Shown in pieces: positions 1 through 64,000 of a DNA stretch of 64,000 bases (positions within the stretch are counted from its first letter, which is position 1; each line of letters begins with the position of its first letter). The stretch is from the IMG/VR virus record IMGVR_UViG_3300044712_000429, positions 1 through 64,000 of that record; one strand, given 5' to 3'. The position numbers were made by a program, and so were the translations under genes. The stretch is from a virus. Under the pieces are notes generated by a model. That model searched no databases, was not told the origin of the DNA, and was given only the letters and a program-made list of their open reading frames with translations.

Positions 1-30
1 GTAAGTGATTGATTACAGGAGGGAAATGGG

Positions 31-141
31 AAGAAAGTTCCGAAGTTCCGAAGTTTAGAGATATTCTTACGGAAAAAAGAAAATGATGGCTAGACCCAAG
101 TCGATGTTTGTGTGTAGTGAGAGTTGGGAAATTTCGGAACC
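31..141. repeat. Nested inverted-repeat element, copy A
   Basis: Seen directly: two abutting GTTCCGAA octamers (37-44, 45-52). The arm GTTCCGAAGTTT (45-56) is complementary to AAATTTCGGAAC (129-140) with one G-T pair. Inside it, CCCAA (95-99) pairs with TTGGG (124-128), which abuts the outer arm. The same plan, order and much of the sequence recur at 37533-37649. The conserved nesting suggests either a structured RNA or a cruciform or protein-binding DNA element such as an origin or operator. The direction of any transcript is unknown. Confidence 0.7.
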
Positions 142-332
142 GCGCATCACCTATTACATTAACTCCGTGGAACAATCGCTGTTTTTGACACATATGCCAC
201 TGTGTTAGCGACGGTACACGAAACTCCATGTCAATCGCTTAAAACAGTATGAACACTTCATGCTCTGTTTCGGCGACGTACCACCACAATGTTCGCAGTA
301 CTTCATTGCTGAACCTCCATTCACCCATGTGG

Positions 333-399
333 GTTGGTGAGCAGCCTACCCTCGGCCTCGGTGGGGCTATAGGAATCTATCTGGCCTCTGCTCACCAAC
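333..399. repeat. Long hairpin with 12-bp stem
   Basis: GTTGGTGAGCAG (333-344) is perfectly complementary to CTGCTCACCAAC (388-399). The 43-nt loop can fold further (AGCC..CC against GG..GGGCT). No gene overlaps it convincingly. It lies just beyond the terminator of the left minus-strand unit. It could be part of a small RNA or a regulatory structure; function unknown. Confidence 0.55.
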
Positions 400-439
400 A
401 CGCACGGAATCCCATGAAGTCCTGGCCCTGTAACCGGCC

Positions 440-476
440 AGCAAATAAAAACGGGAGTGAGCTTGCGCCCACTCCC
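440..476 (-). terminator. Rho-independent terminator of the left minus-strand unit
   Basis: Read on the minus strand, a 7-bp GC-rich stem GGGAGTG/CACTCCC (453-459 with 470-476, 10-nt loop) is followed at once by CGTTTTTATTT. It sits 9 bases beyond the stop of the 485-1324 gene, so it should end transcription of the two-gene minus-strand unit. Confidence 0.85.
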
Positions 477-484
477 TGTGCTGC

Positions 485-1324
485 TTAGCCGGTGATCACC
501 TCACCGGCCTTGTTGGTGCGACGGAGCTTGCGCTCCTTCTTCTCAACCGGCGCCTCGGCCAACCCCTCGGCAATGCGCTTCGCGGCTTCGGCATTCGCCA
601 GAGCCAGCTTCGTTGCGTGCGGCACGCTGTCGGCTGTGGGCACGAACGTCTGTACCGCATCGCCGTCGATGTCGCCCTCACCGCTGTGCACGTGATCCGC
701 TTCGTTGTGCGCCAGCGCCTCCACGGTCTCGATGTCCTGCTTGAGCAAGCCAAGCTCACCGAGGTAGAGCATCACGTTGCTATACGTGAGGATGCGTGCA
801 CGCTCACGGACCAGGGCCGCGAGCACTGACTCGGCCTTTACCTCCATGTCGGTGTCGCTGCCCGACGCGCTGTAGAACAACGTCTTGGCGTGGAGCGAAG
901 CCTGCTGCTCGGCCTCGAACTGGCTCTGTGCTGATGTGAGCGCCGCCTTCTGGATCGTTTCGGCATCGACGCCGCTGAACTCGGCTGCGAGACGCAACTG
1001 CTTGGCGTCCATCAACCGACGCATGGTCGGCTCGATTTCGATGTCGATGACGATGCCCAGGCAGTCACCAGCGGCAACCAGCTTGCTGAGCTGCTCAGCC
1101 GCTTCGATGGCGCGACCTTCAGCCAGCTTGTGGGCCTTACCGTTTTCCACGTCGGAGGCACGGTCGTTGTAACCCGCTTGCCGCAACTGGTGAATCGTAT
1201 TGGCGATACGACTGTGGGTGACGCTGGCCGAGAGCAGGCGCTGCTTGGCACCGAACATCAGCGCGGAGAGGGCCGAGCGAATGCCACGCTCGGAGTTGAG
1301 GGCGAGAACTTGGGAGAGTTTCAT
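485..1324 (-). CDS. Hypothetical protein (279 aa), left minus-strand unit
   Basis: I do not recognise this protein. It is predicted soluble and mainly helical, with many Ala, Glu, Lys and Leu residues, an acidic middle stretch (around residues 230-245) and a basic Lys/Arg tail. It has no membrane segment and no obvious catalytic motif. The start at 1324 is chosen because AAAGGAATCACC precedes the ATG; an upstream in-frame start lacks a comparable site. It follows the 67-aa gene at 1410-1613 on the same strand and ends at a strong terminator, so the two probably form a short operon transcribed away from the late genes. A strongly expressed accessory or DNA-associated protein is possible but not shown. 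Confidence 0.8.
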   Translation of the reverse strand: MKLSQVLALNSERGIRSALSALMFGAKQRLLSASVTHSRIANTIHQLRQAGYNDRASDVENGKAHKLAEGRAIEAAEQLSKLVAAGDCLGIVIDIEIEPTMRRLMDAKQLRLAAEFSGVDAETIQKAALTSAQSQFEAEQQASLHAKTLFYSASGSDTDMEVKAESVLAALVRERARILTYSNVMLYLGELGLLKQDIETVEALAHNEADHVHSGEGDIDGDAVQTFVPTADSVPHATKLALANAEAAKRIAEGLAEAPVEKKERKLRRTNKAGEVITG

Positions 1325-1409
1325 GGTGATTCCTTTCGAGATGTGTGATGGATGGGTGATGCGCCCCATGCGGGGTACTGCTCAACAAGCCGGTTTCCCG
1401 GCCTGCTGC

Positions 1410-1613
1410 CTACGACTCCAGGTTGCGGTGATACGTGTAGCTGGTGGCAACACCGCTGAAGAACTTCGGCACGTTGGAGAGGCCGCGACCGATGGCGACG
1501 CTGAGCGGCTCTTCGCCGGACTGGGCGTTGGGCTTCCGCGAGCGGTTCGCTTCACGCATCTGAGCGAGTGTGGGACGCAGGTTGTTGCTGACGGTGGTGG
1601 ACTTGGCAGACAT
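1410..1613 (-). CDS. Small hypothetical protein (67 aa)
   Basis: This small basic protein has many Ser, Asn and Arg residues and no membrane segment or known motif. The start at 1613 is supported by AAAGGAAATGCC directly before the ATG, almost the same leader as its downstream neighbour at 1324 (AAAGGAATCACC), which argues that both are translated and co-regulated. It is the first gene of a two-gene minus-strand unit whose promoter should lie in the repeat-rich region 1640-2000. Function unknown. Confidence 0.65.
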   Translation of the reverse strand: MSAKSTTVSNNLRPTLAQMREANRSRKPNAQSGEEPLSVAIGRGLSNVPKFFSGVATSYTYHRNLES

Positions 1614-1806
1614 GGCATTTCCTTTCGTAGTGGGAGAGGTTGATGAACCACTCAAACCTGAGCGATTCACCGCTGTTACAGGCCGCGACGAGGAACGAGG
1701 AGCTAGAACTATTCGACGCTGGAGACAAGGGCTGTGGTGTCTGCTGAATCCGAATCCGAAGTGGGGTGGGCCAAGTAGGAAGGTGGGGGAGGGATACCCC
1801 TCGACT

Positions 1807-1940
1807 ATATTTTTCAGTTCCTACGGACAATATGACAACGGCACATTTCCATACATTTTTCAGTTCCTACGGACAATATGACAACGGCACATTTCCATAT
1901 ATTTTTCAGTTCCTACAGGTAATATGACAATGTCACGTTG
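1807..1940. repeat. 46-bp tandem repeat, about 2.8 copies
   Basis: A unit beginning ATTTTTCAGTTCCTACGGAC and containing AATATGACAACGGCACATTTCCAT starts at 1809, 1855 and 1901, an exact 46-bp period. The first two copies are identical over almost the whole unit; the third diverges after TTCCTAC. It lies in the divergent region between the left minus-strand unit and the late operon. Read on the minus strand, each copy has a TTGTCA/TTGTCC-like hexamer followed by an AT-rich stretch. Repeated promoters or an operator array are the likeliest roles (inference). Confidence 0.85.
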
Positions 1941-1977
1941 TCCTATCATCTGAAGGTCTCTGATACACTCTCGCGCA
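1938..1977 (+). promoter_or_regulatory. Late-operon promoter with extended -10
   Basis: TTGTCC (1938-1943) is followed 17 bases later by TGATAC, which can also be read as the extended -10 TGATACACT (1961-1969). The 20-mer CTCTGATACACTCTCGCGCA (1958-1977) recurs exactly at 6507-6526 in front of another late gene. A 20-base identity in two intergenic spots supports a phage promoter. It would drive the terminase genes. Confidence 0.65.
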
Positions 1978-2053
1978 ATCCGAACCCACCCACCCCTGTC
2001 GGAGAAACGAAGTCACTCAATATTTTTTGCAATTTTTTACAGGGAACATGCTG

Positions 2054-2521
2054 ATGGCATCCACTAGGAAACGCAGCGCCGTACTGACTCCGATGCAGGA
2101 GACCTACGCCGAGGGCGTACTTGACGGCAAATCCAAGTCGCAAGCGGCTCGTGATGCGGGTACAACCCCTGCTGCCGTAGAGCGTTTCAACACATCAGCG
2201 GCGGTGCAGGCTCATCTCGCCCAACAGCGAGCGGCAATCCAAGACGCAACGATGCTCAAGCGTGTGGACATCCTTGACGGCATCCTCGAAGCCATCGAGC
2301 GCGCCAAGCTGATGGCTGAACCGGCCACTGAGATCAAGGGTTGGGTGGAAATCTCGAAAATCCTCGGCTTCCAGGAGCCTGAAGTGAAGCGCAAGCAGCT
2401 CAGCACCAACGCAACGATGCTCCAAGACCGCTTGCTGCACATGTCCACGGCTGATCTGCTTGAGCTGGCGGCAGGGAACATGGCTCCGTTGGAGGGTGAG
2501 TTCCGTGTCGAAACCGACTAA
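2054..2521 (+). CDS. terS: Terminase small subunit
   Basis: First gene of the late operon and directly before the large terminase. The 155-aa protein has an N-terminal helix-turn-helix-like region (Lys/Arg-rich start, then about residues 10-55 with a 'QAARDAG..PAAVERF' helix pair) that fits the DNA-binding part of phage small terminases. A helical middle and C-terminus would form the ring oligomer. It should recognise the packaging site and hand DNA to the large subunit. Start: AGGGA (2041-2045) stands 8 bases from the ATG at 2054; the ATG at 2048 is too close. Its end overlaps the large terminase start by 17 bases, suggesting translational coupling. Identification rests on position and fold-like features. 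Confidence 0.8.
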   Translation: MASTRKRSAVLTPMQETYAEGVLDGKSKSQAARDAGTTPAAVERFNTSAAVQAHLAQQRAAIQDATMLKRVDILDGILEAIERAKLMAEPATEIKGWVEISKILGFQEPEVKRKQLSTNATMLQDRLLHMSTADLLELAAGNMAPLEGEFRVETD

Positions 2522-4229
2522 GAAGACCAAACCGGCCCAGTCCGCAGCGCCCCCGGTCGAAGAACTCCCGATCCCGAAGGCAGTCCGCACCCTCCCGGGC
2601 GACAAGGACATTCCCACAGATGACGTAGAGATTTACGTCCCACCGAAGTTCGACAAGGCGGCGGCTGACGCTCATCCGGCCAAGGAACTGGCCTCCCGCG
2701 TGCTCGCAGCGCGCCACCTGATGCCGTTCATCAAGCGTTATCGCCCAAAGTACCAAGCCGGTTGGGTCCACGAGGACATCTGTCGCCGCCTGGAACGCTT
2801 TGTGAAGGACGTGGAAGCCGGGAAAGAGCCTCGGATGCTGCTGATGATGCCGCCACGCGGTGGTAAGAGCGAGATCGGCTCACGTCACTTCCCTGCGTGG
2901 GTTCTCGGTCACCATCCTGACTGGGAAATCATCGCGGCATCCCACACCTCATCCCTGTCCCTGTCCTTCAGTCGCTACATCCGAGACCTTCTGCGTGATC
3001 CGTCCTACCACGATGTATTCCCGAATACTCACCTTGACCCCACCAGCCAGTCCGTCGAGAAATGGAACACTACTGAGGCCGGTGGCTATCTGTCTGCTGG
3101 CGTGGGTACTGGCATTACTGGTCGCGGCGCGCATATTCTTCTACTCGATGACTTGGTAAAGGACATCGAGGCAGCGGACTCCACGACGATTCGAGACAAC
3201 ACGTGGGAGTGGTACATCTCCACCGCCTACACTCGCCTCGCTCCCGGTGGTGGCGTGCTCGGCATCATGACGTGGTGGAACGACGATGACTGGGCGGGTC
3301 GAATCCAGCAAGTCATGGCCTCCGGCGAGGGTGACAAGTTCGAGATCGTGAAGTACCCGGCGATCAACGAACGTGGTGACGAGTACCTCCTCGCCGACGA
3401 CCACATCATTGAAATCCTTCCCGGTCACCCTGTGCCCGAGGGTGCGAAGCTCACGCGACCCCACAACACCGCGCTCCATCCCGCTCGCTACACCACCGAG
3501 GCGATGCTGCGCATCAAGCGGAACCTCACCGCTGCCGGTCAGGTGCGTATCTGGTCAGCCCTGTACCAGCAGAACCCCGCGCCGGACGAAGGTATCACCT
3601 TCAAGAAGGAGATGTTCCGCTACTACACGGCACCGCCACCGCGCAAGGGTCGGACGATTGCGCAGTCATGGGACTTCGCCATCACCACGGACACGCAGAA
3701 CGACTGGACGGTCGGCACCACCCTCATGGAGGACGAGTTCAGCAACATCTACGTGCTTGACGTGAACCGCTTCCGCTCCGGTGACGGCGAGTTCATCGTG
3801 GAGGAGATATTGAACTACGCCCGGCAGTGGGATGCGGACTTGCTCGGCTTCGAGGATGGGCAAATCTGGAAGTCGATCTTCAGCACCTTCGAGCGCCGCT
3901 GCGTCGAGCGCAAGCAATTCCCGGTCTATGAGATTCTGCAGCCCCTCACTGACAAGATGGTGCGCGCTGGCCCTCTGAAAGGTCGCATGCAAATCGGAAA
4001 GGTGCTCTTCCACAAAGGGATGCCGTGGTATCGAGACCTTGAGCATGAAATGCTGCGCTTCCCGGGAGGCAAGCACGACGACCAAGTGGACTCGCTCAGT
4101 TGGGGTGTGCGTACGCTGCTGACACGCGGCACTCCGAAGGTGGTTGATGAAGCCCCGACGAAGGTTGAGAGCTGGATGAAGCGCCTGTTCGCCAAGCACA
4201 GCGGCGGCGCTGGTCACATGAGTGCGTGA
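2505..4229 (+). CDS. terL: Terminase large subunit
   Basis: ATP-driven DNA packaging motor and nuclease (574 aa). The ATPase domain shows a Walker A loop PPRGGKS around residues 115-122 and a hydrophobic strand ending in two Asp (Walker B, about residue 214). The C-terminal nuclease domain has acidic residues in WDFAITTD (about 389), FEDGQ (about 449) and HDDQVDSLSW (about 524), the usual RNase H-like metal site. GTG at 2505 is chosen because GGAGGG lies 8 bases upstream. The family usually works at the portal, so the portal gene at 6916 is its partner. The packaging type (headful or cohesive end) cannot be told from this sequence alone. Confidence 0.95.
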   Translation: MSKPTKKTKPAQSAAPPVEELPIPKAVRTLPGDKDIPTDDVEIYVPPKFDKAAADAHPAKELASRVLAARHLMPFIKRYRPKYQAGWVHEDICRRLERFVKDVEAGKEPRMLLMMPPRGGKSEIGSRHFPAWVLGHHPDWEIIAASHTSSLSLSFSRYIRDLLRDPSYHDVFPNTHLDPTSQSVEKWNTTEAGGYLSAGVGTGITGRGAHILLLDDLVKDIEAADSTTIRDNTWEWYISTAYTRLAPGGGVLGIMTWWNDDDWAGRIQQVMASGEGDKFEIVKYPAINERGDEYLLADDHIIEILPGHPVPEGAKLTRPHNTALHPARYTTEAMLRIKRNLTAAGQVRIWSALYQQNPAPDEGITFKKEMFRYYTAPPPRKGRTIAQSWDFAITTDTQNDWTVGTTLMEDEFSNIYVLDVNRFRSGDGEFIVEEILNYARQWDADLLGFEDGQIWKSIFSTFERRCVERKQFPVYEILQPLTDKMVRAGPLKGRMQIGKVLFHKGMPWYRDLEHEMLRFPGGKHDDQVDSLSWGVRTLLTRGTPKVVDEAPTKVESWMKRLFAKHSGGAGHMSA

Positions 4230-4236
4230 GGAAGAG

Positions 4237-6264
4237 ATGTCCACATTGAGCAAGCGTTACCTTGGCACCCAGGTTGATGTCCTCATCAAAGCGGACTTGC
4301 TCACGCGCCCGAAGGACGAGCTGCCGTACTACACCACAGTGGTTGCGGTCGACGGCGTCACCGTGCTAGTGAAAAAGCAGGACAGCGTCAAGACCCTCAT
4401 CGAGCTTCCGACACCCGCCTACGACTTCCAGTTCATGCCGGTCGGGAACAGGATTCCAAGCACGGCTACCACCATCGACGCCACCAAGGACTACCGGCAA
4501 GGTCTCTCACGAGACAGCGTCGACGGTCAGCTCGAACCCTCTACCGGCGTCCCCACGGTCATGCACGGCACGTTCGAAGCCAGCCCCACGGTCACATACA
4601 AGAGCGGGGTGGGTCACGTCGGCTCATCGAGCTGGTTCGGCAGTACGGATCATGTGATCTCGTGGAATGGCATCGGCACCATGGACGGCTGCGGGAACGA
4701 CTACCGTGCGTACCGTGAGCTACAGCTCAGTCAGGCGTATATCAACCCGACGTACGAACCGAACTATTTCCATGCGAACGACAGGAGTCAGCCGCCTGAT
4801 GGCACACACCTCCTCGGCGACAAACCCTACATCCGTGAGAACCCTGACAACCCACCCATCAAGATCATGGACAGGAACACCTCGGTCTTCCGCGACGGCC
4901 AGTTCGTCTACAAGGCCACGTGGCCCGTGCTCGCCGCGTGCGAGGTGAAGGTGACCGAGGGTGGTGTGGACAAGTTCTACCTGCGCGTCCTCTGCGGTCG
5001 CTGGTTCTCGCCACCTGAGAAGTTCACCCCGGTGCAAGGGGATGACGCCTACTTCTTCGAGGCATACACGCTCTCAGGGTTCTACCTCTACGTGCAGAGC
5101 GCCACGGGGTGGGAGCTGAAGATCATCGAGATACCGGCGCTGACGGCGCACCCGAGCTACTCCACCGAGAGCTTCATGGCCCAGGCGCCCCACTTCTCTC
5201 CGGACGGCTCCGTCGCAGTCGGGATCATCGAGACAGGCTTGGGCGGTGTGCCGAACATCAGCCAGCAGTTCTACGAGGGGAAGCTGGTCACGAAGACACA
5301 GGCGTGGGTCTTCAAGATTGACGTGGCGGCTGGTACATGCACCCTCACCGAACCTGCCAGCACCTACACGTTCACCGCAAGCGGCACAAACACCAGCGAC
5401 AGCACCAGCTACAGCTACGTCCGCGAGCAAGTGCTGGCGGTGTATCCGGACAGCTCATCGTCCATCAAGAAGATCGTGAAGACGGAGACCCTGTCCACGG
5501 TGAAGAACATCACCGACAACCAGAAGGCGAACGCGGCCACTACACCTGTCATCGCCTACGGCGAGGAGGGTACGATTCAGGTGGCGAACATCCAGCAGCT
5601 CATCATGAACAGGCTAGGTGAGTTGCAGGCGGCGTTCTTTGCTTCGAGACCTCTCGCCACCGCAGCGGACATGATCGGCGTCACCTGTAACGCCCAGTAC
5701 CCAACGTCGGATAACCACGAGACAGGGAACCCAAGCGCCTACAGCTACATTCCTGAACCGGCAGACACGGTGGTTCTCTGCACCTTCGAACTGTCCACGG
5801 GGTTGATCACGAGCAACACCACGACGCTTGCGGCTGGCTGGAAGAGTACGGATTACGGCCCTAGCAACCTCGGTATCTGCGGCAAGACATCGCTGACGAA
5901 TCCGAACCAGACCACTACCGTGACGAAGTCGGTGAGCATCAACGCCTTCAACACCGTGGTCTCCACGACCCCTGCGGTAGAAGTCACCACGACAGGCGGG
6001 CAAGAGGTCGTCATGCGCGGAGCAGGGTGGATTGCGTCGGCATACGCTGTCGGCGCGACGGTGGGTTTCACCCCGTCGATACCGATTGAGATTGACCGCT
6101 CGTGGCAGGCGAACACCGCCGCCTCGTCCACCACCGGGAGTCTCACCATCGAGTCTCTGGTCGTGGTTGCAGCAGACCCGAGGAAGGGTGCTGCTATCGT
6201 GAAGAACCAGACCACCAACGCACTCAGCTACGTCGGCATCTCTGAACCTTCGGGAGGATTTTGA
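4237..6264 (+). CDS. Unknown 675-aa late protein between terminase and portal
   Basis: I do not recognise this protein. It is Thr/Ser/Gly/Val-rich with alternating beta-like stretches and no membrane segment or signal peptide. Segments such as 'HFSPDGSVAVGI' (about residue 330) resemble beta-propeller blades. The start at 4237 follows GAGGAAGAG, just beyond the large terminase stop. Its place between the terminase and the portal, inside the packed late operon, suggests a particle component such as an adsorption or tail-associated protein. No enzymatic motif is visible. The next gene starts on its stop codon (TGATG), so they are co-translated. Confidence 0.85.
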   Translation: MSTLSKRYLGTQVDVLIKADLLTRPKDELPYYTTVVAVDGVTVLVKKQDSVKTLIELPTPAYDFQFMPVGNRIPSTATTIDATKDYRQGLSRDSVDGQLEPSTGVPTVMHGTFEASPTVTYKSGVGHVGSSSWFGSTDHVISWNGIGTMDGCGNDYRAYRELQLSQAYINPTYEPNYFHANDRSQPPDGTHLLGDKPYIRENPDNPPIKIMDRNTSVFRDGQFVYKATWPVLAACEVKVTEGGVDKFYLRVLCGRWFSPPEKFTPVQGDDAYFFEAYTLSGFYLYVQSATGWELKIIEIPALTAHPSYSTESFMAQAPHFSPDGSVAVGIIETGLGGVPNISQQFYEGKLVTKTQAWVFKIDVAAGTCTLTEPASTYTFTASGTNTSDSTSYSYVREQVLAVYPDSSSSIKKIVKTETLSTVKNITDNQKANAATTPVIAYGEEGTIQVANIQQLIMNRLGELQAAFFASRPLATAADMIGVTCNAQYPTSDNHETGNPSAYSYIPEPADTVVLCTFELSTGLITSNTTTLAAGWKSTDYGPSNLGICGKTSLTNPNQTTTVTKSVSINAFNTVVSTTPAVEVTTTGGQEVVMRGAGWIASAYAVGATVGFTPSIPIEIDRSWQANTAASSTTGSLTIESLVVVAADPRKGAAIVKNQTTNALSYVGISEPSGGF

Positions 6265-6512
6265 TGACCACCACTGTGACGAACTGGTCGCTTGACTATG
6301 AGCAGCTCCCCGGCTGTCGCTTGAACCTGAATGCATTCCGCTTCTTTGGTGTGCATCCGAACGAGACCGGCACCTACGTGCTGTCACACCCTGGTCGAGG
6401 TGGGATTCTGGTGCGCGGAGGGACGAAGACAGACCTCACAACGAAGGTCGGGGACTTCCCGGCAGACCTGAAAGCGGTAACACAACCCTTGTTTACACGC
6501 AAGAAACTCTGA
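6264..6512 (+). CDS. Small late hypothetical protein (82 aa)
   Basis: The ATG overlaps the stop of the preceding 675-aa gene, with GGGAGG about 8 bases upstream, so translation is coupled. The product is a small soluble protein of mixed composition with no membrane segment or motif that I recognise. It is followed by the second copy of the extended -10 promoter motif, so it ends the first late subunit. It may act with the 675-aa protein. Confidence 0.75.
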   Translation: MTTTVTNWSLDYEQLPGCRLNLNAFRFFGVHPNETGTYVLSHPGRGGILVRGGTKTDLTTKVGDFPADLKAVTQPLFTRKKL

Positions 6513-6530
6513 TACACTCTCGCGCACTCT
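6489..6530 (+). promoter_or_regulatory. Internal late promoter, second copy of the 20-mer
   Basis: CTCTGATACACTCTCGCGCA at 6507-6526 is identical to the copy at 1958-1977. TTGTTT (6489-6494) is 18 bases from TACACT. The gap between the 82-aa gene and the ferritin-like gene is only 36 bases and is nearly filled by the motif, so a promoter for 6549 onward is likely. Confidence 0.6.
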
Positions 6531-6548
6531 GACAAGGGGAACACCCAC

Positions 6549-6908
6549 ATGGCTGCTGGCGAACTCGTAGGGCGCTGCTTTCACGCACGCACCATCGCCC
6601 ACATTCTTCATTTGAAGACGCGCTCTTTTGCAGCCCATAAGGCACTAAACGAGTTCTACGACGCCATCGTCCCGCTGACCGACAGCTTTGCCGAGGCGTA
6701 CCAGGGTGAGTACGGTCTCATCGAAGACTATCCGGTCAAGTTCGCGTCATACTCTGACGCTCTCGTATTGCTCTCTGAGCTGAACGACTGGATCGCGGCG
6801 AACCGCTTCGACTGCTGCGACAAGGGTGACACGTATCTGCAAAACATCATTGACGAGATCGTCGCCTTGATCAGCAGCACCACCTACAAACTGAAATTCC
6901 TCAAGTGA
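6549..6908 (+). CDS. Ferritin/Dps-like helical protein (DUF5856-like)
   Basis: A 119-aa all-helical protein. Its N-terminal half has His and acidic residues in the spacing typical of Dps/ferritin-like phage proteins ('FHARTIAHILHLKTRSFAAHKAL', then a Tyr/Asp/Glu-rich second helix). From memory this matches the phage family DUF5856, thought to adopt a ferritin-like four-helix fold; iron binding is not established. It has its own promoter-like motif immediately upstream and sits 7 bases before the portal gene. Possible roles are metal handling, DNA protection or a structural role in the head. The family match is moderately sure; the function is inferred. Confidence 0.7.
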   Translation: MAAGELVGRCFHARTIAHILHLKTRSFAAHKALNEFYDAIVPLTDSFAEAYQGEYGLIEDYPVKFASYSDALVLLSELNDWIAANRFDCCDKGDTYLQNIIDEIVALISSTTYKLKFLK

Positions 6909-6915
6909 GCTGACC

Positions 6916-9051
6916 ATGCCTGTTGACGCCGCGAAATCGCAAGAGAACTGGCTCCGCTTCCAGTACTGCCGTGATCGCGGCCACTTGGACTTCATCACGA
7001 AGGCTGACCGCTGCGAGCAGTTCTTCGTCGGCGAGCAGTGGAGCAAGGACGACCTTGCGCGGCTGAAGGAACAGCGCCGTCCGGCGATGACGATCAACAA
7101 GATTCTCTCGACCATGAGCAACATCCTGGGCGAGCAGATTCATAACCGCACCGAGATTCTGTTCCGGCCCAAGAACGGCTCACCCGCCGAGGTGGCCGAG
7201 GCGCTGACGAAGATATGGATGCACGTCAGTCAGGAGAACCAGCTTCCGTGGGTGCGCTCCGACGTGTTCTGTGATGGCCTTGTCAGGTCGCGTGGCTTCT
7301 ACGACGTGCGCTTGAAGTTCAACGACTCCATGGAAGGTGAGCTGCAGATCACGCAGCTCAACTCGAAGAACGTCGTGATTGACCCCGACGCCGACGCCTA
7401 CGATCCTGACACGTGGAATGACGTGTTCATCACGAAGTGGCTCTCGGGTCAGGACATCGCAATCCTCTACAACGAAGAAGATGGCGAGTACCTCGCCAAC
7501 CGGGAGGGCAGCTCCTATGTGTACGGCTTCGACTCCCTTGAGCGCACGCGTGACCGCTTCGGCGGCCTCATGCCTGTTGCGGGTTACTACGACGTGGGCG
7601 ACAAACAGAACGTGCGACGTAACGTACGCGTCCTTGAGCGACAGTACCGAAAGCTGGACAAGCAACTCCACTTTGTTGACATCGAGACCGGAGACATGCG
7701 CCCCGTCCCCATGGGATGGGATCGAAATCGCATTGCCAACCTTCTTGAGAAAGCGGGTGGGAATCTCTCTACGACGAAGAAGCTGGTTAAGCGCATTCGG
7801 TGGTGTGTCACCGCTGACAACGTCGTCCTCCACGATGACTGGTCACCTTACAAGCATCTCACCCCGGTGCCGTACTTCCCCTACTTCCGTTACGGCAAGA
7901 CCGTCGGGGTGGTGGAGAACCTCCTGGGGCCGCAGGAAATCCTGAACAAGGTTTCGTCGCAGGAGCTGCACATCGTCAACACCACCGCGAACAGCGGGTG
8001 GGTGGTGGAAGCCGGGTCGCTGGTCAACATGACCATCGAAGAACTGGAAGCGAAGGGTGCTCAAACCGGCCTCGTGCTGGAGTACCAGAAGGGTTTCAAC
8101 CCGCCCGAGAAGATCACGCCGAATAGCACACCTACCGGCCTTGACCGTATCAGCTACAAGGCCGAGGAGCACATCAAGGGTATCTCTGGCGTGTCGGACT
8201 CCATGCAGGGTTTCGACCGCGAGGACGTTGCGGCCAAGGCTATCGCCTACAAGCAGGCTCGCGGCTCCGTGAACCAGACGAAGGTGCTCGACAACCTCGA
8301 ACGCACGGACTACATCCTTGCGCGGAACTGCCTGGACATCATTCAGGAGTTCTACACCGAGCCTCGCATCATCAACATCATCGGCGCGGACGTGACGCAG
8401 GCTCCGGAAGAAGTCCGCATCAACCAGTTCGATGAGACCACTGGGAAGATCGCCAACGATCTGACCCTTGGTGAGTACGACATCACGATCACGACCTCCC
8501 CGCACCGCGCCAGCCTCGAAGACAGCCAGTTCGAACAGGCTCGGGCCATGCGCGAAATCGGTGTGGCGATTCCGGATAGCGTTCTCATCGAGAACAGCCG
8601 CCTCATGCGCCGTGCTGACATCATCAAGCAGATGGGGGATGACAAGAACTCCCCCGAAGCACAGGCGGCGGCGCAACTCGACCAGCGCGCACGTGAAGCG
8701 GAGGTCTCCGGTATGGAAGGTGACGCCGCGAAGAAGCACGCCGAGGCCGCGAAGATCGCTCAGGAAGCACAGGGTGGTGATCAGGCTGAGATCGCAAAGA
8801 TGCAGGCCGAGCTTCAGATGGAGCGCGAGCGTCTTGACATGGAGCTGCAGAAGATGCGCGAAGAGATGGCGCTCAAGCAGCAGGAAATGATGCAGAAGTT
8901 GCACCTGAAGGCCGCAGAGCACCAGCAAGACGCGGCCATCAAGCAAGCCGACGCTGAGCAGAACGCTCAGCTTCGAGAGCAGGACGCTGCTGCGGAGCGC
9001 GCAAGAAAGCTCCGTGAAGGCAGTGAATCAGCAGAACCCGCTAACGCCTAA
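6916..9051 (+). CDS. Portal protein
   Basis: The 711-aa protein is the DNA channel and connector at the packaging vertex. Length, position (late, before scaffold and capsid) and the N-terminal 'NWLRFQYCRDRGHLDF' and 'GEQWSKDDLARLKEQRRPAM' regions fit P22-type portals. The C-terminal part from about residue 580 is a long charged coiled coil rich in Glu, Gln, Lys and Ala. This matches the helical barrel/crown of long portals. It is expected to bind the large terminase during packaging and the head-tail adaptors afterwards. ATG at 6916 follows the ferritin-like gene by 7 bases. Confidence 0.9.
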   Translation: MPVDAAKSQENWLRFQYCRDRGHLDFITKADRCEQFFVGEQWSKDDLARLKEQRRPAMTINKILSTMSNILGEQIHNRTEILFRPKNGSPAEVAEALTKIWMHVSQENQLPWVRSDVFCDGLVRSRGFYDVRLKFNDSMEGELQITQLNSKNVVIDPDADAYDPDTWNDVFITKWLSGQDIAILYNEEDGEYLANREGSSYVYGFDSLERTRDRFGGLMPVAGYYDVGDKQNVRRNVRVLERQYRKLDKQLHFVDIETGDMRPVPMGWDRNRIANLLEKAGGNLSTTKKLVKRIRWCVTADNVVLHDDWSPYKHLTPVPYFPYFRYGKTVGVVENLLGPQEILNKVSSQELHIVNTTANSGWVVEAGSLVNMTIEELEAKGAQTGLVLEYQKGFNPPEKITPNSTPTGLDRISYKAEEHIKGISGVSDSMQGFDREDVAAKAIAYKQARGSVNQTKVLDNLERTDYILARNCLDIIQEFYTEPRIINIIGADVTQAPEEVRINQFDETTGKIANDLTLGEYDITITTSPHRASLEDSQFEQARAMREIGVAIPDSVLIENSRLMRRADIIKQMGDDKNSPEAQAAAQLDQRAREAEVSGMEGDAAKKHAEAAKIAQEAQGGDQAEIAKMQAELQMERERLDMELQKMREEMALKQQEMMQKLHLKAAEHQQDAAIKQADAEQNAQLREQDAAAERARKLREGSESAEPANA

Positions 9052-9068
9052 CCCCAAGGAGAAGCACG

Positions 9069-10133
9069 ATGTCCGCACTGATGATGAAGATGTTGCAACC
9101 CTACTGCAAACCCCTTGAAGAAGGTGCTGACGGTGGTGGTGGTGCTGTTGATCGCGGCGACGAGGTTGTGACCTCGAAGCTCGCCAACGGTGAAGAGGAT
9201 GCCCAGGCCGCGAAGGAAGCTGCCGAGAAGGCCGCTGCCGACGAAGCAGCCGCTGCGGAGAAGCTCGCCGAGGAAGCGGCTGCGCGCAAGGCTGCTGATG
9301 AAGCCGCCGCTGCTGCTGCGAAGGAAGAACAGGCCCGGGATGAGAAGACCGGCAAGTTCGCCAAGAGGGACGACGCCCATATCCCCAAGGCACGCTTCGA
9401 TGAAGCGGTGAACAAGGAGCGTCAGGCGCGTGAAGCCGCCGAGAACAAGCTCATCGAACTGCAGAAGCAGCTCAAGACGGTGGATCGTGCGGCTGATAAC
9501 GAGAAGCTGGAAACCGAGATCACTGCGCTGGAGCAGCAGCACACCAAGCTCATGCTCGACGGCGAGAGTGACAAGGCTGCTGCGGTGATGAAGGAGATCA
9601 GGCTGAAAGAGCGCCAGATCGGCATTGCCACCAGCACCGCAATGTCCGAGGCTGCGAAAGAGCAGGCTCGTGAGGACATTCGCTTCGACATGGCTGTCGA
9701 GAAGCTGGAAGAGACCTATCCGGAATTCAACCCGAAGCACGAGAAGTTCGACCGCGACCTCGTGACCATGGTGGTCGCGCTCCAGGGCCACAAGATCGGT
9801 GAAGGTCTGTCGCCCTCCAAGGCGCTGATCGCCGCTGCTGAAGACGTGATGAAGCGCCTCGTCGGCGACGGCGGCAAACCCAAGGAAGAGAAGAAGGAGG
9901 ACGAATCGCTCTCCGCTGCCAAGGGTGCCACGGATCGCAAGGCTGCTGCAGTCGAGAAGAACCTCGACACCGCGAAGCGTCAACCGGCCAGCACCTCCGT
10001 TGCCGGGAAGGACAGCGACAAGGGTGGTGAGAAGGCCGTGGGTTACGGTGAGAAGGGGATGATCATCACCCCCGAAGAGTTCGCAGCCATGCCGGAGTCT
10101 ACCAAGTCCAAGTTGCGTGGAGACGTACTGTGA
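9069..10133 (+). CDS. Scaffolding protein
   Basis: This 354-aa protein is extremely rich in Ala, Glu and Lys, with a long predicted coiled coil over about residues 35-110 and 120-200, and an overall highly charged, low-complexity make-up. It lies between the portal and the capsid genes, the usual place for an assembly scaffold that shapes the procapsid and is then released. AAGGAGAAGCACG precedes the ATG. The C-terminal basic and mixed tail could bind capsid protein, as in P22-type scaffolds. No protease motif is visible, so it is probably not a scaffold-protease fusion. Confidence 0.8.
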   Translation: MSALMMKMLQPYCKPLEEGADGGGGAVDRGDEVVTSKLANGEEDAQAAKEAAEKAAADEAAAAEKLAEEAAARKAADEAAAAAAKEEQARDEKTGKFAKRDDAHIPKARFDEAVNKERQAREAAENKLIELQKQLKTVDRAADNEKLETEITALEQQHTKLMLDGESDKAAAVMKEIRLKERQIGIATSTAMSEAAKEQAREDIRFDMAVEKLEETYPEFNPKHEKFDRDLVTMVVALQGHKIGEGLSPSKALIAAAEDVMKRLVGDGGKPKEEKKEDESLSAAKGATDRKAAAVEKNLDTAKRQPASTSVAGKDSDKGGEKAVGYGEKGMIITPEEFAAMPESTKSKLRGDVL

Positions 10134-10876
10134 ATGCTCCCACCATAACCATCGCAGACATCCACAGCAAGATCAAAGCCGCGACCTACACTTTGCTGAG
10201 TGATGGTCGCACGACGATCTGTCAACTTACGCTGGAAAATGGCTATACCGTGATCGGCAAGTCGGCTTGCGTCAGCGCGGAGAACTACAACCAAGCTCTT
10301 GGTGAGAAGTTCGCTTTCGAAGATGCCGTGAATGCGATTTGGCCCCTCGAAGGCTACCTGCTGAAGGAACGTCTCTTCCGCGAAGATCGTGGTGACGTGA
10401 ATTCGTTCGCACAGGAGCAAGCAACTGCCACCCGAGCGCACATGATTGATGTGTATGCAGCACTGGGTGTTCGTTTCGGTGATAACCCGTTTCATCGCAT
10501 CGAAGCTCTGGTTGCCAATCAGCCGCAGGATGTACAAGCCCACCCGCTCGACAAGATCGCTCGCCTCTGCCACGAGGTGAACCGCGCCTACTGCCAAGCT
10601 CTCGGCGACGATAGCCAGGTGTCTTGGGAAGACGCTCCTGAGTGGCAGCGCGAGTCGGAGCGCATGGGGGTCGACATGCACCTCATGGGTGACTTCGGCC
10701 CCGAGGCGAGCCACATCGGCTGGATGAACCAGAAGATCAGGGACGGCTGGACATACGGCCCGGTGAAGGACGCCGAGAAGAAGGAACACCCGTGCATGGT
10801 GGCCTTCGAACTTCTGCCGCGTGAGCAGCAAGCCAAGGATCACATCTTTCGTGCCATCGTGCACTGCTTCAAATAG
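10130..10876 (+). CDS. Gp49-like and RyR-domain fusion protein
   Basis: The 248-aa protein joins two recognisable parts. Residues about 1-90 ('TITIADIHSKIK', 'YTLLSDGRTTICQLTLENGY', 'GKSACV') match the phage Gp49/Gp66-like small-protein family. Residues about 155-245 ('WEDAPEWQRESERMGV', 'GPEASHIGWM', 'GWTYGPVKD', 'HPCMV', 'FRAIVH') match the RyR repeat domain found in ryanodine receptors and phage proteins. The role of either part in phages is not established. GTG at 10130 overlaps the scaffold stop. The location among head genes suggests co-expression with the capsid, possibly as a host-directed or structural protein. Confidence 0.8.
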   Translation: MNAPTITIADIHSKIKAATYTLLSDGRTTICQLTLENGYTVIGKSACVSAENYNQALGEKFAFEDAVNAIWPLEGYLLKERLFREDRGDVNSFAQEQATATRAHMIDVYAALGVRFGDNPFHRIEALVANQPQDVQAHPLDKIARLCHEVNRAYCQALGDDSQVSWEDAPEWQRESERMGVDMHLMGDFGPEASHIGWMNQKIRDGWTYGPVKDAEKKEHPCMVAFELLPREQQAKDHIFRAIVHCFK

Positions 10877-10884
10877 GAGACATC

Positions 10885-11322
10885 ATGTCTGAAATCTCGC
10901 AAGTACTGGGTCGCACCACCGTCGTCCGCGACGCCGACACCAACAAGTTCATCGCTCTTCGGGATGATCACGGCAACGACGTTGTGACGGCGGCTGACTT
11001 CGCCACTGCTGCGTCGGTTTCAGACCTCCAAGCCACCGTGGTGTACGAAACCACGGTCAACACCGTTGCGCCGGTCATCACTCCCGGCGCTGGTGTGGCT
11101 GGCACGGTCGAGTTCTCATGTACCACGGGTACGTGGAGCCATCTGCCTCTCTCCTACGCCTACCAGTGGCAGGCTGACGCCGTGGACATTCCCGACGAAA
11201 CGGCCAACACCTACACCACCGTGGTGGGCGATGCGGGTAAGGAAATCACGTGCGTCGTCACCGCGACGAACGTCAAGGGCGCTGGCTCCCCGGTCAGCAG
11301 CAACGGCGTCACACCCTCGTAA
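10885..11322 (+). CDS. Ig-like virion decoration protein
   Basis: The 145-aa protein has a short N-terminal part and then an immunoglobulin-like domain (about residues 60-143). The domain has paired Cys (FSCTTG and ITCVVTATN), a Trp in SYAYQWQ, and the 'YTTVVGDAGKEITC' strand typical of phage Ig domains. Such domains decorate capsids or tails and may stick weakly to carbohydrates or mucus. It sits just upstream of the capsid gene with a clear AGGAGACATC leader. Probably exposed on the head surface (inference). Confidence 0.75.
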   Translation: MSEISQVLGRTTVVRDADTNKFIALRDDHGNDVVTAADFATAASVSDLQATVVYETTVNTVAPVITPGAGVAGTVEFSCTTGTWSHLPLSYAYQWQADAVDIPDETANTYTTVVGDAGKEITCVVTATNVKGAGSPVSSNGVTPS

Positions 11323-11331
11323 GGAGCGGTC

Positions 11332-11931
11332 ATGAAACGCATCACCAACAGCTACACCTCTGTCGCGGCCAGCGTCACCGGCTTCGCTTCCAACGTAACC
11401 GCCGACGTGTGGGCGCTGACCGCCAATGTCCCGGGTGATGATCTCGCCCACAAGCTCACCATCAAGGGTGACGCGGCTACCGACCACTCAGCCAAGACAG
11501 CCGTCATCGTCGGCCTGGACGAGAACGGTGCCGCGCAGAGCGAGACCGTCAACCTGCCCAACGGTGTGGCGACGGTCACCAGCACCAAGTACTGGTCTCG
11601 CGTCACCTCGGTCACGCCGAGCGCCACCATCGGACTCGACACCATGGACATCGGTTGGGCGGCAGAGTCCGTCGCGCCGTGGATTCCCGTGGCGAACTTC
11701 AGCATCCCCGGGGTCTTCAACCTCGGTTTCGTCGTGAAGCCCACAGCCGGTGCGCCCACCTATACCGTCCAAAGCTCCTATGACGACAGCTACCCGGTGG
11801 ATCATGCGACCGTTGCGGCCATTGCAAACGCCGTGGCTACGGGCGCCTACACCGCTGCGATCTCCAGCATGCGGGTCAAATTCACCGCAGCCGGTGCACT
11901 CACCCTGACCGCGATGGTGGCCCACCTCTAA
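11332..11931 (+). CDS. Putative virion structural protein (199 aa)
   Basis: Thr/Ala/Val-rich, beta-dominated protein without Cys, membrane segments or a known motif. It follows the Ig-like gene by 9 bases with AAGGAGCGG before the ATG and precedes the capsid gene's leader. Composition and place suggest a head decoration or minor capsid protein. I cannot name a family. Confidence 0.75.
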   Translation: MKRITNSYTSVAASVTGFASNVTADVWALTANVPGDDLAHKLTIKGDAATDHSAKTAVIVGLDENGAAQSETVNLPNGVATVTSTKYWSRVTSVTPSATIGLDTMDIGWAAESVAPWIPVANFSIPGVFNLGFVVKPTAGAPTYTVQSSYDDSYPVDHATVAAIANAVATGAYTAAISSMRVKFTAAGALTLTAMVAHL

Positions 11932-11938
11932 AAATCTC

Positions 11939-11973
11939 TTGCGCGGCTCTAATATTCTCTGTTAGAGTCGCGC
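11939..11973 (+). promoter_or_regulatory. Capsid-gene promoter or hairpin
   Basis: TTGCGC (11939-11944), 18 bases, then TAGAGT preceded by TG (extended -10, 11960-11968). The same bases form a 12-bp inverted repeat, GCGCGGCTCTAA (11941-11952) against TTAGAGTCGCGC (11962-11973), with one G-T pair. CTCTGTTAGAGTCGCGCC resembles the 20-mer promoters at 1958 and 6507. It could be a promoter, an operator or an mRNA stem; the two readings are not exclusive. Confidence 0.45.
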
Positions 11974-12050
11974 CAGTAGCAAAAACCACTTGGGGTTTGT
12001 ACCAAGGCCGTCCAGCTAGGGACGAAAAAACCAGCCGCCTCGTCAGCGTC

Positions 12051-12129
12051 AAAGGTCGTCGTTTCGCCGCTGTCAGCGACAAGACAGATGCATGAAGCCG
12101 CAAGAGAGCTTCGGAACCGCACGACCTTT
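12051..12129 (+). promoter_or_regulatory. Structured leader of the capsid mRNA
   Basis: AAAGGTCGT (12051-12059) and ACGACCTTT (12121-12129) form a perfect 9-bp closing stem around 61 bases that hold smaller stems (CTGTC/GACAG). TTCGGAACCGC (12110-12120) is the same 11-mer found at the 3' edge of the non-coding hairpins at 133-143, 37493-37503 and 37758-37768. The structure ends 21 bases before the capsid start. It may set stability or translation of the capsid message (inference). It is not a tRNA. Confidence 0.5.
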
Positions 12130-12150
12130 ACAACTGATTAGGAGCCAATC

Positions 12151-13278
12151 ATGGCAAACACCAATTTTGGTCTATTGACCAATGAACAGAAGACCATCTG
12201 GTCGATGGACTTCTGGAAGCAGGCCCGCAACTTCTCCTTCGTCAACAAGTTCCTCGGCAAGGACAGCAACTCGATGGTGCAACACATCGATGAGCTGAAG
12301 AAGACCGAGAAGGGCGCACGCGCCGTCATCACCCTCGTCGCCGACATGGAAGGCGATGGCGTGGTCGGAGACCGCACCCTGAAGGGCAACGAAGAAGTCC
12401 TCAAGTCGTACGACCAGGTGATCCGGATCGACCAGATGCGGAACGCGAACCACAACGAAGGTCGCATGGCCGAGCAGAAGTCCATCGTCACCTTCCGCGA
12501 GCAGTCCCGCGACAAGCTGGCCTACTGGTTGGCTGACCGTATCGACCAACTGGCCTTCCTGACCCTGTCCGGCGTCGCCTACTCGCAGACCAACAAGGGC
12601 GCTGCCCGTGTCGGCTCCGATCTGACGAACCTCGAATTCGCGGCTGACATCACCGCCCCGTCCTCGAAGCGCAACCTGACCTGGGATCAAGGCACCAGCA
12701 CCCTGCAAGTCAACGCAGGCACTGGCGGCATCGTGGCTGGCGCCATCGGCACCGGCGACTACCCGTGTTGGGACATGTTCGTCCAGGCAAAAGCCTACGC
12801 CAAGGACAACTACATCCGTGGCACCGTCAGCAAGGAAGGCGAAGAGCTGTATCACATCTTCCTCACGCCCCAGGCGATGGCGAAGCTGAAGCTCGATCCG
12901 GTCTACCGCGACAACCTGCGCTACGCCCAACAGCGTGGTTCGGCCAACGAACTCTTCACTGGTTCGAGCGTCAAGATCGACGGCCTGATGCTGCACGAGT
13001 TCCGTCACGTCTACAACACTGCGGGTGCCGCTGCTGGCTCCAAGTGGGGTGCTGGTGGAAACGTCGACGGCTGTCAGATTCTGATGTGCGGCGCGCAAGC
13101 GATGGGTATGGCAGACATCGGCAACCCCGAGTGGGACGAGATGTCCGATGACTACGGCAACAGCTTCGGTATCGCTGTCGCAAAAATCCTCGGCTTCAAG
13201 AAGCCCCAGTTCTACACCCAGTACTCGGGCGGCACCGTGCAAGACCACGGCGTCATCTCGATCTACACCGCTCAGTAA
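12151..13278 (+). CDS. Major capsid protein, N4-gp56 family
   Basis: The 375-aa HK97-fold shell protein belongs to the N4-gp56 family. The N-terminus has the family pattern of a 'WSMDFWKQARNFSFVNKFLG' helix and 'DELKKTEKGARAVITLVADMEGDGV' strand, then the 'DQMRNANHNEGRMAEQK' and 'LADRIDQLAFLTLSG' segments. It should form the icosahedral head around the scaffold product. AGGAGCCAATC precedes the ATG. A 219-base leader with a promoter-like stem and a closed RNA domain lies upstream, which fits its need for high expression. No cleavable prodomain is evident. Confidence 0.95.
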   Translation: MANTNFGLLTNEQKTIWSMDFWKQARNFSFVNKFLGKDSNSMVQHIDELKKTEKGARAVITLVADMEGDGVVGDRTLKGNEEVLKSYDQVIRIDQMRNANHNEGRMAEQKSIVTFREQSRDKLAYWLADRIDQLAFLTLSGVAYSQTNKGAARVGSDLTNLEFAADITAPSSKRNLTWDQGTSTLQVNAGTGGIVAGAIGTGDYPCWDMFVQAKAYAKDNYIRGTVSKEGEELYHIFLTPQAMAKLKLDPVYRDNLRYAQQRGSANELFTGSSVKIDGLMLHEFRHVYNTAGAAAGSKWGAGGNVDGCQILMCGAQAMGMADIGNPEWDEMSDDYGNSFGIAVAKILGFKKPQFYTQYSGGTVQDHGVISIYTAQ

Positions 13279-13289
13279 GGAGAAAGACC

Positions 13290-13742
13290 ATGACTGCAAA
13301 GATCGCAGCCCGTACCGCCCAGTGGCCGCTTGCGGCTGAGTTCACCTTCAACTTCGATGACACGATGAAGGACACAGCCGGGGTCACCCGTGACTTCGGC
13401 TCCCTGGCTGGCGGCTCGTCCGCTGCCACCTTCTACGCCTTCGAACCGATCCCGCTGCCCGTGGGTGCCACCGTCATCGGTGGTCACGTGGTGACGGACA
13501 CCGCGTTCGACACGGCTGGTTACGACGTGAAGGTGGGTGACAGCGCCTCGGTTGACCGCTACCTCGGCTCGACCGACAAGAAGGGCACCGGCCTGACCGA
13601 GCTGGTTCCGACCGGCTACGTCGGCGTCGGTGAAAACCTTCGTGTTTCGGTCTCGACCGATGACGCCTGCACCACCGGCAAGATGACCGTTCGTGTGCTC
13701 TACACGATTGCGAATCGCGCCAACGAAAACACGATCAACTGA
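13290..13742 (+). CDS. Putative capsid-associated protein (150 aa)
   Basis: Directly behind the capsid gene (11 bases, AAGGAGAAAGACC leader). The protein is rich in Ala, Thr, Gly and Asp with beta-strand periodicity and no Cys-pair, membrane segment or known catalytic motif. Position and size suggest a head decoration or stabilising protein made with the capsid protein, ahead of the strong hairpin at 13755-13780. No family recognised. Confidence 0.75.
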   Translation: MTAKIAARTAQWPLAAEFTFNFDDTMKDTAGVTRDFGSLAGGSSAATFYAFEPIPLPVGATVIGGHVVTDTAFDTAGYDVKVGDSASVDRYLGSTDKKGTGLTELVPTGYVGVGENLRVSVSTDDACTTGKMTVRVLYTIANRANENTIN

Positions 13743-13754
13743 TCGTGCCAACCA

Positions 13755-13780
13755 AGCAACGGGGCTTCGGCCCCGTTGCT
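13755..13780 (+). terminator. UUCG hairpin behind the capsid gene pair
   Basis: AGCAACGGGGC (13755-13765), TTCG loop, then GCCCCGTTGCT (13770-13780): a perfect 11-bp stem with a stable cUUCGg tetraloop. No T-run follows (TCTACCTACTGG), so it is either a weak or partial terminator or an mRNA-stabilising and processing stem. It would help keep capsid transcripts more abundant than downstream genes. Confidence 0.6.
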
Positions 13781-13800
13781 CTACCTACTGGAGAAAACTC

Positions 13801-14199
13801 ATGCCCGAATTCATTCTGAATCGCACCCACGTCCTCGACGGCAAGGGTCACAAGATTCGCTTTACCAAGGGTCAGCCCACCTACGTGCCGCCCGAACTTA
13901 TCCGCGAAGCTATCGGCATCGGTGCCGAGTGCCTGGACGAAACCGTCAAGCCCTTCGGCGACGACGAGGACGAGGACGGCAAGATCGACCCGAACAAGAT
14001 GACGCCGGAAGACAAGGAAAAGGTGTTCTTCGCCGCCTTCGAGCTTCTGATCGAGCGTAATGGCCGCGATGACTTCGGCGGCGACGGCAAACCCGCCATG
14101 GACGCCCTGAAGAAGCTGATCGACTTCAACTTCGTCAAGAAGGAGCGTGACGCGGCATTCCAGAAGTTCCGTGAGCAGAAGGAAGCCGCGAAGGACTGA
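13801..14199 (+). CDS. Hypothetical acidic late protein (132 aa)
   Basis: Begins 'MPEFILNRTHVL' after a TGGAG ribosome site. Residues about 52-62 are a Glu/Asp-rich stretch; the C-terminal half is helical and Lys/Glu-rich. It lies between the capsid pair and a head-tail connector candidate, and its stop overlaps the next start. Small head-completion or neck-associated proteins often occupy this place, but no family match is visible to me. Confidence 0.7.
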   Translation: MPEFILNRTHVLDGKGHKIRFTKGQPTYVPPELIREAIGIGAECLDETVKPFGDDEDEDGKIDPNKMTPEDKEKVFFAAFELLIERNGRDDFGGDGKPAMDALKKLIDFNFVKKERDAAFQKFREQKEAAKD

Positions 14200-14891
14200 T
14201 GATGAAGAACTCCGGTGAACTGATCGACCGCTTCCGTGCGGACATCGTTGACGTAGCCAAACCCTACCTCTGGTCGGACGAAGAGGTGGTGAACTACGCG
14301 GACGATGCCTACCGCATGTTCATCAGGCTCACCGGGGGCATCGCAGATTTCACCAGTGATCTCACGAAGATTCAACTGGTGACCGGGGAGGACATCGTGG
14401 AACCCCACGAGTCCATCCTCCGCGTCATGACGGCGACTCTCGCCTCGACAGGTAACGAGATCGAGGTTCTGAACGCCACCGACCTCCCCATGCTGTTCCA
14501 GAGCAACGTCGACTACGGCTCGCTGCGCACCTTGTCCATGAAGAACCTCCCCGGCGCGGTGCGCTGGCTGATCATGGGTATGGAGCGCAACAAGGCCAAG
14601 GTCGTTCAGATTCCGATTGCCGATGACGAGATCAACATGTTCGTCTATCGACTGCCCAAAGACCACATCACCGACGAGAAGCACGAACTCGGCGACATCG
14701 CTGAAGAGCACCACATCCACTTGCTCAAGGGGATGAAGGGGTTGGCTTACCTAAAGCAAGACGCTGAGACCTTCGACAAGACGAAGGCTGCTGAGTCAGA
14801 AGCTGCGTTCCGCGCCTACTGCGCCCAGTGCAAGGCCGAGTGGGAGCGGTACAAACACAAAACCCGAGTCGTCGCGTACGGCGGTCTCTGA
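14199..14891 (+). CDS. Head-tail connector/adaptor candidate (230 aa)
   Basis: A helical N-terminus ('LIDRFRADIVDVAKPYLWSDEEVVNYADDAYRMF') followed by a mixed domain resembles the adaptor proteins that attach below the portal in short-tailed phages (gp4/gp11-type role). The pattern of an early 'D..KPYLWSD.E...Y.N.A' helix is common in such proteins. The start codon overlaps the upstream stop (ATG at 14199 or 14202). The C-terminal helix is rich in Lys, Glu and Ala. Probably binds the portal ring and the tail (inference). Confidence 0.65.
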   Translation: MMKNSGELIDRFRADIVDVAKPYLWSDEEVVNYADDAYRMFIRLTGGIADFTSDLTKIQLVTGEDIVEPHESILRVMTATLASTGNEIEVLNATDLPMLFQSNVDYGSLRTLSMKNLPGAVRWLIMGMERNKAKVVQIPIADDEINMFVYRLPKDHITDEKHELGDIAEEHHIHLLKGMKGLAYLKQDAETFDKTKAAESEAAFRAYCAQCKAEWERYKHKTRVVAYGGL

Positions 14892-15019
14892 TGAACACGC
14901 AAAAGCCCCAGGCGGCGGTGGGTGCGTGTGGGCGACTGAGTGCTTGCCTCAAAACACCGTCAGCACAGGCGCACGCTAACTCCATGGTGTGCGGCCTGTT
15001 GCACCTATTCGAAACCTAG
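14891..15019 (+). CDS. Possible 42-aa protein
   Basis: An ATG overlaps the stop of the adaptor gene (TGATG) and opens a 42-residue frame rich in Ala, Gln, Cys and His that ends 10 bases before the next gene. The overlap favours translation by reinitiation. Composition gives no functional clue. It could be a non-gene gap filler. Confidence 0.35.
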   Translation: MNTQKPQAAVGACGRLSACLKTPSAQAHANSMVCGLLHLFET

Positions 15020-15029
15020 AGGAATAGTC

Positions 15030-15428
15030 ATGTCCGAGTTCAACCGCCGCGAGTCCGATAAACACCTCGACATCGAGCAAATGATTATCGAGGAGCCTGA
15101 TCCGAAGCAGCGGGCCTTCCTCGTGGTGTTGAACTCGATCAACCAGTCGTTGCAAGCCAACACGGTTCTTACGCAGACCGTCAGCAGCAAGCTGGAAAAA
15201 CATCTGACCAACTTCGAAGAGCACGCCCGGGAAGAGGAGGCTCTCATGAACAAGGGTCGCGGGGCATGGAAGGTGGCCGCATGGGTCATCGGCATCGCCC
15301 AGGTGATCGGTGTAGCCGTGTGGGTGGACGCACGCTCGGAGCTGATGGGGGTGCACAACAACATCGCCACGCTAACCATGACCGATGCGAATCATGACCA
15401 CCGCCTCAAGGCTTTGGAAAAGAAATGA
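15030..15428 (+). CDS. Single-TM protein of the lysis cassette
   Basis: A 132-aa protein with an N-terminal soluble helical part (Glu/Asp-rich, coiled-coil like at 40-75), one transmembrane segment at about 83-100 ('AAWVIGIAQVIGVAVWV') and a short periplasmic or cytoplasmic tail with a helical end. It overlaps the DUF5675 gene and precedes the holin candidate, so a role in lysis (pinholin, antiholin or inner-membrane spanin-like) is plausible. The sequence alone does not say which. AGAGGAATAGTC precedes the ATG. Confidence 0.65.
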   Translation: MSEFNRRESDKHLDIEQMIIEEPDPKQRAFLVVLNSINQSLQANTVLTQTVSSKLEKHLTNFEEHAREEEALMNKGRGAWKVAAWVIGIAQVIGVAVWVDARSELMGVHNNIATLTMTDANHDHRLKALEKK

Positions 15429-15910
15429 ATGGGATCATTCGCCGTCAGAAGTCTCAGCCGTGGGGTACTCCCGGCAAGCTGACGCTCGCCACCGGCTGGT
15501 CGTGCGACACGCTGGAGCTGCCTTGGGCTGGTAACCAGCGCGGCATCTCCTGCACCAAGGCCGACAGCTACCACGGCTGGATATGGCGCTCGCCGACGAT
15601 GGGTCGTGACGTGATCCGGCTGGAGAACAAGAACGGTCGCTTCGACTGCCTGATCCACAACGGCAACTTCGCCGGGGATCAGATCGTTGATCTTGACCAT
15701 AACGGAAAGCCTGACTTCCTCTCGAATGTCCACGGCTGCACCCTGGTTGGGACGGGCTACGGCATGGTGCAGCGCCCTGACGGAAAGATGCAGTTCGGCA
15801 TCCTGAAGAGCAAGGACACCCTCACAGAATTTCTCGCTCAGCTTGGAGCGGGGCCACACGTCTTCCACTACATGTGGGAGCTGGATTGCAAACCGGGAGA
15901 TGACGTATGA
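15425..15910 (+). CDS. DUF5675 family protein, probable lysis gene
   Basis: The 161-aa protein shows the DUF5675 pattern: 'GWSCDTLELPW', 'NQRGISCTKADSY', 'CLIHNGNF' and a 'GCTLVGTGY' turn, with conserved Cys and His of an L,D-transpeptidase-like beta fold. These proteins lie in phage lysis cassettes and are suspected to act on peptidoglycan; activity is not demonstrated for the family as far as I know. It overlaps its neighbours by 4 bases on each side (single-TM protein and holin). No other endolysin candidate is apparent in the window. Confidence 0.8.
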   Translation: MNGIIRRQKSQPWGTPGKLTLATGWSCDTLELPWAGNQRGISCTKADSYHGWIWRSPTMGRDVIRLENKNGRFDCLIHNGNFAGDQIVDLDHNGKPDFLSNVHGCTLVGTGYGMVQRPDGKMQFGILKSKDTLTEFLAQLGAGPHVFHYMWELDCKPGDDV

Positions 15911-16437
15911 ACGACTTCCTCGAAAAGATCGCGCCGACAGTCGCCACGGCACTGCTCGGCCCTCTCGGTGGAGTCGCCGTTGCCGGTCTCACCAAGATTC
16001 TCGGCATCGAAGACGGCACCGTGAAGGATGTCGCCAAGGCCATCAGCGACGGTCGCATCACGCCGGATCAGATCGCACAGATCAAGGAACTCGAACTCAA
16101 GTACAAGAACGACGAGGCCGAGCGCGGCTTCAAGTACGCCGACCTCGCCTTCAAGGATCGTGACTCCGCACGCCGCGCCAACGTCGACGGCGGTGTCCAG
16201 AAGCACATGTTCTGGATGAGCATCATCCTCCTCGTCCTCACCCTCGGCTGCGAGGTGTGGGTGCTGTTCAACGGCTATCCCGACGACAAGCTGCCCGAGG
16301 TGGTGGTCGGTCGCATCCTGGGCCTGATGGACGCAGTCTGCATGATGGTGCTGACCTACTGGTACGGCACCACGAGCAACTCCCTTGCCAAGACGAATCT
16401 GCTGGCGCAATCAACCCCTCCCGCGAAGGTGAGCTGA
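15907..16437 (+). CDS. Holin, 3TM gene-transfer-release type
   Basis: A 176-aa membrane protein. The N-terminal amphipathic/hydrophobic stretch (about 12-33, Gly/Ala-rich) is followed by an acidic helical region. Two strong transmembrane segments follow (about 99-120 'MFWMSIILLVLTLGCEVWVLF' and 131-153). 'SNSLAKTNLLAQ' at the end and 'KDRDSARRANVDGG' before the first segment are typical of the 'holin of 3TMs, for gene-transfer release' family. It should open the inner membrane at the end of infection. It overlaps the DUF5675 gene. Confidence 0.85.
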   Translation: MNDFLEKIAPTVATALLGPLGGVAVAGLTKILGIEDGTVKDVAKAISDGRITPDQIAQIKELELKYKNDEAERGFKYADLAFKDRDSARRANVDGGVQKHMFWMSIILLVLTLGCEVWVLFNGYPDDKLPEVVVGRILGLMDAVCMMVLTYWYGTTSNSLAKTNLLAQSTPPAKVS

Positions 16438-16438
16438 C

Positions 16439-17053
16439 ATGGGTGCAATCAAGGACTTCACGATCCTGCAAGGCAAGACCTTCGAGCACGTATTGCGATG
16501 GGAGGCTCTTCCGTTCGTCTACAAGGCGATCACCGCAATCACGCAGACTTTGCCCTGCCGCATCACAGCAACAGCGCACGGCATGCTCGATGGCTGGCGC
16601 GTTGCGGTGGTGTCCGTCAAGGGTATGACGCAGATCAACGCCGAGAACTCGCCGCCGAAAGCGAAGGACTTCCATCGAGCCACGGTGATCGACGCGAACA
16701 CCGTCGAGCTGAACGACGTGAACTCGGCTGACTACAAGCCCTACACCTCGGGCGGCTACCTGCAGTTCTACACCCCGGTCGATCTCACCGGATACACGGC
16801 GCGCATGAAGATCAAGGATCGCGTCGGCGGCACCGTGCTGGCATCCAGCGAGGTGGCTGACACACCGCTCGACACCATCACCATCACGCTGGACGATGTG
16901 GAGGCAACCATCACCATCACCATCAGCGCGACCGACACGGCTGCGCTCACCTGGACGAAGGGTGTCTATGATCTCGAACTGGTGAGCAGCGGGGGTGTGG
17001 TCACGCAGCTTCTCAGCGGAAAGATCGCGGTCGAAAAAGAAGTCACGGTCTGA
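16439..17053 (+). CDS. Putative tail/baseplate-type virion protein (204 aa)
   Basis: Beta-rich with Ile/Thr-rich strands ('TITITLDDVEATITITISATDT'). Sequence blocks 'FTILQGKTFEHVLRWE' and 'DLTGYTARMKIKDRVGG' resemble a phage virion domain found with fibre and baseplate proteins. It starts one base after the holin stop, at the head of the fibre gene block. Likely an attachment or base protein for the fibres (inference). No catalytic motif. Confidence 0.65.
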   Translation: MGAIKDFTILQGKTFEHVLRWEALPFVYKAITAITQTLPCRITATAHGMLDGWRVAVVSVKGMTQINAENSPPKAKDFHRATVIDANTVELNDVNSADYKPYTSGGYLQFYTPVDLTGYTARMKIKDRVGGTVLASSEVADTPLDTITITLDDVEATITITISATDTAALTWTKGVYDLELVSSGGVVTQLLSGKIAVEKEVTV

Positions 17054-17055
17054 TC

Positions 17056-17634
17056 GTGTCCGATGAAAGCGTACTGATCGAACGGAAGCTCACCGACGTA
17101 GTATCGGTCGAGCATCCTTCCATCGTCACGCAGGTTGTCATCGAGAGCGAGGTTGTCTCCGACGAGTCGATAACGACGCTCCTCATTGATCAGGGTGACG
17201 GCATCGTCCTCGTTGAAGAGGATGTCACCTCGGTGGTTGCAGTCGGTGCGCAGGGGCCGCAGGGTATCCCGGGCATCAGCGCCACCTCCACCACCTACCT
17301 CGCTGCTGAAGTCATCAGCGGTCATCGCATGGTGGTGCTCAACACCTCGCTCGGCGTCGAATATGCCGACAACACTACGCTTGATCACTCCACCCGGGTG
17401 CTCGGCTTGAGTCTGAACGCCGCAAGCATCGGCGACCCCGTAACGATCGCACACGACGTGGAGGTGACAGAGCCTTCATGGAACTGGGTAGATGGGCCAA
17501 TCTTCCTCGGCGAAGACGGCGCTCTGATACAATCGGCGCCAGTCTCACCGGCTCTGTTTTCGCTGTGCGTTGGCTTCTCCCTCTCACCAACACGTATGTA
17601 CGTGAAAGTCGATCCACCAGTCATCCTAGCGTAG
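17056..17634 (+). CDS. Putative virion protein with collagen-like turn (192 aa)
   Basis: GTG start two bases after the previous stop. The first 60 residues are Val/Ile/Glu-rich beta strands. One collagen-like stretch, 'GAQGPQGIPG', at about residues 72-81 acts as a hinge before a second beta domain. Such single Gly-X-Y repeats are common in trimeric phage fibres. It belongs to the fibre block; the exact role is unknown. Confidence 0.65.
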   Translation: MSDESVLIERKLTDVVSVEHPSIVTQVVIESEVVSDESITTLLIDQGDGIVLVEEDVTSVVAVGAQGPQGIPGISATSTTYLAAEVISGHRMVVLNTSLGVEYADNTTLDHSTRVLGLSLNAASIGDPVTIAHDVEVTEPSWNWVDGPIFLGEDGALIQSAPVSPALFSLCVGFSLSPTRMYVKVDPPVILA

Positions 17635-17644
17635 GAGTTCCACC

Positions 17645-18160
17645 ATGGCAGCGAAAAAATATTTGGCAATGATCGCAGGGCGCATCGCAGAAGTCGCCGG
17701 AATCACAAGCTCGGCAGGCGCTGCGGACGATGGGAAGATTCCCGCCCTGGACTCCTCGGGTCGCCTCGATCCCACCTTCATGCCTGTCGGCATCGGTGCC
17801 GACACCGCGACGATCACCGCATCCGAGAACCTCTCGGGCGGCGACTACGTCAACACCTGGGATGACGGCGGCACGCTGAAAGCACGCAAGGCTGACGCCA
17901 CCACATCAGGCAAGGAGTCTGACGGCTTCGTCCTTGACGCTGTCAGTTCTGGACAACCGGCACTGGTGTATTTCGAAGGTCGCAACACAGCCCTTTCGGG
18001 TCTCACCATCGGCGCACGCTACTACCTGTCGGCTGCGATCCCGGGCGCACCCACGGTAACCCCGCCCTCTGCTTCCGGCAACGTGGTTCAGTACCTCGGT
18101 CGTGCGATCAGCACCACTAGCATGGCCTTCGAGGCCACTGATGGTGTGATCCTCGCGTAA
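17645..18160 (+). CDS. Putative virion protein (171 aa)
   Basis: Small fibre-block protein: Ala/Gly/Thr-rich, with 'DDGKIPALDSSGRLDPTFMP' near the N-terminus (a motif often seen in phage fibre-tip proteins) and a C-terminal beta domain containing 'GLTIGARYYLS' and a proline-rich 'GAPTVTPPSASG' loop. The stop overlaps the next start. The domain is also similar in style to the C-terminus of the 921-aa fibre ('GLTTGRKYYIDP'). Likely a small fibre component. Confidence 0.7.
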   Translation: MAAKKYLAMIAGRIAEVAGITSSAGAADDGKIPALDSSGRLDPTFMPVGIGADTATITASENLSGGDYVNTWDDGGTLKARKADATTSGKESDGFVLDAVSSGQPALVYFEGRNTALSGLTIGARYYLSAAIPGAPTVTPPSASGNVVQYLGRAISTTSMAFEATDGVILA

Positions 18161-18456
18161 TGGCTGAACGTCGCCCACTTGTCCTGATCGGCGGTCGCCT
18201 GCGGGAGCTTCCTGCGGGTGACACGACGGCGGGTGCAACAGGTGGCGGCGGTGGCGGTGATGTCTACGAGCCGATGCTTGACCCGGGCGGCATAGATGTT
18301 CAAGTCGGCGAACCTGTCTACGCGATGACTGTGGGTGGTGAACTTCTGGCAACGATGTCGGGTGAGTTGATCCACTACAGCGATGCACCCACCGTGAACC
18401 TGCCTGACTTCGTGACGAACGATGACGGCGACCTGATGCTGAGTGTGAGGGCTTAA
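18160..18456 (+). CDS. Small fibre-block protein with poly-Gly linker (98 aa)
   Basis: The N-terminal 'ERRPLVLIGGRLRELPAGDT' strand pair is joined by a Gly-rich linker (about 26-34) to a short beta domain. The N-terminal pattern is common in small phage particle proteins. It overlaps both the previous stop and nearly abuts the next start. No known function. Confidence 0.65.
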   Translation: MAERRPLVLIGGRLRELPAGDTTAGATGGGGGGDVYEPMLDPGGIDVQVGEPVYAMTVGGELLATMSGELIHYSDAPTVNLPDFVTNDDGDLMLSVRA

Positions 18457-18458
18457 TC

Positions 18459-19034
18459 ATGTACCACAAGGAATCGGCCCTCGGCCAGCAACACAAGGCA
18501 CACAACTGGGAATATGCAGATGCCGCTACGCGAGCTGCAGACATCAGCGTCCTCGCGGCAGACATCGGAAAGCTCGCGCTCCAACTGGATAACTTCTCCC
18601 TGTGGATTCTGCAGGACGCAGCGCCGACATGGGTGGCGGCAGGAGTTGCGGATCACGGCTACCTCGCCGGTCTCGCGGACGATGACCACACCCTGTATGC
18701 GCTGACGAATCCGACGCACGCTGCTGTCACCTACAACGCGAGCGGAACCTCGACGGTTACGGTGAATGGCCGCAACGAAATCTTCAGCGCCACGGCTGCG
18801 ACAGGCGGCACCACCTGGGCAATCTCTGGCGCTGCTGCGACAGGCAAGCTCTCGTCATTCACGCTTGAACTGACCAACGGCGGCTCGCAGACTCAGACGT
18901 GGCCCGCCTCGGTGAAGTGGGATGGAGGCACTGCGCCAACGCTGACGGCGGCGGGTCTCGACATCCTGTGCTTCTACACCCGCGACGGCGGCACCACATG
19001 GCGCGGGTTCCTCGCGGCGAAGGACAGCAAGTGA
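18459..19034 (+). CDS. Fibre protein with N-terminal module shared with the 921-aa fibre
   Basis: A 191-aa protein. Residues 1-62 are clearly related to residues 1-62 of the 921-aa fibre at 20043: both show 'HK....', 'WEYADAA.R.A' and 'GKLALQL...SLW.L'. A 'H.YLAGL.DDDH..Y' motif follows in both. The C-terminal beta domain (residues 85-191) is Thr/Gly-rich. The shared module probably anchors different tips to the same attachment site (inference). Confidence 0.75.
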   Translation: MYHKESALGQQHKAHNWEYADAATRAADISVLAADIGKLALQLDNFSLWILQDAAPTWVAAGVADHGYLAGLADDDHTLYALTNPTHAAVTYNASGTSTVTVNGRNEIFSATAATGGTTWAISGAAATGKLSSFTLELTNGGSQTQTWPASVKWDGGTAPTLTAAGLDILCFYTRDGGTTWRGFLAAKDSK

Positions 19035-19747
19035 TCGAGCGCCTGCTCATGGCGGCGGCGAAGAAGCGTGCCTCCGGTGGCGGCGGTCCCGCTGATCCGT
19101 TCGACGCCTTTGTCAAGCTGAACTCGGACTTTCGTAGTGCCTCGTCGCTGATCGACAAGAAGGGGCATACGTGGGAGTACCCCGGCACGCCCAACTTCAA
19201 TGCTGACGGGCTGTTGTTCAACGGCGGTAGCTACTCCAGTGAACAGGCGACCATTGCCAATAGCGCGGACTTCCTCCTCGGTACTGCTGACTGGACGGTG
19301 GAGGTGTGGTTCAAGCTGTTCAGTGCGGGTGTCAGCTTTCAAACATTGATTCGCCTGAACTCTACCAACGGCGGCTTCTCCAACATCGCCCCGGTATTCA
19401 CGGATCAAGGAAACGCGGGGATTTCTACCTACAGCGCCCCCGATCCCGGCAGCACCTCGTGGCAAGGAGGCGGGCAACTGAACATGGCATACGACACCAT
19501 GATGCACTGGGCCTGTATGCGGCGCGGAGGGAACATCCTGCACTCGTACAACGGTGCTGCCTCGTTGCTCTATGCAATCGGCGGAGCCGCCATGTTGCAG
19601 AGCGGGACGCAGCTTAAATCCGTCCATTTGGGCAACTGGGAGTCCAGCGCCATCAGCGCCCGTATCGCCCAAGTGCGCGTGACCATCGGCGCTGACCGAT
19701 ACGCGCCTGTAGCCGGACAGCCATTCACCCCTGACGCGAATTTCTGA
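19031..19747 (+). CDS. LamG/concanavalin-like fibre protein (238 aa)
   Basis: A short N-terminus with a Gly linker is followed by one laminin-G-like jelly-roll (about residues 35-235): 'SADFLLGTADWTVEVWFKL', a Trp-rich core and the closing 'ISARIAQVRVTIGADRYAPVAGQPFTP' signature. LamG folds in phage fibres usually bind sugars or polysaccharide. The GTG at 19031 overlaps the upstream stop with AAGGA 7 bases ahead; an ATG at 19049 is the alternative. Related LamG domains occur twice in the 454-aa protein at 25049. Confidence 0.75.
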   Translation: MIERLLMAAAKKRASGGGGPADPFDAFVKLNSDFRSASSLIDKKGHTWEYPGTPNFNADGLLFNGGSYSSEQATIANSADFLLGTADWTVEVWFKLFSAGVSFQTLIRLNSTNGGFSNIAPVFTDQGNAGISTYSAPDPGSTSWQGGGQLNMAYDTMMHWACMRRGGNILHSYNGAASLLYAIGGAAMLQSGTQLKSVHLGNWESSAISARIAQVRVTIGADRYAPVAGQPFTPDANF

Positions 19748-19761
19748 AAGCGAGCAAAGCC

Positions 19762-20040
19762 ATGAGAGAGAAAGCTGGCGTAGTCATGACCGACGAAGAA
19801 ATCCGGCGACTGCATCCGAACGTGAGCTTCGGCCCGAACACCTTTGCGGAACTGGGCTGGACAGAAGTGGTTGACGTTCAGTCTCCAGTGGTTCTGCATG
19901 ACTACCGTTTCCTGCGGCAGACGGCCTACGGCTCGATCAACGAGCAACTCGACATGCTGTACTGGGATCACGTGAATGGCACCAGCAACTGGGCTGATCA
20001 CATCGCCGCTGTGAAGGCGGCATACCCGAAAGTGAGCTAA
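19762..20040 (+). CDS. Small tail-fibre-associated protein, XkdW-like (92 aa)
   Basis: 'EEIRRLHPNVSFGPNTFAELGW' near the N-terminus is typical of small phage proteins related to XkdW and fibre-assembly proteins, with the C-terminal half helical. It lies between two fibre genes with a start 14 bases after the LamG gene. It may assist folding of the large fibre that follows by two bases (inference). Confidence 0.6.
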   Translation: MREKAGVVMTDEEIRRLHPNVSFGPNTFAELGWTEVVDVQSPVVLHDYRFLRQTAYGSINEQLDMLYWDHVNGTSNWADHIAAVKAAYPKVS

Positions 20041-20042
20041 TC

Positions 20043-22808
20043 ATGCTGCATAAAGACACTCCGCTAGAAGACCGCCACCCCACCCATGCCTGGGAGTACG
20101 CGGACGCGGCTGCCAGGACTGCCGCCACCGGGTTTGTCTCGGGCGATGTCGGCAAGCTCGCGCTTCAACTGAACGACTACAGCCTGTGGATGCTGACGGC
20201 GACTACTCCGACGTGGCAGGCTTTCGGTGCATCGGGCGTTGACGGTGCTGCAGGAGTGGGGCAGCTTTTCACGTGCGGCTTCCCGGTTAATTCCTCGGGG
20301 GCATACCTGTGCACGCTGACCTACAACGAGACTACTCGCACGGTCACGATCACACCGACAGCGGCAACCTTCAAGGTGTGGGCGGCGAACGTCGAATACA
20401 CCAAGACCGGGGCGCAGAGCATCGTCCATGCGGCCACGCAGGGCGGTCACTTCATTTACTACGACGAGACCGGCACCCTGGTAACCAACACCTCCCCGTG
20501 GGACTTGCTCAAGCACGCGCCGGTCTGCTACGTGCATTGGGACGCGACGAACTCTCGCGGCATCCCCTTCGAGGAGCGGCACCACGCAGGGCGCGACGTG
20601 TGGTGGCACCGCAACCAGCACTTCGCTGAAGGCACCAAGGCCACCAGCGGCTTCGGCATCAGCGGCTACACCCTGAGCGACGGCAGCGCAGACTCGATGG
20701 TCACGTGGGCCATGGCAACGGGTCGTGTCGAGGACGAGGACATTCGCGTCGACACCCAGGTGCTGGCCGACAACGGCCCCTACACGATTCTCGAACGCAG
20801 CGGGGCGGCGGGTGACTGGCGCATCTCTCGCACTAGCACCCTCCCTTTCACCTACACCGGGAACGCGCTGCAGTACAACCAGAACACCGGGGCGACGTGG
20901 CAGCGCACGAACGTCACCGAAGACTACTTCGTCAATATGTGGGTGTTTGGCCTGAGCGCGTTGCCGACCACGGACATGACGCCAAGCCCCACGGCCACGC
21001 AGCAGATCGTCATCGTCCCCGGTCAGGCGATCTTTTCGTCGCAGGGGGCGGCTGAAGCGGAGAGCGTGTCCAGCCTCGCGTGGGGTACGGTGCCGTTCCA
21101 AGAGATGGTGCCGCTCTACCGCATCACGATGCGGTACAACGCCTCTGCTCCGAGCGCCTACACGAACACGGCACGGTGCGCGATCTACAGCGTCACGCGC
21201 ATCATTGGCACCTCGGTCACAGTCACTCAGGCTGGCTCAGCGCAGCACGGCTCGCTGTCCGGTCTACTCAACGATGACCACACCCAGTATGCCAAGAGCA
21301 GTGGTGCGGGTCGGGCAGACTTCAATTTCAACACCCCTAGCGATGGGCAGGTGGCCAAGTACGACAACGCCACTGGGAAGTGGATCAATGGGGCAGCTAC
21401 CTCAGCGCCACCTCAGATCACTGGCACCGCAAGCGGCTCGATCACCGCAGGTAAACCCTGCGTCGTGAAGTCGGACGGCACGATTGCCCAGGCTGCGGTG
21501 TCGGCGTCCTCAAACACGACGAAGGTGACTTTCGGAAGTCTCTGGTACGTTCACGCAATGGCGGCAAACGCTGACGGATCGAAGATAGTTGTTGCCTACA
21601 GCGACGGCGGTACGAGCTATTACGGGCGCGTCGTTGTCGGTACGGTGTCAGGAGGTGTAATCACCTTCGGCACACCCGTCACCTTCGTTTCCGAGGATGT
21701 GAGTGGCCGTCAGCTTGGCGTCAGCTTCGACACGGTAGCGGGTAACTGGGTGGTGGCGTGGGGTGGGGCAACGCAGAACAAGGCTGTTGCGGTGTCCGTG
21801 TCAGGCACAGTACCTACGGTTGGAACCCCCATAGTCCTCGGCAGTTCTCACTCCAGTGTTGGGTGCGACGTTGTTTATGACAGCTTCAGCGCGAAGCATG
21901 TGGCACTCTATCTGAACAGCGCGGACAGTATGCCCACCGCAGTGCCAATCACGCTTGCGACCATGACGCTGACTGCGGGTACTGCTTTGGCACTGCACAC
22001 CGTTGCCGGGGTCAGCAACGGTGCAGTGGATATACATTCGATGAACGACGGCAGGGCGGTTGCGGCTTGGGTTGAAACCTCTACAGGGAAGACCAAAGCC
22101 TGCGTCGTGCGGGTCAACAGCACCGGCATGCTATTGGATGCTGGCCCAGTAGCAACCATCGTCAACCACAACTCGAACGTAGCCTACCACCCGAACCTGA
22201 TCACGGTCACTCCGAAAGGGGTGATCGCTTCGGTTCGCAGCAATTCGACAGACAGCAGCAAACTGTGGATTTCTCTTGCCCAAGTGAATGGTAACGTCAT
22301 TCAAGCGGGACAGAGTGCGCTGATGTTGAACAACGCGATTGCTTACCCGGCTGTCGCATCAGTAGGTGAGCAGATTTATTGCTGGTATCGAGATGACGGC
22401 AACTCCTACTACGTGACGCAGAAGAGCGGTCACGTGGTGGATGGTGCCTACATCAACGATGACACGAGGGTAGCTATCAGCCTCAACCATAACCACGAAC
22501 GTGTCTGTATCGCTGGCAGTCTGATCGCTGTCGGAATCTATGACGGTGCTAACGGTGTTGTGACTCTCGTGACCCCGCTCGGCCCGAACGCCACCACGGA
22601 AAACTTCGTAGGGCTGGCCAACGCCTCTGTCACCGATGGACAGACGGTCACGGTGGATTCCATCGGAGGCACGAACTCCTCACAGTCTGGTTTGACCACC
22701 GGCAGGAAGTACTACATCGACCCGTGCAGCGTGTCCGCGCTCGCTACGTCAGGTTCGATACTCGTTGGAACAGCACTTTCCGCAACCAAGATTCACGTAA
22801 AGGGGTAG
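20043..22808 (+). CDS. Large tail fibre protein (921 aa)
   Basis: Likely the main receptor-binding fibre. Residues 1-62 share a module with the 191-aa protein at 18459. The middle shows trimeric-fibre features: 'QHGSLSGLLNDDHTQY' around residue 400, then 'SAPPQITGTASGSITAGKPCVVKSDGTIAQA'. The C-terminal half is beta-rich, Val/Thr/Asn-rich, with propeller-like 'DGSKIVVAYSD' and 'DGRAVAAWVE' repeats. The end 'GLTTGRKYYIDP...GTALSATKIHVKG' is a common phage fibre-tip domain. No enzymatic motif is visible. Small genes before and after (92 and 87 aa) may assist it. Confidence 0.85.
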   Translation: MLHKDTPLEDRHPTHAWEYADAAARTAATGFVSGDVGKLALQLNDYSLWMLTATTPTWQAFGASGVDGAAGVGQLFTCGFPVNSSGAYLCTLTYNETTRTVTITPTAATFKVWAANVEYTKTGAQSIVHAATQGGHFIYYDETGTLVTNTSPWDLLKHAPVCYVHWDATNSRGIPFEERHHAGRDVWWHRNQHFAEGTKATSGFGISGYTLSDGSADSMVTWAMATGRVEDEDIRVDTQVLADNGPYTILERSGAAGDWRISRTSTLPFTYTGNALQYNQNTGATWQRTNVTEDYFVNMWVFGLSALPTTDMTPSPTATQQIVIVPGQAIFSSQGAAEAESVSSLAWGTVPFQEMVPLYRITMRYNASAPSAYTNTARCAIYSVTRIIGTSVTVTQAGSAQHGSLSGLLNDDHTQYAKSSGAGRADFNFNTPSDGQVAKYDNATGKWINGAATSAPPQITGTASGSITAGKPCVVKSDGTIAQAAVSASSNTTKVTFGSLWYVHAMAANADGSKIVVAYSDGGTSYYGRVVVGTVSGGVITFGTPVTFVSEDVSGRQLGVSFDTVAGNWVVAWGGATQNKAVAVSVSGTVPTVGTPIVLGSSHSSVGCDVVYDSFSAKHVALYLNSADSMPTAVPITLATMTLTAGTALALHTVAGVSNGAVDIHSMNDGRAVAAWVETSTGKTKACVVRVNSTGMLLDAGPVATIVNHNSNVAYHPNLITVTPKGVIASVRSNSTDSSKLWISLAQVNGNVIQAGQSALMLNNAIAYPAVASVGEQIYCWYRDDGNSYYVTQKSGHVVDGAYINDDTRVAISLNHNHERVCIAGSLIAVGIYDGANGVVTLVTPLGPNATTENFVGLANASVTDGQTVTVDSIGGTNSSQSGLTTGRKYYIDPCSVSALATSGSILVGTALSATKIHVKG

Positions 22809-22811
22809 AGC

Positions 22812-23075
22812 ATGAAAATCGTCCGCAGGATCGACAACAAGGTGGTGGTGTATTGCTTTGCCGATGACGCCGCCGAATGCACCATCGACGAAACCGGGAT
22901 GCACGGTCTCGTCAGGGCGGCAGACATCTTCCCCGAGTCCCACGAGATCATCACCGGGGTCGAAGCGCCCCCGGCTGACTGGGTGGGCAACGCCTACTCG
23001 TGGGACGGCTCGTGGGTGATCGCTGACCAGCCGCTGCTTGACCGTGTGGCGCAGTACCGCGCACAGGCGATGTGA
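22812..23075 (+). CDS. Small fibre-associated protein (87 aa)
   Basis: Starts three bases after the large fibre. 'MKIVRRIDNKVVVYCFADDA', 'GMHGLVRAADIFP' and 'WDGSWVIADQPLLDRV' give a mixed alpha/beta protein of the kind that follows fibre genes as assembly chaperone or tip cap. The stop overlaps the next gene's start region (ATGTGATG). Exact role unknown. Confidence 0.65.
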   Translation: MKIVRRIDNKVVVYCFADDAAECTIDETGMHGLVRAADIFPESHEIITGVEAPPADWVGNAYSWDGSWVIADQPLLDRVAQYRAQAM

Positions 23076-24259
23076 TGAAACCCGTCGAACTCAGTCACTT
23101 CAAGGGTGTCCGCAACGACGTGGCGCCCGAGCGGTTCGAGAAGGGTGACCTCCAAATCTGCTCGAACATCGAGCTGGACGAGACAGGGAAACCTTACCGG
23201 CGCGGTGGCACCACGGCGCTTGATGCTGTCCCGCTACACAGCCTGTGGGCGAACGACGAGCTGGCCTACGGCGTGCGTCAAGGGACGCTGCAGCAGCTCA
23301 ACGCGGACTTCACCTGGAGCGACCTCGGAATTCCGGTATCGGGTGAGCGGGTAGCCTACAAGCGGGTGGCGAACGACGTGTTCTTCAGCGACGGCCTGAG
23401 CAACGGCATCGTCGGTACGGACGGCTACCGTCCGTGGGGAATCGCCGTGCCGCCGCAGCCAACCTTCGTCAAGGGTTTCGGCTCGATCTCCCCCGGCAAG
23501 TACATCGTGACGATGACATACGTGCGTCGTGATGGCAAGGAGAGCGGTGCGTCGCCGGTCTACACGATAGACGTGGAGCAGGGTGAGGGTCTGTTGTTCA
23601 CGCTGCCGGTGAGCGCCGATCCATGGGTCGAGACCAAGAACCTGTACCTCTCCGACTGCAACGGCGAGGTGCCTTACCTCATCGCCACTCTGAACAACTC
23701 TGACACTACGGCGGGTGTGTGGCAGCTCCCCGCTGGCCGCACCCGGGCGGTGCGTACTTTGCGCATGGGGCCACCCCCTGCAGGACACGTGGTGGGGCTG
23801 TACAACGGGCGCATGTATGTCGCTGAAAACAACTACTTGTGGTACAGTCAGCCCTACGAATTCGAGCTGGTACACCGCGCCATGAACTTCCTCGGTTTCT
23901 CCTCCCCCGTGCGAACGTTTGCCCCAGTCTCTGACGGAGTCTTTATCGGCTCTGATGATGAGACCATCTTCATGCACGGCAGTGATCCGAAGAACTTCGT
24001 GCGCAAGCAAGTGGCCCCTTACGGGACGGTGTTGGGGACGGAAGTGGAAATCCCCGAGTACTACTTCGGCAAGGGTGACCGACAGTCTCCAATCATCGCC
24101 TGGATGTCCACGCACGGTCTGTGCGCCGGGTTCAACGGTGGAGATTTCATGAATCTGACAGGGGGCCACTACGTGCCGCCTGAAGGTGTGGCGAAGGGCG
24201 CAAGCCTGCTCAAAGTACGCGGCGCTTCGCCGCAGCTCGTAACAACTCTCTTTTCGTAA
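23075..24259 (+). CDS. Virion beta-propeller-like protein (394 aa)
   Basis: A Trp-, Gly- and Val-rich protein of repeated beta blades. Segments such as 'SLWANDELAYGVRQGTLQQL', 'KRVANDVFFSDG' and 'SPGKYIVTMTYVRRDGKESG' (a fibronectin-like strand), then 'VVGLYNGRMYVAENNYLWYSQPYEFE', recur in tail-hub proteins of podoviruses. It probably forms part of the tail tube or nozzle (inference). ATG 23075 is used; GTG 23072 is possible. It sits directly after the fibre genes. Confidence 0.7.
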   Translation: MKPVELSHFKGVRNDVAPERFEKGDLQICSNIELDETGKPYRRGGTTALDAVPLHSLWANDELAYGVRQGTLQQLNADFTWSDLGIPVSGERVAYKRVANDVFFSDGLSNGIVGTDGYRPWGIAVPPQPTFVKGFGSISPGKYIVTMTYVRRDGKESGASPVYTIDVEQGEGLLFTLPVSADPWVETKNLYLSDCNGEVPYLIATLNNSDTTAGVWQLPAGRTRAVRTLRMGPPPAGHVVGLYNGRMYVAENNYLWYSQPYEFELVHRAMNFLGFSSPVRTFAPVSDGVFIGSDDETIFMHGSDPKNFVRKQVAPYGTVLGTEVEIPEYYFGKGDRQSPIIAWMSTHGLCAGFNGGDFMNLTGGHYVPPEGVAKGASLLKVRGASPQLVTTLFS

Positions 24260-24271
24260 AGGAACTGAACC

Positions 24272-25045
24272 ATGGCAATCAAACTCTCCACCGCGCTGGT
24301 GAACTTCATGATGGGTGTCGGCAGCTTCAAGGACGCATTCGCCGACTGCGCAATCGACATCTACACGGGTGCTCAACCGGCCAACGCCGACGCAGCTCCC
24401 ACCGGCACCAAGCTCGTCACGCTGACCAACAGCAGCGGCGCGCTGACCAGTGAAGTGGCTTCGAGCGGCACCTTCAAGCTGTCCAGCGGCTCGGCGGGTT
24501 CCGTCGACACCGTGACGGTGAACAGCATCGACATCCTGGGCGGCTCGGTCGCATACGCCACCTCGCTGGCCGTCACCGCCACCAACGTCGCCGCGCAGAT
24601 CAACCGCAACCAGAAGAACAAGCTCTTCACTGCGGCGGCTTCCGGCAACGATGTCGTCATCACTGCCATTCCCGGCCTCGGCACGCTGCCGAACACCTGG
24701 GTGGTCGACGGCACCACCACCACGCTGGTCGAAGGCGCCCACGTAAATATGGCTGGCGGCGTGAACGCGGCCAACGGCCTGAACCTCGATGACGTGGTAG
24801 GCGGCGTGATCAGCAAGCGCACCACCGAAACGTGGTCGGGTACGAACGTGGCTGACGGCACTGCTGGCTGGTTCCGCGTGCGCCGCACAGGTGACTCCGG
24901 CGCTGTGGATGCTGCTGCCACACAGATTCGCTACGACGGCGCTGTGGCGACCAGCGGTGCGCAGATGAACATCGGCTCACTGTCCTTCACCAACGGCGCT
25001 CCGTCGTTGATCAACAGCGCCTCGTTCACCCTGCCGATGGCCTAA
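24272..25045 (+). CDS. Virion structural protein (257 aa)
   Basis: Ala/Thr/Ser/Gly/Val-rich, beta-dominated, without Cys pairs or membrane segments. The N-terminal 'LSTALVNFMMGVGSFKDAF..C.IDIYTG' resembles a phage tail/fibre-linked family. AAAGGAACTGAACC precedes the ATG. It stands between the propeller-like protein and the double-LamG protein. Likely surface or tail structural; no family named with confidence. Confidence 0.7.
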   Translation: MAIKLSTALVNFMMGVGSFKDAFADCAIDIYTGAQPANADAAPTGTKLVTLTNSSGALTSEVASSGTFKLSSGSAGSVDTVTVNSIDILGGSVAYATSLAVTATNVAAQINRNQKNKLFTAAASGNDVVITAIPGLGTLPNTWVVDGTTTTLVEGAHVNMAGGVNAANGLNLDDVVGGVISKRTTETWSGTNVADGTAGWFRVRRTGDSGAVDAAATQIRYDGAVATSGAQMNIGSLSFTNGAPSLINSASFTLPMA

Positions 25046-25048
25046 GTC

Positions 25049-26413
25049 GTGGCGTTCGATCCCTACTTCGGTAACGTACCCCTACTGCTCCACGGAAACG
25101 GCGCCAACGCTGGCGTCGTTTTCACGGACTCAGCAGTGGGTCGTACGATGACTGCTGTAGGGAACGCGCAGACCATCACGGGTACAAGGAAGTTCGGCAC
25201 TGCGTCGATGTTCTTCGACGGCACGGGTGACGCTGTAACCGCCACCGACTCGGCAACACTGGAGATCGGTGCGCGGGACTTCACTATCGAAGGATGGCTA
25301 TGGTTCGACGCGCTACCCACGGCGGGGAACCAGTCGTGGTTCTATGGAAAGTATTCGAGCGGTGTTGATCAACGCTCGGTGTCGTTCTACATCAACAACA
25401 GCGCCGGTACGTACAGTCTCAATTGTCTGCTGAACCCGACAGGATTGAGTGCTGCGAACGTTGTCACTTCCGTCAACTTCGCAAGCGCACCGCCAGTATT
25501 CACCTTTCTGCATCTTGCTGTCACACGCAAGAGCGGTACGGTACGCTTCTTCGTGAACGGTGTGCAACTCGGTGCTGATCAAACGAACAACACCACCGCG
25601 TTCGATGGAACGTCGGATATTTCTATCGGCGGCACGCACGTGGGAGCGAACGACCTCACGGGTTACATCGATGACTTCCGTCTGACAATCGGTGCTGCTC
25701 GATACATCGCCAACTTCACGCCGCCGACTGAAGAGCTTCCCGAGATCGGCACGGTGTGGGTTGATAACTTCAACGGCACCAACGGCAGCGCCACCTTCAA
25801 CACCGCAGACCAAATGCCGCAGACATACTCGGCTGTTGGGGGTAATGCGCAATACAGCACAGCGGCAGGTAATCCGAAGTTCGGGACTGCCGCGCTGCTG
25901 CTCGATGGCAACGGTGATTACCTAACCCTACCTGTCACCGAGCATTTCAACTTCGGTACAGGTGACTTCACAGTTGAGTTTCATCTGCGGCGCAAGGGTG
26001 ACAGTGCGATCTACGGTGCGTCCTCGCTCATCATCGACGGTCGTACAAACAGCATCACCTCTGGTCGAATGTCGATGGGTATGGGTGGCCCCGAAGGAAC
26101 AGTGACTGGTGGTGTGACGATCCCGGCGAACACGCTTTACATGTACGTTCCCAACGGAACAGCCCCTGCGCTCGTCGCTCCGTCGCCGATGGTATTGAAC
26201 CAGTATTACCACATTGCCTTCCAGAAGAAGGCGAGTGTGCTGACGCTATTCATCGACGGTGTGGAAGTCGGCTCTGTTGCAGACACGAACTCATGGTCGC
26301 TGAGCGGCTCACAACTCGGTGCACGCTACGCCATCAGTGGTAGCAACTGGAGCGGCTTCAACGGCAACTTTGACGCCCTGCGGATCACCAAAGGTTACGC
26401 GAGGTACTCATGA
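25049..26413 (+). CDS. Double-LamG virion protein (454 aa)
   Basis: Two laminin-G/concanavalin-like jelly-rolls in tandem. Domain 1 (about 5-230) has 'FGTASMFFDGTGDAVT', 'ARDFTIEGWLWF' and closing 'YIDDFRLTIGAARYIANFTPPTEE'. Domain 2 (about 240-454) repeats the same order, 'FGTAALLLDGNGDYLTLP', 'TGDFTVEFHL' and 'NFDALRITKGYARY'. GTG start four bases after the previous stop. Such domains bind sugars; here they likely decorate the tail or head and aid cell attachment (inference). Confidence 0.85.
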   Translation: MAFDPYFGNVPLLLHGNGANAGVVFTDSAVGRTMTAVGNAQTITGTRKFGTASMFFDGTGDAVTATDSATLEIGARDFTIEGWLWFDALPTAGNQSWFYGKYSSGVDQRSVSFYINNSAGTYSLNCLLNPTGLSAANVVTSVNFASAPPVFTFLHLAVTRKSGTVRFFVNGVQLGADQTNNTTAFDGTSDISIGGTHVGANDLTGYIDDFRLTIGAARYIANFTPPTEELPEIGTVWVDNFNGTNGSATFNTADQMPQTYSAVGGNAQYSTAAGNPKFGTAALLLDGNGDYLTLPVTEHFNFGTGDFTVEFHLRRKGDSAIYGASSLIIDGRTNSITSGRMSMGMGGPEGTVTGGVTIPANTLYMYVPNGTAPALVAPSPMVLNQYYHIAFQKKASVLTLFIDGVEVGSVADTNSWSLSGSQLGARYAISGSNWSGFNGNFDALRITKGYARYS

Positions 26414-27042
26414 GCTTCACACCTCCGATCATTGCACCCACCGTATTCCTTGAGATTACGGGGACGATGGCGGCAACCCTGCCGGTTGTCCAGTTCTCCA
26501 ATGACCCGCCGCTCAATGCAGAACTGACGCTCGTCACCGCCTCCATCGAGGCGTACCACGGGATCATGATCGACGCCGCGCTGCCGGTAGTCGAAATGGA
26601 ATCTGCTGGTGTCGCAGGTACGGCGATGGATGTCGTTGCCAAGCTCACCACGGTAGACGTGGCCCTGGCTGGCGGCGCGTTCTCCATCGACGCAGCCTTG
26701 ACTACGGTAGAGGCAAGTGTCGACGCGATGGTGGGCAACCTGCTCAATATCGACGGTCGCCTGCCGCTGCTCGAAGACAGCATGGCCGGTGACGTGTGGA
26801 ACCTGCTCACGATCAACGCACGCCTACCTCGTCCATCCAGCAGCCTCGCGGCGCTGCGCGGGAACCTGCTCGTGCTCGATGCTGACCTGACCAAGACTCG
26901 CGCTCTGCTCGACGGTCACACGGGTCGTGCCTGTGAGATCGACGCCGAGCTGACAGCCATCGCTGCTTCTCTGGTCGTGTTCCAGCGCGTCGAGGGTAGC
27001 GTGTCTGCGCACATGACGAAACTGCGTGGAGAACTGCGGTGA
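26410..27042 (+). CDS. Protein with 21-residue tandem repeats (210 aa)
   Basis: From about residue 18 to 195 the protein is built of repeats of 21 residues (some shorter) with a common start of the form hydrophobic-Ile-Asp/Asn-Ala-x-Leu-Pro/Thr. Examples are 'IDAALPVVE', 'IDAALTTVE', 'IDGRLPLLE', 'INARLPRPS', 'LDADLTKTR' and 'IDAELTAIA'. This points to a regular rod or solenoid, probably a virion spacer. It overlaps the LamG gene stop and its own stop overlaps the next start (GTGA). No family recognised. Confidence 0.75.
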   Translation: MSFTPPIIAPTVFLEITGTMAATLPVVQFSNDPPLNAELTLVTASIEAYHGIMIDAALPVVEMESAGVAGTAMDVVAKLTTVDVALAGGAFSIDAALTTVEASVDAMVGNLLNIDGRLPLLEDSMAGDVWNLLTINARLPRPSSSLAALRGNLLVLDADLTKTRALLDGHTGRACEIDAELTAIAASLVVFQRVEGSVSAHMTKLRGELR

Positions 27043-27497
27043 GCCAGCTCCTGACCCAAGTGACGAACACGGTGACCGCTGCTGTCACCACGTTCAATGA
27101 CTACCCCTTCAACAGCATGACGAAGTTCCGTGGCGCCTACCTCGGCGCGAGCGATGCGGGGCTGACCCTGCTCGATGACGCCACCAGCGTGGAACCGATC
27201 GTTGGCACCATGGGTACGGGCCTGCTCGACTTCGGCACCGTGCAGCAGAAGCGTTGCTCGGACTTCTACCTGTCGATGCGCAGCCTGGGCGACGTGACCC
27301 TGCGCGTGGCGACGGACGAGGGTGCGAAGTTCGAGTACGTGATCAAGCCGCTCGACATCTCCACGATCAAGACAAGGCGCTCGCCCATCGGCAAAGGTCT
27401 CAAGGGAACGTACTGGTACTTCGAGCTGGAATGCTCGGACGAATTCGATTTCGATGCAATGAACATCGCCGCAGTGCCGGTGAGTAGGAGACTGTAA
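27039..27497 (+). CDS. Virion protein (152 aa)
   Basis: GTG start overlapping the preceding stop; its own stop overlaps the next start (TAATG). Beta-rich with Thr/Leu/Asp; 'KGLKGTYWYFELECSDEFDFD' near the C-terminus resembles a strand motif in phage tail-linked proteins. It lies just before the coiled-coil and ejection proteins and could join fibres or tail hub to them. Function not established. Confidence 0.65.
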   Translation: MSQLLTQVTNTVTAAVTTFNDYPFNSMTKFRGAYLGASDAGLTLLDDATSVEPIVGTMGTGLLDFGTVQQKRCSDFYLSMRSLGDVTLRVATDEGAKFEYVIKPLDISTIKTRRSPIGKGLKGTYWYFELECSDEFDFDAMNIAAVPVSRRL

Positions 27498-29305
27498 TGG
27501 CAAACAGCATGACCGTGTCTGCGGCGAAGACTGCGAACGCACAACTGATCGCGGAAACTACCGAAGAGGCCAAGGAATTCAAGGACAAGATTGAAGAGCT
27601 TGTCTCCGAGCAGTACGTGTTCCCGGTGCTGAACCTCGTCACCAATCCGGTGGATACCGCCAACATCGTTGGTCGCGTGGACACGATCCCGGTGCCGAAC
27701 GACTACGCCTTCGGAGCCTTCACCAAGGCTGCTCCCGAGGCACCCACGTTCGACACCATCGCAGTACCCGACTTCGGCCCGATCCCCGAGCTGATCATCA
27801 GCGCCCCGGTGGTGAACATGCCGGTGGCACCCAACACGAACCTCCCGGGCGCACCTGGTGCTGCACCAACGCTGAACGTCGTGGCGCTACCCGACGCCCC
27901 GGTGGTGACACTACCTGACGTGCCTAGCTTCCAGAACGTCAGCATCCCTGCTGTGCCGTCGTACTCGATCCCGACGTACAACGCCGTGTTCCCCGACGAT
28001 GATCTTCTGGCACCGTCCTTCACCTTCACCTTTGACGAGCAGGCGTATCAGAGCGACATGCTCGATGCGCTGAAGGCAGAGCTGATGGACAACCTGCTCA
28101 ACGGTGGTTACGGCATCAACACCGCCGACGAGCAGTTGCTGTGGGAGCGCGCACGCGAGCGTGAGATGCTCGCCGCCGAGACAACGATCCAACAGGCCAC
28201 TGCCGACGCCGCGAGTCGTGGCTTCCCCATGCCGCCCGGGGCGCTGTTGGCTGTGATCGAAGGTGCACAGCAAGCGGCACTGGAAAAGATCAGCAGCGTG
28301 AACCGTGACATCGCCCTCAAGCGCGCCGACATGTATGTGGAGAACCGCAAGTTCACCATCCAGCAAGTGCGCGAGACCGAGCAGATGCTGATCACCTACT
28401 TTGGCTACATGATGGAGCGTGCGCTGAACGCAGCGAAATACACCTCCGAGATGGGCAAGCACATCTACGACGCGCTGGTGGCCCGCTATCAAGCTCGCGT
28501 GGCCGGTGCGCAGGCGGCGTCCCAAGCCTACGAGGTTCAGCTCAAGGCCGGTCTCGCCGCGCTCGAAGCCTACAAGGTGGAGATGGAGGGAGCACGCCTC
28601 GCGGTGGATGTGCAAAAGCTGGTGGCTGACGTTTACAACGCACAACTCGATGGTGTGAAGACCTTCGTGGATGTCTATCGCACACAGATGGAGGCGTCGA
28701 AGGTGGCCTCCGAGATAGAACGCCTGAAACTCGAAGCGTTCCGCATCTCGGTCGACACCTACTCTGCCCAGGTGGCGGCGAAGTCGGCTGAGTTCGGCAT
28801 GTACAAGGCGCAGATCGAAGGCGAGATGAGCAAGGTTGAAATCTACAAGGCCCAAGTCGGCGCCTATGCTGAACAGGTGCAAGCCTACAGCTCAGGTGCC
28901 TCGGCCAAGCGTGTGGTGCTGGATGCTCAGATCGAAGCGGCACGGCTGGAACTGGAAACCTTCAACGGCCAGATCAAGACGTACACCACTGCGCTTGAAG
29001 CGGACAAGATTTACCTCGACTCCCTGCTCGGCAAGCACAACGCCGACACGCAGCGTTACAGCGCCCGTGTCCAGGCGCAAGCCGCCATCGCCGCGTCAAC
29101 CGCATCGGCCACCAAGTCGAACGCGGACATGGTATTGGCGAAGGCGAAGGTGGCCGGTGACTACGCTACCGCAACGGCAGCACAACTCACATCCCAGTCG
29201 ACGCTTACGGGCAACCTTGCGTTCGGCATGTACAAGAACTACCAAGCAGTCATCACAGGCGCTGTGAACCAGACAGCCTTCGTCGGCGCAGAAATTCAGC
29301 AATAA
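27497..29305 (+). CDS. Coiled-coil virion protein with 14-residue periodicity (602 aa)
   Basis: The N-terminal 150 residues are Pro/Val-rich. From about 180 on the protein is a long helical coiled coil. Between about residues 331 and 465 a Tyr (or similar) recurs every 14 residues in a Y-x-x-[QER]-h-x-[AG] setting, for example 'YQARVAG', 'YEVQLKA', 'YNAQLDG', 'YRTQMEA', 'YSAQVAA', 'YKAQIEG' and 'YKAQVGA'. The regular double-heptad spacing suggests a bundle with aromatic layers. It precedes the Ala-rich 464-aa and the 2,179-aa proteins, so it is a candidate internal or tail-core ejection protein. Confidence 0.75.
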   Translation: MANSMTVSAAKTANAQLIAETTEEAKEFKDKIEELVSEQYVFPVLNLVTNPVDTANIVGRVDTIPVPNDYAFGAFTKAAPEAPTFDTIAVPDFGPIPELIISAPVVNMPVAPNTNLPGAPGAAPTLNVVALPDAPVVTLPDVPSFQNVSIPAVPSYSIPTYNAVFPDDDLLAPSFTFTFDEQAYQSDMLDALKAELMDNLLNGGYGINTADEQLLWERAREREMLAAETTIQQATADAASRGFPMPPGALLAVIEGAQQAALEKISSVNRDIALKRADMYVENRKFTIQQVRETEQMLITYFGYMMERALNAAKYTSEMGKHIYDALVARYQARVAGAQAASQAYEVQLKAGLAALEAYKVEMEGARLAVDVQKLVADVYNAQLDGVKTFVDVYRTQMEASKVASEIERLKLEAFRISVDTYSAQVAAKSAEFGMYKAQIEGEMSKVEIYKAQVGAYAEQVQAYSSGASAKRVVLDAQIEAARLELETFNGQIKTYTTALEADKIYLDSLLGKHNADTQRYSARVQAQAAIAASTASATKSNADMVLAKAKVAGDYATATAAQLTSQSTLTGNLAFGMYKNYQAVITGAVNQTAFVGAEIQQ

Positions 29306-29315
29306 GGAAAAGATC

Positions 29316-30710
29316 ATGGCTACCTCAAAGAAGAAGATCGCTCTCGAAAACGCCAAGAACGCAGAGGACGTGTTCAAGGCTCGCGCCGCAGCCGACTCCG
29401 TGCGCGGCTCACAGGAAGCCGCAGCCGCTGCGAAAGCTGCTGCCGCCGCTGGAGCGGACGGAATCCCCGGCTCACTGCGTTCCTTCTTCAACAAGGTGCC
29501 TGTCGGTGCAGCCGCGAAGGAACTTGGTAAAGAGATTGGCCTCGCCGGGGCGAAGGCACTACCTGTCGCAGGTAACGTGGTCTCTGGCGGTCTCGCTGCC
29601 AAGGGTGTCTATGACATGGTCACTGACCCTTCTCAGCGCACCCTTGGTCGTGCCGCAGAGACCGCGCTGGATGCTATCGGTGCAATCCCTGTCTTGGGTA
29701 ACGCATCGAACGCTCTGCGCTTTGGCAGCAAGGCCGCTCAGGTGGGTGCAATCGCAGCCGGTGGCCTTCGCTCCGCACTGGGTACGGACGAAGCAATCCC
29801 TCCGGTATCTGTGAATCCTGCCGAGGTTGCCGCCCTGCGTGCAGAGCGCCCCGCACAAGCAGCCGCAGGAGCACAACCTGCCAGCCTTCAACCCGCCCCG
29901 GCTCCGACTCTTGAACAGAACATCGACGCTCGCGCCGGTCGCGTGGAAGACCTTCGTGGTGCCGTGTCGGACGCTCAGACCGCTTACGATAACTCGCGCC
30001 TACAGGGTGCAATCGATTCGTACGCGCAGCGGATTCCCGGCATGGCCGCGTTCGCCTTGGCGAGCCAAGGTATCCGCTCGGCACCGGAAGCAGCCACGTT
30101 GAAGAGCGCAACACGTGACTATGCAATGGCGCGCAGCGATGCAGCCCACGATGACAAGGTTGGTCTGGAACTGGGTACGCTTCGCTCTCAGCAATCCCTT
30201 GCCCAGGCGAAGATGCACCATGACATGCTGAACAACACGGCAGATCGTGTGGGCAAGTTCGAGGCGCGTTCCACTGTCGGGCCTGATGGGAAGACGAACC
30301 CCGACGCTGCAGCGTTCAACTCTGACGTTCGCCGCATTGCCTCCGACGACGCCGCGCTTGCCGGTGAGACTACCCCGACACTGGCGCTGGCGCGACTGCA
30401 AGGCGCTGTGGATGACACGAACGCCATGCGCAACTACAACGACGTGGCATCGGTTAATCGCCGCATGAGTACAGCCCCGAAGGTGCTACCGGGTGCCGAC
30501 ACCGTAGGGTTCCGCGACGCGCTGCCGGGAGGCGCTGGACTGGGTGCAGCTATTCGCGCCAAGCTCACTCGCACCCCCAACGAGGTCTACACCGTTCGCA
30601 CACCTGACGGACAAGAGCAACGCATCCTCTCCACCGATCTTTCCGGTGGTGACTCGACACTTCGCGCACGCTATGCGAAACAAGCAGGGCTGACACAAGG
30701 GAATCGTTAA
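29316..30710 (+). CDS. Ala-rich internal virion protein candidate (464 aa)
   Basis: Strongly Ala-rich and helical, with Gly/Ala hydrophobic segments (about 65-100 'AKELGKEIGLAGAKALPVAGNVVSGG') that could insert in membranes, and a Pro/Ala-rich linker around residues 180-210. Its stop shares a base with the start of the 2,179-aa gene (TAATG). Size, composition and order (coiled coil, this, giant protein) match the set of ejection proteins of short-tailed phages. No enzymatic motif is seen. Confidence 0.65.
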   Translation: MATSKKKIALENAKNAEDVFKARAAADSVRGSQEAAAAAKAAAAAGADGIPGSLRSFFNKVPVGAAAKELGKEIGLAGAKALPVAGNVVSGGLAAKGVYDMVTDPSQRTLGRAAETALDAIGAIPVLGNASNALRFGSKAAQVGAIAAGGLRSALGTDEAIPPVSVNPAEVAALRAERPAQAAAGAQPASLQPAPAPTLEQNIDARAGRVEDLRGAVSDAQTAYDNSRLQGAIDSYAQRIPGMAAFALASQGIRSAPEAATLKSATRDYAMARSDAAHDDKVGLELGTLRSQQSLAQAKMHHDMLNNTADRVGKFEARSTVGPDGKTNPDAAAFNSDVRRIASDDAALAGETTPTLALARLQGAVDDTNAMRNYNDVASVNRRMSTAPKVLPGADTVGFRDALPGGAGLGAAIRAKLTRTPNEVYTVRTPDGQEQRILSTDLSGGDSTLRARYAKQAGLTQGNR

Positions 30711-33700
30711 TGGGACTCATACTCGACACTGCCCCTCTCGGTCTCCGCGCCGGAGCGTTCAGCGGGAACGGTAACGTCGCACCGCCCCCGCGTGGTGAGA
30801 TCGAGAAAGGATTCAACCTCGGCGTAGGTGGCGTGGCTTCCGGCCTTCAAGGCTCTGTTGCCACGCTTCAAGACGCCCTCGGTTATCACGACGAGGCGCT
30901 GGCTCGCTACGCTGCTGCACGCCTTGAAGCTGAGCGCATGGCGCGTGAGAACCCGCTAGCCGTGCAGAACTTCACCGACATCAACAGCCTCGGTGACGCC
31001 GGGAACTGGGCAGCGGGTGCGCTCGGCCAAGCCGTGCCGTCCATCGCCACAGGTATTGGTGGTGCTGTCGCCGGTCGCCTGGGCCTCGGTGCCGCAGCGA
31101 AGTTCGCCAAGAATCGCGGCTCGGCTGCAGTGTCCCAAGCCCTGAGCAACCCGACACTGAACACCGCCGTAGGTGCTGGCCTCGGCATGCTTCCGCAAGA
31201 AATGGGTGAGAGCGCCATGAGCTTGTATGGCGACCCCACTGCAATGGCGAACACGACGCCCGTGGATCGCCTCGGCATCAACCTTGGAAAGGGGGTGGTC
31301 AATTCTGCGCTCGAATCCATCGTACCGGCCTACACCATCGGCAAGGTGGTGAAGCCCGGTGTGATCAAGGGCGGCATGGGTGGCGCGGCGGCGCACGTGG
31401 GGAAGATTGCAGGCATAGACGCTGCTGGTGAGTTCCTGACTGAAGGCGCTCAGAACGTGGTGGGAGACCTTGCGCACGGGGTGGCGAACCCTGCGAACAA
31501 GGTGGACTGGAAGGAAGCCTTCAACGCCGGTATGGCAGGCGCTGTAGGTGGCGCGGCGATGGGTGGTGCCGGTGGTATCGCCGGTATCGCCAAGGACAAG
31601 CTCAGCAAGACTCCTGAGCCGAAAGTCACGAAGGCCGTGGACGACAACCGCAAGTGGACACAGCACTCGGAGCTTGACGGCCTCACCACGCCGCAGGAAG
31701 CCCCTCGGGGCTTGCGCAAGAACGGCACGGACGACGAGCTGCTGGCGTGGCAGGGGCAAGACGACGTGGCGCGCACGCAGAAGGCCGTGAAACTCGCCAA
31801 GGACATGGTAAGCGATCCCGCTGCGCCGCAGGACGTGAAGCAAGCCTCGGCTGACTTCCTGACGGAAGCCGAGAACGGCAACGCCCAGGCATGGGCTGAG
31901 TACTCCGCTGCCTTGGGCCATCGCCGCGACATCGTGAAGACCACGGAGAAGGTGGAAGACTTCGCCTCGAAGGTGGGCGAGCTTCTGGCGAAGGGTGTCA
32001 AGAAGGTGGAAGGCACCAAGCAGAGCTTGATGCAGAACACCACGGCGAAGAACTACACCCCCACTGAAGCGGACTTGGACTTCGCACAGCGCCTGTTCTC
32101 GCGTGACAACATGCAGGGCTTGGACAAGAAGCTGGATGACAAGTCAAAGGCAATGTTCGCCAAGTACCTGCGCGGTTACATCGAGAGCGGCTTCGGTGCG
32201 GAACATAATGACGGTGAGGTCGTAGTCCCCGACCAGCTCAGCGAGCTGCTTGGTGAACACACGGCAAAGGCGATCACCAACGCTGCTGACATCCTGCGCC
32301 GTGACCACGGCTTCAAGATGGACAAGACCTACGTTGAGCGTGTGAAGCAAGTGGCTGAAGTGGTCTCTGGTCACGCCACGGCGCGCAAGGCTGACAAGCA
32401 GATCATCAGTGACAACCTCACTTCCGAGGCGTACGACACACTGCACGCTTCAAGGCTCGGTGACGTGGCGCAGATGGCGAAGGAGCAGGCGCTCGGCCTC
32501 GGTAAGCATACGGACAAGCTGAAGGCGCTCCTCGGCCCGAACACCGACGCGGTGTTGCAAGCGTTCCATGACAAGTACAAGCGCGAGTCTCCCGGTACGG
32601 TCGACCTTGGTCGCCAGCAAGTGGAGGATGACGAAGGTGTTGTTCACACAGGGCATGAAGGTGAATCCTCTGTGTCCGAGGACAAGGTCACTTATCACGG
32701 GCGCGATGCAAAGAAGGGTGGCCTCTATGACATGGAGAACCCCGAGCATCGTGACTGGCACGGCAAGAACCTTGCGGACATCGCCGCTCGCAAGGGTGCC
32801 ACCACACGCTCCATCGGCGCTGCGGACTATCTGCTGAACAGTGGGATGAAACCAGAGCAGGCCCAGGCTGAACTTGAAAAGCTCCTCGGCGCACCTCTTC
32901 CGGCCTCGGCCAAGGAGCGCAAGCCTGTGCTGGACGCACTGAACAAGCGTTACCGTGGCATTGAAGCGACGGTGCATGCCGGTGAAGAGGCTGACCCGCT
33001 GACCATCACACACGACGAGATGAAGTCCCTGCGCGACGGTGGTGACAAGAAGAACCGTCACATCGGCTTGGGTCGCCTGACACTGGTGGCGAAGGACGGC
33101 AAGGAGTTCCACACGTCTTCGCAGCGCCTCATCCAGCTCATGGAGAAGAAGACGAACGCCGACATCAGCGCCACCGAACAAGGTGGTGTTGAAGCGAAGC
33201 GCCGTCAGTTCTCAGCAGCTCTGGCGTCGATCATGCAGAGCGAGAACTTCGATCACATTCGCTACACGGACAAGCAAGGTGTGACGCACGATCTTGCGAA
33301 GGGTGAGTCGTTGCCCAAGGACTTCGTGCTGTTCAACTTTGGCCTGGGCAAGTCCGTCACCCTCGGTGAGGCTGAGCAAGGTCGCAGCGATGAGCAGCAA
33401 GCCAAGAAGGAAGCTGCCGACGAGCGCCGCCGTGTGTTGAAGGAGCGCAACAGCGAGCTGAACGGCTATCAAGTCACGCGCTATCCGAGCAAGGAAGCTG
33501 CTGCAAAGAAAGCTGCCGAGCTGTCCAAGGCGAAGGACAAGGACTACGTTCCTGTCCTTGGTGCCAACGGCAAGTGGCTCGTTGAGCAGCGCCGTGCCGC
33601 GAAGCGTGGCTACACGGACGGTGTGGACACGAATAACCTTGCTGATTACACACGTGCTGAGCTGACGGAAGAGATTGGCAAGGCAACTGCCGGTATCGCC

Positions 33701-36700
33701 AACGCACAGAACGAAGGGCATCGCGCTGCGCTTGAGTCCCGCCTGGATAAGCTGAATGAAGAGCTGGCCCTGCGTCCCGATGACGAAGACAGCGGACCTC
33801 GGCGCGGTGACGCACAGATGTCTGCTGTGGTCACTGAGGACGCGGCAGTTGTGTCCGGTAAGAAGGCGTACGACGCAACGCTTGCCAAGCTCGCCGATGT
33901 GAACGAAAAGCTCCTGACGGTGAAGAACATCGTTGAGCGCAAGACACTGCGCGCTCTGCGCTCGGACTTGAACGCACAGCTTCGTCGCATGGAGTCCGAG
34001 AAGGAAGCGGGTTCAATCTCTGCGTCCGATACAGCGAATCAGCGCCGCCCCGACCTCGCCAAGCCGTTCGCTCAAGAGTTCGGCGATACGGCTGTGCAGA
34101 ACGCCGCCTCTGGCAAGACGAACACGAACACCAAGTCTCCTTACGCAGGCAAGGCTACTCCGTCACTGGACGAAGGTGTTGTGTTCTCCGAAAACGCTGC
34201 TGAGCAGCAAGAATCCCAAGTCCATGTGCGCGACGAAGAGACCAAGCTCGACGTACAGGGTAAGCACAGCCGCAATCAACAGAGCGCCACTGAGCGCATC
34301 GGCACGCTGAAGGGGATCATCAGCACCACGGAGCAGCGCCTCGCCAAGGGTCGAGAGCTGCTGGCCAAGGCCGCACCCAAGAGCCGTGAGGCGATCATCG
34401 AAAACGGCAAGCGCCTCGCTGGTGTGCTGGCGAAGGCTCAGCGCGAGCTGGCCGAGGTGGAAGAGAACCTGAAGGTGCTCGACAAGAAACCAAGCGCCAC
34501 GACAAACAGCGCAGAAGTCACCGTCACCCCTGAAGTAGAGGCGGCGATCCGCGAGTACGCGGAGCGGGTGCTAGGCCCGAAGTTCAAGGTCATCATCAAG
34601 GATATGGCCATCGCCGGTGAGTGGTCTCCCAAGGGTGCCATGCGTATTGCCACCACCGCCGTAGACCCCTACGGCGTGGCCCACCACGAGTCCATCCACG
34701 AGCTGTTCAAGCGCCTGCGCGATCACGGTGACGCACGCACTCTCGAAGTGTTGAACAACCTGTCGACCAACAAGATCATCCGGCGCAAGCTCGAACAGCT
34801 TCTCGCCGGTCACCCCGAGGCAATCAAGCAGCTCTCTGATCCTGAAGAGTTCGCCGCGTACGTCTATCAGTTCCACGCAGCCGGTGTGCTTGAGCTAGGC
34901 CCGAAGGCCGAAGGTCTGTTCGCCAAGATCAAGAACTTCATCAAGGGTGTGCTCGGTGTCCTGACGGAAGACCAGAAGGCCGAGCAAATCCTCATCGCCT
35001 TCAACCAGGGTGCGGCCAACGACATGAGCTTCTTCGGCCAAGCCATGAACGCCATGGACTCGATGAACGCGGAGTGGGGCAAGGTGACGACCAACCTGAG
35101 CGGCTACGTGGATAAGGCCAACGCCTTCCTCGGTTCCGTGGAAGGTCGCCTCGTCGGGAACAAGAACCCGCACCTCGACACCCTCGGTCGCCTGTTCGTG
35201 AACGTGGTCGGTGAGAAGGGTCAGCAAGGTCACCTTCAAGCCGTGCGCCAGAAGATCGACCAGATGGACTCCGGTCTCAAGCGTGCCATCGAGCGCGCCT
35301 ACGGCCCCGACGAGGAGATAGACCCGAAGGATGTGGAGATGGCGATGGAGGCGATGCAGAAAGGCATCACAGCCCCTGACCGCATCGCTCGCAAGATTCA
35401 AGACGAGATACAGGGTCTCAAGCCGGGTGGCATGACCAGCGACGGTCGCAAGTCCTTCTTCCTGCGCATGCACGAGTACCTGAAGGACTCTGGCGTATCC
35501 GTGTGGGACAACGAGAAGGACGCCTGGGTGCCGGTGAGCTACGTGGAGAACTACTTCCCGCGTGCATGGGACACGGAGAAGCTGGCATCAAACGGTGAGC
35601 AGTTCATCGCTTTGCTGCTGCAGCACCACACCAAGGACTTGCAGGGTATCGCCGACAAGGTGAATGCCGAGAGCAAGGCAGCGAAGCCGCTGACACCGGA
35701 GGACATCGCTCACGCGATCCTTCAGCGCCTGACCACGAGCAATGGCCAGAACGACCTGGGCGAGACCAACTCGTCCATGGGCTTCGCGCCGTTCATGAAG
35801 GCGGTCAACAAGCGCACCCTGAACTTCATCGACATGCGTGTGTTCGCCGAGTTCCAAGAGAAGGACTTCACCCATATCCTGTCCGGCTACATCCGTCAGG
35901 CTGTGAAGCGCGCCGAGTACGTGAAGCGTTTCGGCCTCGCCGGTGAGGTGGTAGAGAGCAACATGCGGCAGGCTCACGAGTGGGAACTCAACAAGGATGC
36001 TGACGGGATGGGTGTGAAAGACCTCGTCGGCAAGGCCAAGAGCGCATACCGCTTCGAGAGGGATGCGGCGATTAAGGCTGGCAAGAAGCCGCCAAGCGAG
36101 TGGCAAGACCTGATCCCGCGCATCATGAAGGACAACGGGGTTGATGACCAAGGCGTGTCCGAGCTGACGAAGCGTGTGAACGAGCGCATGGTGAGCTATG
36201 CCAAGGCGATCTCTGCCATGGAAGGCACCCTCGGCGCTGACGCCTCTGACCTGACCAAGACTGTCAGCAGCTACATGATGGCCTACCAGAACTGGCGCAA
36301 CCTCGGCTACGTCCTGTTTGCAAACATCATCGACCCCATGGGGACGATCATCAACGGCGGCGAAGTGAATGACGCCTTCGCCACACTGCGCGCCGGTCTC
36401 ACAAGCATCGTCAAGGGCAAGGACTACAAGACCGACGCGATCAAGCTGGCCGAGTACGTAGGCACCATCGACGCGAACCACTTCCACGGGATGCTCGGTG
36501 AGATGTACGGCTCACAGTTCACGGCCAAGGGTGCTGCATGGCTGAACGACAAGCTGTTCCAGTTCAACGGTATGGAAGCCTACAACCGTGGCGTCCGCGC
36601 CCAGGCGACGATGGTGGCGAAGAAGTTCATCGAGAAGCACGTCACCACACCGAACCAGCACAGCGCACGCTACATCGAAGAACTCTACGGTGAGAACGTC

Positions 36701-37249
36701 AAGGCCAGCGACATCAAGATGAAGGATGGCCAGCTCGACATCACCGATGACAAGAACCGCGTGGCCTTGATGCGGTGGGTTGACGGCGCCATCCTGCGCC
36801 CCACAGCCGCACAGCGCACCACATGGGGTAGCGATCCGCTGTACCAGCTCTTCTTCCAGTTCAAGACCTTCACCTACGCCATGCACCGCGTGATCCTGCG
36901 CCGCGCCTACATCGAGGCTCAGCATGGGAACTACTCCCCGGCGCTGACGCTGGTGGCGGGTTACGTGCCGGTGATGATTGCTGCAGACCTGTTCAAGGGT
37001 CTGGTCACCAATCTAGGCGATGAGCCGGAGTGGATGAAGGGTCTCGGCCCCGCAGGCGTGCTTAGCAACGGCGTACAGCGTGCGGGACTGGCAGGCATCT
37101 ATCAGTTCGGCCTGGACGCCGCAGACAACCCCTTGAGGGCTGCTGGCCCCATGGTTGGGCAGATCGGTGACGCCTTCAAAGACCCGCTCGGCCTCACAGG
37201 GTTGAAGGCGCTACCGCTCAGCCCACAGGTGCGTGGGGCTGTCGACTGA
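30710..37249 (+). CDS. Giant internal virion protein with HEXXH motif (2,179 aa)
   Basis: Largest gene of the window and last of the late operon. The N-terminus has Gly/Ala-rich hydrophobic segments (about 100-130 and 273-296) suited to membrane insertion. Long charged helical and coiled-coil parts follow (about 330-760, 900-1290). A zinc-protease signature HESIH lies at residues 1326-1330, with a downstream Glu in 'DPEEFAAYVYQ' as possible third ligand. A conserved 'VENYFPRAWD' block occurs near 1612, and a C-terminal region ('FFQFKTFTYAMHRVIL', then a hydrophobic 'TLVAGYVPVMIAADLF') ends the protein. Such polyvalent proteins are ejected with the DNA. No lysozyme or RNA polymerase motif is recognised. 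Confidence 0.85.
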   Translation: MGLILDTAPLGLRAGAFSGNGNVAPPPRGEIEKGFNLGVGGVASGLQGSVATLQDALGYHDEALARYAAARLEAERMARENPLAVQNFTDINSLGDAGNWAAGALGQAVPSIATGIGGAVAGRLGLGAAAKFAKNRGSAAVSQALSNPTLNTAVGAGLGMLPQEMGESAMSLYGDPTAMANTTPVDRLGINLGKGVVNSALESIVPAYTIGKVVKPGVIKGGMGGAAAHVGKIAGIDAAGEFLTEGAQNVVGDLAHGVANPANKVDWKEAFNAGMAGAVGGAAMGGAGGIAGIAKDKLSKTPEPKVTKAVDDNRKWTQHSELDGLTTPQEAPRGLRKNGTDDELLAWQGQDDVARTQKAVKLAKDMVSDPAAPQDVKQASADFLTEAENGNAQAWAEYSAALGHRRDIVKTTEKVEDFASKVGELLAKGVKKVEGTKQSLMQNTTAKNYTPTEADLDFAQRLFSRDNMQGLDKKLDDKSKAMFAKYLRGYIESGFGAEHNDGEVVVPDQLSELLGEHTAKAITNAADILRRDHGFKMDKTYVERVKQVAEVVSGHATARKADKQIISDNLTSEAYDTLHASRLGDVAQMAKEQALGLGKHTDKLKALLGPNTDAVLQAFHDKYKRESPGTVDLGRQQVEDDEGVVHTGHEGESSVSEDKVTYHGRDAKKGGLYDMENPEHRDWHGKNLADIAARKGATTRSIGAADYLLNSGMKPEQAQAELEKLLGAPLPASAKERKPVLDALNKRYRGIEATVHAGEEADPLTITHDEMKSLRDGGDKKNRHIGLGRLTLVAKDGKEFHTSSQRLIQLMEKKTNADISATEQGGVEAKRRQFSAALASIMQSENFDHIRYTDKQGVTHDLAKGESLPKDFVLFNFGLGKSVTLGEAEQGRSDEQQAKKEAADERRRVLKERNSELNGYQVTRYPSKEAAAKKAAELSKAKDKDYVPVLGANGKWLVEQRRAAKRGYTDGVDTNNLADYTRAELTEEIGKATAGIANAQNEGHRAALESRLDKLNEELALRPDDEDSGPRRGDAQMSAVVTEDAAVVSGKKAYDATLAKLADVNEKLLTVKNIVERKTLRALRSDLNAQLRRMESEKEAGSISASDTANQRRPDLAKPFAQEFGDTAVQNAASGKTNTNTKSPYAGKATPSLDEGVVFSENAAEQQESQVHVRDEETKLDVQGKHSRNQQSATERIGTLKGIISTTEQRLAKGRELLAKAAPKSREAIIENGKRLAGVLAKAQRELAEVEENLKVLDKKPSATTNSAEVTVTPEVEAAIREYAERVLGPKFKVIIKDMAIAGEWSPKGAMRIATTAVDPYGVAHHESIHELFKRLRDHGDARTLEVLNNLSTNKIIRRKLEQLLAGHPEAIKQLSDPEEFAAYVYQFHAAGVLELGPKAEGLFAKIKNFIKGVLGVLTEDQKAEQILIAFNQGAANDMSFFGQAMNAMDSMNAEWGKVTTNLSGYVDKANAFLGSVEGRLVGNKNPHLDTLGRLFVNVVGEKGQQGHLQAVRQKIDQMDSGLKRAIERAYGPDEEIDPKDVEMAMEAMQKGITAPDRIARKIQDEIQGLKPGGMTSDGRKSFFLRMHEYLKDSGVSVWDNEKDAWVPVSYVENYFPRAWDTEKLASNGEQFIALLLQHHTKDLQGIADKVNAESKAAKPLTPEDIAHAILQRLTTSNGQNDLGETNSSMGFAPFMKAVNKRTLNFIDMRVFAEFQEKDFTHILSGYIRQAVKRAEYVKRFGLAGEVVESNMRQAHEWELNKDADGMGVKDLVGKAKSAYRFERDAAIKAGKKPPSEWQDLIPRIMKDNGVDDQGVSELTKRVNERMVSYAKAISAMEGTLGADASDLTKTVSSYMMAYQNWRNLGYVLFANIIDPMGTIINGGEVNDAFATLRAGLTSIVKGKDYKTDAIKLAEYVGTIDANHFHGMLGEMYGSQFTAKGAAWLNDKLFQFNGMEAYNRGVRAQATMVAKKFIEKHVTTPNQHSARYIEELYGENVKASDIKMKDGQLDITDDKNRVALMRWVDGAILRPTAAQRTTWGSDPLYQLFFQFKTFTYAMHRVILRRAYIEAQHGNYSPALTLVAGYVPVMIAADLFKGLVTNLGDEPEWMKGLGPAGVLSNGVQRAGLAGIYQFGLDAADNPLRAAGPMVGQIGDAFKDPLGLTGLKALPLSPQVRGAVD

Positions 37250-37390
37250 TCACTTCTTATCCCTCATCGTCGCCAACAGGATCAAGGCGGCGATGAGGAA
37301 TACCCACCAAGGGATTCCAGAGACACTCCCCGAGGGCATGAAGACGGCAAAAGCGGAGGGTGAAAACAGGAGAAATGGGAGGGCACGCAT
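37250..37390 (-). CDS. Tiny membrane protein convergent to the late operon (46 aa)
   Basis: A 46-residue frame on the minus strand directly abuts the stop of the giant gene. It has a hydrophobic signal-like start ('RALPFLLFSPSAFAVF'), a short polar loop, one transmembrane segment ('WWVFLIAALILLATM') and a basic end 'RDKK'. The ribosome site is weak (GGTTAGTGGACACTAAC before the ATG), but that leader is a perfect palindrome (37391-37406), which hints at regulation. It could be a lysis or superinfection-type membrane peptide; not tested. Confidence 0.55.
   Translation of the reverse strand: MRALPFLLFSPSAFAVFMPSGSVSGIPWWVFLIAALILLATMRDKK
37262..37298. repeat. Inverted repeat at the convergent end of the late operon
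   Basis: CCTCATCGTCGCC (37262-37274) pairs with GGCGGCGATGAGG (37286-37298), one G-T pair in 13, starting 13 bases beyond the giant gene's stop. It lies inside the minus-strand membrane-protein frame. No T-run follows on the plus strand, so a factor-assisted terminator or 3' end stabiliser is the best guess. Confidence 0.45.
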
Positions 37391-37406
37391 GTTAGTGTCC
37401 ACTAAC
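37391..37406. promoter_or_regulatory. 16-bp palindrome, operator candidate
   Basis: GTTAGTGTCCACTAAC: arms of 7 bp around a 2-base centre, immediately upstream of the minus-strand membrane gene's start codon. Its size and symmetry fit a dimeric repressor site; it could also mask translation of that gene as an RNA stem. Confidence 0.45.
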
Positions 37407-37458
37407 CTTGGGCCTTCACTCTACCTGAAAATCTCATGCCATTGTCCTCAAAACAGGC

Positions 37459-37499
37459 AAAGTTCGGAACTTTTGAGGCAAAGTTCCGATCTTCGGAAC
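37459..37499. repeat. Two adjacent GTTC-type hairpins
   Basis: AAAGTTCGGAACTTT (37459-37473) is a perfect 7-1-7 palindrome. GTTCCGA-TCT-TCGGAAC (37483-37499) is a 7-3-7 hairpin. Both use the same GTTCcGAA core as the neighbouring larger elements, so they probably bind the same factor or share an origin. Confidence 0.65.
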
Positions 37500-37532
37500 C
37501 GCTTAACACGTTGAAACAGTTGGGGAAAGCAG

Positions 37533-37649
37533 CAAAAAGTTCCAAAGTTCCGAAGTTTAGGGTCAGTCGTTACAGAAAAAGGAAAGTTGATTTTCGGATG
37601 GACCCAACTATGTGTTCTCTATATAGAGTTGGGTCGAAATTTCGGAACT
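37533..37649. repeat. Nested inverted-repeat element, copy B
   Basis: Second copy of the left-flank element. The outer arms GTTCCGAAGTTT (37547-37558) and AAATTTCGGAAC (37637-37648) are identical to those of copy A. The inner stem is longer here, GACCCAACT (37601-37609) with AGTTGGGTC (37627-37635), and a 12-bp palindrome CTCTATATAGAG (37617-37628) overlaps the inner loop. Spacer blocks (TTAC.GAAAAA.GAAA) are shared with copy A. Conservation of arms, order and spacing argues for a functional structure. Confidence 0.75.
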
Positions 37650-37695
37650 TTGGAACTTTTATTGCCTTTCCCCCTGTGTAGTCAATGAGTTACCC

Positions 37696-37776
37696 GGTTC
37701 CGAAGTTCGTAACCAGGGTTCCGAAGTTTCGCAAGCCCTTGTTCCTGTGGTTAAAATTTCGGAACCGCCGTTTTTC
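37696..37776 (+). repeat. Long hairpin, copy C of the GTTCCGAA family
   Basis: GTTCCGAAG at 37697-37705 is followed by the arm GGTTCCGAAGTTT (37717-37729), which pairs over 13 positions (one G-T) with AAATTTCGGAACC (37754-37766), loop 24 bases containing CAAG..CTTG. GCCG then TTTTT (37771-37775) follows, so on the plus strand this copy looks like a terminator. It lacks the inner CCCAA/TTGGG stem of copies A and B. Confidence 0.65.
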
Positions 37777-37930
37777 AGAATATGTCAATGCCGTAAACCC
37801 TGTGCTGGCGCGGGTGTCGCTCTGAGCGAGTATTTGAGAAGTTGAGAAGTATTAGAGAATTAGATTCCCTGAGACCCCTTGAAACCCTTGTGGCGCAAGG
37901 CTTCCCGGGTTATGACAAAAGGCGACACGA

Positions 37931-37978
37931 GGATTGTGATTCCGGCTGTCGTGGGTTCGAGTCCCATCAGCCACCCCA
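37931..37978 (+). other. tRNA-His 3'-end fragment, candidate attP core
   Basis: GGATTGTGATTCCGG (anticodon arm with GTG) is followed by a variable loop, a T arm with GTTCGAGTCCC, the acceptor strand CAGCCAC and CCCA, exactly as at the 3' end of proteobacterial tRNA-His genes. The upstream bases do not form a D arm or a 5' acceptor strand, so this is a fragment, not a tRNA gene. Temperate phages carry such fragments as the attachment core that restores the host tRNA on integration. The tyrosine integrase is at 50685-51656, about 12.7 kb away. Confidence 0.8.
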
Positions 37979-38208
37979 GTAAACGCAAGGGTTCCAGGGT
38001 AGGTAGCATGACAAATGCACCCTAATACTTTTGGCTCTTTCACTCTCTTTCGATCGTTTTTGCTGGAAGTCTGACGCGGGTATTAGGGACTGCTCTGGCA
38101 GACTGAGGGGCTGCTCGCTACCCTCGCAGGCAAGAAAATAGGTCGGCTCGAATACAGCCCTTTAGAGCCGCTGAAAGTCTGTCGGAGGCAGCGCCACAGC
38201 CGCACCCC

Positions 38209-38217
38209 TGTGGATAA
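38209..38217 (-). promoter_or_regulatory. DnaA box
   Basis: TGTGGATAA is the exact complement of the consensus DnaA box TTATCCACA. It lies in the non-coding switch region 450-750 bases from the repeat cluster, flanked by CGCCAC and GTGGCG. A single box can occur by chance, but with the octamer repeats nearby a replication origin is possible. Confidence 0.5.
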
Positions 38218-38259
38218 CTCCGTGGCGGGGCCGTGGAACAGCCGTGAAACACTATTTCG

Positions 38260-38517
38260 TCAGTTCTCGAAACCGCCTTGGGTAGGGGTTTTGCGCAAAC
38301 CGTCGCTATGGGCAAATATCTGACCCATGGAGTCGTTGGCCTTGACGGTGAATCCAGACCCACGGGGAACGGCGGTGAAGATGTCACAGCCGTTCTGGCA
38401 CCACTTGGAGTTACCCTTGATCTTCAGGATGGTCCCACACTTGGGACAGGGTTTGTCAGGGGAATTCACGGAAGTCTCCGATCTCGGGCTTCGGTTTGGT
38501 GTAGTGCTTGGACTCAT
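38260..38517 (-). CDS. Small zinc-ribbon-like protein (85 aa)
   Basis: Contains CPKCG and, 19 residues on, CQNGC, a four-Cys set that could bind zinc. The rest is polar, with a Ser/Pro-rich start. The ATG at 38517 has GGGAAGG just upstream and lies within the end of the frame at 38456-38653. It is the last gene of the early minus-strand module before the switch region. A nucleic-acid-binding role is plausible; no family is named. Confidence 0.6.
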   Translation of the reverse strand: MSPSTTPNRSPRSETSVNSPDKPCPKCGTILKIKGNSKWCQNGCDIFTAVPRGSGFTVKANDSMGQIFAHSDGLRKTPTQGGFEN

Positions 38518-38653
38518 CACCTTCCCTGAAGGTCTCCCACCATGAGCGGTTCCATGTTTCCAGACTGGAGCAAAAGGACACCTCATGCCTACCGCATACG
38601 GTGCATGTTCGGTCGTAAGGGTTGCGGTAGTGCCACCTGTGACAACCGAACAG
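38456..38653 (-). CDS. Cys/His/Trp-rich small protein, probable CTG start (65 aa)
   Basis: An open frame with a strongly protein-like sequence: 'GCHRWHYRNPYDRTCTVCGRH' then 'SFCSSLETWNRSWWETF', ending 'IGDFREFP'. CxxC plus nearby Cys and His suggest a zinc knuckle, and the aromatic-rich second half is typical of a small phage protein. No ATG, GTG or TTG exists upstream in frame before a stop that would include the Cys; CTG at 38653 is the only usual alternative. It overlaps the next gene by 62 bases. A frameshift or a start annotation problem is also possible. Confidence 0.5.
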   Translation of the reverse strand: MFGCHRWHYRNPYDRTCTVCGRHEVSFCSSLETWNRSWWETFREGDESKHYTKPKPEIGDFREFP

Positions 38654-38676
38654 GAGTCAAAAGAATTTGCGAAGAG

Positions 38677-38940
38677 TCACTTCATCTCCTCCAACTGGCG
38701 CTTGATTTCCTCAAGCATGGAGGGATGCATCACCAAGGTGTCCCGTATGCGATAAACCTGTCGGCTCGGGACTTGGGTCTGAGCCATGTGGGTGGCAGTC
38801 TTCTGCCACGGACGCCAAGGCCACGTGAAGAGGCGTTCCTTCCAGCTACGTATCCGCGTGCGCTCTTCGTCAGGGCCAGCCTCGGTGAGGAGTGCGTTGG
38901 TGGCGATGTTGAATCCGAATGCTTTGTATGGTGTCTTCAC
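38677..38940 (-). CDS. Hypothetical protein (87 aa)
   Basis: GTG start overlapping the stop of the acetyltransferase gene (GTGA), with GAGGAAGAGG upstream. Basic and Trp-containing middle ('WKERLFTWPWRPWQ') and a helical C-terminus ('HPSMLEEIKRQLEEMK'). No membrane segment or known motif. Coupled translation implies a real early gene of unknown role. Confidence 0.65.
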   Translation of the reverse strand: MKTPYKAFGFNIATNALLTEAGPDEERTRIRSWKERLFTWPWRPWQKTATHMAQTQVPSRQVYRIRDTLVMHPSMLEEIKRQLEEMK

Positions 38941-39344
38941 GGCCTCTTCCTCGGCAGGCGCATCCTGACAACCGACTTCGAAGTGCCTTGACGAGCCATA
39001 GGCTTATAGCCCCGCTTCTCGTAGAAGCCGACAGCTTTCTTGGTCGCCAGCACGGTGACCGGCAGCTTGAAGACGGAGGCCATGTGTTCAAGGTTGTCCA
39101 TGAGCAGGGAGCCGCAGCCAGCTTCAATGCTGCCCAGGCTGAAGATGTGGAACCTGTCCTTATAGGCGATGTAGCTGGCCACAGCGGCGATGCCACGGTT
39201 GTCCACCAGCGCGCGCACAGCAAGGCTTGTGTCCTCGCGCAGGGCCGCGCACATCATCTCGGCATTGTCAGAGTTCGGAACCCACTCCCGCATGTACTTG
39301 CGTGCTGTGGAGAAGTCCTCTCCGGTGATTTCAACGATCTTCAT
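38937..39344 (-). CDS. GNAT-type acetyltransferase
   Basis: The 135-aa protein has the GNAT layout: central strand 'DRFHIFSLGSIEAGCGSLLMDNLEHMA', corresponding to the acetyl-CoA loop and following helix, and 'VTVLATKKAVGFYEKRGYKPM' with the typical Tyr near the end. The usual Q/RxxGxG/A loop is altered ('GCGSLL'). Substrate unknown; candidates are host proteins or small molecules. It overlaps neighbours by 4 bases on both sides, in the run of accessory early genes. Confidence 0.75.
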   Translation of the reverse strand: MKIVEITGEDFSTARKYMREWVPNSDNAEMMCAALREDTSLAVRALVDNRGIAAVASYIAYKDRFHIFSLGSIEAGCGSLLMDNLEHMASVFKLPVTVLATKKAVGFYEKRGYKPMARQGTSKSVVRMRLPRKRP

Positions 39345-39550
39345 GCCGCCTCTCGCTCGATCTCAAGGTTGATGTCGGATTCCTTCACGGCCATCTCCAA
39401 AGTTCCGCGAGTGGTTTTCGGAGCAGTGAGTTCGATGAAATGGGTGAAGTGCTCCTTGTACCGTCCCGTGTAGGGGCGAATGTTCATGATCGTGGACTTG
39501 CCATCAGGCAGACCACTGAACCACGTGGTGAGCTTGTCGCCGACTTTCAC
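39341..39550 (-). CDS. Small hypothetical protein (69 aa)
   Basis: Begins 'MKVGDKLTTWFSGLPDGKSTIMNIRPYTG', a small beta-barrel-like pattern, and ends in a charged helix. Overlaps both neighbours by 4 bases (ATGA-type coupling). No known family or catalytic motif recognised. Confidence 0.65.
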   Translation of the reverse strand: MKVGDKLTTWFSGLPDGKSTIMNIRPYTGRYKEHFTHFIELTAPKTTRGTLEMAVKESDINLEIEREAA

Positions 39551-39837
39551 TTGACGTTCTCCACGTGGATGATTCCATCACCCAGGCGGCGCAGTTCCAC
39601 CTTCGGCCCAAGGCCGAGGAGAATCTTCCCGTTGTTGATGTCGATGATGGGTCGCTCGGGTGTACCGGCAACACGACGCGTACCCGCCTCGCTCGTGAGA
39701 AGGGTGAGCGAGCCGTCGTCGTTGCACTCAAGGTGCCAGTTCTGACCATGCTTGAAGCCGCACTCGGTGAGAATGGCGCCTTCAAGCCAGAGGCGCGGTT
39801 TGCCGCGATTGCTGCCGATGTTTCGTGTGTAGCTCAT
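39547..39837 (-). CDS. SymE/AbrB-like small protein (96 aa)
   Basis: 'YTRNIGSNRGKPRLWLEGAIL', 'GFKHGQNWHLECNDDGSLTL' and 'RPIIDINNGKILLGLG' follow the swapped-hairpin barrel pattern of AbrB/SymE-type proteins. In other phages similar genes sit beside DNA methylases, but none is seen here. SymE is an RNA-acting toxin related to AbrB in fold, so a DNA-binding or RNA-acting role is possible. It overlaps neighbours by 4 bases. Family assignment is moderate. Confidence 0.6.
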   Translation of the reverse strand: MSYTRNIGSNRGKPRLWLEGAILTECGFKHGQNWHLECNDDGSLTLLTSEAGTRRVAGTPERPIIDINNGKILLGLGPKVELRRLGDGIIHVENVK

Positions 39838-40049
39838 TTGTTATTCTCCACTTTGGCGATGTCGCGCTGAAGCTGGCGCGCACTGTTGTCATCTCGTGGC
39901 GTACGTGCCACCGGGATCGCCCACCGTCCACACGGTGAGCGAATCTTGGCGTGACCCGAAGGGTATTCAACCGTCCAGCCACGCTTGACGGCGTCATTCA
40001 CCACCTTCTGCACAGCCTTGTTGGTTGATGCCTTCGAGGGTTTGCTCAC
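39834..40049 (-). CDS. HicA-like small protein (71 aa)
   Basis: 'VVNDAVKRGWTVEYPSGHAKIRSPCGRWAIPVARTPRDDNSARQLQRDIAKV' has the HicA-type dsRBD order: helix, strand with Gly-His, basic strand, helix. The conserved His of HicA toxins is in the matching place (SGHAKI). HicA cleaves mRNA and is normally held by HicB. No HicB-like gene is next to it, so this may be a domesticated relative with a different role. Overlaps both neighbours by 4 bases. Confidence 0.6.
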   Translation of the reverse strand: MSKPSKASTNKAVQKVVNDAVKRGWTVEYPSGHAKIRSPCGRWAIPVARTPRDDNSARQLQRDIAKVENNK

Positions 40050-40642
40050 GCGGCTTCTCCAAAGGAAAGGATGCTGGCGTGCACCAGCGGCACCGCCTCG
40101 CGTTGTCGATTGCGCCTGCGAATGTCGGCTTGCTCCGGTGCCTGCATCTGCTTGATCTGTTCGAGAAGCTGCAGAACATCCTTCGGCTCCACGATCAGTT
40201 CCTGTGCCTCGGGTTGACCCTTCCTCTGGAAGATCGGGAACTCGAACGGGTTGTAGGACTGAAGATCGACCTCGACGCTGCGTGGCCTTGTCTCAGACCA
40301 GTCAAAGAACACCGGCATCTCGTGAAAGACCTTGAGGTTCGGGTTCATTGCAAACACCCGAATTACATCGAACGGTGGCCCGTCGAACTCATCCCTACCA
40401 TGATGCATTTCGTTGTACCACTGGCTTGCGGAACGAGCTTGGTGTTCCCGCATGGGATGAATCTTCGACTGAGCATGCATGATCAGGTTTGTACCCTGAT
40501 GCTCAAGCATCATCTCAAACCGACCGTACTCGATGTTCTCTTGGATGGAGATACGCCACCCTCGTTGACCGAGGGTGAAGGTATCGCTGCGCCAGCCATC
40601 GAAGCGGACTTCGCTGCGCGGATTAACCAGCAAACGAGCCAT
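40046..40642 (-). CDS. Hypothetical early protein (198 aa)
   Basis: The start at 40642 is the first ATG giving a normal composition. Trp/Phe-rich mixed domain in the first 60 residues ('RFDGWRSDTFTLGQRGWRISIQE'), then 'QWYNEMHHGRDEFDGPPFDVIRVF', and a Gln/Glu-rich helical end. It overlaps the 65-aa gene upstream by 20 bases and the HicA-like gene downstream by 4. No family recognised. Confidence 0.7.
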   Translation of the reverse strand: MARLLVNPRSEVRFDGWRSDTFTLGQRGWRISIQENIEYGRFEMMLEHQGTNLIMHAQSKIHPMREHQARSASQWYNEMHHGRDEFDGPPFDVIRVFAMNPNLKVFHEMPVFFDWSETRPRSVEVDLQSYNPFEFPIFQRKGQPEAQELIVEPKDVLQLLEQIKQMQAPEQADIRRRNRQREAVPLVHASILSFGEAA

Positions 40643-40820
40643 CTGCAATGCTCGCCTTGAGGTCTTCGATGGAACGCTTGATGCTACGCACCACGTCCTC
40701 AGCCGCAGCCAGTTCACGCATCTTCTTGACCAAGGCGTTCTTGGCCTTCTCGGTGCGCTCCTTGACGATTTCCGCTTGGGCTTCGTCTTCCACTTTCTTG
40801 ATGTCAAACAGGCTACTCAT
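40623..40820 (-). CDS. Small helical early protein (65 aa)
   Basis: 'SLFDIKKVEDEAQAEIVKERTEKAKNALVKKM' gives a charged coiled coil over nearly the full length. The ATG at 40820 has GGAGAAAATC upstream and overlaps the stop of the 57-aa gene (ATGA). Likely a small structural or partner-binding protein; unknown role. Confidence 0.7.
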   Translation of the reverse strand: MSSLFDIKKVEDEAQAEIVKERTEKAKNALVKKMRELAAAEDVVRSIKRSIEDLKASIADGSFAG

Positions 40821-40990
40821 GATTTTCTCCAGGTGATGGTGATGATGGGAATAAAGCGATGCCACCACTTGGTGGCTCGCAGGCGCTGCTTGGCTTTCTC
40901 GACCGCTTCGCGGTAACGCTCGCGTTCGAGTTCGTCCTTGGCTGCTTGAAGTACGCGATCAGCAAAGGTGTCATCAGATCGGAAGCTCAT
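40817..40990 (-). CDS. Small conserved-type phage protein (57 aa)
   Basis: 'FADRVLQAAKDELERERYREAVEKAKQRL' then 'ATKWWHRFIPIITITWRKS': a charged helix leading to an aromatic, hydrophobic end that could touch the membrane. The combination is familiar from small proteins in many phage early regions, but I know no function. It overlaps neighbours by 4 bases at both ends (GTAGGCC before the ATG). Confidence 0.65.
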   Translation of the reverse strand: MSFRSDDTFADRVLQAAKDELERERYREAVEKAKQRLRATKWWHRFIPIITITWRKS

Positions 40991-41247
40991 GGCCTACCCC
41001 TATGGTGGAAGTAGCGCCGGTAGAACCACATCGAGAACACGATGCCGAATGGCCCACCGGAGAGGAACCCGACGATGTCCCATCCGGCTGCACCCGGGGC
41101 GAGCTTGAACAACACCAAGTTCGCCATGCCGATGCACAGGCTGTTGATGAAGGCTGCGATGTGGTGTCCTCGATTCACGAGCTGGCTTTGCAAGCCGAGC
41201 GTGAAGACGAGGATGAAGGTGCTGCCGAAGAGGGTGAGTGGTGTCAC
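40987..41247 (-). CDS. Small multi-TM membrane protein (86 aa)
   Basis: GTG at 41247 overlaps the ligase stop (GTGA), with GAAGGAC upstream. Three hydrophobic stretches (about 3-20, 29-48, 55-76) and a basic C-terminus 'FYRRYFHHRGRP' fit a two- or three-pass inner-membrane protein. Layout is like small phage membrane proteins of unknown role; superinfection exclusion is one possibility, without direct support. Confidence 0.7.
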   Translation of the reverse strand: MTPLTLFGSTFILVFTLGLQSQLVNRGHHIAAFINSLCIGMANLVLFKLAPGAAGWDIVGFLSGGPFGIVFSMWFYRRYFHHRGRP

Positions 41248-42137
41248 GACATGTCCTTCGGATCGCGCCAACCAAGGAACACTGGATGACGCGGTGCATC
41301 CTTCATCCCGACCGGGAAGTACTTAACCTTGGCAATTTTGCCGAGATGAGAATCTCGACGCGACCAGATCGCAGCGCGCTCATCATCTGTGAATCCTGTG
41401 CCAACGCTAAAGTCAGCTCCGGTGGGATTACGAAGAACCAAGGCTCCGAGGTCTCCGCGTCCTGTCTTGCCAGCTTGGTGAGAGCTTCGCTTAGTGCGGC
41501 CAAGCTCATTGGTGGTTGCGACGTTTCCATTGTGCATGCGCTCCTCGAAGCCGATGACTTCGTACTCAGCATCCACGAAGCGTTTCAGCTTCAGGAGATA
41601 CCCTTCCTTGACGGTGCTGCGACCCCGCTTGTAGGGTGCATTCGGGTCACGCAGGATCAGACCTTCGTAGCCCTGGTTGAGCAGCTTCTCTTCGAGTTCG
41701 AGCAGCGTGTCGAGACAGCCAATGTGATATTGGTCGTGGCGACGAAGGATGGGGTTGGCACCCCACTTGCCGTAGAACTCGTTGGTGATGGCGAGGTTGC
41801 GCTTCAGATACGGCGCGCTCAGATCGCGCACGTGATCGAACACGTAGAAGCGGAGGTCGTAGTTCACCTTGTCCTGGGACATGACGTGGCTGACCGTATC
41901 GCGGTAGACGGTCTTGCTTGTCGGCTCACCGACGATCAACTCACCGTCAAGGTGTTCGAAGGTATCGAGCAGGTTCTGCACGAAGACGTTCGGTATCGGC
42001 TTGTTGGAGCGGCTGTACACCGTCCCGCCGCGCACTACGGCGCGCACGCCGTCGAGCTTGGCGCTGGCCAGCAGCGGGAAGCGGAGCTTGTCGAGTTCCG
42101 CGTCGGTGGCGAGCATGCACTTGAAGAGGTCAGACAT
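41244..42137 (-). CDS. ATP-dependent DNA ligase
   Basis: Seals nicks during phage replication and recombination (297 aa). Motif I is 'AKLDGVRA' with the adenylated Lys at residue 27; motif III lies in 'HLDGELIVG', IIIa in 'YDLRFYVFDH', motif IV in 'YEGLILRDP' and motif V in 'YLLKLKRF'. The size matches minimal phage ligases with a nucleotidyltransferase domain and OB fold. The stop overlaps the membrane-protein start. It is in the early region with dNTP enzymes. Confidence 0.93.
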   Translation of the reverse strand: MSDLFKCMLATDAELDKLRFPLLASAKLDGVRAVVRGGTVYSRSNKPIPNVFVQNLLDTFEHLDGELIVGEPTSKTVYRDTVSHVMSQDKVNYDLRFYVFDHVRDLSAPYLKRNLAITNEFYGKWGANPILRRHDQYHIGCLDTLLELEEKLLNQGYEGLILRDPNAPYKRGRSTVKEGYLLKLKRFVDAEYEVIGFEERMHNGNVATTNELGRTKRSSHQAGKTGRGDLGALVLRNPTGADFSVGTGFTDDERAAIWSRRDSHLGKIAKVKYFPVGMKDAPRHPVFLGWRDPKDMS

Positions 42138-42480
42138 GAAGAAAATCCTTTATGCGTTGTCTTGATGCTGCGCCGAAGTCGCGCAACAAACCTTCTGGAT
42201 CGTCAATAACGATTAGTTGCTTGGCAAATTTGTCAGCCCAAATCTCCGCTTGCATACGACCCGATCTGCCGGGGCGCATGCTGCCGGGACGAATGATTCG
42301 GCCTTGCTTCTCCAAGTTGTAATAACGAGCAGTGATGGAGGAGTACGCCAAATGGGGATGACGAGCACGAATTTCGTCGCTGATGCAGCCGAGCAAACCA
42401 AAGCTCATTACTGTTTCATAAACGAGATTCTCTAAAGCTGTTGTATCAATCGAATCTCTGGCGAGATAAGAAGTGATCAT
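42130..42480 (-). CDS. Winged-helix-like early protein (116 aa)
   Basis: The segment 'LGCISDEIRARHPHLAYSSITARYYNLEKQGRIIRPG' matches the helix-turn-helix plus wing of MarR/Lrp-like folds: 'SDEI' helix, recognition helix with 'SSITARYYNLEKQG', then the wing with basic 'RPGRSGR'. Likely a DNA-binding regulator of phage genes. The start at 42480 overlaps the MazG-like gene stop by 4 bases. It overlaps the ligase start by 8. Confidence 0.7.
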   Translation of the reverse strand: MITSYLARDSIDTTALENLVYETVMSFGLLGCISDEIRARHPHLAYSSITARYYNLEKQGRIIRPGSMRPGRSGRMQAEIWADKFAKQLIVIDDPEGLLRDFGAASRQRIKDFLHV

Positions 42481-42818
42481 TTGGACAACTCGTTGTGAGC
42501 GGTGAAGTGAACCCCACCGGGCAAGTCCGCTTCCTTGACGAAGATGCCGTCCACGATGCGACCCTTGCGATCCTTGATCGTGTTCCATGCTTCCTCGATG
42601 CACTCTTCGATGGTCAGGCCGCACTGAGCGGAGAGCATCACCAGGACGACCACCGTGTCACCGATGCCATCCATGATCAGCTCGGGCTTGCCCTTGGCGA
42701 GACCCTCGGCCAGCTCGCCGACCTCTTCCATCAGCTTCACGAACTGCTTCTCGGGGCGCGTGCCTTGGATGATGTTGCGATCCATGCCCCACTTACGGAT
42801 ATCGTCAAATCTGCTCAT
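42477..42818 (-). CDS. MazG-like nucleoside triphosphate pyrophosphohydrolase
   Basis: A 113-aa protein with the MazG core: 'KLMEEVGELAEGLAK' (EExxE at residues 31-35) and 'MDGIGDTVVVLVMLS' (D50, D54), the metal-binding helices that bind Mg for hydrolysing (d)NTP to (d)NMP and pyrophosphate. Phages use such enzymes to adjust nucleotide or ppGpp pools. Overlaps neighbours; consistent with the thymidylate and deaminase genes nearby. Confidence 0.88.
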   Translation of the reverse strand: MSRFDDIRKWGMDRNIIQGTRPEKQFVKLMEEVGELAEGLAKGKPELIMDGIGDTVVVLVMLSAQCGLTIEECIEEAWNTIKDRKGRIVDGIFVKEADLPGGVHFTAHNELSK

Positions 42819-43017
42819 TTTTGTGAATCACCTTGTAGATGCACGGACGGCCATTGCGCTGTTCGTGCTGGTTGAGAATCTGTGCGGCGTCGTTGGCGGC
42901 GAGCATGGAACCCGCGCTTTCAACGATCTGCTTGCGTATCGGGTTCACGATCAGGAACTGATCAGAGGGATGAACGGCGCTCGGGTTCAGAGGCGGGAGG
43001 TACTTCACGCTGAGCAC
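42805..43017 (-). CDS. Small hypothetical protein (70 aa)
   Basis: GTG start with AAGG six bases upstream, overlapping the end of the previous gene by 13 bases. Contains 'NPIRKQIVESAGSMLAANDAAQILNQHE', a helical middle, and a basic tail. No known motif. Overlaps the MazG-like start by 14. Likely real because of coupling and consistent codon use. Confidence 0.6.
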   Translation of the reverse strand: MLSVKYLPPLNPSAVHPSDQFLIVNPIRKQIVESAGSMLAANDAAQILNQHEQRNGRPCIYKVIHKNEQI

Positions 43018-43355
43018 CTCATGCCTTGAGTGAAGAAGCGCATCACCAACTCCTTGATCTTTTCGTGGGCCTGAGTAACCGAAGGCCACGTACCGGCAAT
43101 GAGCTGCTCCCCGAACCACCTGCCGAACGGGGCGCTGACCTCGTAGTCGAAGACGCCGGGGTAGTCGAACTCCAGGTCGACGAATCGTTGCGCGTGGGTG
43201 GTAATGAACTCGGCGTATTTCGAGATGTCCTCGACGGTCTCGCACCAGCCTTCGCACTTGGCGGCGGCAGCGGCAATCACTTTGTCGTATCCGCTATCGT
43301 GCAAACCTTCGCAGATGAACATGGCGGTGCAGGGGATTCGAATGTCGATACTCAT
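43005..43355 (-). CDS. Hypothetical early protein (116 aa)
   Basis: Mixed alpha/beta protein with aromatic-rich 'EFDYPGVFDYEVSAPFGRWFGEQLIAG' and several Cys ('AKCEGWCETV'). The start at 43355 overlaps the DUF7227-like gene stop. No membrane segment or catalytic motif that I know. Coupled to neighbours on both sides. Confidence 0.65.
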   Translation of the reverse strand: MSIDIRIPCTAMFICEGLHDSGYDKVIAAAAAKCEGWCETVEDISKYAEFITTHAQRFVDLEFDYPGVFDYEVSAPFGRWFGEQLIAGTWPSVTQAHEKIKELVMRFFTQGMRCSA

Positions 43356-44029
43356 TTCGCAAGCCTTATGTCGATGACTTTCTTCTTGCTGCCGTGTGCG
43401 GGGAATCCGATCACGGCCCGTTCCTTTGATGCGTCGTGGCAGATGCCACAGTTCCAGCACATCACGTCGTCCCGGTAGGTCGCGGGGCAGACGATGACCT
43501 TGCGACCACCGGCTGTGTAGAGCGTCTTCTCCGTAGTGGTAGAGGGCAGCACCACGGCCTGGGGCAAGTCCGTGATGTCTGTCACTCTATCAGACACCGT
43601 CAGAGAGTCGCACGAAACGTTGACGGTAAATCCCGCCGCCGTCGCTGCTTCCATCATGGACAGGTTCTCCACGGTCAGCGGGTAGTGCGTGTAGGTGAAG
43701 CCTCGTTTGCCCATATTCGCTTGCACGAGCTGATAGAAAGCATCAGAGTCGAGTTTACGTCCGTCCCCAGGCAGATCGCCTGCTTGGTTGTGCCGCCACA
43801 ACTGGCGACCGGGCAGGCGACGGATTTGATCACAGAACTCAGGCCAGTCCACCCCACGGTCACCGCGCTCAACAGCACGCCAATGCATAACCATAGGGCC
43901 AAACTTTGCATAGCACGTATCGTACTGTGCGCAGTCCGGAGGACAGGTACTGGGTTCGGTGGTGCTGACAGGGATTGGCCCGGTCTTAGCATTACTGCTT
44001 GACCGCGACAGGTGTGCTCGATACGACAT
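43352..44029 (-). CDS. Cys-rich phage protein, DUF7227-like (225 aa)
   Basis: Two Cys clusters frame the protein: 'STCPPDCAQYDTCYAKFGP' near residue 30 and 'VMCWNCGICHD' near 195, with an alpha/beta middle ('GFTYTHYPLTVENLSMMEAATAAGFTVNVSCDSLTVSDRV') that looks barrel-like. The pattern is like phage proteins sharing DUF7227 and hints at a metal or iron-sulphur centre. Function unknown. It overlaps the thyX end by 38 bases. Confidence 0.65.
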   Translation of the reverse strand: MSYRAHLSRSSSNAKTGPIPVSTTEPSTCPPDCAQYDTCYAKFGPMVMHWRAVERGDRGVDWPEFCDQIRRLPGRQLWRHNQAGDLPGDGRKLDSDAFYQLVQANMGKRGFTYTHYPLTVENLSMMEAATAAGFTVNVSCDSLTVSDRVTDITDLPQAVVLPSTTTEKTLYTAGGRKVIVCPATYRDDVMCWNCGICHDASKERAVIGFPAHGSKKKVIDIRLAK

Positions 44030-44717
44030 TGTTCTTCTCTTCGAAAAGTGCGTAGGTGCGGGGGAACAGGCTCTGGATGATGTTCGCCACTTCATGGGCG
44101 TACTCGCGGATTTCCCATTGCGCTGCAGGGTGGTCGCGCAGCGTCAGGAAGCCGAGCCAGTTGCGAAGGTTCGCTGAGGCACGCATGCGGGAGTAGCGAG
44201 CCACCGGCACCGGCAGACGCGCCAGTTCCTTGGGGATGCCAGCGGCGATGCCTTGTTCATAGACCCTTTGTGCATGGATATACAGGTCGTCAAGGGATTC
44301 CAGCCACCTTGCTGCTGTCGCGGGGGTCAATGAAGCACCCGTGCCTTGTGCCTGCTTGTTAGCTGAATGAAGATTGGCAAACAGGCGATCACCTGAAGGC
44401 ATGTAGTTCTCATCCGGCAGCGGGATGTAGCGTGCGCTCATCTCGTTGTAGGACTGGGTGCGGTGACGGTGCCACTCGCGGAACACGAAGATCGGTGCCT
44501 TGACCTCGATGATCAGACCGGCCATCTCGAACGGTGTCGAGTGGTTGTTCATGTACAGGTGGCGCAGCAGACCGGCGTCACCCTTGGGGTGGCCTTCATA
44601 CGGCTCCCAACTGATGAAGCCCTTGTCGACGGACATGCGCGCCGCTTCGATGATGCGTTCGTCGCTGCCCCAGTGTTCAACGAGGTCAACGTAGCCGTGA
44701 TCCAGAATCTTTGTCAT
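43992..44717 (-). CDS. thyX: Flavin-dependent thymidylate synthase
   Basis: Converts dUMP to dTMP with FAD and methylenetetrahydrofolate (241 aa). The full ThyX signature RHRxxSxNExSxRY lies at residues 84-97. Other family features are the N-terminal 'IIEAARMS' helix and 'LRHLYMNNHSTPFE'. The start at 44717 gives a normal length. It is in the early cluster with dCMP deaminase (which supplies dUMP) and a MazG-like enzyme, so the phage can push the pool toward dTTP. Confidence 0.96.
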   Translation of the reverse strand: MTKILDHGYVDLVEHWGSDERIIEAARMSVDKGFISWEPYEGHPKGDAGLLRHLYMNNHSTPFEMAGLIIEVKAPIFVFREWHRHRTQSYNEMSARYIPLPDENYMPSGDRLFANLHSANKQAQGTGASLTPATAARWLESLDDLYIHAQRVYEQGIAAGIPKELARLPVPVARYSRMRASANLRNWLGFLTLRDHPAAQWEIREYAHEVANIIQSLFPRTYALFEEKNNVVSSTPVAVKQ

Positions 44718-44718
44718 G

Positions 44719-44883
44719 TCAGTAGGGCTTTCGCGGAGAGACTTCGGCCACCATCTTGTGGTTCCCCATGGCAAGGGGTTCCAACGGCTTGAGCGAGATG
44801 GTCACGATGAGATCGAGCGACTCGGCGTACTTGATGAGTTGCTCGGCTTTTTCTTCGATGAGTTCGACTTCCTTGGATTTCAT
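44719..44883 (-). CDS. Small helical protein upstream of thyX (54 aa)
   Basis: 'MKSKEVELIEEKAEQLIKYAESLDLIVTISLKPLEPLAMGNHKMVAEVSP' has a helix, then a beta pair with Met-Gly-Asn. Similar small proteins recur in phage early regions. The ATG overlaps the 92-aa gene's stop and its own stop is one base from the thyX start. Unknown function; coupling supports translation. Confidence 0.65.
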   Translation of the reverse strand: MKSKEVELIEEKAEQLIKYAESLDLIVTISLKPLEPLAMGNHKMVAEVSPRKPY

Positions 44884-45158
44884 GTGTACTCCTCTATGGG
44901 ATAGGTTCTCGGGCCGCTGATGTTTCCCGCAGCAGCGTTTGCTCCTTTCTTGGAAGGTGCGCCCGAGAATGAGGTGGGTGGAAAGAGTTCGGACAGGTCG
45001 CCGGAGCGCGCTTGCATCTTTGCGAAAAAGCCGCGTGCACGCTGTTCGTCATCGAACCGTGCAAAGGACAGGTTGCCTTCCCGAGGAACAACCAGCACAT
45101 TCCATTGCTTTGGATGCGCGAGCTTCCCGGGTGGTCTACCCAAATGCCAGGTGGTCAT
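44880..45158 (-). CDS. Small hypothetical protein (92 aa)
   Basis: Basic start ('TTWHLGRPPGKLAHP'), then 'WNVLVVPREGNLSFARFDDEQRARGFFAKMQ', which resembles small phage proteins that handle one substrate-like domain, and a disordered tail. Overlaps both neighbours by 4. A relative with a similar 'TWH....PVPLWHK.KW.V' plan is encoded at 47609-47806, which suggests a small paralogous pair. Confidence 0.65.
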   Translation of the reverse strand: MTTWHLGRPPGKLAHPKQWNVLVVPREGNLSFARFDDEQRARGFFAKMQARSGDLSELFPPTSFSGAPSKKGANAAAGNISGPRTYPIEEYT

Positions 45159-45628
45159 AGGTAGTACTCATCGCCGTCGAATTTCACTTCGCCGCGAGAC
45201 CACAGGAGCTTCAGGTGTTCCTTGAACTTATGGAAGTCCTTGTACTCGGTGGTTCTGTCACCCGCCTTCAGTTCGTTCAGCAGGTATTCACGGGTGGCGC
45301 CACCGATCTTGCCGATGGCTGGTTCCCCTGGCGAAATGTTGGGGCGGGGAGCGCCTGTGACCCCTTCGTTGTCACCCGACTGTTCAGCACCCTTGGCGCT
45401 GCTCCCCGTTGAAGTGGTGCGGGTGGTGGGGTGCGAAGAGTGCCTCGCCTCATCGTTATCCACCTTTTTGCCGGAATCCGTATTAGCTCCGGTCTCACGC
45501 CCCGCATTCAGTCTGGTGGACGATTCCACATCGTCCACCCATGTCTTTGGACGTGTCAGCCGGTTGATCGCATCCTTCGCGTCCTCTGGTGTGTCGCACG
45601 TCACTTGGATTGTGATTCGCATGCTCAT
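45155..45628 (-). CDS. Hypothetical protein with disordered middle (157 aa)
   Basis: N-terminal beta/alpha region ('RITIQVTCDTPEDAKDAINRL', ACT/RRM-like in pattern), a Ser/Thr/Gly/Lys-rich disordered linker (about 45-110) and a C-terminal helical part with 'WSRGEVKFDGDEYYL', possibly a winged helix. Two candidate starts (45628 and 45622). Overlaps neighbours by 4. Function unknown. Confidence 0.65.
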   Translation of the reverse strand: MSMRITIQVTCDTPEDAKDAINRLTRPKTWVDDVESSTRLNAGRETGANTDSGKKVDNDEARHSSHPTTRTTSTGSSAKGAEQSGDNEGVTGAPRPNISPGEPAIGKIGGATREYLLNELKAGDRTTEYKDFHKFKEHLKLLWSRGEVKFDGDEYYL

Positions 45629-45870
45629 TTTTCGAGTCCTTCCATACGGAAGCGAAGTTCGTCAAGCTCTCGGGTCAGCTTGTCGATTCGATCCCACGGC
45701 ATTTCATCTTCGCCCAGGCCGTCGCGTACTGGCGGCAACATGTCGTCGCGGTAGTTTCCAGCCAGCCACATATCGACAAGCTCGATGCCTCGGCTTACGG
45801 TCAGTTCCCCGGCTTGCATGGCACGGAGCATTTCGCGGAGTTCACATCCGTCTCTGTCTTTCACAGCCAT
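45625..45870 (-). CDS. Small helical hypothetical protein (81 aa)
   Basis: Charged, helical: 'CELREMLRAMQAGELTVSRGIELVDMWL' and a coiled-coil end 'DRIDKLTRELDELRFRMEGLE'. The ATG at 45870 overlaps the dCMP deaminase end by 10 bases. Possibly a partner or regulator; no match known. Confidence 0.65.
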   Translation of the reverse strand: MAVKDRDGCELREMLRAMQAGELTVSRGIELVDMWLAGNYRDDMLPPVRDGLGEDEMPWDRIDKLTRELDELRFRMEGLEK

Positions 45871-46304
45871 GTCACATCCACTCCGCATTCGTTGAAGAGC
45901 TTGAGAGATCGCCCGGTATGTTCTTTCCAACGCTCAGCGAACTCGTCCGAAGGGCGAGGGCAATACACCTCGACTATCCCCGCTTGAACAATCGCACGAG
46001 CGCAGTCCATGCACGGGAAGTGGGTGACGATGATTGCGCTTCCGAGCAGAGGAGTACCCACCCTCGCGGCGTTCGTAATGGCGTTGAGTTCAGCATGGGA
46101 GAACCAGAAGTACTTCTCCGGTCGTTCTCTGCCGCGAGAATCTTCATCAGCCGCGCAACCGCGAGGCGCTCCGTTGTAGCCGAGGGAGCGGACTTCCTGC
46201 GACGGGCCGAGGATGACCGCGCCAACCTGCGTGCTTTCATCCTTGCTGAACTTTGCGGCTGCACGGGCAATCTCCAGATACTTGAGGGCTTTGATGGGGG
46301 TCAT
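45861..46304 (-). CDS. Deoxycytidylate (dCMP) deaminase
   Basis: A 147-aa zinc enzyme that makes dUMP from dCMP. The active-site 'HAELNAI' has zinc ligand His70 and catalytic Glu72; 'PCMDCA' gives Cys98 and Cys101. The N-terminal 'IARAAAKFSKDESTQVGAVI' is the family's usual opening. It feeds ThyX encoded about 1.2 kb away. The stop overlaps the following gene. Competitively inhibited or activated forms (dTTP/dCTP) are known for the family but not visible here. Confidence 0.94.
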   Translation of the reverse strand: MTPIKALKYLEIARAAAKFSKDESTQVGAVILGPSQEVRSLGYNGAPRGCAADEDSRGRERPEKYFWFSHAELNAITNAARVGTPLLGSAIIVTHFPCMDCARAIVQAGIVEVYCPRPSDEFAERWKEHTGRSLKLFNECGVDVTWL

Positions 46305-46492
46305 TTCGTCATCTTCTCGAATTGTTTTTCGGTGATTTCCTTACCTTGCCCATCGACGATGCAGACATCGAATGTGCTGAACAAAGCACCTTGGGATTCC
46401 AGATCAACAACACGGTCGATGTTGTGCTGATAGGTCTGGTCATCGTCTGTTTCAACGTCGTACACTTTGATGATGCGGACGTAGGTGGTCAT
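46301..46492 (-). CDS. Small hypothetical protein (63 aa)
   Basis: 'MTTYVRIIKVYDVETDDDQTYQ' beta strand with acidic turn, then 'TFDVCIVDGQGKEITEKQFEKM'. A small beta-grasp-like layout. Overlaps dCMP deaminase start and the next gene by 4 bases. Unknown function. Confidence 0.65.
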   Translation of the reverse strand: MTTYVRIIKVYDVETDDDQTYQHNIDRVVDLESQGALFSTFDVCIVDGQGKEITEKQFEKMTK

Positions 46493-46683
46493 GATTGCGC
46501 GACGTAGCCGACGAGGTTGTACAGATCAGCCCAGGACTTGCCACACGTGTGACATGTGACTTCTTGATGGGCGCTGCCGCCGTCGATCTCCACACTGCCG
46601 CCGTGAATGTGTTCGGAATCGCAGAAGGGACAATGGGTGCCTTTGTGCGAGAGATACTCGCCGTCGCTCATGGGTAGGTTCAT
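46489..46683 (-). CDS. Zinc-ribbon protein (64 aa)
   Basis: 'THCPFCDSEHIHGG' and 'EVTCHTCGKSWADLYNLVGY' supply CxxC pairs separated by 24 residues, a classic zinc ribbon. Likely binds nucleic acid or a protein partner. The ATG at 46683 overlaps the 80-aa gene stop. Early gene of unknown role. Confidence 0.7.
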   Translation of the reverse strand: MNLPMSDGEYLSHKGTHCPFCDSEHIHGGSVEIDGGSAHQEVTCHTCGKSWADLYNLVGYVAQS

Positions 46684-46922
46684 GCTGTCACCTTCGCCGC
46701 CATCAGCGCGTGCTCGGAATCGAGCATCACGTTGCCCAGGTGGTCGTCCCACCTGTAGTTCACCGGCTCGTCGGACTCGATGACGCAGAAGTCTTCGGGC
46801 ATCGTCCAGACACGGAAACGTTGCTCGGCTGACTTGTGGGCTTCGTCGTACGTGGCGAAGGCTTGGCTGTTGGTCGAGGGTTCAGCCTGACCTTTGAACT
46901 TGAATGCCGGTTTGAAGCTCAT
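46680..46922 (-). CDS. Small hypothetical protein (80 aa)
   Basis: 'MSFKPAFKFKGQAEPSTNSQAFATYDEAHKSAEQRFRVW', then 'FCVIESDEPVNYRWDDHLG'. A small alpha/beta fold as often seen in phage early regions. Overlaps both neighbours by 4. No function can be assigned. Confidence 0.65.
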   Translation of the reverse strand: MSFKPAFKFKGQAEPSTNSQAFATYDEAHKSAEQRFRVWTMPEDFCVIESDEPVNYRWDDHLGNVMLDSEHALMAAKVTA

Positions 46923-47434
46923 GTTTGTTTCTCCAATGAAGCGATGTATCTGGAACCCGCCCGGTACTGGTAACCGTTGATGGTAATCAGCCAACTGGAG
47001 GGGCTGCGGCGTTTCACGATCTTGATTTCTTGCCCTTCACGATCCACATACCTTGTACCGGCGACGGCTGCACGCAGACGCGCATGTCGTGCATACACGC
47101 GCTGGCGCCATTCATAGGCGTAGGTGTTCTCAGGCGCTGTGCACATCATCAGGTAGGACTCAGGACAGGAGAGCTGGTATGGCCCTGCTGTCTCATGTAC
47201 ATCCTTGTAGCCCCACCAGTCCTTGTCACTCCCGGTGTAACCCTTACCTGCGTTGTGTGGCCCTCGCATCATGACGAGGCAAATGGAACGCTTGCCGTCT
47301 TCATGCTCCATGACCATCCACAGGTTGTTGCCGACGCAGCAGTGCTTGATGATCTTCGCCCCACCCTTGTTCTCGACGAGGTGTGCGATCAAGTCCTTGC
47401 GTTCGAGCCATCGTGAAGAAAAGAGCCAGCCCAT
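46919..47434 (-). CDS. Hypothetical early protein (171 aa)
   Basis: 'MGWLFSSRWLERKDLIAHLVEN', 'GNNLWMVMEHEDGKRSICLVMM' and 'WWGYKDVHETAGPYQLSCPESYLMM' follow a conserved phage protein of roughly this size (similar to DUF6927, from memory). A compact beta-rich core followed by a helix and a basic end. The ATG overlaps the upstream stop (TAATG). No enzymatic motif. Confidence 0.7.
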   Translation of the reverse strand: MGWLFSSRWLERKDLIAHLVENKGGAKIIKHCCVGNNLWMVMEHEDGKRSICLVMMRGPHNAGKGYTGSDKDWWGYKDVHETAGPYQLSCPESYLMMCTAPENTYAYEWRQRVYARHARLRAAVAGTRYVDREGQEIKIVKRRSPSSWLITINGYQYRAGSRYIASLEKQT

Positions 47435-47607
47435 TATTTCCTCCGTGATTCCAAAAGATCAGGTCGATCTGCACGACGCGTCACCATGCAACCGTGTAGA
47501 GGTGAGTACGTAGTGCGCTCTTTCCTTTCCTGTTCCTGTTGCGCCCACGACCCTTTCCACGAACTGATTGGGCGCTGCTTGCCGTTCACCACTGGGCCGT
47601 AACCCAT
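47434..47607 (-). CDS. Small basic protein (57 aa)
   Basis: Starts at 47607 after a strong AAGGAGATTGAA site. Polar, Gln/Arg/Lys-rich ('WKGSWAQQEQERKERTTYS'), no membrane segment. Its stop overlaps the next start (TAATG). Likely disordered; possible nucleic-acid contact. Unknown. Confidence 0.6.
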   Translation of the reverse strand: MGYGPVVNGKQRPISSWKGSWAQQEQERKERTTYSPLHGCMVTRRADRPDLLESRRK

Positions 47608-47608
47608 T

Positions 47609-47806
47609 TCAATCTCCTTGAGGACGCAGTAGATACATGTGTTTGTCGTGGCTGCGAGACTTCATCCTGTCCATATAGGCTTCGGCTGTGTGTGGCGTAT
47701 CAAAGCGCATCACTGTCGTGAGCATTCTTGGAGGATCGTTCACGACAGTCCATTTGGTTTTGTGCCACAACGGAACAGGGTTCTGTTCTTGATGCCACGT
47801 AGCCAT
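47609..47806 (-). CDS. Small hypothetical protein (65 aa)
   Basis: AAGGAGATTCAA precedes the ATG. 'MATWHQEQNPVPLWHKTKWTVVNDPPRMLTTVMRFDTPHTAEAYMDRMK' is similar in plan to the 92-aa protein at 44880 ('TTWHLG......W.VLVVP'). First gene after a 170-base gap, so possibly leads its own transcript. Function unknown. Confidence 0.65.
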   Translation of the reverse strand: MATWHQEQNPVPLWHKTKWTVVNDPPRMLTTVMRFDTPHTAEAYMDRMKSRSHDKHMYLLRPQGD

Positions 47807-47976
47807 TTGAATCTCCTTGTTGGTGCCTGCTACAACCCACCACGTTGGCGCGTGTAGGGAGCAGGGCTAACCGAGTACGCTGGTTTCTCGCGGTTGGATC
47901 GCGTCAGTTAAGTTTTTGGAGGCAACCGACGTTCCAACTGCCGAGGTTTAGTTCCCACTCTCGGCTTGGGGTTCAG
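47807..47976 (-). other. Gap in the early gene run
   Basis: 170 bases without a supported gene between 47806 and 47977. No clear promoter or terminator is seen; the sequence has TTGCCT and TTGGAA hexamers on the minus strand without a good -10. It may hold a promoter for the genes that follow it on the minus strand. Confidence 0.4.
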
Positions 47977-48492
47977 TTACGCCGCTTCACGAAGGTATTT
48001 GAATTCCTTCCATCCATTACCTTCGTACTTGCCGTTGAGTTCATGCTCGATGACTCGGGCGACATCCTCGCTGACATCCGTCCATTTCTCCGGATGATCC
48101 TCGTTGCATCGCTCGTAAATCTTGTCGGCAGGGATGTCCGTCTTATTGTGACGGCGCAGATCGGATGCTTCGGCATAGTCACCAATGAGAGCAATACGAT
48201 CACCGGCCCATCGACCGATCGTTCGATGTGCGATGGTTTGGTACTCTTCAGGCATTGGCCCCGGCGTACAGTTGTGCTCGGGGAACGTGCGTTCCGGCCC
48301 GTGCCAGTTCTCGTCCAGATCGAAGTCGCCGCCACCGCGAGCTTCAGGCATGGCTGCACATAGAATGATCAGCGCAGCCCCGGTGCCGGGATGATTGGCA
48401 AGTTGCTCCCACAGTTTCAAACCCGTACCGAGTTTGTGGGGTGTGATGTATTCCTTCTTGGTTAGATTGACCACCTTCCAGTACTGTCCCAT
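47977..48492 (-). CDS. Conserved phage protein 'MGQYWKVVN' type (171 aa)
   Basis: Begins 'MGQYWKVVNLTKKEYITPHKLGTGLKLWEQL', a start I recognise from a conserved family of phage and plasmid proteins of unknown function. Contains 'WAGDRIALIGDYAE' and a charged C-terminus 'GWKEFKYLREAA'. The ATG has GGAGAACGAG upstream. Beta-rich at the start, then helical. No catalytic motif. Confidence 0.75.
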   Translation of the reverse strand: MGQYWKVVNLTKKEYITPHKLGTGLKLWEQLANHPGTGAALIILCAAMPEARGGGDFDLDENWHGPERTFPEHNCTPGPMPEEYQTIAHRTIGRWAGDRIALIGDYAEASDLRRHNKTDIPADKIYERCNEDHPEKWTDVSEDVARVIEHELNGKYEGNGWKEFKYLREAA

Positions 48493-48501
48493 CTCGTTCT
48501 C

Positions 48502-48663
48502 CTAAAGATGACAGCCGACTTCTTTGCAGGTTTGGAACGCCGACAACACTTCAGCGTGTTCCGGCTTCTTCAGGAGCGCCATGAATTGCTCCATGGCTTT
48601 TTGACGGCGCTCCTGCTCGCGCTTTGCCCACTTCGCAGCGGGGCTGGTGGTGTCTTGGCTCAT
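48502..48663 (-). CDS. Small hypothetical protein (53 aa)
   Basis: 'AKWAKREQERRQKAMEQFMALLKKPEHAEVLSAFQTCKEVGCHL': one charged helix and a Cys-containing end. The ATG overlaps the DUF932 stop. The stop is 9 bases before the next gene, whose ribosome site (AGGAGA) lies in the gap. Unknown. Confidence 0.6.
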   Translation of the reverse strand: MSQDTTSPAAKWAKREQERRQKAMEQFMALLKKPEHAEVLSAFQTCKEVGCHL

Positions 48664-49613
48664 GTCAGCAACTTCATCAGCTCGTCGTAAGCGCGCTGCT
48701 TGGTGATGAAGCCGTCACCGAACCATGCGCTGTCCAGGCGATTGCCTTGGTTGCGTGCACGGCGATGCTGGTCGAGGTATTCGGTCACGGCGTTCACCAG
48801 ACCCCATCCGGTCTGACCGGCGATGTCGGCGCCGATGGCCTTGCCTGCGAACAGCTCTTCCACCTTGGCGATGTGGCCGTTGTTGACGCTGTCCTTGAGC
48901 GGGTCGTTGGTCAGCGGGAAGATGCGGGTCAGCACCTCGTGCGCCTTGACCGTGTCGAGCTGCAGCCACGCCAAATCGTCCATGGACTTGGCGAACTTGT
49001 CCCACTGCTCGAAGCCAGCACCCAGTTCAGCCTTCACGTCGCCTTCGTTGAAGTCGCGGAAGTGCGGGATCGTCACCCGGGCCGAATGGTTGGAGAAGGA
49101 CTGCTGCAGGGTGTTGTTGCACACCACTCTGACAGACGTGAACTGTGCCAGCGTGGAGAACGTCAGATCGTAGGACGTAGCGAGCATCAAGTAGCTGTCC
49201 ACCTTGTCGACGCCGAGCACTTCGTGCACGTTGCCGGTTTTGGCGAGCGCCCATACCCGCTGGCCGTCACGCAGGGAGCCTGCGGTCTCGATGGTCATGC
49301 CGAAGTCCGCAATGAGGTCGCGGAAAAACTCGAGAATTTGCTTCGGCTGCACCGGCTTGTAGCGGTCGGAGACAACGGCGTAAGGACGGTGATCCGTGTC
49401 ACGGGCCAGGACAAACTTGTCCTTGTAGTTGGTCAGCGACATACCGCCGAGGCCGTCGTCGTTGCGATACTGCACCGGGCGCTTGCTGACTTGCCAGTCA
49501 AGCCCTGCGGCATGCTGCCACTCTTCGATACTGCTGCCGGGGCTGAGGTTATTACCAAGGCCGTGCCACGGGACTTGGCCGACGTAGGCCATCTGTTCGA
49601 CTTCATGTGCCAT
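48660..49613 (-). CDS. DUF932 (phage/plasmid-like TIGR03299) protein
   Basis: A 317-aa protein: 'MAHEVEQMAYVGQVPWHGLGNNL' and 'ERYKPVQ..ILEFFRDLI' with 'FTSVRVVCNNTLQQSF' are hallmarks of the DUF932/DUF945 family found in phages and plasmids. Its biochemical role is not known; it is usually in replication-related regions. The start overlaps the 74-aa gene. No membrane or nuclease motif visible. Confidence 0.88.
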   Translation of the reverse strand: MAHEVEQMAYVGQVPWHGLGNNLSPGSSIEEWQHAAGLDWQVSKRPVQYRNDDGLGGMSLTNYKDKFVLARDTDHRPYAVVSDRYKPVQPKQILEFFRDLIADFGMTIETAGSLRDGQRVWALAKTGNVHEVLGVDKVDSYLMLATSYDLTFSTLAQFTSVRVVCNNTLQQSFSNHSARVTIPHFRDFNEGDVKAELGAGFEQWDKFAKSMDDLAWLQLDTVKAHEVLTRIFPLTNDPLKDSVNNGHIAKVEELFAGKAIGADIAGQTGWGLVNAVTEYLDQHRRARNQGNRLDSAWFGDGFITKQRAYDELMKLLT

Positions 49614-49827
49614 TTCGTTTCTCCAGTTCTTCGTTGATGAAGCGTGCGGTCTTCTGCCACGCCTCGGGGTTGATGATGTGGTTCTCAGGCCAGCCGCTCA
49701 TGTCGGCCTCGCTGACTTGCTTCGCATAGCGACCGATGGCTTCCATGATGAACAACTGACTCATCGCCCCGGTGGGGCTGAAGGTCATCAGACGCGTGAC
49801 CAGCTCGATGTTGGTTTCAGTCGACAT
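49603..49827 (-). CDS. Small conserved phage protein (74 aa)
   Basis: 'NIELVTRLMTFSPTGAMSQLFIMEAIGRYAKQV' is a conserved-looking helical pattern seen in small phage proteins next to DUF932. Overlaps DUF932 start by 11 bases and the 120-aa gene by 11. Function unknown, possibly a partner of its neighbours. Confidence 0.7.
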   Translation of the reverse strand: MSTETNIELVTRLMTFSPTGAMSQLFIMEAIGRYAKQVSEADMSGWPENHIINPEAWQKTARFINEELEKRNGT

Positions 49828-50179
49828 CGAGGTTCACCCGCACGTTGTTCTCGATGAACTCCTTGACGACCTTTTCGATCCGCTCGACATTGTGCTCGTT
49901 CATGATTTCCTTCACCCTGTCATCGAAGTAGCGAGCGTCCGTGGGATCGTAGTCTTGGAGCTTGTCATCGATCAGTTCTTTGACACGTTCTTCGGTGAGC
50001 ACGCTGTCATCCTTTGCTGCGTAAAGCTCGTGCAGCTTGTTCGCAGCTTCGGTGGAGTCTTTCTCCAAGGCGGCGAGGCGCGGCTCAAGCTGTGCCATGA
50101 CCGAACGTGTGAGCACGTTGATCAGCGCGGCGAAGAGGTCGTTGACGACCAGCAGTTCTTCTACATGGGGTGCGTTCAT
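49817..50179 (-). CDS. Coiled-coil hypothetical protein (120 aa)
   Basis: Long helical: 'LINVLTRSVMAQLEPRLAALEKDSTEAANKLHELYAAKDD' and 'LTEERVKELIDDKLQDYDP', then a charged end 'RIEKVVKEFIENNVRVNLDVD'. Likely oligomeric. Overlaps both neighbours by 4-11 bases. No family is named. Confidence 0.65.
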   Translation of the reverse strand: MNAPHVEELLVVNDLFAALINVLTRSVMAQLEPRLAALEKDSTEAANKLHELYAAKDDSVLTEERVKELIDDKLQDYDPTDARYFDDRVKEIMNEHNVERIEKVVKEFIENNVRVNLDVD

Positions 50180-50688
50180 GCTGTTGCTCCTTTCGGCCAG
50201 CCAGCGGCGACCAGGGTAGCCACCACGTTCGAGATAGCGGGGAGGTTGTCGGTCTTGCCGCCGTCACGGTCGGCAGGCAGGTATTCCTTGAACTCGGGAA
50301 GGCGTGCTTCGGCCACCTTCAACGTGCTGCAACCTTCGATGAGGGCCTTGAGTCGTTCCTTCAGTTCGTTGCGTTGCAGACGCTGCTCAGCGGACTTGTC
50401 TTGCAGGGCGCCCAGTTCGTCGTAGATGGGGCACTTTTCATCGAACCCCCAGTCGCTCGGGCGAACCATGTAAAGGTTCGGGAAACGACCCGGCATGTAG
50501 GTGTATTTGAAGTCGAGTAGCGGGCGCGCTTCGGGGTTCTTCCACGCGGCCTTGATCTCTGCAGGGCAGATGTTGTCGATGATCCATGCCTGAAGACGAT
50601 CACTGATCATCTCCTCGTAATCAATCTTCGGTACGTCGTCCATGACAGCGCGAACGAACGCTTCCTTGTCGGTCTTGGTGAGTCTCAT
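50176..50688 (-). CDS. Nmad5-like early protein (170 aa)
   Basis: The N-terminus 'MRLTKTDKEAFVRAVMDDVPKIDYEEM' looks like the nucleotide-modification-associated domain 5 group, as remembered. Middle part 'LLDFKYTYMPGRFPNLYMVRPSDW' is aromatic-rich; the C-terminus is helical. If right it may be tied to phage DNA modification; not proven. Overlaps the integrase stop and the 120-aa gene by 4 bases. Confidence 0.55.
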   Translation of the reverse strand: MRLTKTDKEAFVRAVMDDVPKIDYEEMISDRLQAWIIDNICPAEIKAAWKNPEARPLLDFKYTYMPGRFPNLYMVRPSDWGFDEKCPIYDELGALQDKSAEQRLQRNELKERLKALIEGCSTLKVAEARLPEFKEYLPADRDGGKTDNLPAISNVVATLVAAGWPKGATA

Positions 50689-51656
50689 TTCTTGCTCCTT
50701 GAGTGCGGTTGAATTACGTCAGTGGCTCGTTGTTTCATGTATTCCTCAGTCTGTGTCAGAGTCTTGTGACCGAGGAGAAGCTGTGCCTTGCGTGGGTCAA
50801 GCATGTCCGTGGCGACCTTGCCGCGAATGTCATGCTCGTGGAATCGCTGGTTCCCAGTCGATACATATGCGTCCATCGCTCGTCGCCAAGCCGATGCGAA
50901 ACCATTCGAGCTGAACGCTGTCCCCCATTTGGTTACGAATAAGTGCGGCGATTTGTGAGTGAAGCGGTCGAGTATCCGCTTCACTTCCGGCGTGATCTGG
51001 ATGGCCAGTGTCTTTCCGGTCTTCAGGGTTTTGACCCGCAGGAGGTTGTCGCTGAAGTCCGTTTTCTTCAGCAGGAGCATGTCCTGATTTCTCAGCCCGA
51101 GCAGGAGCTTTAGCTCTAGGTAGTTTCTTAACCATTGCGGACACTCCTTTTTGAATGCCTCGATCTCTTCGTCAGTGACGTAGCGATCACGCGGCGTTTC
51201 GCTATTTCGTATTCCCGGGACTGAGCAGGGGTTGCTTCCCACAAGCTCCCAAAGTATTGCCTTGTTGAATGCATGGCTGAGGAGCGCCACTTCGCGGTTG
51301 CCTCGCGTTTTCGCTTTGCGAGTCGCAATGTAGTCGGCCACGTGCATCGGCTTGACTGCAGATAGCGCCATGCCACCAAAGAACGCACGAAGGAACCGAA
51401 TCTCCTGTCGGTTATCCTCCTGCGTGCGAGGAGCTTTGTGCGGTACGACTTCAAGGAGGTATCTGTCGAGCAAATCGGAGACAGAAACACATTGCGCGGG
51501 TGATCCCAAAATGTCAGCCCACCTAGCCATCGCTTTCGCGTAATCACGATCCAGCTTCTCCCACTTGTTCGTACCTGGATGGACGTAGTAGTACGCCCCA
51601 TCCTTGAAATAGACGCGCTCAGGAAGATCGCGTCGATGAATTCTTGGGCGACCCAC
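50685..51656 (-). CDS. int: Tyrosine integrase
   Basis: Site-specific recombinase of 323 aa that should integrate the phage into the host chromosome. Core catalytic residues are visible: R189 ('GLRNQD'), Lys in 'LKTGKTLAI', H275-D-I-R278, H297 ('LLLGHK') and Y306 ('TEEYMK'). The N-terminal SAM-like core-binding domain spans about 55-145. The tRNA-His 3' fragment at 37931-37978 is the likely attachment core. Integrase and attP are usually adjacent; here they are 12.7 kb apart. It overlaps the DUF4224-like gene by 38 bases. Confidence 0.95.
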   Translation of the reverse strand: MGRPRIHRRDLPERVYFKDGAYYYVHPGTNKWEKLDRDYAKAMARWADILGSPAQCVSVSDLLDRYLLEVVPHKAPRTQEDNRQEIRFLRAFFGGMALSAVKPMHVADYIATRKAKTRGNREVALLSHAFNKAILWELVGSNPCSVPGIRNSETPRDRYVTDEEIEAFKKECPQWLRNYLELKLLLGLRNQDMLLLKKTDFSDNLLRVKTLKTGKTLAIQITPEVKRILDRFTHKSPHLFVTKWGTAFSSNGFASAWRRAMDAYVSTGNQRFHEHDIRGKVATDMLDPRKAQLLLGHKTLTQTEEYMKQRATDVIQPHSRSKK

Positions 51657-51903
51657 TTTGCAGCTCCTTCAGAGCTTGATGATTCGGCTTAGACGGTGTC
51701 AGAGTCTTGTACACAGGGGTGGCCCCGTCGCGCTGAACGCGAGGCCATCCATCAGCTCCCAAGAGGAAGATCACGCCGTTGGAGCGCAGCCACATGGCAA
51801 TCTTGCTGCGCTGCCGGTAGCCGCTCCAGGCGACGAGGTCATCTCTACTTAGGACGAACGAAGACGGTGAACTTCTCGAATTCGATTTCGACACAATCGT
51901 CAT
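51619..51903 (-). CDS. DUF4224-like protein, possible excisionase
   Basis: 'FVLSRDDLVAWSGYRQRSKIAMWLRSNGVIFLLGADGWPRVQRD' is a short winged-helix/MerR-like DNA-binding unit that fits DUF4224, commonly next to tyrosine integrases and suspected to act as directionality factor. The C-terminal tail is disordered. Start at 51903. It overlaps the integrase start by 38 bases and the 135-aa gene's end by 59, so all three are co-expressed. Confidence 0.75.
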   Translation of the reverse strand: MTIVSKSNSRSSPSSFVLSRDDLVAWSGYRQRSKIAMWLRSNGVIFLLGADGWPRVQRDGATPVYKTLTPSKPNHQALKELQSGSPKNSSTRSS

Positions 51904-52252
51904 GCTCTATGATCCCCACCGGAAACTTGCTCGAAAAACGAGCGGGTGGTGGAATCGGCTTTGAGGGGTCGATCTTTTGTTCGTTCCACGTGTACGCGTA
52001 CCGTGCAAAAGACAGTTCGCTTCGAGGAGCTGGATAACGAGTGAGCAGTCCTCTGCGCCACATGAAGCCAAGCGTATCGGATAGCTTGTTCGTCGCTGTA
52101 CGCACATCGCGGTTGCTTCTCCCGAACTCTGCAAGAGCCTCTTCGCGTATTTCATGGATGTCCATGAGTTCGACGCAAGTAATGGGTTCAGTTTTTCCAC
52201 GAAGGTGCGCTTCAACCAGTTGATAAATCGTCCGTTCAGAACGTATCGCCAC
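51845..52252 (-). CDS. Winged-helix-like protein upstream of the integrase (135 aa)
   Basis: 'TIYQLVEAHLRGKTEPITCVELMDIHEIREEALAEFGRSNRDVRTATNKLSDTLGFMWRRGLLTRYP' reads as helix-turn-helix followed by a wing, typical of small DNA-binding regulators. GTG at 52252 is preferred because GGGAGAAG lies upstream; TTG at 52291 is an alternative. As neighbour of the integrase pair it may regulate excision or lysogeny (inference). Confidence 0.6.
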   Translation of the reverse strand: MAIRSERTIYQLVEAHLRGKTEPITCVELMDIHEIREEALAEFGRSNRDVRTATNKLSDTLGFMWRRGLLTRYPAPRSELSFARYAYTWNEQKIDPSKPIPPPARFSSKFPVGIIEHDDCVEIEFEKFTVFVRPK

Positions 52253-52287
52253 GATGCTTCTCCCGCAAGCTGTCATCCACCACCGGC

Positions 52288-52422
52288 TCAACCAGCTTTC
52301 TTCTTACGACCCTTAACGCTCTTCACAACGTTGGCCGCAAGGCCACCGATGAGAACTGCGGTAAAGGCAAGCTGGTAGGTAAGCCCCGCGACTCTCGAAG
52401 CGGTATGGAGGAACTTCAGCAT
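52288..52422 (-). CDS. Small single-TM protein (44 aa)
   Basis: 'MLKFLHTASRVAGLTYQLAFTAVLIGGLAANVVKSVKGRKKKAG': one hydrophobic segment (about 14-31) and a Lys-rich end facing the cytoplasm. GAGGTAG precedes the ATG at 52422. Stands between the nuclease and regulator genes. Unknown role; small phage membrane peptides often affect host membranes. Confidence 0.6.
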   Translation of the reverse strand: MLKFLHTASRVAGLTYQLAFTAVLIGGLAANVVKSVKGRKKKAG

Positions 52423-52427
52423 GCTTA

Positions 52428-52844
52428 CTACCTCGTTGTGGTCTGCGTGATCCACTGAGCGATAGCCTTGCGAGGCACAAGACGATCTCTGAATTGCTGA
52501 GCCGAGAATTCCAACTCCCATTCTTGGTCACGCAGGATAATGCCGCCATCCGGACAGCCAATTACCACTGCTACCGTCCGCTCCAAGCTGTGCTTGAAGT
52601 CCTCGTGATGCTCATTGATCCACTTCGCCTGGAGAGGTGAGAGCAGTTCCATAGGCTTCACGATTGCCCTTTGCGGCGTCTTGGGCAGGAACTTGTACTC
52701 CACCCACAGGTCACCCTTCGAACCACTGTAGTAGTCGTCGGGTGTTCCCGAGGTGTATTGATTGCTCATCTTCTCGTGTTTGAACCGTGGAGGCAGGTGC
52801 TTGTGCACACCGGAGCGAAACGTGTTTTCAGGCTTGACGGCCAT
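52428..52844 (-). CDS. PD-(D/E)XK nuclease, VRR-NUC-like (138 aa)
   Basis: The core 'SGTPDDYYSGSKGDLWVEYKF' presents the D...ExK pattern of the PD-(D/E)XK fold, with Asp in GTPDDYY and Glu-Tyr-Lys in VEYK. The VRR-NUC family acts on branched DNA or resolves structures in replication and recombination. The C-terminus has 'RDQEWELEFSAQQFRDRL'. It sits with exonuclease and diphosphohydrolase genes. Exact substrate unknown. Confidence 0.8.
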   Translation of the reverse strand: MAVKPENTFRSGVHKHLPPRFKHEKMSNQYTSGTPDDYYSGSKGDLWVEYKFLPKTPQRAIVKPMELLSPLQAKWINEHHEDFKHSLERTVAVVIGCPDGGIILRDQEWELEFSAQQFRDRLVPRKAIAQWITQTTTR

Positions 52845-53416
52845 TACGACTCCGATGCAGTCTGAGTAGACTTTATCACGAGAGATTCGCGTTGTTTCAG
52901 AAGCTCATGCAAATATCCTTGCACGTTGAAGAGCAGGGCGCAGAGGTCTTCCTCCATGTTCTGACCGGCCATCGCGTCGTTGACCCTGAAGCCACGGTGA
53001 CGCTTCCACCAGTGCAGGAAGTGGCGCCAGCCACCCTTCATGTAGGTGGAGAGCGGCAGACCCTTCTGCCAGTTATCAGAGTCCCTGATAGAGCCATCAG
53101 TTTGCTTGCGGTGCGCGTTCATGTACTCGCAGAACCGCTCGAACACGAGGGGTGAAAAGAACCCCTCGGGATCGTAGCGACCTACGTCGGGTGAGCGCGT
53201 CGCGCCGGTCTCGAACTGGCGAACGGTTTCGGGTAGAAGGTTTGTGCGCCACATCATGATGTCGCTGACCCCATCCACCGTTTCCCACTTGAAGTCGCTG
53301 ATCGGGCCTGTAGCCTTCAAACCGCTACGAAGTTGCACTTCGACTCGGGTATCGGAATCGAGCATTCGTGGTGGACACCCTTCATTGAGGAACCAGCCAT
53401 CCCTCACGCTGCCCAT
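52844..53416 (-). CDS. dATP/dGTP diphosphohydrolase-type protein (DUF5664)
   Basis: A 190-aa protein with the DUF5664 pattern: 'FETGATRSPDVGRYDPEGFFSP', 'DSDNWQKGLPLSTYMKGGWRHFLHWWKRHRG', a helical hydrolase related in fold to MazG. Some relatives hydrolyse dATP and dGTP, and one group is tied to 2-aminoadenine phages (MazZ). No purZ or datZ homologue is visible here, so only nucleotide-pool adjustment is inferred. The start at 53416 overlaps the exonuclease end by 13 bases. Confidence 0.75.
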   Translation of the reverse strand: MGSVRDGWFLNEGCPPRMLDSDTRVEVQLRSGLKATGPISDFKWETVDGVSDIMMWRTNLLPETVRQFETGATRSPDVGRYDPEGFFSPLVFERFCEYMNAHRKQTDGSIRDSDNWQKGLPLSTYMKGGWRHFLHWWKRHRGFRVNDAMAGQNMEEDLCALLFNVQGYLHELLKQRESLVIKSTQTASES

Positions 53417-53946
53417 CGCACGGCTCCTTCGTCGGCGAAGATTTTCTGCAGCGTCTTGGCCTGGGAGATCGCGTCGGCCAGTGCGCTGTGGGCGATGGTC
53501 GGCTTCACCGACATCTTTTTCCACTTGTCGCGGCCCACCATGTTCTTGATGGTACGCATGTCCATCTCGTTGTAGAAGGCCCACGGCGCTTGCACACCGA
53601 ACTTCGCGTACAGGCCGGTGAGGATCGGGAAGTCGAAGCTCGCGCCGTTGCACCAGACGCGCTTATTCTGCCAGTTGAAGGCTTCGGTCAGCTCGTTCAG
53701 TGCCTGACCCAATGGCAGGGCTTTGTTGGCTGTTAGAGCCTCCTGTGCTTTCTTGGACTGGTCAAGCCACCACATCACGGTGTCTGCGTCCATGTGACAC
53801 CCGCAGGCTTGCGAATCGCGGGGGTCGATACTGACTTCAAATTCCTTGATGATGCGCGTGGAGTCGAACTCGACGGCACCGATGGTCAAGACGATGCATC
53901 CAGCGGTCTTGCCCAGTGTTTCTGTGTCGAACATGATGTCAGACAT
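53404..53946 (-). CDS. 3'-5' exonuclease, RNase T/Rv2179c-like (DEDD)
   Basis: A 180-aa DnaQ-fold exonuclease: exo I 'IMFDTETLG' (D7, E9), exo II 'CNGASFDFPIL', exo III 'KPTIAHSALADAISQAKTL' with His and Asp. Matches the small Rv2179c-type subgroup. May degrade RNA or single-stranded DNA or trim ends in replication. It is the first gene of its block after a 200-base control gap. Confidence 0.88.
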   Translation of the reverse strand: MSDIMFDTETLGKTAGCIVLTIGAVEFDSTRIIKEFEVSIDPRDSQACGCHMDADTVMWWLDQSKKAQEALTANKALPLGQALNELTEAFNWQNKRVWCNGASFDFPILTGLYAKFGVQAPWAFYNEMDMRTIKNMVGRDKWKKMSVKPTIAHSALADAISQAKTLQKIFADEGAVRWAA

Positions 53947-54146
53947 TGCGTGCTGCTCCTTCGTTGTTATTGTTACGGGGACTTCAGATAGGCGCGGACT
54001 ATTTGAAACCTCGACATTTGCTATCTGAAGGCTCTCATAAGAGAGTTTAGAAAATGTCAGAGTGTGTTCGTTTACGACAAACAGGTAAACAAACTGAATA
54101 TTCCCCCATCCCTAAAGATGGGGGAATACTTCCCGCCCTGGCCTTG
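53947..54146 (-). other. Control gap with hairpins
   Basis: 200 bases without a gene separate the exonuclease gene and the 87-aa gene. They hold the terminator at 54099-54128 and CTCTC-ATAA-GAGAG (54031-54044), a small perfect hairpin next to ATCTGAAGG.CTCT, similar to the sequence before the 1958 promoter motif. A promoter for the exonuclease gene onward is likely here, but no -10/-35 pair is convincing. Confidence 0.5.
54099..54128 (-). terminator. Strong hairpin terminator after the 87-aa gene
   Basis: TATTCCCCCATC (54099-54110) and GATGGGGGAATA (54117-54128) form a perfect 12-bp stem with a six-base loop. On the minus strand it lies 19 bases beyond the 87-aa gene's stop and is followed by TTCAGTTTGTTT. 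It should end the 59820-54147 transcript or reduce it. T-content is moderate. Confidence 0.75.
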
Positions 54147-54410
54147 TTAGGCGACGCCGACCGGCGCGGTCAGGCTGGCGAGCTTGGCGTTCAGACCGGC
54201 AAGGGTCTTCTCGACAGCGGCCTTGGCCTTGTTGACGGTCTTGAGGGTGCCAGCGTGCGCCTTGGTGGCGGCGCTGAGAGCCTTGTCGGCTTCCTTGATC
54301 TTGGCGGTTTCGGCAGCGACTGCGGCCTTGGCGTTCTTGATTTCGGACTTCAGGGTGGCAACAGCGGCCTTCTTGTCAGCGGCGCTGAGAACTGCGGATT
54401 GACGTGCCAT
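54147..54410 (-). CDS. Ala/Lys-rich coiled-coil protein (87 aa)
   Basis: Almost wholly Ala, Lys, Glu, Thr and Leu in a heptad-like helix ('AAVATLKSEIKNAKAAVAAETAKIKEADKALSAATK'). Small basic coiled coil, possibly a DNA- or protein-binding oligomer. The ATG at 54410 has AAGGAGAAGTACC in front. It ends a transcription unit at a strong hairpin. Its start overlaps the previous gene's end by 35. Confidence 0.7.
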   Translation of the reverse strand: MARQSAVLSAADKKAAVATLKSEIKNAKAAVAAETAKIKEADKALSAATKAHAGTLKTVNKAKAAVEKTLAGLNAKLASLTAPVGVA

Positions 54411-54618
54411 GATGGTACTTCTCCTTGAGGATTTGAAGATATGAATGCCGATGAAGCTCGGCGGCTTTCTGGATCAATTTGTCGAGGATCACTCCCCGGC
54501 GTCGACTACCAGCTTCGACTTCCAACGCGTACATGACCTCCTCCTCGGTCAACTCGCCTAGAACCTTGGCGAGTGACCGGGAGGATTTCAGTGCTTGGCG
54601 GATGTGCCAATCACGCAC
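54376..54618 (-). CDS. Small helical protein (80 aa)
   Basis: GTG start (54618) overlapping the end of the 281-aa gene. 'VRDWHIRQALKSSRSLAKVLGELTEEEVMYALEVEAGSRRRGVILDKLIQKAAELHRHSYLQILKEKYHHGT' is a regular helical pattern with 'LTEEEVMYALEVE', as found in small phage proteins. No function known. Confidence 0.6.
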   Translation of the reverse strand: MRDWHIRQALKSSRSLAKVLGELTEEEVMYALEVEAGSRRRGVILDKLIQKAAELHRHSYLQILKEKYHHGTSIRSSQRR

Positions 54619-55456
54619 GCTTGCCAACGGACTTGGCTGCGGCCTTGCCCTGGGGCTTGGCACGCTTGGCGACGACCTTTTCCTCGAACTCGGACACGTC
54701 CGGCTCGGTCTGGAGCATCGCCATGGCGTCGTCACGCAACATCATGACTTCGGCCAGTTGCTTGTCGTTCAGCTCGATGGCGTCACCGCAACGTACCGAG
54801 CTGTAGTCGCTCTCGGCAAAGGTGAATTCGGTCATGACGCCGAACGGGGGCTTGTTGAAAGCCATCGCCACATCACGCACGTATTCACCGAACGGCTTGA
54901 GCGCCGTCGAGGACAGGGACATTGGGCGAACTTCGCCGTCAGCACACAGGATCGCCAGCTTGATACCGTTCTTGCAGGCTTTCCCGTTACCCTTGGCGGC
55001 GCTCTTCCATTGGTTGGCCCAACAGTTGGCACACGCCATGCCGCCGTCTTCCGGCTGCGGGTCGGGGGAGTTCTCGCTGCGCATCAATTCGTCGTTTTTG
55101 ACGACGCCGATGGCGAAGCAGTTCGGCGGGACGATGTTGTCCTTGTCGAAGTCTCCCTCGTAGTACGCGTTGGTCGAAACGAACCCAACGATGACACCCT
55201 TGAAGCTGTCGACCTTGGTCTCGTCGGGGAAGCGGAACTGCTTCGACTGCGTGACCTGGATCGCCTTGCCGGTAGGTGCGGCCAGCCTCGTGCCGAGAGC
55301 CGCGACTTCTGCGGCCATCTGCTCCTGGTAGTTCGTGGGAAGCTGAGCGTTCGCACGGGCCAGGGAGGTGGAGCTGGATTTTGCTGCATTGGCTGCTTTC
55401 GCTGCCTTCACGGTTTCGGGGGTCACCGTGACCTTTCCTTTCGGCTTCACAGCCAT
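54611..55456 (-). CDS. Cys-cluster phage protein, possible ssDNA binder (281 aa)
   Basis: A Lys/Ala-rich basic N-terminus, a middle beta domain with 'GVIVGFVSTNAYYEG' and a Cys cluster 'MACANCWANQWKSAAKGNGKACKN', then an acidic C-terminus and Lys/Arg tail. Located among replication genes with the same transcription unit as the polymerase. A zinc-stabilised single-strand-binding or accessory role would fit, but no homologue of known function comes to mind. AAGGAGCAATACC precedes the ATG. Confidence 0.7.
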   Translation of the reverse strand: MAVKPKGKVTVTPETVKAAKAANAAKSSSTSLARANAQLPTNYQEQMAAEVAALGTRLAAPTGKAIQVTQSKQFRFPDETKVDSFKGVIVGFVSTNAYYEGDFDKDNIVPPNCFAIGVVKNDELMRSENSPDPQPEDGGMACANCWANQWKSAAKGNGKACKNGIKLAILCADGEVRPMSLSSTALKPFGEYVRDVAMAFNKPPFGVMTEFTFAESDYSSVRCGDAIELNDKQLAEVMMLRDDAMAMLQTEPDVSEFEEKVVAKRAKPQGKAAAKSVGKRA

Positions 55457-55487
55457 GGTATTGCTCCTTAGTTGGTTTGGATGAAAA

Positions 55488-55898
55488 CTACGCGACGCTC
55501 GTGTGGTTGATGCCGCGTTTGGTGAAGGCTTCCGTACCGGGTAGGTCGGTGCCTTTCAACTCCCTCGCTTCGCGCCAAGCCGGTGTGGTCAGCGGTTGCG
55601 CAAGGAACAGGTGCCAGAGCTTGTTGCGCGAGATGTGCGCGACCAGCTTGGCGATGTCGGTGATCTTGGGGACAGCCACTTCGGAGACTGTCAGAGTGGC
55701 GTGCTTGGAGCCACCCTTGGTTTGCTTCGTGGCGTCGAGCATGTCGAGCGCCTTGATGGCCAGCTCGTCGTACTCATCCTTGAGCGGCTTGTCCTGTGCA
55801 GCCAGCACTTTGCGCTGCTTACGCAGCTCTTCCATGCGCTCGGCGATGTCGCCGATGGTCTCGTAGGTGGGAACGACTTTCAATGCGGCTTTCGCCAT
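55488..55898 (-). CDS. Conserved phage early protein (136 aa)
   Basis: The N-terminal helical hairpin 'TIGDIAERMEELRKQRKVLAAQDKPLKDEYDELAIKALDML', a Lys-rich linker and a C-terminal 'KLVAHISRNKLWHLFLAQPLTTPAWREARELKGTDLPGTEAFT' resemble small phage proteins adjacent to DNA polymerases. AAGGAGCAAGACC precedes the start at 55898. Promoter motif 40 bases upstream. Role unknown. Confidence 0.75.
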   Translation of the reverse strand: MAKAALKVVPTYETIGDIAERMEELRKQRKVLAAQDKPLKDEYDELAIKALDMLDATKQTKGGSKHATLTVSEVAVPKITDIAKLVAHISRNKLWHLFLAQPLTTPAWREARELKGTDLPGTEAFTKRGINHTSVA

Positions 55899-55938
55899 GG
55901 TCTTGCTCCTTGTGTGAACGAATCTTAGCACACTCTGT

Positions 55939-55962
55939 GAGAGATTATCAGAGCGGTGCGTA
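55939..55962 (-). promoter_or_regulatory. Minus-strand promoter motif
   Basis: Read on the minus strand, CTCTGATAATCTCTC (55953-55939) matches the plus-strand motif CTCTGATACACTCTC in 13 of 15 positions; TGATAATCT is an extended -10. TTTACG lies just upstream. It is placed in the only gap (67 bases) between the polymerase and the 136-aa gene, so it likely drives genes 55898 to 54147. Confidence 0.5.
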
Positions 55963-55964
55963 AA

Positions 55965-57938
55965 CTATTTTTGAGGCACTCCACAGTCAGCCATGATCGC
56001 CTTCGCCTCGGCGATATACCAGGCGTAGTTCAAATCCTTGGGCAGCTTGTCCGGCAGTTCCATGCAGAGCTTCGCACCCTCGGTCTTCGGCACCTTGTTG
56101 CCCGAGCCGACGTAGGTGATCGCTGGCATGGTCTTGGTGGTCATGTACCAGCGTGCCACGCGGCCAAAGGAGGTGCCTCCTTGACCCACTTCCCGGGGCG
56201 CAGGGCGGCTCTTGCGCTTCTCGGGCTTGCTGGTTCTGCCCGGATATGTCCAGCCGCCTTCCACGGCCTCCCAATCGTCTACTAGCACCGTCTTGGTGTG
56301 CTGGATACCACCACCCTTGACGTTGCGGATTGCCACGAACTTGCGCATGTCGATGCACTTCATGATTGAGGTCTCGACAGCCAGCCCCGTGGAGAGGTAC
56401 TCGGCCACGGCATCCGAGCAGACCTCCATGGTGGGGTTCTTCATCTCCTGCACTCCGGCCACCGCGTACAGTCCTTTGCGCTTTACCTTGGCCTTGCCAG
56501 CCGGAACGATGTGCACACCTTTGGGGTCGATGAGGGTGGCTTCGCGTGCCGGTGACACGGCGTAGTAGTTGTTCACGTCCTTTGCGGCGTACTTCACATA
56601 GGGGGTTTCTTCGTACTCGAACCCTGTTCTCTTCGAATTCTTCGCAAAAACTGCCAATACCTTGTCTCGTACTGAAGCCGGGTAATGAACGAGGACGCCG
56701 TCCGTGTTAGCCGAGCGCACCTTGACGCCACGTATCTTTTCAAGCTCATGTATGAGGCAAAGCAGATTGAGCTGACCAGTAATAGTGACAGCAAGCAGAA
56801 GATCGGGACTATAGAAAGAGCAATAAATATTGCCCAACTTACCGAATGTGCCGTTGAGTGTAATCTTGAGACTGTTGGCGACTTTCTTGTTCCCGCTGCG
56901 TTTCGCTTCCATGCGCTGATCATAGATTTCCCTGTACGTTGCCATGAACAACTCACCCTTGTTCCCGCCCAGGCGAGGAACCAGACCGGCCTTCATCATG
57001 ATGTTGGGGTAGTACGAAGCCACGTCAAAGTCCGACAGCAGCATGCCGTCACCTTCTTCAACGTACATCTGCACGTCGTGTGTGCTGTGCAGGCCACCGA
57101 CGCCCATCTGGTAGGTGCCGTCGTTGATACGGAACGGCTCTTCGAGAAAGCTCGGCACCTCGGGCTGACCGTTCATGCGGTTCAGCTTGAAGTGATGATC
57201 GTTGAGGAACTCGATGACTTCGTTGATCGCCGGGGATTTGGTGACGATGAAGTCCGGCGCGGTATAGCGCACATAGCTCGGCACGAACTTGTCGCTGCTG
57301 CGAATGTTGCAGGCGTTCTTCAGGATCGCTTCGGCAATCTGTGCGTCAGACTTCGAGCGCAAGTCAATGCCGTACTCTTCGGTGAGCTGGTCACGCAGTT
57401 CGCGCTCGACGCTCATTTGCACGAAGAGCATCTCGGTGACATCAAGGTCATTGCCGCAGTAAATCTCGCACTGCTTCATCTGCGCCGGGGTCAGGTCGGT
57501 GTCGTGATGGAACGGCATGTCCATCATGGTCTTGGCACCCATGCGACCAGCGTACGTCTTCAGGCTGATCATGACGCCCGGGGCGACGTTGATGAGGTCG
57601 ATGTGGTCGTACTCCATGAACTCGATCTCGCAGTCCCGGTAGGTCTGCCAGGACATCATCTGGTTCTCGATGATCGTCTGCGCCAGCGTCTTCAGATCGT
57701 CGACAGTGCAGCCCTGATAGGCAGCAGCAACGATCGGTCGGTCGAAGTTCTCGCTGTTGAAGCCCACCCACGTGTACATGGGGTTCATCAGCAGCGCATG
57801 CAGCTTTTTCATGTCCCCACGCTTGTGGAACCAGAAGAACTGCTTGGTCTTCAGCTCATGATTTTTTACGCCGACGAGGAACACTGGTTTTTTGTTGCCG
57901 ATGATTTCCGTGTCGAAGATCAGGTGTTGTCTGTTCAA
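55965..57938 (-). CDS. DNA polymerase, family B
   Basis: Replicative polymerase of 657 aa with proofreading. Exo I 'FDTE' (residues 8-11), exo II 'GFNSENFD' (59-66) and exo III 'YCGND' (160-164) are intact. Polymerase motif A is 'DFDVASYYP' (303-311), motif B 'KITLNGTFG' (358-366) and motif C 'NTDG' (411-414, the variant of DTD). It lacks an extra N-terminal priming domain. The likely start is TTG at 57938 with no strong ribosome site, so initiation may depend on the overlapping 86-aa gene (83-base overlap). Confidence 0.93.
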   Translation of the reverse strand: MNRQHLIFDTEIIGNKKPVFLVGVKNHELKTKQFFWFHKRGDMKKLHALLMNPMYTWVGFNSENFDRPIVAAAYQGCTVDDLKTLAQTIIENQMMSWQTYRDCEIEFMEYDHIDLINVAPGVMISLKTYAGRMGAKTMMDMPFHHDTDLTPAQMKQCEIYCGNDLDVTEMLFVQMSVERELRDQLTEEYGIDLRSKSDAQIAEAILKNACNIRSSDKFVPSYVRYTAPDFIVTKSPAINEVIEFLNDHHFKLNRMNGQPEVPSFLEEPFRINDGTYQMGVGGLHSTHDVQMYVEEGDGMLLSDFDVASYYPNIMMKAGLVPRLGGNKGELFMATYREIYDQRMEAKRSGNKKVANSLKITLNGTFGKLGNIYCSFYSPDLLLAVTITGQLNLLCLIHELEKIRGVKVRSANTDGVLVHYPASVRDKVLAVFAKNSKRTGFEYEETPYVKYAAKDVNNYYAVSPAREATLIDPKGVHIVPAGKAKVKRKGLYAVAGVQEMKNPTMEVCSDAVAEYLSTGLAVETSIMKCIDMRKFVAIRNVKGGGIQHTKTVLVDDWEAVEGGWTYPGRTSKPEKRKSRPAPREVGQGGTSFGRVARWYMTTKTMPAITYVGSGNKVPKTEGAKLCMELPDKLPKDLNYAWYIAEAKAIMADCGVPQK

Positions 57939-58116
57939 GGTTGTTCACCACTTTGAAAGGGTCGATGCATTCGTGAAGGACGAAGCCTTCGAAGAGTCGC
58001 CAGCCAGCCGGGGTTTGCTCCCAACGCAACCCGGGCTTGTTGCAGTATTTGCAGCCGGATTGATGGGGTTCCTCCTCATCGTCCGGCTCAAGCGGGAGAT
58101 AGTCTTCAGCCGCCAT
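57856..58116 (-). CDS. Small Cys-containing protein overlapping the polymerase (86 aa)
   Basis: 'HQSGCKYCNKPGLRWEQTPAGWRLFEGFVLHEC' contains a CxxC pair plus a Cys, a short zinc-binding unit, framed by an acidic start and a basic tail. ATG at 58116. It overlaps the polymerase start by 83 bases and the 113-aa gene by 11. Its long overlap and low start for the polymerase suggest coupling. Confidence 0.6.
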   Translation of the reverse strand: MAAEDYLPLEPDDEEEPHQSGCKYCNKPGLRWEQTPAGWRLFEGFVLHECIDPFKVVNNLEQTTPDLRHGNHRQQKTSVPRRRKKS

Positions 58117-58447
58117 GTTTAGCCTCTTCCTTTTCCCAGTACTCGATCATCCACGTCACCCATGCCACACGAGTGGCGCGCATCTTGGCGTAAAACTCTT
58201 TTTCCGCCTTTTGATAGTCTCCGTACTGTTCATAGTCGAGTGAATTCGGAGCTTTGATTCCGTGCATGCAATCAAGCCATGTATCGAGCGGGTAATAGTG
58301 ACACTGCGTCCCCATCAACCCTGTGACCCAAAGACGCAAGGGATGTTCACGATTATTTGTGATTTCAGAAATCGTGCAGCAGACAAATAGCGACTGATGA
58401 TTTTCGATTTTGGTGCGAACAGCACGGAGAATTTCGGAATACTTCAT
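58106..58447 (-). CDS. Hypothetical early protein (113 aa)
   Basis: 'MKYSEILRAVRTKIENHQSLFVCCTISEITNN', 'LWVTGLMGTQCHYYPLDTWLDCMHG' and a Trp/Lys-rich end. Looks like a small alpha/beta protein with two or three Cys. ATG overlaps the helicase stop by 4. No family identified. Confidence 0.65.
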   Translation of the reverse strand: MKYSEILRAVRTKIENHQSLFVCCTISEITNNREHPLRLWVTGLMGTQCHYYPLDTWLDCMHGIKAPNSLDYEQYGDYQKAEKEFYAKMRATRVAWVTWMIEYWEKEEAKHGG

Positions 58448-59820
58448 GTCATCCCCAGGTAAGCGAGTAGGTTGTTCTGACGCACGTCCTTGGCCTGACA
58501 CGAGCGCCACACTTGCTCGTCAATCGTGCCGCGTGCAATGACCATGATGGTCTCCGTCTTCAGCGTCTGCGTGATTCGGTAGATACGCTTATACGCTTGC
58601 AGAAAATGCTCAAGATTCGGAGTCGGGCTGGCGAAAATAGTGGTCGTCCCTCGGGTGAGAGTAAGACCGTGTCCTGCCGATTGAGGATGCGCAAAAAGAA
58701 CCTTGTACTTGCCCTGTTGGTAGGCCCGAACAATCTCTTCACGTTCACCCTTACCCGTCGTTTCACCATCAATGACCGCATAGCTCCACCCTCGTTCCTT
58801 GGCTTGCTTGAGTAGTTCGTCACGCTGGTGACGCCAGTTGAAGAAGACGATGCTGTGCTTGCGAGCGTCGATTAGATCGGCGATCAGCTCATATCTGCCG
58901 GTGTCCAGCAGAGCATAGTCTTCGTCGTCAGAGTACGACGCGCCTGAAGCGCACTGCAGCAGCTTCCCGTACAGCACCGCGCCGTTGATGGCGGTGATGC
59001 TGGTCTTCTGTTGCTTGAGCAACAGGAAGCCGTCATTCTTGAGCTTCTGGTACTTCGCCATGTGCTTCGGCGCCAGATCGTAATAGACCGGATACTGGTG
59101 GTTCGGCGGGATGTCTACGCATTCTTCGAACACGTTACGGATCACCATGTCGCCGATAAGCGCACCGACTACAGGCTCGATCCCGGGCTTGTCGATCCAT
59201 TCGAAGAAATTCGTGGGCTTGCCGCGATCATCGAGCTTGCGTTCGTAGTTGCACACCGCCGAGCGGAAGTGGAAGAACGACTCGCCGAGCTTGGCCCCGT
59301 CATCGAGCACCAGCATCTGGTGGTGAATGTCACAGATGCCGTTCGAGGTCGGTGTGCCAGTTAGCAGGCGACGAATCTCGAAGTGCTTCTTGATCTTGTC
59401 TACCGCTTTGCTGCGAGCGGAGGTGCGATGCTTGACGGAGGTGGATTCGTCAATGATGAGGTGTTCGAAGCGTTCGAAGAACTTCGGCTTTTGCTTCGCC
59501 AGCCAAACCGCCGCATCGATGTTTGTGACGTAGGCATCGGCGTCCACAGCGAAGGCTTCTTCACGATTTTCTGCATACGCGAGACTCACTTTCATGTCAG
59601 GCGCGAAGGTGGCGAAGTCGTCGCCCCAGGCGCTGCGGATCAGAGACTTCGGACAGAGGACAAGTACACAACCCCCACCCTTGCGACGACGCGTGGCGAA
59701 GTCAGTGACATGCACGGGCGTCTTGCCGGTTCCGGCATCAGAAGTGTCGAAGACCCGGGGGCGCGGTTTAAGGAACGCGACCGAGGCTTTCTGGTGCTTG
59801 AACAGGGTGGGGGTTGCCAT
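58444..59820 (-). CDS. SNF2-type DNA helicase
   Basis: A 458-aa superfamily 2 ATPase. Walker A 'DAGTGKT' (28-34), motif II 'IIDEST' (DExx, 122-127), motif III 'LTGTP' (153-157) and C-terminal motifs 'VLFAHPQSAGHGLTL' (V) and 'RIYRITQT' (VI) are in order. Likely unwinds or remodels DNA during replication or recombination. The start at 59820 has AAAGG nearby. It shares an early operon with the family B polymerase. No separate DnaB-type helicase is seen. Confidence 0.9.
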   Translation of the reverse strand: MATPTLFKHQKASVAFLKPRPRVFDTSDAGTGKTPVHVTDFATRRRKGGGCVLVLCPKSLIRSAWGDDFATFAPDMKVSLAYAENREEAFAVDADAYVTNIDAAVWLAKQKPKFFERFEHLIIDESTSVKHRTSARSKAVDKIKKHFEIRRLLTGTPTSNGICDIHHQMLVLDDGAKLGESFFHFRSAVCNYERKLDDRGKPTNFFEWIDKPGIEPVVGALIGDMVIRNVFEECVDIPPNHQYPVYYDLAPKHMAKYQKLKNDGFLLLKQQKTSITAINGAVLYGKLLQCASGASYSDDEDYALLDTGRYELIADLIDARKHSIVFFNWRHQRDELLKQAKERGWSYAVIDGETTGKGEREEIVRAYQQGKYKVLFAHPQSAGHGLTLTRGTTTIFASPTPNLEHFLQAYKRIYRITQTLKTETIMVIARGTIDEQVWRSCQAKDVRQNNLLAYLGMT

Positions 59821-59966
59821 TGCTTTCATCCTTTTTGAATAAGTCCCGCTTACCCATCGTACGGGGACACCGTGATGCTCTCTGCTCAAACGGCTGTGCA
59901 CAAACCTTCGCTAGAGTTGACAGGTGTCGGGTGCCGATTGCTTACGTCCATCGGTGACGACGTTCT
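59821..59966 (-). other. Gap between the Cas4-like nuclease and helicase genes
   Basis: 146 bases without a supported gene. On the plus strand a TTGACA hexamer lies near 59916 without a well-spaced -10. No clear hairpin with a T-run. It could hold a promoter for the helicase-polymerase genes, not resolved from sequence. Confidence 0.4.
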
Positions 59967-60737
59967 TTACTGACCTTTCCGTCGAACAGGTATCTCACCC
60001 TTGCGGCGCACGGGTGCGCTCTTGTAGGCGAACTCGCAGATGCCTTCCTTGTATGGACACCACTTGCAGGCGAAGTCCGAAGGCGAGGGCGGGAACTCGG
60101 TGGCTTCGGTCATCTTGAGACCACGGTTGTTGAACATCTTCAGGTGATAGAGCCATTTACTCACCGGCTTGCTCACCGAAGTGAAGTTCTTGCTACCGTC
60201 ATCACCCGGAGACTGGTCGAGGTAATACAGCTCGGTGTCGACTGTCTGTACTTCGGGATGACGGATCGCACCGCACAGGCCGTAGAGCATGGTCTGCTCA
60301 CCGTGCTTGATTTCGTTACCGTCCTTGCGACCGCTCTTGTAGTCCACGACGATGAGGTGGCTCTTCGTGCGCAGATAGCTCACGTCGAGCTTCACGCGCA
60401 GCCATGCGGTCTTGTAGTCGCACGGTTGCCAGTGACGGTCGAAGCCCCACTCACCTTCGAGCGAGACCTTACCGGCCTCGTACTCGCGCTTGATGGCGTT
60501 GATCTCAAGCTCGAAGCGATGCGCTTCCTGGGGGAACTTCCCCGCACCCTTGATGTAGTTCTCCAGCTCAAGGTGGATGCGCGTGCCACGGTCGTTGGCA
60601 TGCTCGGTCTTGCCCGGGGGCAGGGGACGATCCGGCTCAGGAATCTTGTCGATGATCTTGAGCTTCGAGCGGTAGCGACACAGCTCGAATTCGGCAAGGC
60701 GCGAGTACGACCAGCTCTTGATGAGGGGCTTGGACAT
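59967..60737 (-). CDS. Cas4/RecB-like PD-(D/E)XK exonuclease
   Basis: A 256-aa nuclease: 'SWSYSRLAEFELC' start (C20), 'GTRIHLELENYI', 'EGEWGFD', 'VKLDVSY', 'IVVDYKSGRK' (D132, K134), 'QTMLYGL' and the C-terminal 'CKWCPYKEGICEF' (C224, C227, C234). Four Cys fit a 4Fe-4S cluster as in Cas4 and AddB. It would chew DNA ends for recombination. The stop is 147 bases before the helicase; the start shares a base with the neighbour's end. Confidence 0.9.
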   Translation of the reverse strand: MSKPLIKSWSYSRLAEFELCRYRSKLKIIDKIPEPDRPLPPGKTEHANDRGTRIHLELENYIKGAGKFPQEAHRFELEINAIKREYEAGKVSLEGEWGFDRHWQPCDYKTAWLRVKLDVSYLRTKSHLIVVDYKSGRKDGNEIKHGEQTMLYGLCGAIRHPEVQTVDTELYYLDQSPGDDGSKNFTSVSKPVSKWLYHLKMFNNRGLKMTEATEFPPSPSDFACKWCPYKEGICEFAYKSAPVRRKGEIPVRRKGQ

Positions 60738-61126
60738 TACAGCGCCTTGAGTTCGGCTTCCAGCTCTTCGAGGGACTTGGCCGACAGCGCCTCACCCTTC
60801 TTCTGCTCGATGATCGCCATGATGTTCTGCTTGCGCTCCTTGTTGGCCGCAGCCAGGGCAGCAGCATCACGCTCGGTGACACGGACGGCGATGACATCTC
60901 TGACGATGTCGAACTTGAGCTGATCGAGGGTGTCAGAGCGTTTGACGGTGTCAACGAAGTCGACATCGGCAGCGTCCTTCAGGCGCTTGTGCAGCGCCTT
61001 GGCGATGTCGTTCAGGTTGACCCGGCCAGTGGTGCTGGACAGCGGCAGATCGAACAGGTCTTCGGTGGTGAGCTGACCCTTGGAGGTGTCGAAGCGGAGC
61101 TTCAGTTGCGCGGCTTTCTTGTACAT
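60737..61126 (-). CDS. Conserved phage early protein (129 aa)
   Basis: 'YKKAAQLKLRFDTSKGQLTTEDLFDLPL', 'VNLNDIAKALHKRLKDA' and 'ERKQNIMAIIEQKKGEALSAKSLEELEAELKAL' occur in a conserved family of phage early proteins, usually next to the recombination nuclease; helical and charged. Function unknown. Its last base is the start of the Cas4-like gene (TAATG). Confidence 0.8.
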   Translation of the reverse strand: MYKKAAQLKLRFDTSKGQLTTEDLFDLPLSSTTGRVNLNDIAKALHKRLKDAADVDFVDTVKRSDTLDQLKFDIVRDVIAVRVTERDAAALAAANKERKQNIMAIIEQKKGEALSAKSLEELEAELKAL

Positions 61127-61135
61127 GGCGAGTCC

Positions 61136-63151
61136 TTAAAAGATGATGTTGATGGTTCGGGTGAAGTTTCCGGTGAGGCGGCAAAGCAGGCTGTTGCGTT
61201 GGGTGGACGAGAAGCCGAGGCCGTTGAGTGCCTGGGCGTCGTTGAGCACCTTTGTCTTGGAGCCGACGAGTTCGAGCACCTTGCGGTGCTTGTCGAGGTC
61301 GCTGTGCAGGAATTCATTGTAGAACCCGCGAGCGGAGCCATCGTTCAGCGCATGCTCAAGCATGAAGAACAGGTGCTTGTTGCCGACGCCTTCACCGTCC
61401 CAGTGGTTCGGTGAGTGCATGACGACGGACACCGGCTGGAACTGGTGCGTGGCGACAGCCCACACTTCTTTCGATGCCGTGCTGGTCGGAAGTAGGGGTT
61501 CAACGCGAAGCTCTTTCGTCTTGGCGTCGAAATGAATGTTGGCGACGTGAATGTTTCCTGTTACCGGCTTCTCATAGACCATGGTGAAGACTTGGCCACC
61601 GGCTTCAATCTCAACCACGAAGCCGACGTTCTCGCGGCTGCGCTGGCTGAACTGATTCACCTTGAGTTCGTAGATGCCGGTCTTCATCCGGTTCTTGTCG
61701 GCATAGACGATGTTCTCTGCCGGATCGTTGCGCTGGCCGTCAGTACCGTTCGCATCCACGTCGAGCAGGCCGCCACAGGGCGATACTTGACGGCGGCAAC
61801 CGTAATAGATGCGGTGGCCTTGCGGCTCGTGCATGTGGAAGTCCAGATCGTCCTTGTTATGCCATGCAAGGCGGCAGCACAGATCGCCTTCGATGCGGCC
61901 ACCAGCGGCCTTGACACGTTCTTTGATCGAGTCAGCTACTTCGCCGTTGTACGACCAGGAGAACGGGTTGCCCCATTTGAAGAGGGGCTTCGCGGTCGGA
62001 TCGACCGGGGCGATGAGGCTGACGAAGTTCGGCGTGTGCCGGTTCTCGACCATGACCTCGATGGTGTTCACACGATGCAGGATGTCCTTGAGGAACTTCT
62101 CGACCGGCACGTCCTCGACCTTGTCGAGGTTTGTTGTCGCGGCCTTGGTTGGCTTCACGTCATCGAACAAATCGCCACCGACGACGCTCTTGCGCGCCGA
62201 GCGATTGACGAACAGCACGTTGTTCACGTTGATGTCGGAGAGGCGTGCAAAGCGACGTTGCAGGGCGCTGACCAAGCCCAGTTCGTTCAGCTCGGCCTTG
62301 GCCTTGTCGATCATGGCCTGGGTGACGAGTGCCGTGGGGCGCTTGTAGTTCGTCGGTGCGACCATCGCTTCGAACTTCTTGACGGCAGCTTCCAAGTCCA
62401 TGCCTTCGGACAGGTCAACCAGCAGCGTTCCGATGGAGGTGTTGCGAATGCCGGTCACGGAGCCGGGGAGATCGATCATTCCCGCCCAGGCATAGGTGTT
62501 GACGGGTTGCACGGCTTTGCGCTGAAGCTCACGGAACTTCGACACGGTGAACTTGTGTTCTTCGCCACGGTATAGGCTGTTCTGACCAATGAGTTCGAGC
62601 ACCGTATCTACGGCTTCTGGCGTGATCTCGGTCAGCGCACGGGCGAAGACTTGCTGCGCAGTGCGTGTGACGTTCAGCGCCGAGGGAATGTCCCTGCCGG
62701 GCTTGACGTACTTCGCCGGGATGTTCACGAAGAAGTGCTGCCAAGTCTTCTGACCGTCGACCAGTTGCTCGAAGGTCTTGTCCGCACCAGCGACCTTGTC
62801 CCAATGCAGGAAGGTGTCGGTGATGGCGAACATCTTGACGCGCTTGGCCAGTGCATCAGCGACGGTCTGGTAAGGTTCCACCTCTTTACCTTTGAGCGTC
62901 ACGTCCCAAATGCTGACGACCTTGCCGTCCACGATGGCAACCACGTTACCCACGGCACGGATGAAGCTCTTGCAGCAGGAGCAATCGTGTTCGGTGCGTT
63001 CGCGGTAGATCGGATTCGTGCCTTCGGGGAAGGACGACAAGTAGGTAGCCCACAGGTCGTCGCCTAAGATGCCGGTGCGATAGAGTTGCTTGGACTTGCA
63101 CATTTCCGCGAATTGCTTGGCGACAGCTTCTTTTAGTACATGGAAATTCAT
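61136..63151 (-). CDS. Large conserved phage protein with DUF2135-like domain (671 aa)
   Basis: A conserved phage protein. Residues about 40-70 have 'YRERTEHDCSCCKSFIRAVGNVVAI' with a Cys-rich motif. About residues 440-540 contain 'AWHNKDDLDFHMHEPQGHRIYYG', 'GGLLDVDANG' and 'PAENIVYAD', which resembles DUF2135 (YfaP-type beta-sandwich, usually extracytoplasmic). The middle is helical. It lies at the head of the replication block and its role is not known. The start at 63151 follows AAAGGTCACATC. Confidence 0.75.
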   Translation of the reverse strand: MNFHVLKEAVAKQFAEMCKSKQLYRTGILGDDLWATYLSSFPEGTNPIYRERTEHDCSCCKSFIRAVGNVVAIVDGKVVSIWDVTLKGKEVEPYQTVADALAKRVKMFAITDTFLHWDKVAGADKTFEQLVDGQKTWQHFFVNIPAKYVKPGRDIPSALNVTRTAQQVFARALTEITPEAVDTVLELIGQNSLYRGEEHKFTVSKFRELQRKAVQPVNTYAWAGMIDLPGSVTGIRNTSIGTLLVDLSEGMDLEAAVKKFEAMVAPTNYKRPTALVTQAMIDKAKAELNELGLVSALQRRFARLSDINVNNVLFVNRSARKSVVGGDLFDDVKPTKAATTNLDKVEDVPVEKFLKDILHRVNTIEVMVENRHTPNFVSLIAPVDPTAKPLFKWGNPFSWSYNGEVADSIKERVKAAGGRIEGDLCCRLAWHNKDDLDFHMHEPQGHRIYYGCRRQVSPCGGLLDVDANGTDGQRNDPAENIVYADKNRMKTGIYELKVNQFSQRSRENVGFVVEIEAGGQVFTMVYEKPVTGNIHVANIHFDAKTKELRVEPLLPTSTASKEVWAVATHQFQPVSVVMHSPNHWDGEGVGNKHLFFMLEHALNDGSARGFYNEFLHSDLDKHRKVLELVGSKTKVLNDAQALNGLGFSSTQRNSLLCRLTGNFTRTINIIF

Positions 63152-63190
63152 GATGTGACCTTTCGTTGATGAGAAGATGGCCCCAGGCAA

Positions 63191-63248
63191 CCGCCACGCT
63201 GCTCACCGATACCCGCAACATGGTGGTTGAAGGAATCCAGCGTGGCGG
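63191..63248 (-). repeat. 11-bp stem in the leader of the 671-aa gene
   Basis: CCGCCACGCTG (63191-63201) and CAGCGTGGCGG (63238-63248) are perfect complements with a 36-base loop. It lies 13 bases beyond the 54-aa gene's stop and about 40 bases before the 671-aa gene's start on the minus strand. There is no T-run, so a message stabiliser, attenuator or protein site is more likely than a terminator. Confidence 0.55.
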
Positions 63249-63260
63249 GCCGAGGGTTCG

Positions 63261-63425
63261 TTACTCCAGGCTCCATTCGAAGCGTTGGGATTCAGCCGTC
63301 CAGTACTTGTGTCGTTCGGACAGCCGGTTGACGTTGTCCATGTTCCCGCTGTGCCGAGCGAGCGCCTGCTCAAGCTCGGTTGACCAGATCATGAATTCGT
63401 AGAAGGCGCGCATGAGGGCGGTCAT
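63261..63425 (-). CDS. Small hypothetical protein (54 aa)
   Basis: 'TALMRAFYEFMIWSTELEQALARHSGNMDNVNRLSERHKYWTAESQRFEWSLE': a single helical, aromatic-rich small protein. ATG overlaps the upstream stop by 4 bases. Unknown; coupling and composition support translation. Confidence 0.6.
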   Translation of the reverse strand: MTALMRAFYEFMIWSTELEQALARHSGNMDNVNRLSERHKYWTAESQRFEWSLE

Positions 63426-63616
63426 TTCCCAAGCCTCTTGGCATTCTTCCGCGCACGCTTGGCTTGTGCTGCTTCAAGCTGAGCGATGTCCTTGGGATAC
63501 ACTCGCCGCACATGCCGGTTCGCACGCTCTTCCAGAGTCTGACCTGTGAGAGTCTTAGAGAGTGCGCCGAAAGCGTGCGCGAGACCGGCAATGAGTATGC
63601 GGCGAGTTGAGGTCAT
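63422..63616 (-). CDS. Small basic protein (64 aa)
   Basis: 'TSTRRILIAGLAHAFGALSKTLTGQTLEERANRHVRRVYPKDIAQLEAAQAKRARKN': hydrophobic N-terminal stretch (about 6-20), then a Lys/Arg-rich helix. Overlaps both neighbours by 4. Possibly membrane- or DNA-associated; unknown. Confidence 0.6.
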   Translation of the reverse strand: MTSTRRILIAGLAHAFGALSKTLTGQTLEERANRHVRRVYPKDIAQLEAAQAKRARKNAKRLGK

Positions 63617-63810
63617 GAATGACTCCTGATGTACCGTCGGAAGACCAGCAGTGATTCGATGAATTGACGGCGATACATCGGCTGACGTGCGAACTTGCGC
63701 AATGCCACCCGATACATCTTTATGGATTGCCGACAGAACTCGACGGTCTTTTCCACACCGTCACGTGCCTCCATGAAAGCGAGGCGAATGGGTTCATTGG
63801 CAAAGCTCAT
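63613..63810 (-). CDS. Small basic helical protein (65 aa)
   Basis: 'MSFANEPIRLAFMEARDGVEKTVEFCRQSIKMYRVALRKFARQPMYRRQFIESLLVFRRYIRS': basic, helical, with several Arg/Lys. Overlaps the 64-aa gene by 4. Its start is two bases from the stop of the last gene of the window. Function unknown. Confidence 0.6.
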   Translation of the reverse strand: MSFANEPIRLAFMEARDGVEKTVEFCRQSIKMYRVALRKFARQPMYRRQFIESLLVFRRYIRSHS

Positions 63811-63812
63811 GA

Positions 63813-64000
63813 TCAGGCCGTCGCTTCAGCCTTGGGCTGGCGGTCGTTGCTGAACTTCACCAGTGCCTCGATGTCCTTGTAGAGTTCGTCAATGCGCTTG
63901 TCGAGCGCAACCGGCCTAGTCTTGATGGCTTCGAGGGACTTGATGTCGTTCTCGATGACACGGATGTGTTCGAAGATGGCCGCGTCGTTGACGTTGGCGG
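63813..64000 (-). CDS. Partial early gene, 5' end beyond the window
   Basis: The last 62 codons of a frame that enters from beyond 64000 are visible. 'EHIRVIENDIKSLEAIKTRPVALDKRIDELYKDIEALVKFSNDRQPK' is a charged coiled coil. It ends two bases before the next start. The protein's full length and function are unknown. Confidence 0.65.
   Translation of the reverse strand, partial: ANVNDAAIFEHIRVIENDIKSLEAIKTRPVALDKRIDELYKDIEALVKFSNDRQPKAEATA

Follow-up and report, generated by a model that had tools for sequence, protein, structure and literature searches.

Twin iteron clusters of a 70-kb phage as likely replication-control sites read by its primase-helicase

We analyzed 64,000 nt of the viral record IMGVR_UViG_3300044712_000429 (the window), in which a repeated element occurs in two copies, copy A and copy B. 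Judging from sequence comparison, these twin elements are likely the cores of iteron replication-control sites read by the primase-helicase of the phage, our candidate initiator. The genome carrying them is probably that of a temperate, circularly mapping phage of 70 kb. We observed two clusters of iteron sites, their architecture, the conservation of this architecture and of the cluster position in related phages, and a co-variation of the sites with the initiator. Among the several functions offered for the elements by the initial annotation, a replication site is the one that this evidence favors.

Make-up and position of the two clusters

The full record comprises 70,035 bp and its first 127 bp are identical to its last 127 bp. 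The overlap has the same length in the related records G017 and G021, which suggests that the assembler produced it from a circularly mapping genome. Late genes (terminase, portal and virion proteins) run rightward from about 2.1 to 37.2 kb, while the early genes, oriented leftward, extend from about 69.7 to 38.3 kb; among them are those for a tyrosine integrase, thyX, a DNA ligase and the 808-aa primase-helicase. The relevant features are as follows (window positions unless indicated otherwise):

31-141, no strand assigned: copy A, the core of iteron cluster I
37-44 and 45-52, + strand: two direct GTTCCGAA sites with an 8-bp period, the left iteron set of copy A
53-132: spacer of copy A, AT content 0.63 versus 0.42 for the genome, with an A-rich block at 71-79 and a weak 5-bp inner stem
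133-140, - strand: inverted site TTCGGAAC, the right iteron set of copy A
30710-37249, + strand: gene for a 2179-aa virion protein, the last of the late operon, with cluster II just after it
37463-37765: iteron cluster II, with ten GTTCC(G/A)A-type sites, some in each orientation; copy B is part of it
37533-37656: copy B, the core of cluster II, with direct sites at 37539-37554, spacer at 37555-37640 and inverted sites at 37641-37656
37601-37609/37627-37635: 9-bp inner stem GACCCAACT/AGTTGGGTC with CTATATAG in the loop, peculiar to copy B
37932-37978, + strand: probable attP core, 47 bp identical to proteobacterial tRNA-His genes in their 3' half
38209-38217, - strand: the sole TTATCCACA (DnaA-box consensus) of the 70-kb record, sharing its intergenic region with cluster II
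50685-51656, - strand: tyrosine integrase gene (PF00589)
66501-68927 of the record, - strand: primase-helicase (D5/DUF5906 family), 808 aa

The initial annotation had described a nested inverted repeat with identical 12-base outer arms in both copies, an octamer lead-in, an A-rich spacer block and an inner CCCAA/TTGGG stem, and we found all of these parts at their coordinates. In copy A the inner stem reads CCCAA...TTGGG and the right outer arm AAATTTCGGAAC lies at 129-140. Copy B carries the left sites GTTCCAAA/GTTCCGAA at 37539-37554, a AGAAAAAGG block near 37575 and the right outer arm AAATTTCGGAAC at 37637-37648. Between the copies the outer arms are identical, and within one copy they pair at 11 of 12 positions, one pair being G.T. 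The exact word GTTCCGAA was counted 12 times in the window compared to 2.4 expected, a number reached by none of 100 shuffles, and copies A and B align with an E-value of 1.7e-12; enrichment and alignment together indicate that these are repeated elements and not chance occurrences.

The nested inverted repeat does exist, but it takes in just a few of the sites and is merely the core of a cluster of about ten. We counted ten GTTCC(G/A)A sites per cluster, those of cluster I extending across the circular join (69729-70035/1-140), so that most of it lies outside the window, at record positions 69729-69905. The arrangement of the sites is mixed, being either direct with an 8-bp period or in the form of 17-bp palindromes (GTTCC-N7-GGAAC).

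Copy A is situated in non-coding DNA, with the early operon starting on one side of it and, on the other, small leftward genes ahead of the late operon; copy B is found in the 1 kb of DNA that separates the ends of the convergent late and early operons. The record being circular, position 1 is arbitrary, and the clusters occupy the points of divergence and convergence of early and late genes. Clusters I and II are on nearly opposite sides of the genome. Only 166 bp separate cluster II from the attP-like core, whose 47-bp stretch has exact matches in tRNA-His genes of several proteobacteria. GC skew gave no clear origin signal, no near DNA match to known phages was obtained with the first 24 kb as query, and the 2179-aa protein as query gave no match.

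Just ahead of the late operon start we noticed three tandem 46-bp repeats (TATATTTTTCAGTTCCTACGGACAATATGACAACGGCACATTTCCA, 1806-1943), possibly a late promoter or a packaging-related array. At a comparable place the phage G009 (L101) has eight copies of a AAACCCCTACAA-type repeat with a 22-bp period.

Clusters in related phages

We examined two overlapping sets of relatives, namely phages with a related terminase (up to 70% identical) and 66 initiator loci (alignment A1); single-protein scans with the initiator found no relatives and an alignment had to be used as query. Many relatives carry 4-10 copies of a phage-specific 8-mer between the 5' end of the initiator gene and the terminase, and often this cluster lies immediately upstream of the initiator gene. 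The site words include GTGTAACA, GTGAAACA, GTGGAACA, TGGAACAA, CCTTACGA, CTTCCAAA, TGTACCAA and CCTAGCAA, and most of the relatives' words, put in one register, fit [GC]T[TA]NC[AG]N. The core is laid out as two to three direct units, an AT-rich spacer of about 70-120 bp and one to three inverted units. By script, such a core was detected in 27 of the 29 phages, and on reading we judged about 24 of these convincing; doubtful cores are those of G011, G033, L111 and L139, and in G002 the script chose the wrong pair while the correct core is visible by reading. The polarity of the core is not always canonical, with G033 being ambiguous. Across cores the AT content of the spacer is mostly 0.61-0.87 and it exceeded that of the genome in all 22 cores compared, on average by 0.28; the spacers of the window phage are among the least AT-rich of this set. 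The initial annotation had proposed conservation in related phages as a check on the element, and such conservation is strong for architecture and position but not for sequence.

A second cluster with the same phage-specific word as the first was observed in four relatives: G033, which is the sister of the window phage on the initiator tree, G026, G015 and G018, which is Pseudomonas phage KPP25. The second cluster of G033 is flanked by the end of the gene for the giant virion protein on one side and by a tRNA-His 3' half on the other, and an integrase gene adjoins the latter. Two clusters with a shared iteron, one of them near attP, were found in both the window phage and G033, while in the other two-cluster phages we saw no attP. 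The second cluster is absent from several relatives; G003 appears to cover the region yet is without one, and in some single-cluster relatives (e.g. G002) the contig stops about where the second cluster would be. Cluster I of KPP25 and G026 is 12-15 kb away from the initiator gene.

Three to four perfect TTATCCACA are packed inside cluster I of two close relatives (L054, about 5810-5910, and G033, 4395-4454), suggesting a role of host DnaA at cluster I in these two, and not in most of the group. Two further features recur in phages with different iterons: the right iteron set is preceded, at a distance of about 25 bp, by a TATA-like box, and the middle of the spacer holds a GAAAAATAAAAAG-like block.

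The primase-helicase and its co-variation with the sites

All 26 other records examined contain the initiator gene. Its helicase region matches the NrS-1 primase (E 9e-53, 6k9c/6k9e), and it is in this part only that similarity to the NrS-1 primase-polymerase was found. The helicase also matches that of P4 alpha (hhalign probability 91%, E 9e-7), while the C-terminal domains of the two proteins gave no alignment over the wing region. By eye, the N-terminus shows an LDxD-like motif of AEP primases. In an AlphaFold model with a pLDDT of 91.5, residues 755 and 762 are located in the two strands of a C-terminal hairpin following two helices, and this predicted order is winged-helix-like. A Foldseek search with the C-terminal model found no significant PDB match, so the designation is taken from topology alone. 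In G033 (L118 5001-8198) and G029 (L142) the initiator gene has an insertion of ~270 aa around the P-loop helicase region, giving 1066-1094 aa in total; it is probably an intein, with a weak Pfam intein-splicing match in G033. We had also considered a 279-aa neighbor protein as the binder of the sites and rejected it, a homolog being found in only 1 of 26 records.

A scan of all 769 initiator columns showed the strongest association with site base 1 at residue 755 and with base 4 at residue 762. Residue 755 is W whenever base 1 is C and never when it is G, while residue 762 is R when base 4 is not C and Y, W, Q, N or M when it is C. Each of the two residues explains all variation at its base in 25 phages. 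We counted L127, with G at base 4 and S at residue 762, as not conforming to the simple R rule. In a scripted test on held-out phages, i.e. phages that were not used to find the rule, 13 of 21 predictions were right and four were ties (permutation p about 1e-5). The rule also holds for L095, for which we took the site word (GTACCGA) from L054, located on the same contig. For base 6 no C-terminal residue stands out in the column scan, and for base 7 there is no clear rule.

An initiator tree built without the C-terminal domain implies at least five changes at base 1 and at least seven at base 4, and the residues agree with the bases in 37 of 37 and 36 of 37 phages, respectively; the rule was noticed post hoc and the motifs of 12 extra tree phages were read by eye with the prediction known. 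Residue and base switch together between the sisters L098/L144, L127/L153 (base 1), G001/G007, G002/G034 and L120/L123. Phylogenetically independent switches are few and amount to 4-5 pairs per position, with a sign test p of 0.125 each, so that neither position by itself can reach 0.05. The distance between site motifs correlates with that between C-terminal regions (Mantel r 0.21, p 0.008) and shows no correlation with helicase distance when the C-terminus is held fixed; the distance of the whole protein is a weak predictor of the site motif. Within these comparisons, the co-variation of two residues with the site sequence suggests that the primase-helicase may read the sites directly.

Replication reading, rival explanations and known systems

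Iteron origins contain multiple short non-coding repeats and an AT-rich region beside or between them, and we found both here, together with a nearby initiator gene whose residues covary with the sites. We infer that the initiator binds the iterons, that the spacer melts and that the sites act as origins. The C-terminal domain of the primase-helicase would bind the GTTCC(G/A)A iterons, with residue 755 reading base 1 and residue 762 reading base 4, and the head-to-tail left sites together with the inverted right sites would load helicase on both sides of the AT-rich spacer. The spacer would then melt and the primase part of the enzyme would start synthesis. For helicase assembly on the iterons, melting and priming, P4 alpha and SaPI Rep serve as models. 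The main origin would be cluster I, which is near the initiator gene, and cluster II, near attP, would be either another origin or a further cis-acting site resembling P4 crr; the crr-like role is the least certain step, for which we see about even chances.

Phage P4 (NC_001609) resembles the window phage in its short direct iterons flanking an AT-rich spacer and in its two separated clusters of the same polarity: its type 1 iterons TGTTCACC, at ori as well as at crr, point toward each other across an AT-rich spacer, which measures 35 bp in P4 and 82-88 bp in the window phage. The start of P4 crr is about 190 bp away from the attP core, and cluster II lies near an attP-like core; two clusters with the same iteron, one near attP, are common to both. 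P4 is a satellite, whereas the window phage has 70 kb and its own virion genes. The P4 alpha primase is of the Toprim type and binds the origin repeats with a winged-helix domain (PMC4234260), its iteron-binding domain being C-terminal as is proposed for the window initiator, while the N-terminal motif of the window initiator is AEP-like by eye. With P4 alpha the initiator shares a homologous helicase domain, but a homologous C-terminal origin-binding domain was not found. PICI/SaPI Rep helicases recognize their own iterons by the C-terminal domain (PMC7581432), but PICI origins lie immediately 3' of the rep gene, whereas cluster I is 5' and window-type clusters are upstream of the gene and often two in number.

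The same sites could be an operator array, at which a phage repressor or transcription regulator would act on early and late promoters. Cluster I is upstream of the leftward early operon, many cores have a TATA-like box some 25 bp ahead of the right site, and operator words likewise diversify between phages. However, cluster II is located between convergent operon ends where no promoter is expected, the site sequence tracks two residues of the primase-helicase, and an AT-rich spacer with flanking inverted sets is the layout of an origin, all of which makes an operator array unlikely; the sites could in addition serve autoregulation by the initiator. Far less likely is a structured or small RNA with arms and inner stem under selection for folding, a possibility that the initial annotation had raised. 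The two window copies do fold better than shuffles as RNA (z -3.6 and -4.3) and copy B has its 9-bp inner stem, but the relatives' spacers fold with a z of -0.57 on average, 7 of the 29 having values below -2, inner stems are not generally conserved, and we found neither a match to a curated family in Rfam nor a conserved stem. A few relatives (G005, G018 and G026) have different inner dyads of their own, and a hairpin may play a minor role in some phages. The initial annotation had proposed a test for compensatory changes; the arms are repeats of a binding site that is found many times outside any hairpin, and the phage-specific site also changes in copies that pair with nothing. The outer arms probably covary as copies of one protein-binding site, and such 'compensatory changes' should be taken with caution in general, since they can stem from duplicated protein sites and not from RNA structure.

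The position of cluster II, 166 bp from the attP-like core, and that of the G033 cluster close to another would suit arm-type sites of the tyrosine integrase around attP. This explanation is highly improbable, as cluster I is tens of kb away from attP and the clusters are widespread while homologs of the window integrase were found in just 3 of 26 other records, G033 having a different integrase. Furthermore, the site words match the initiator wing instead, and in P4 crr and the integrase arm sites are distinct neighbors. We give equally little weight to the possibility that a partition or terminase protein binds the clusters as a centromere or a packaging site. In its favor, the repeats are clustered and occur in either orientation, and the terminase genes are near one of the clusters. 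However, no ParA/ParB family was found among the genes scanned (part of the gene set), and neither two clusters nearly opposite on the genome nor the co-variation with the initiator would suit packaging.

Returning to iteron replication origins, we think it somewhat probable that a large unannotated group of tailed phages of roughly 50-70 kb uses P4-like iteron origins, often two, with a readable specificity code in which base 1 is set by residue 755 (C if W) and base 4 by residue 762 (not C if R) and which switches repeatedly between sisters, so that origin specificity and perhaps co-infection incompatibility would be predictable from the protein. If true, this group, including KPP25, would gain an initiator and an origin location where the records annotate only hypothetical proteins and gaps. 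The convergent-iteron, AT-rich layout, reported as confined to phage-inducible islands (PMC6092414), would be extended to full-size tailed phages, and the initiator-iteron code would offer a testable case of a replication protein and its origin shifting specificity together. KPP25 (Kochitakasuvirus) has a homologous initiator (36%) and two GTTACGA clusters in the unannotated gaps 26219-26894 and 58070-58633; unlike the window phage it has another site word, no attP that we could see, and a cluster I about 12 kb from the initiator gene.

Two minor observations were made in other repeats. In KPP25 (26300-27000 and 58100-58680) a second word, GCTGGAGCCTTAGTGCCACGCGGG, occurs three times in cluster I and, inverted and partial, in cluster II, and may be a second class of origin repeat. 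Late in the contig of G003 (63901-65701) we found a dense array of ACCGACAGC-type words that is unrelated to the iterons.
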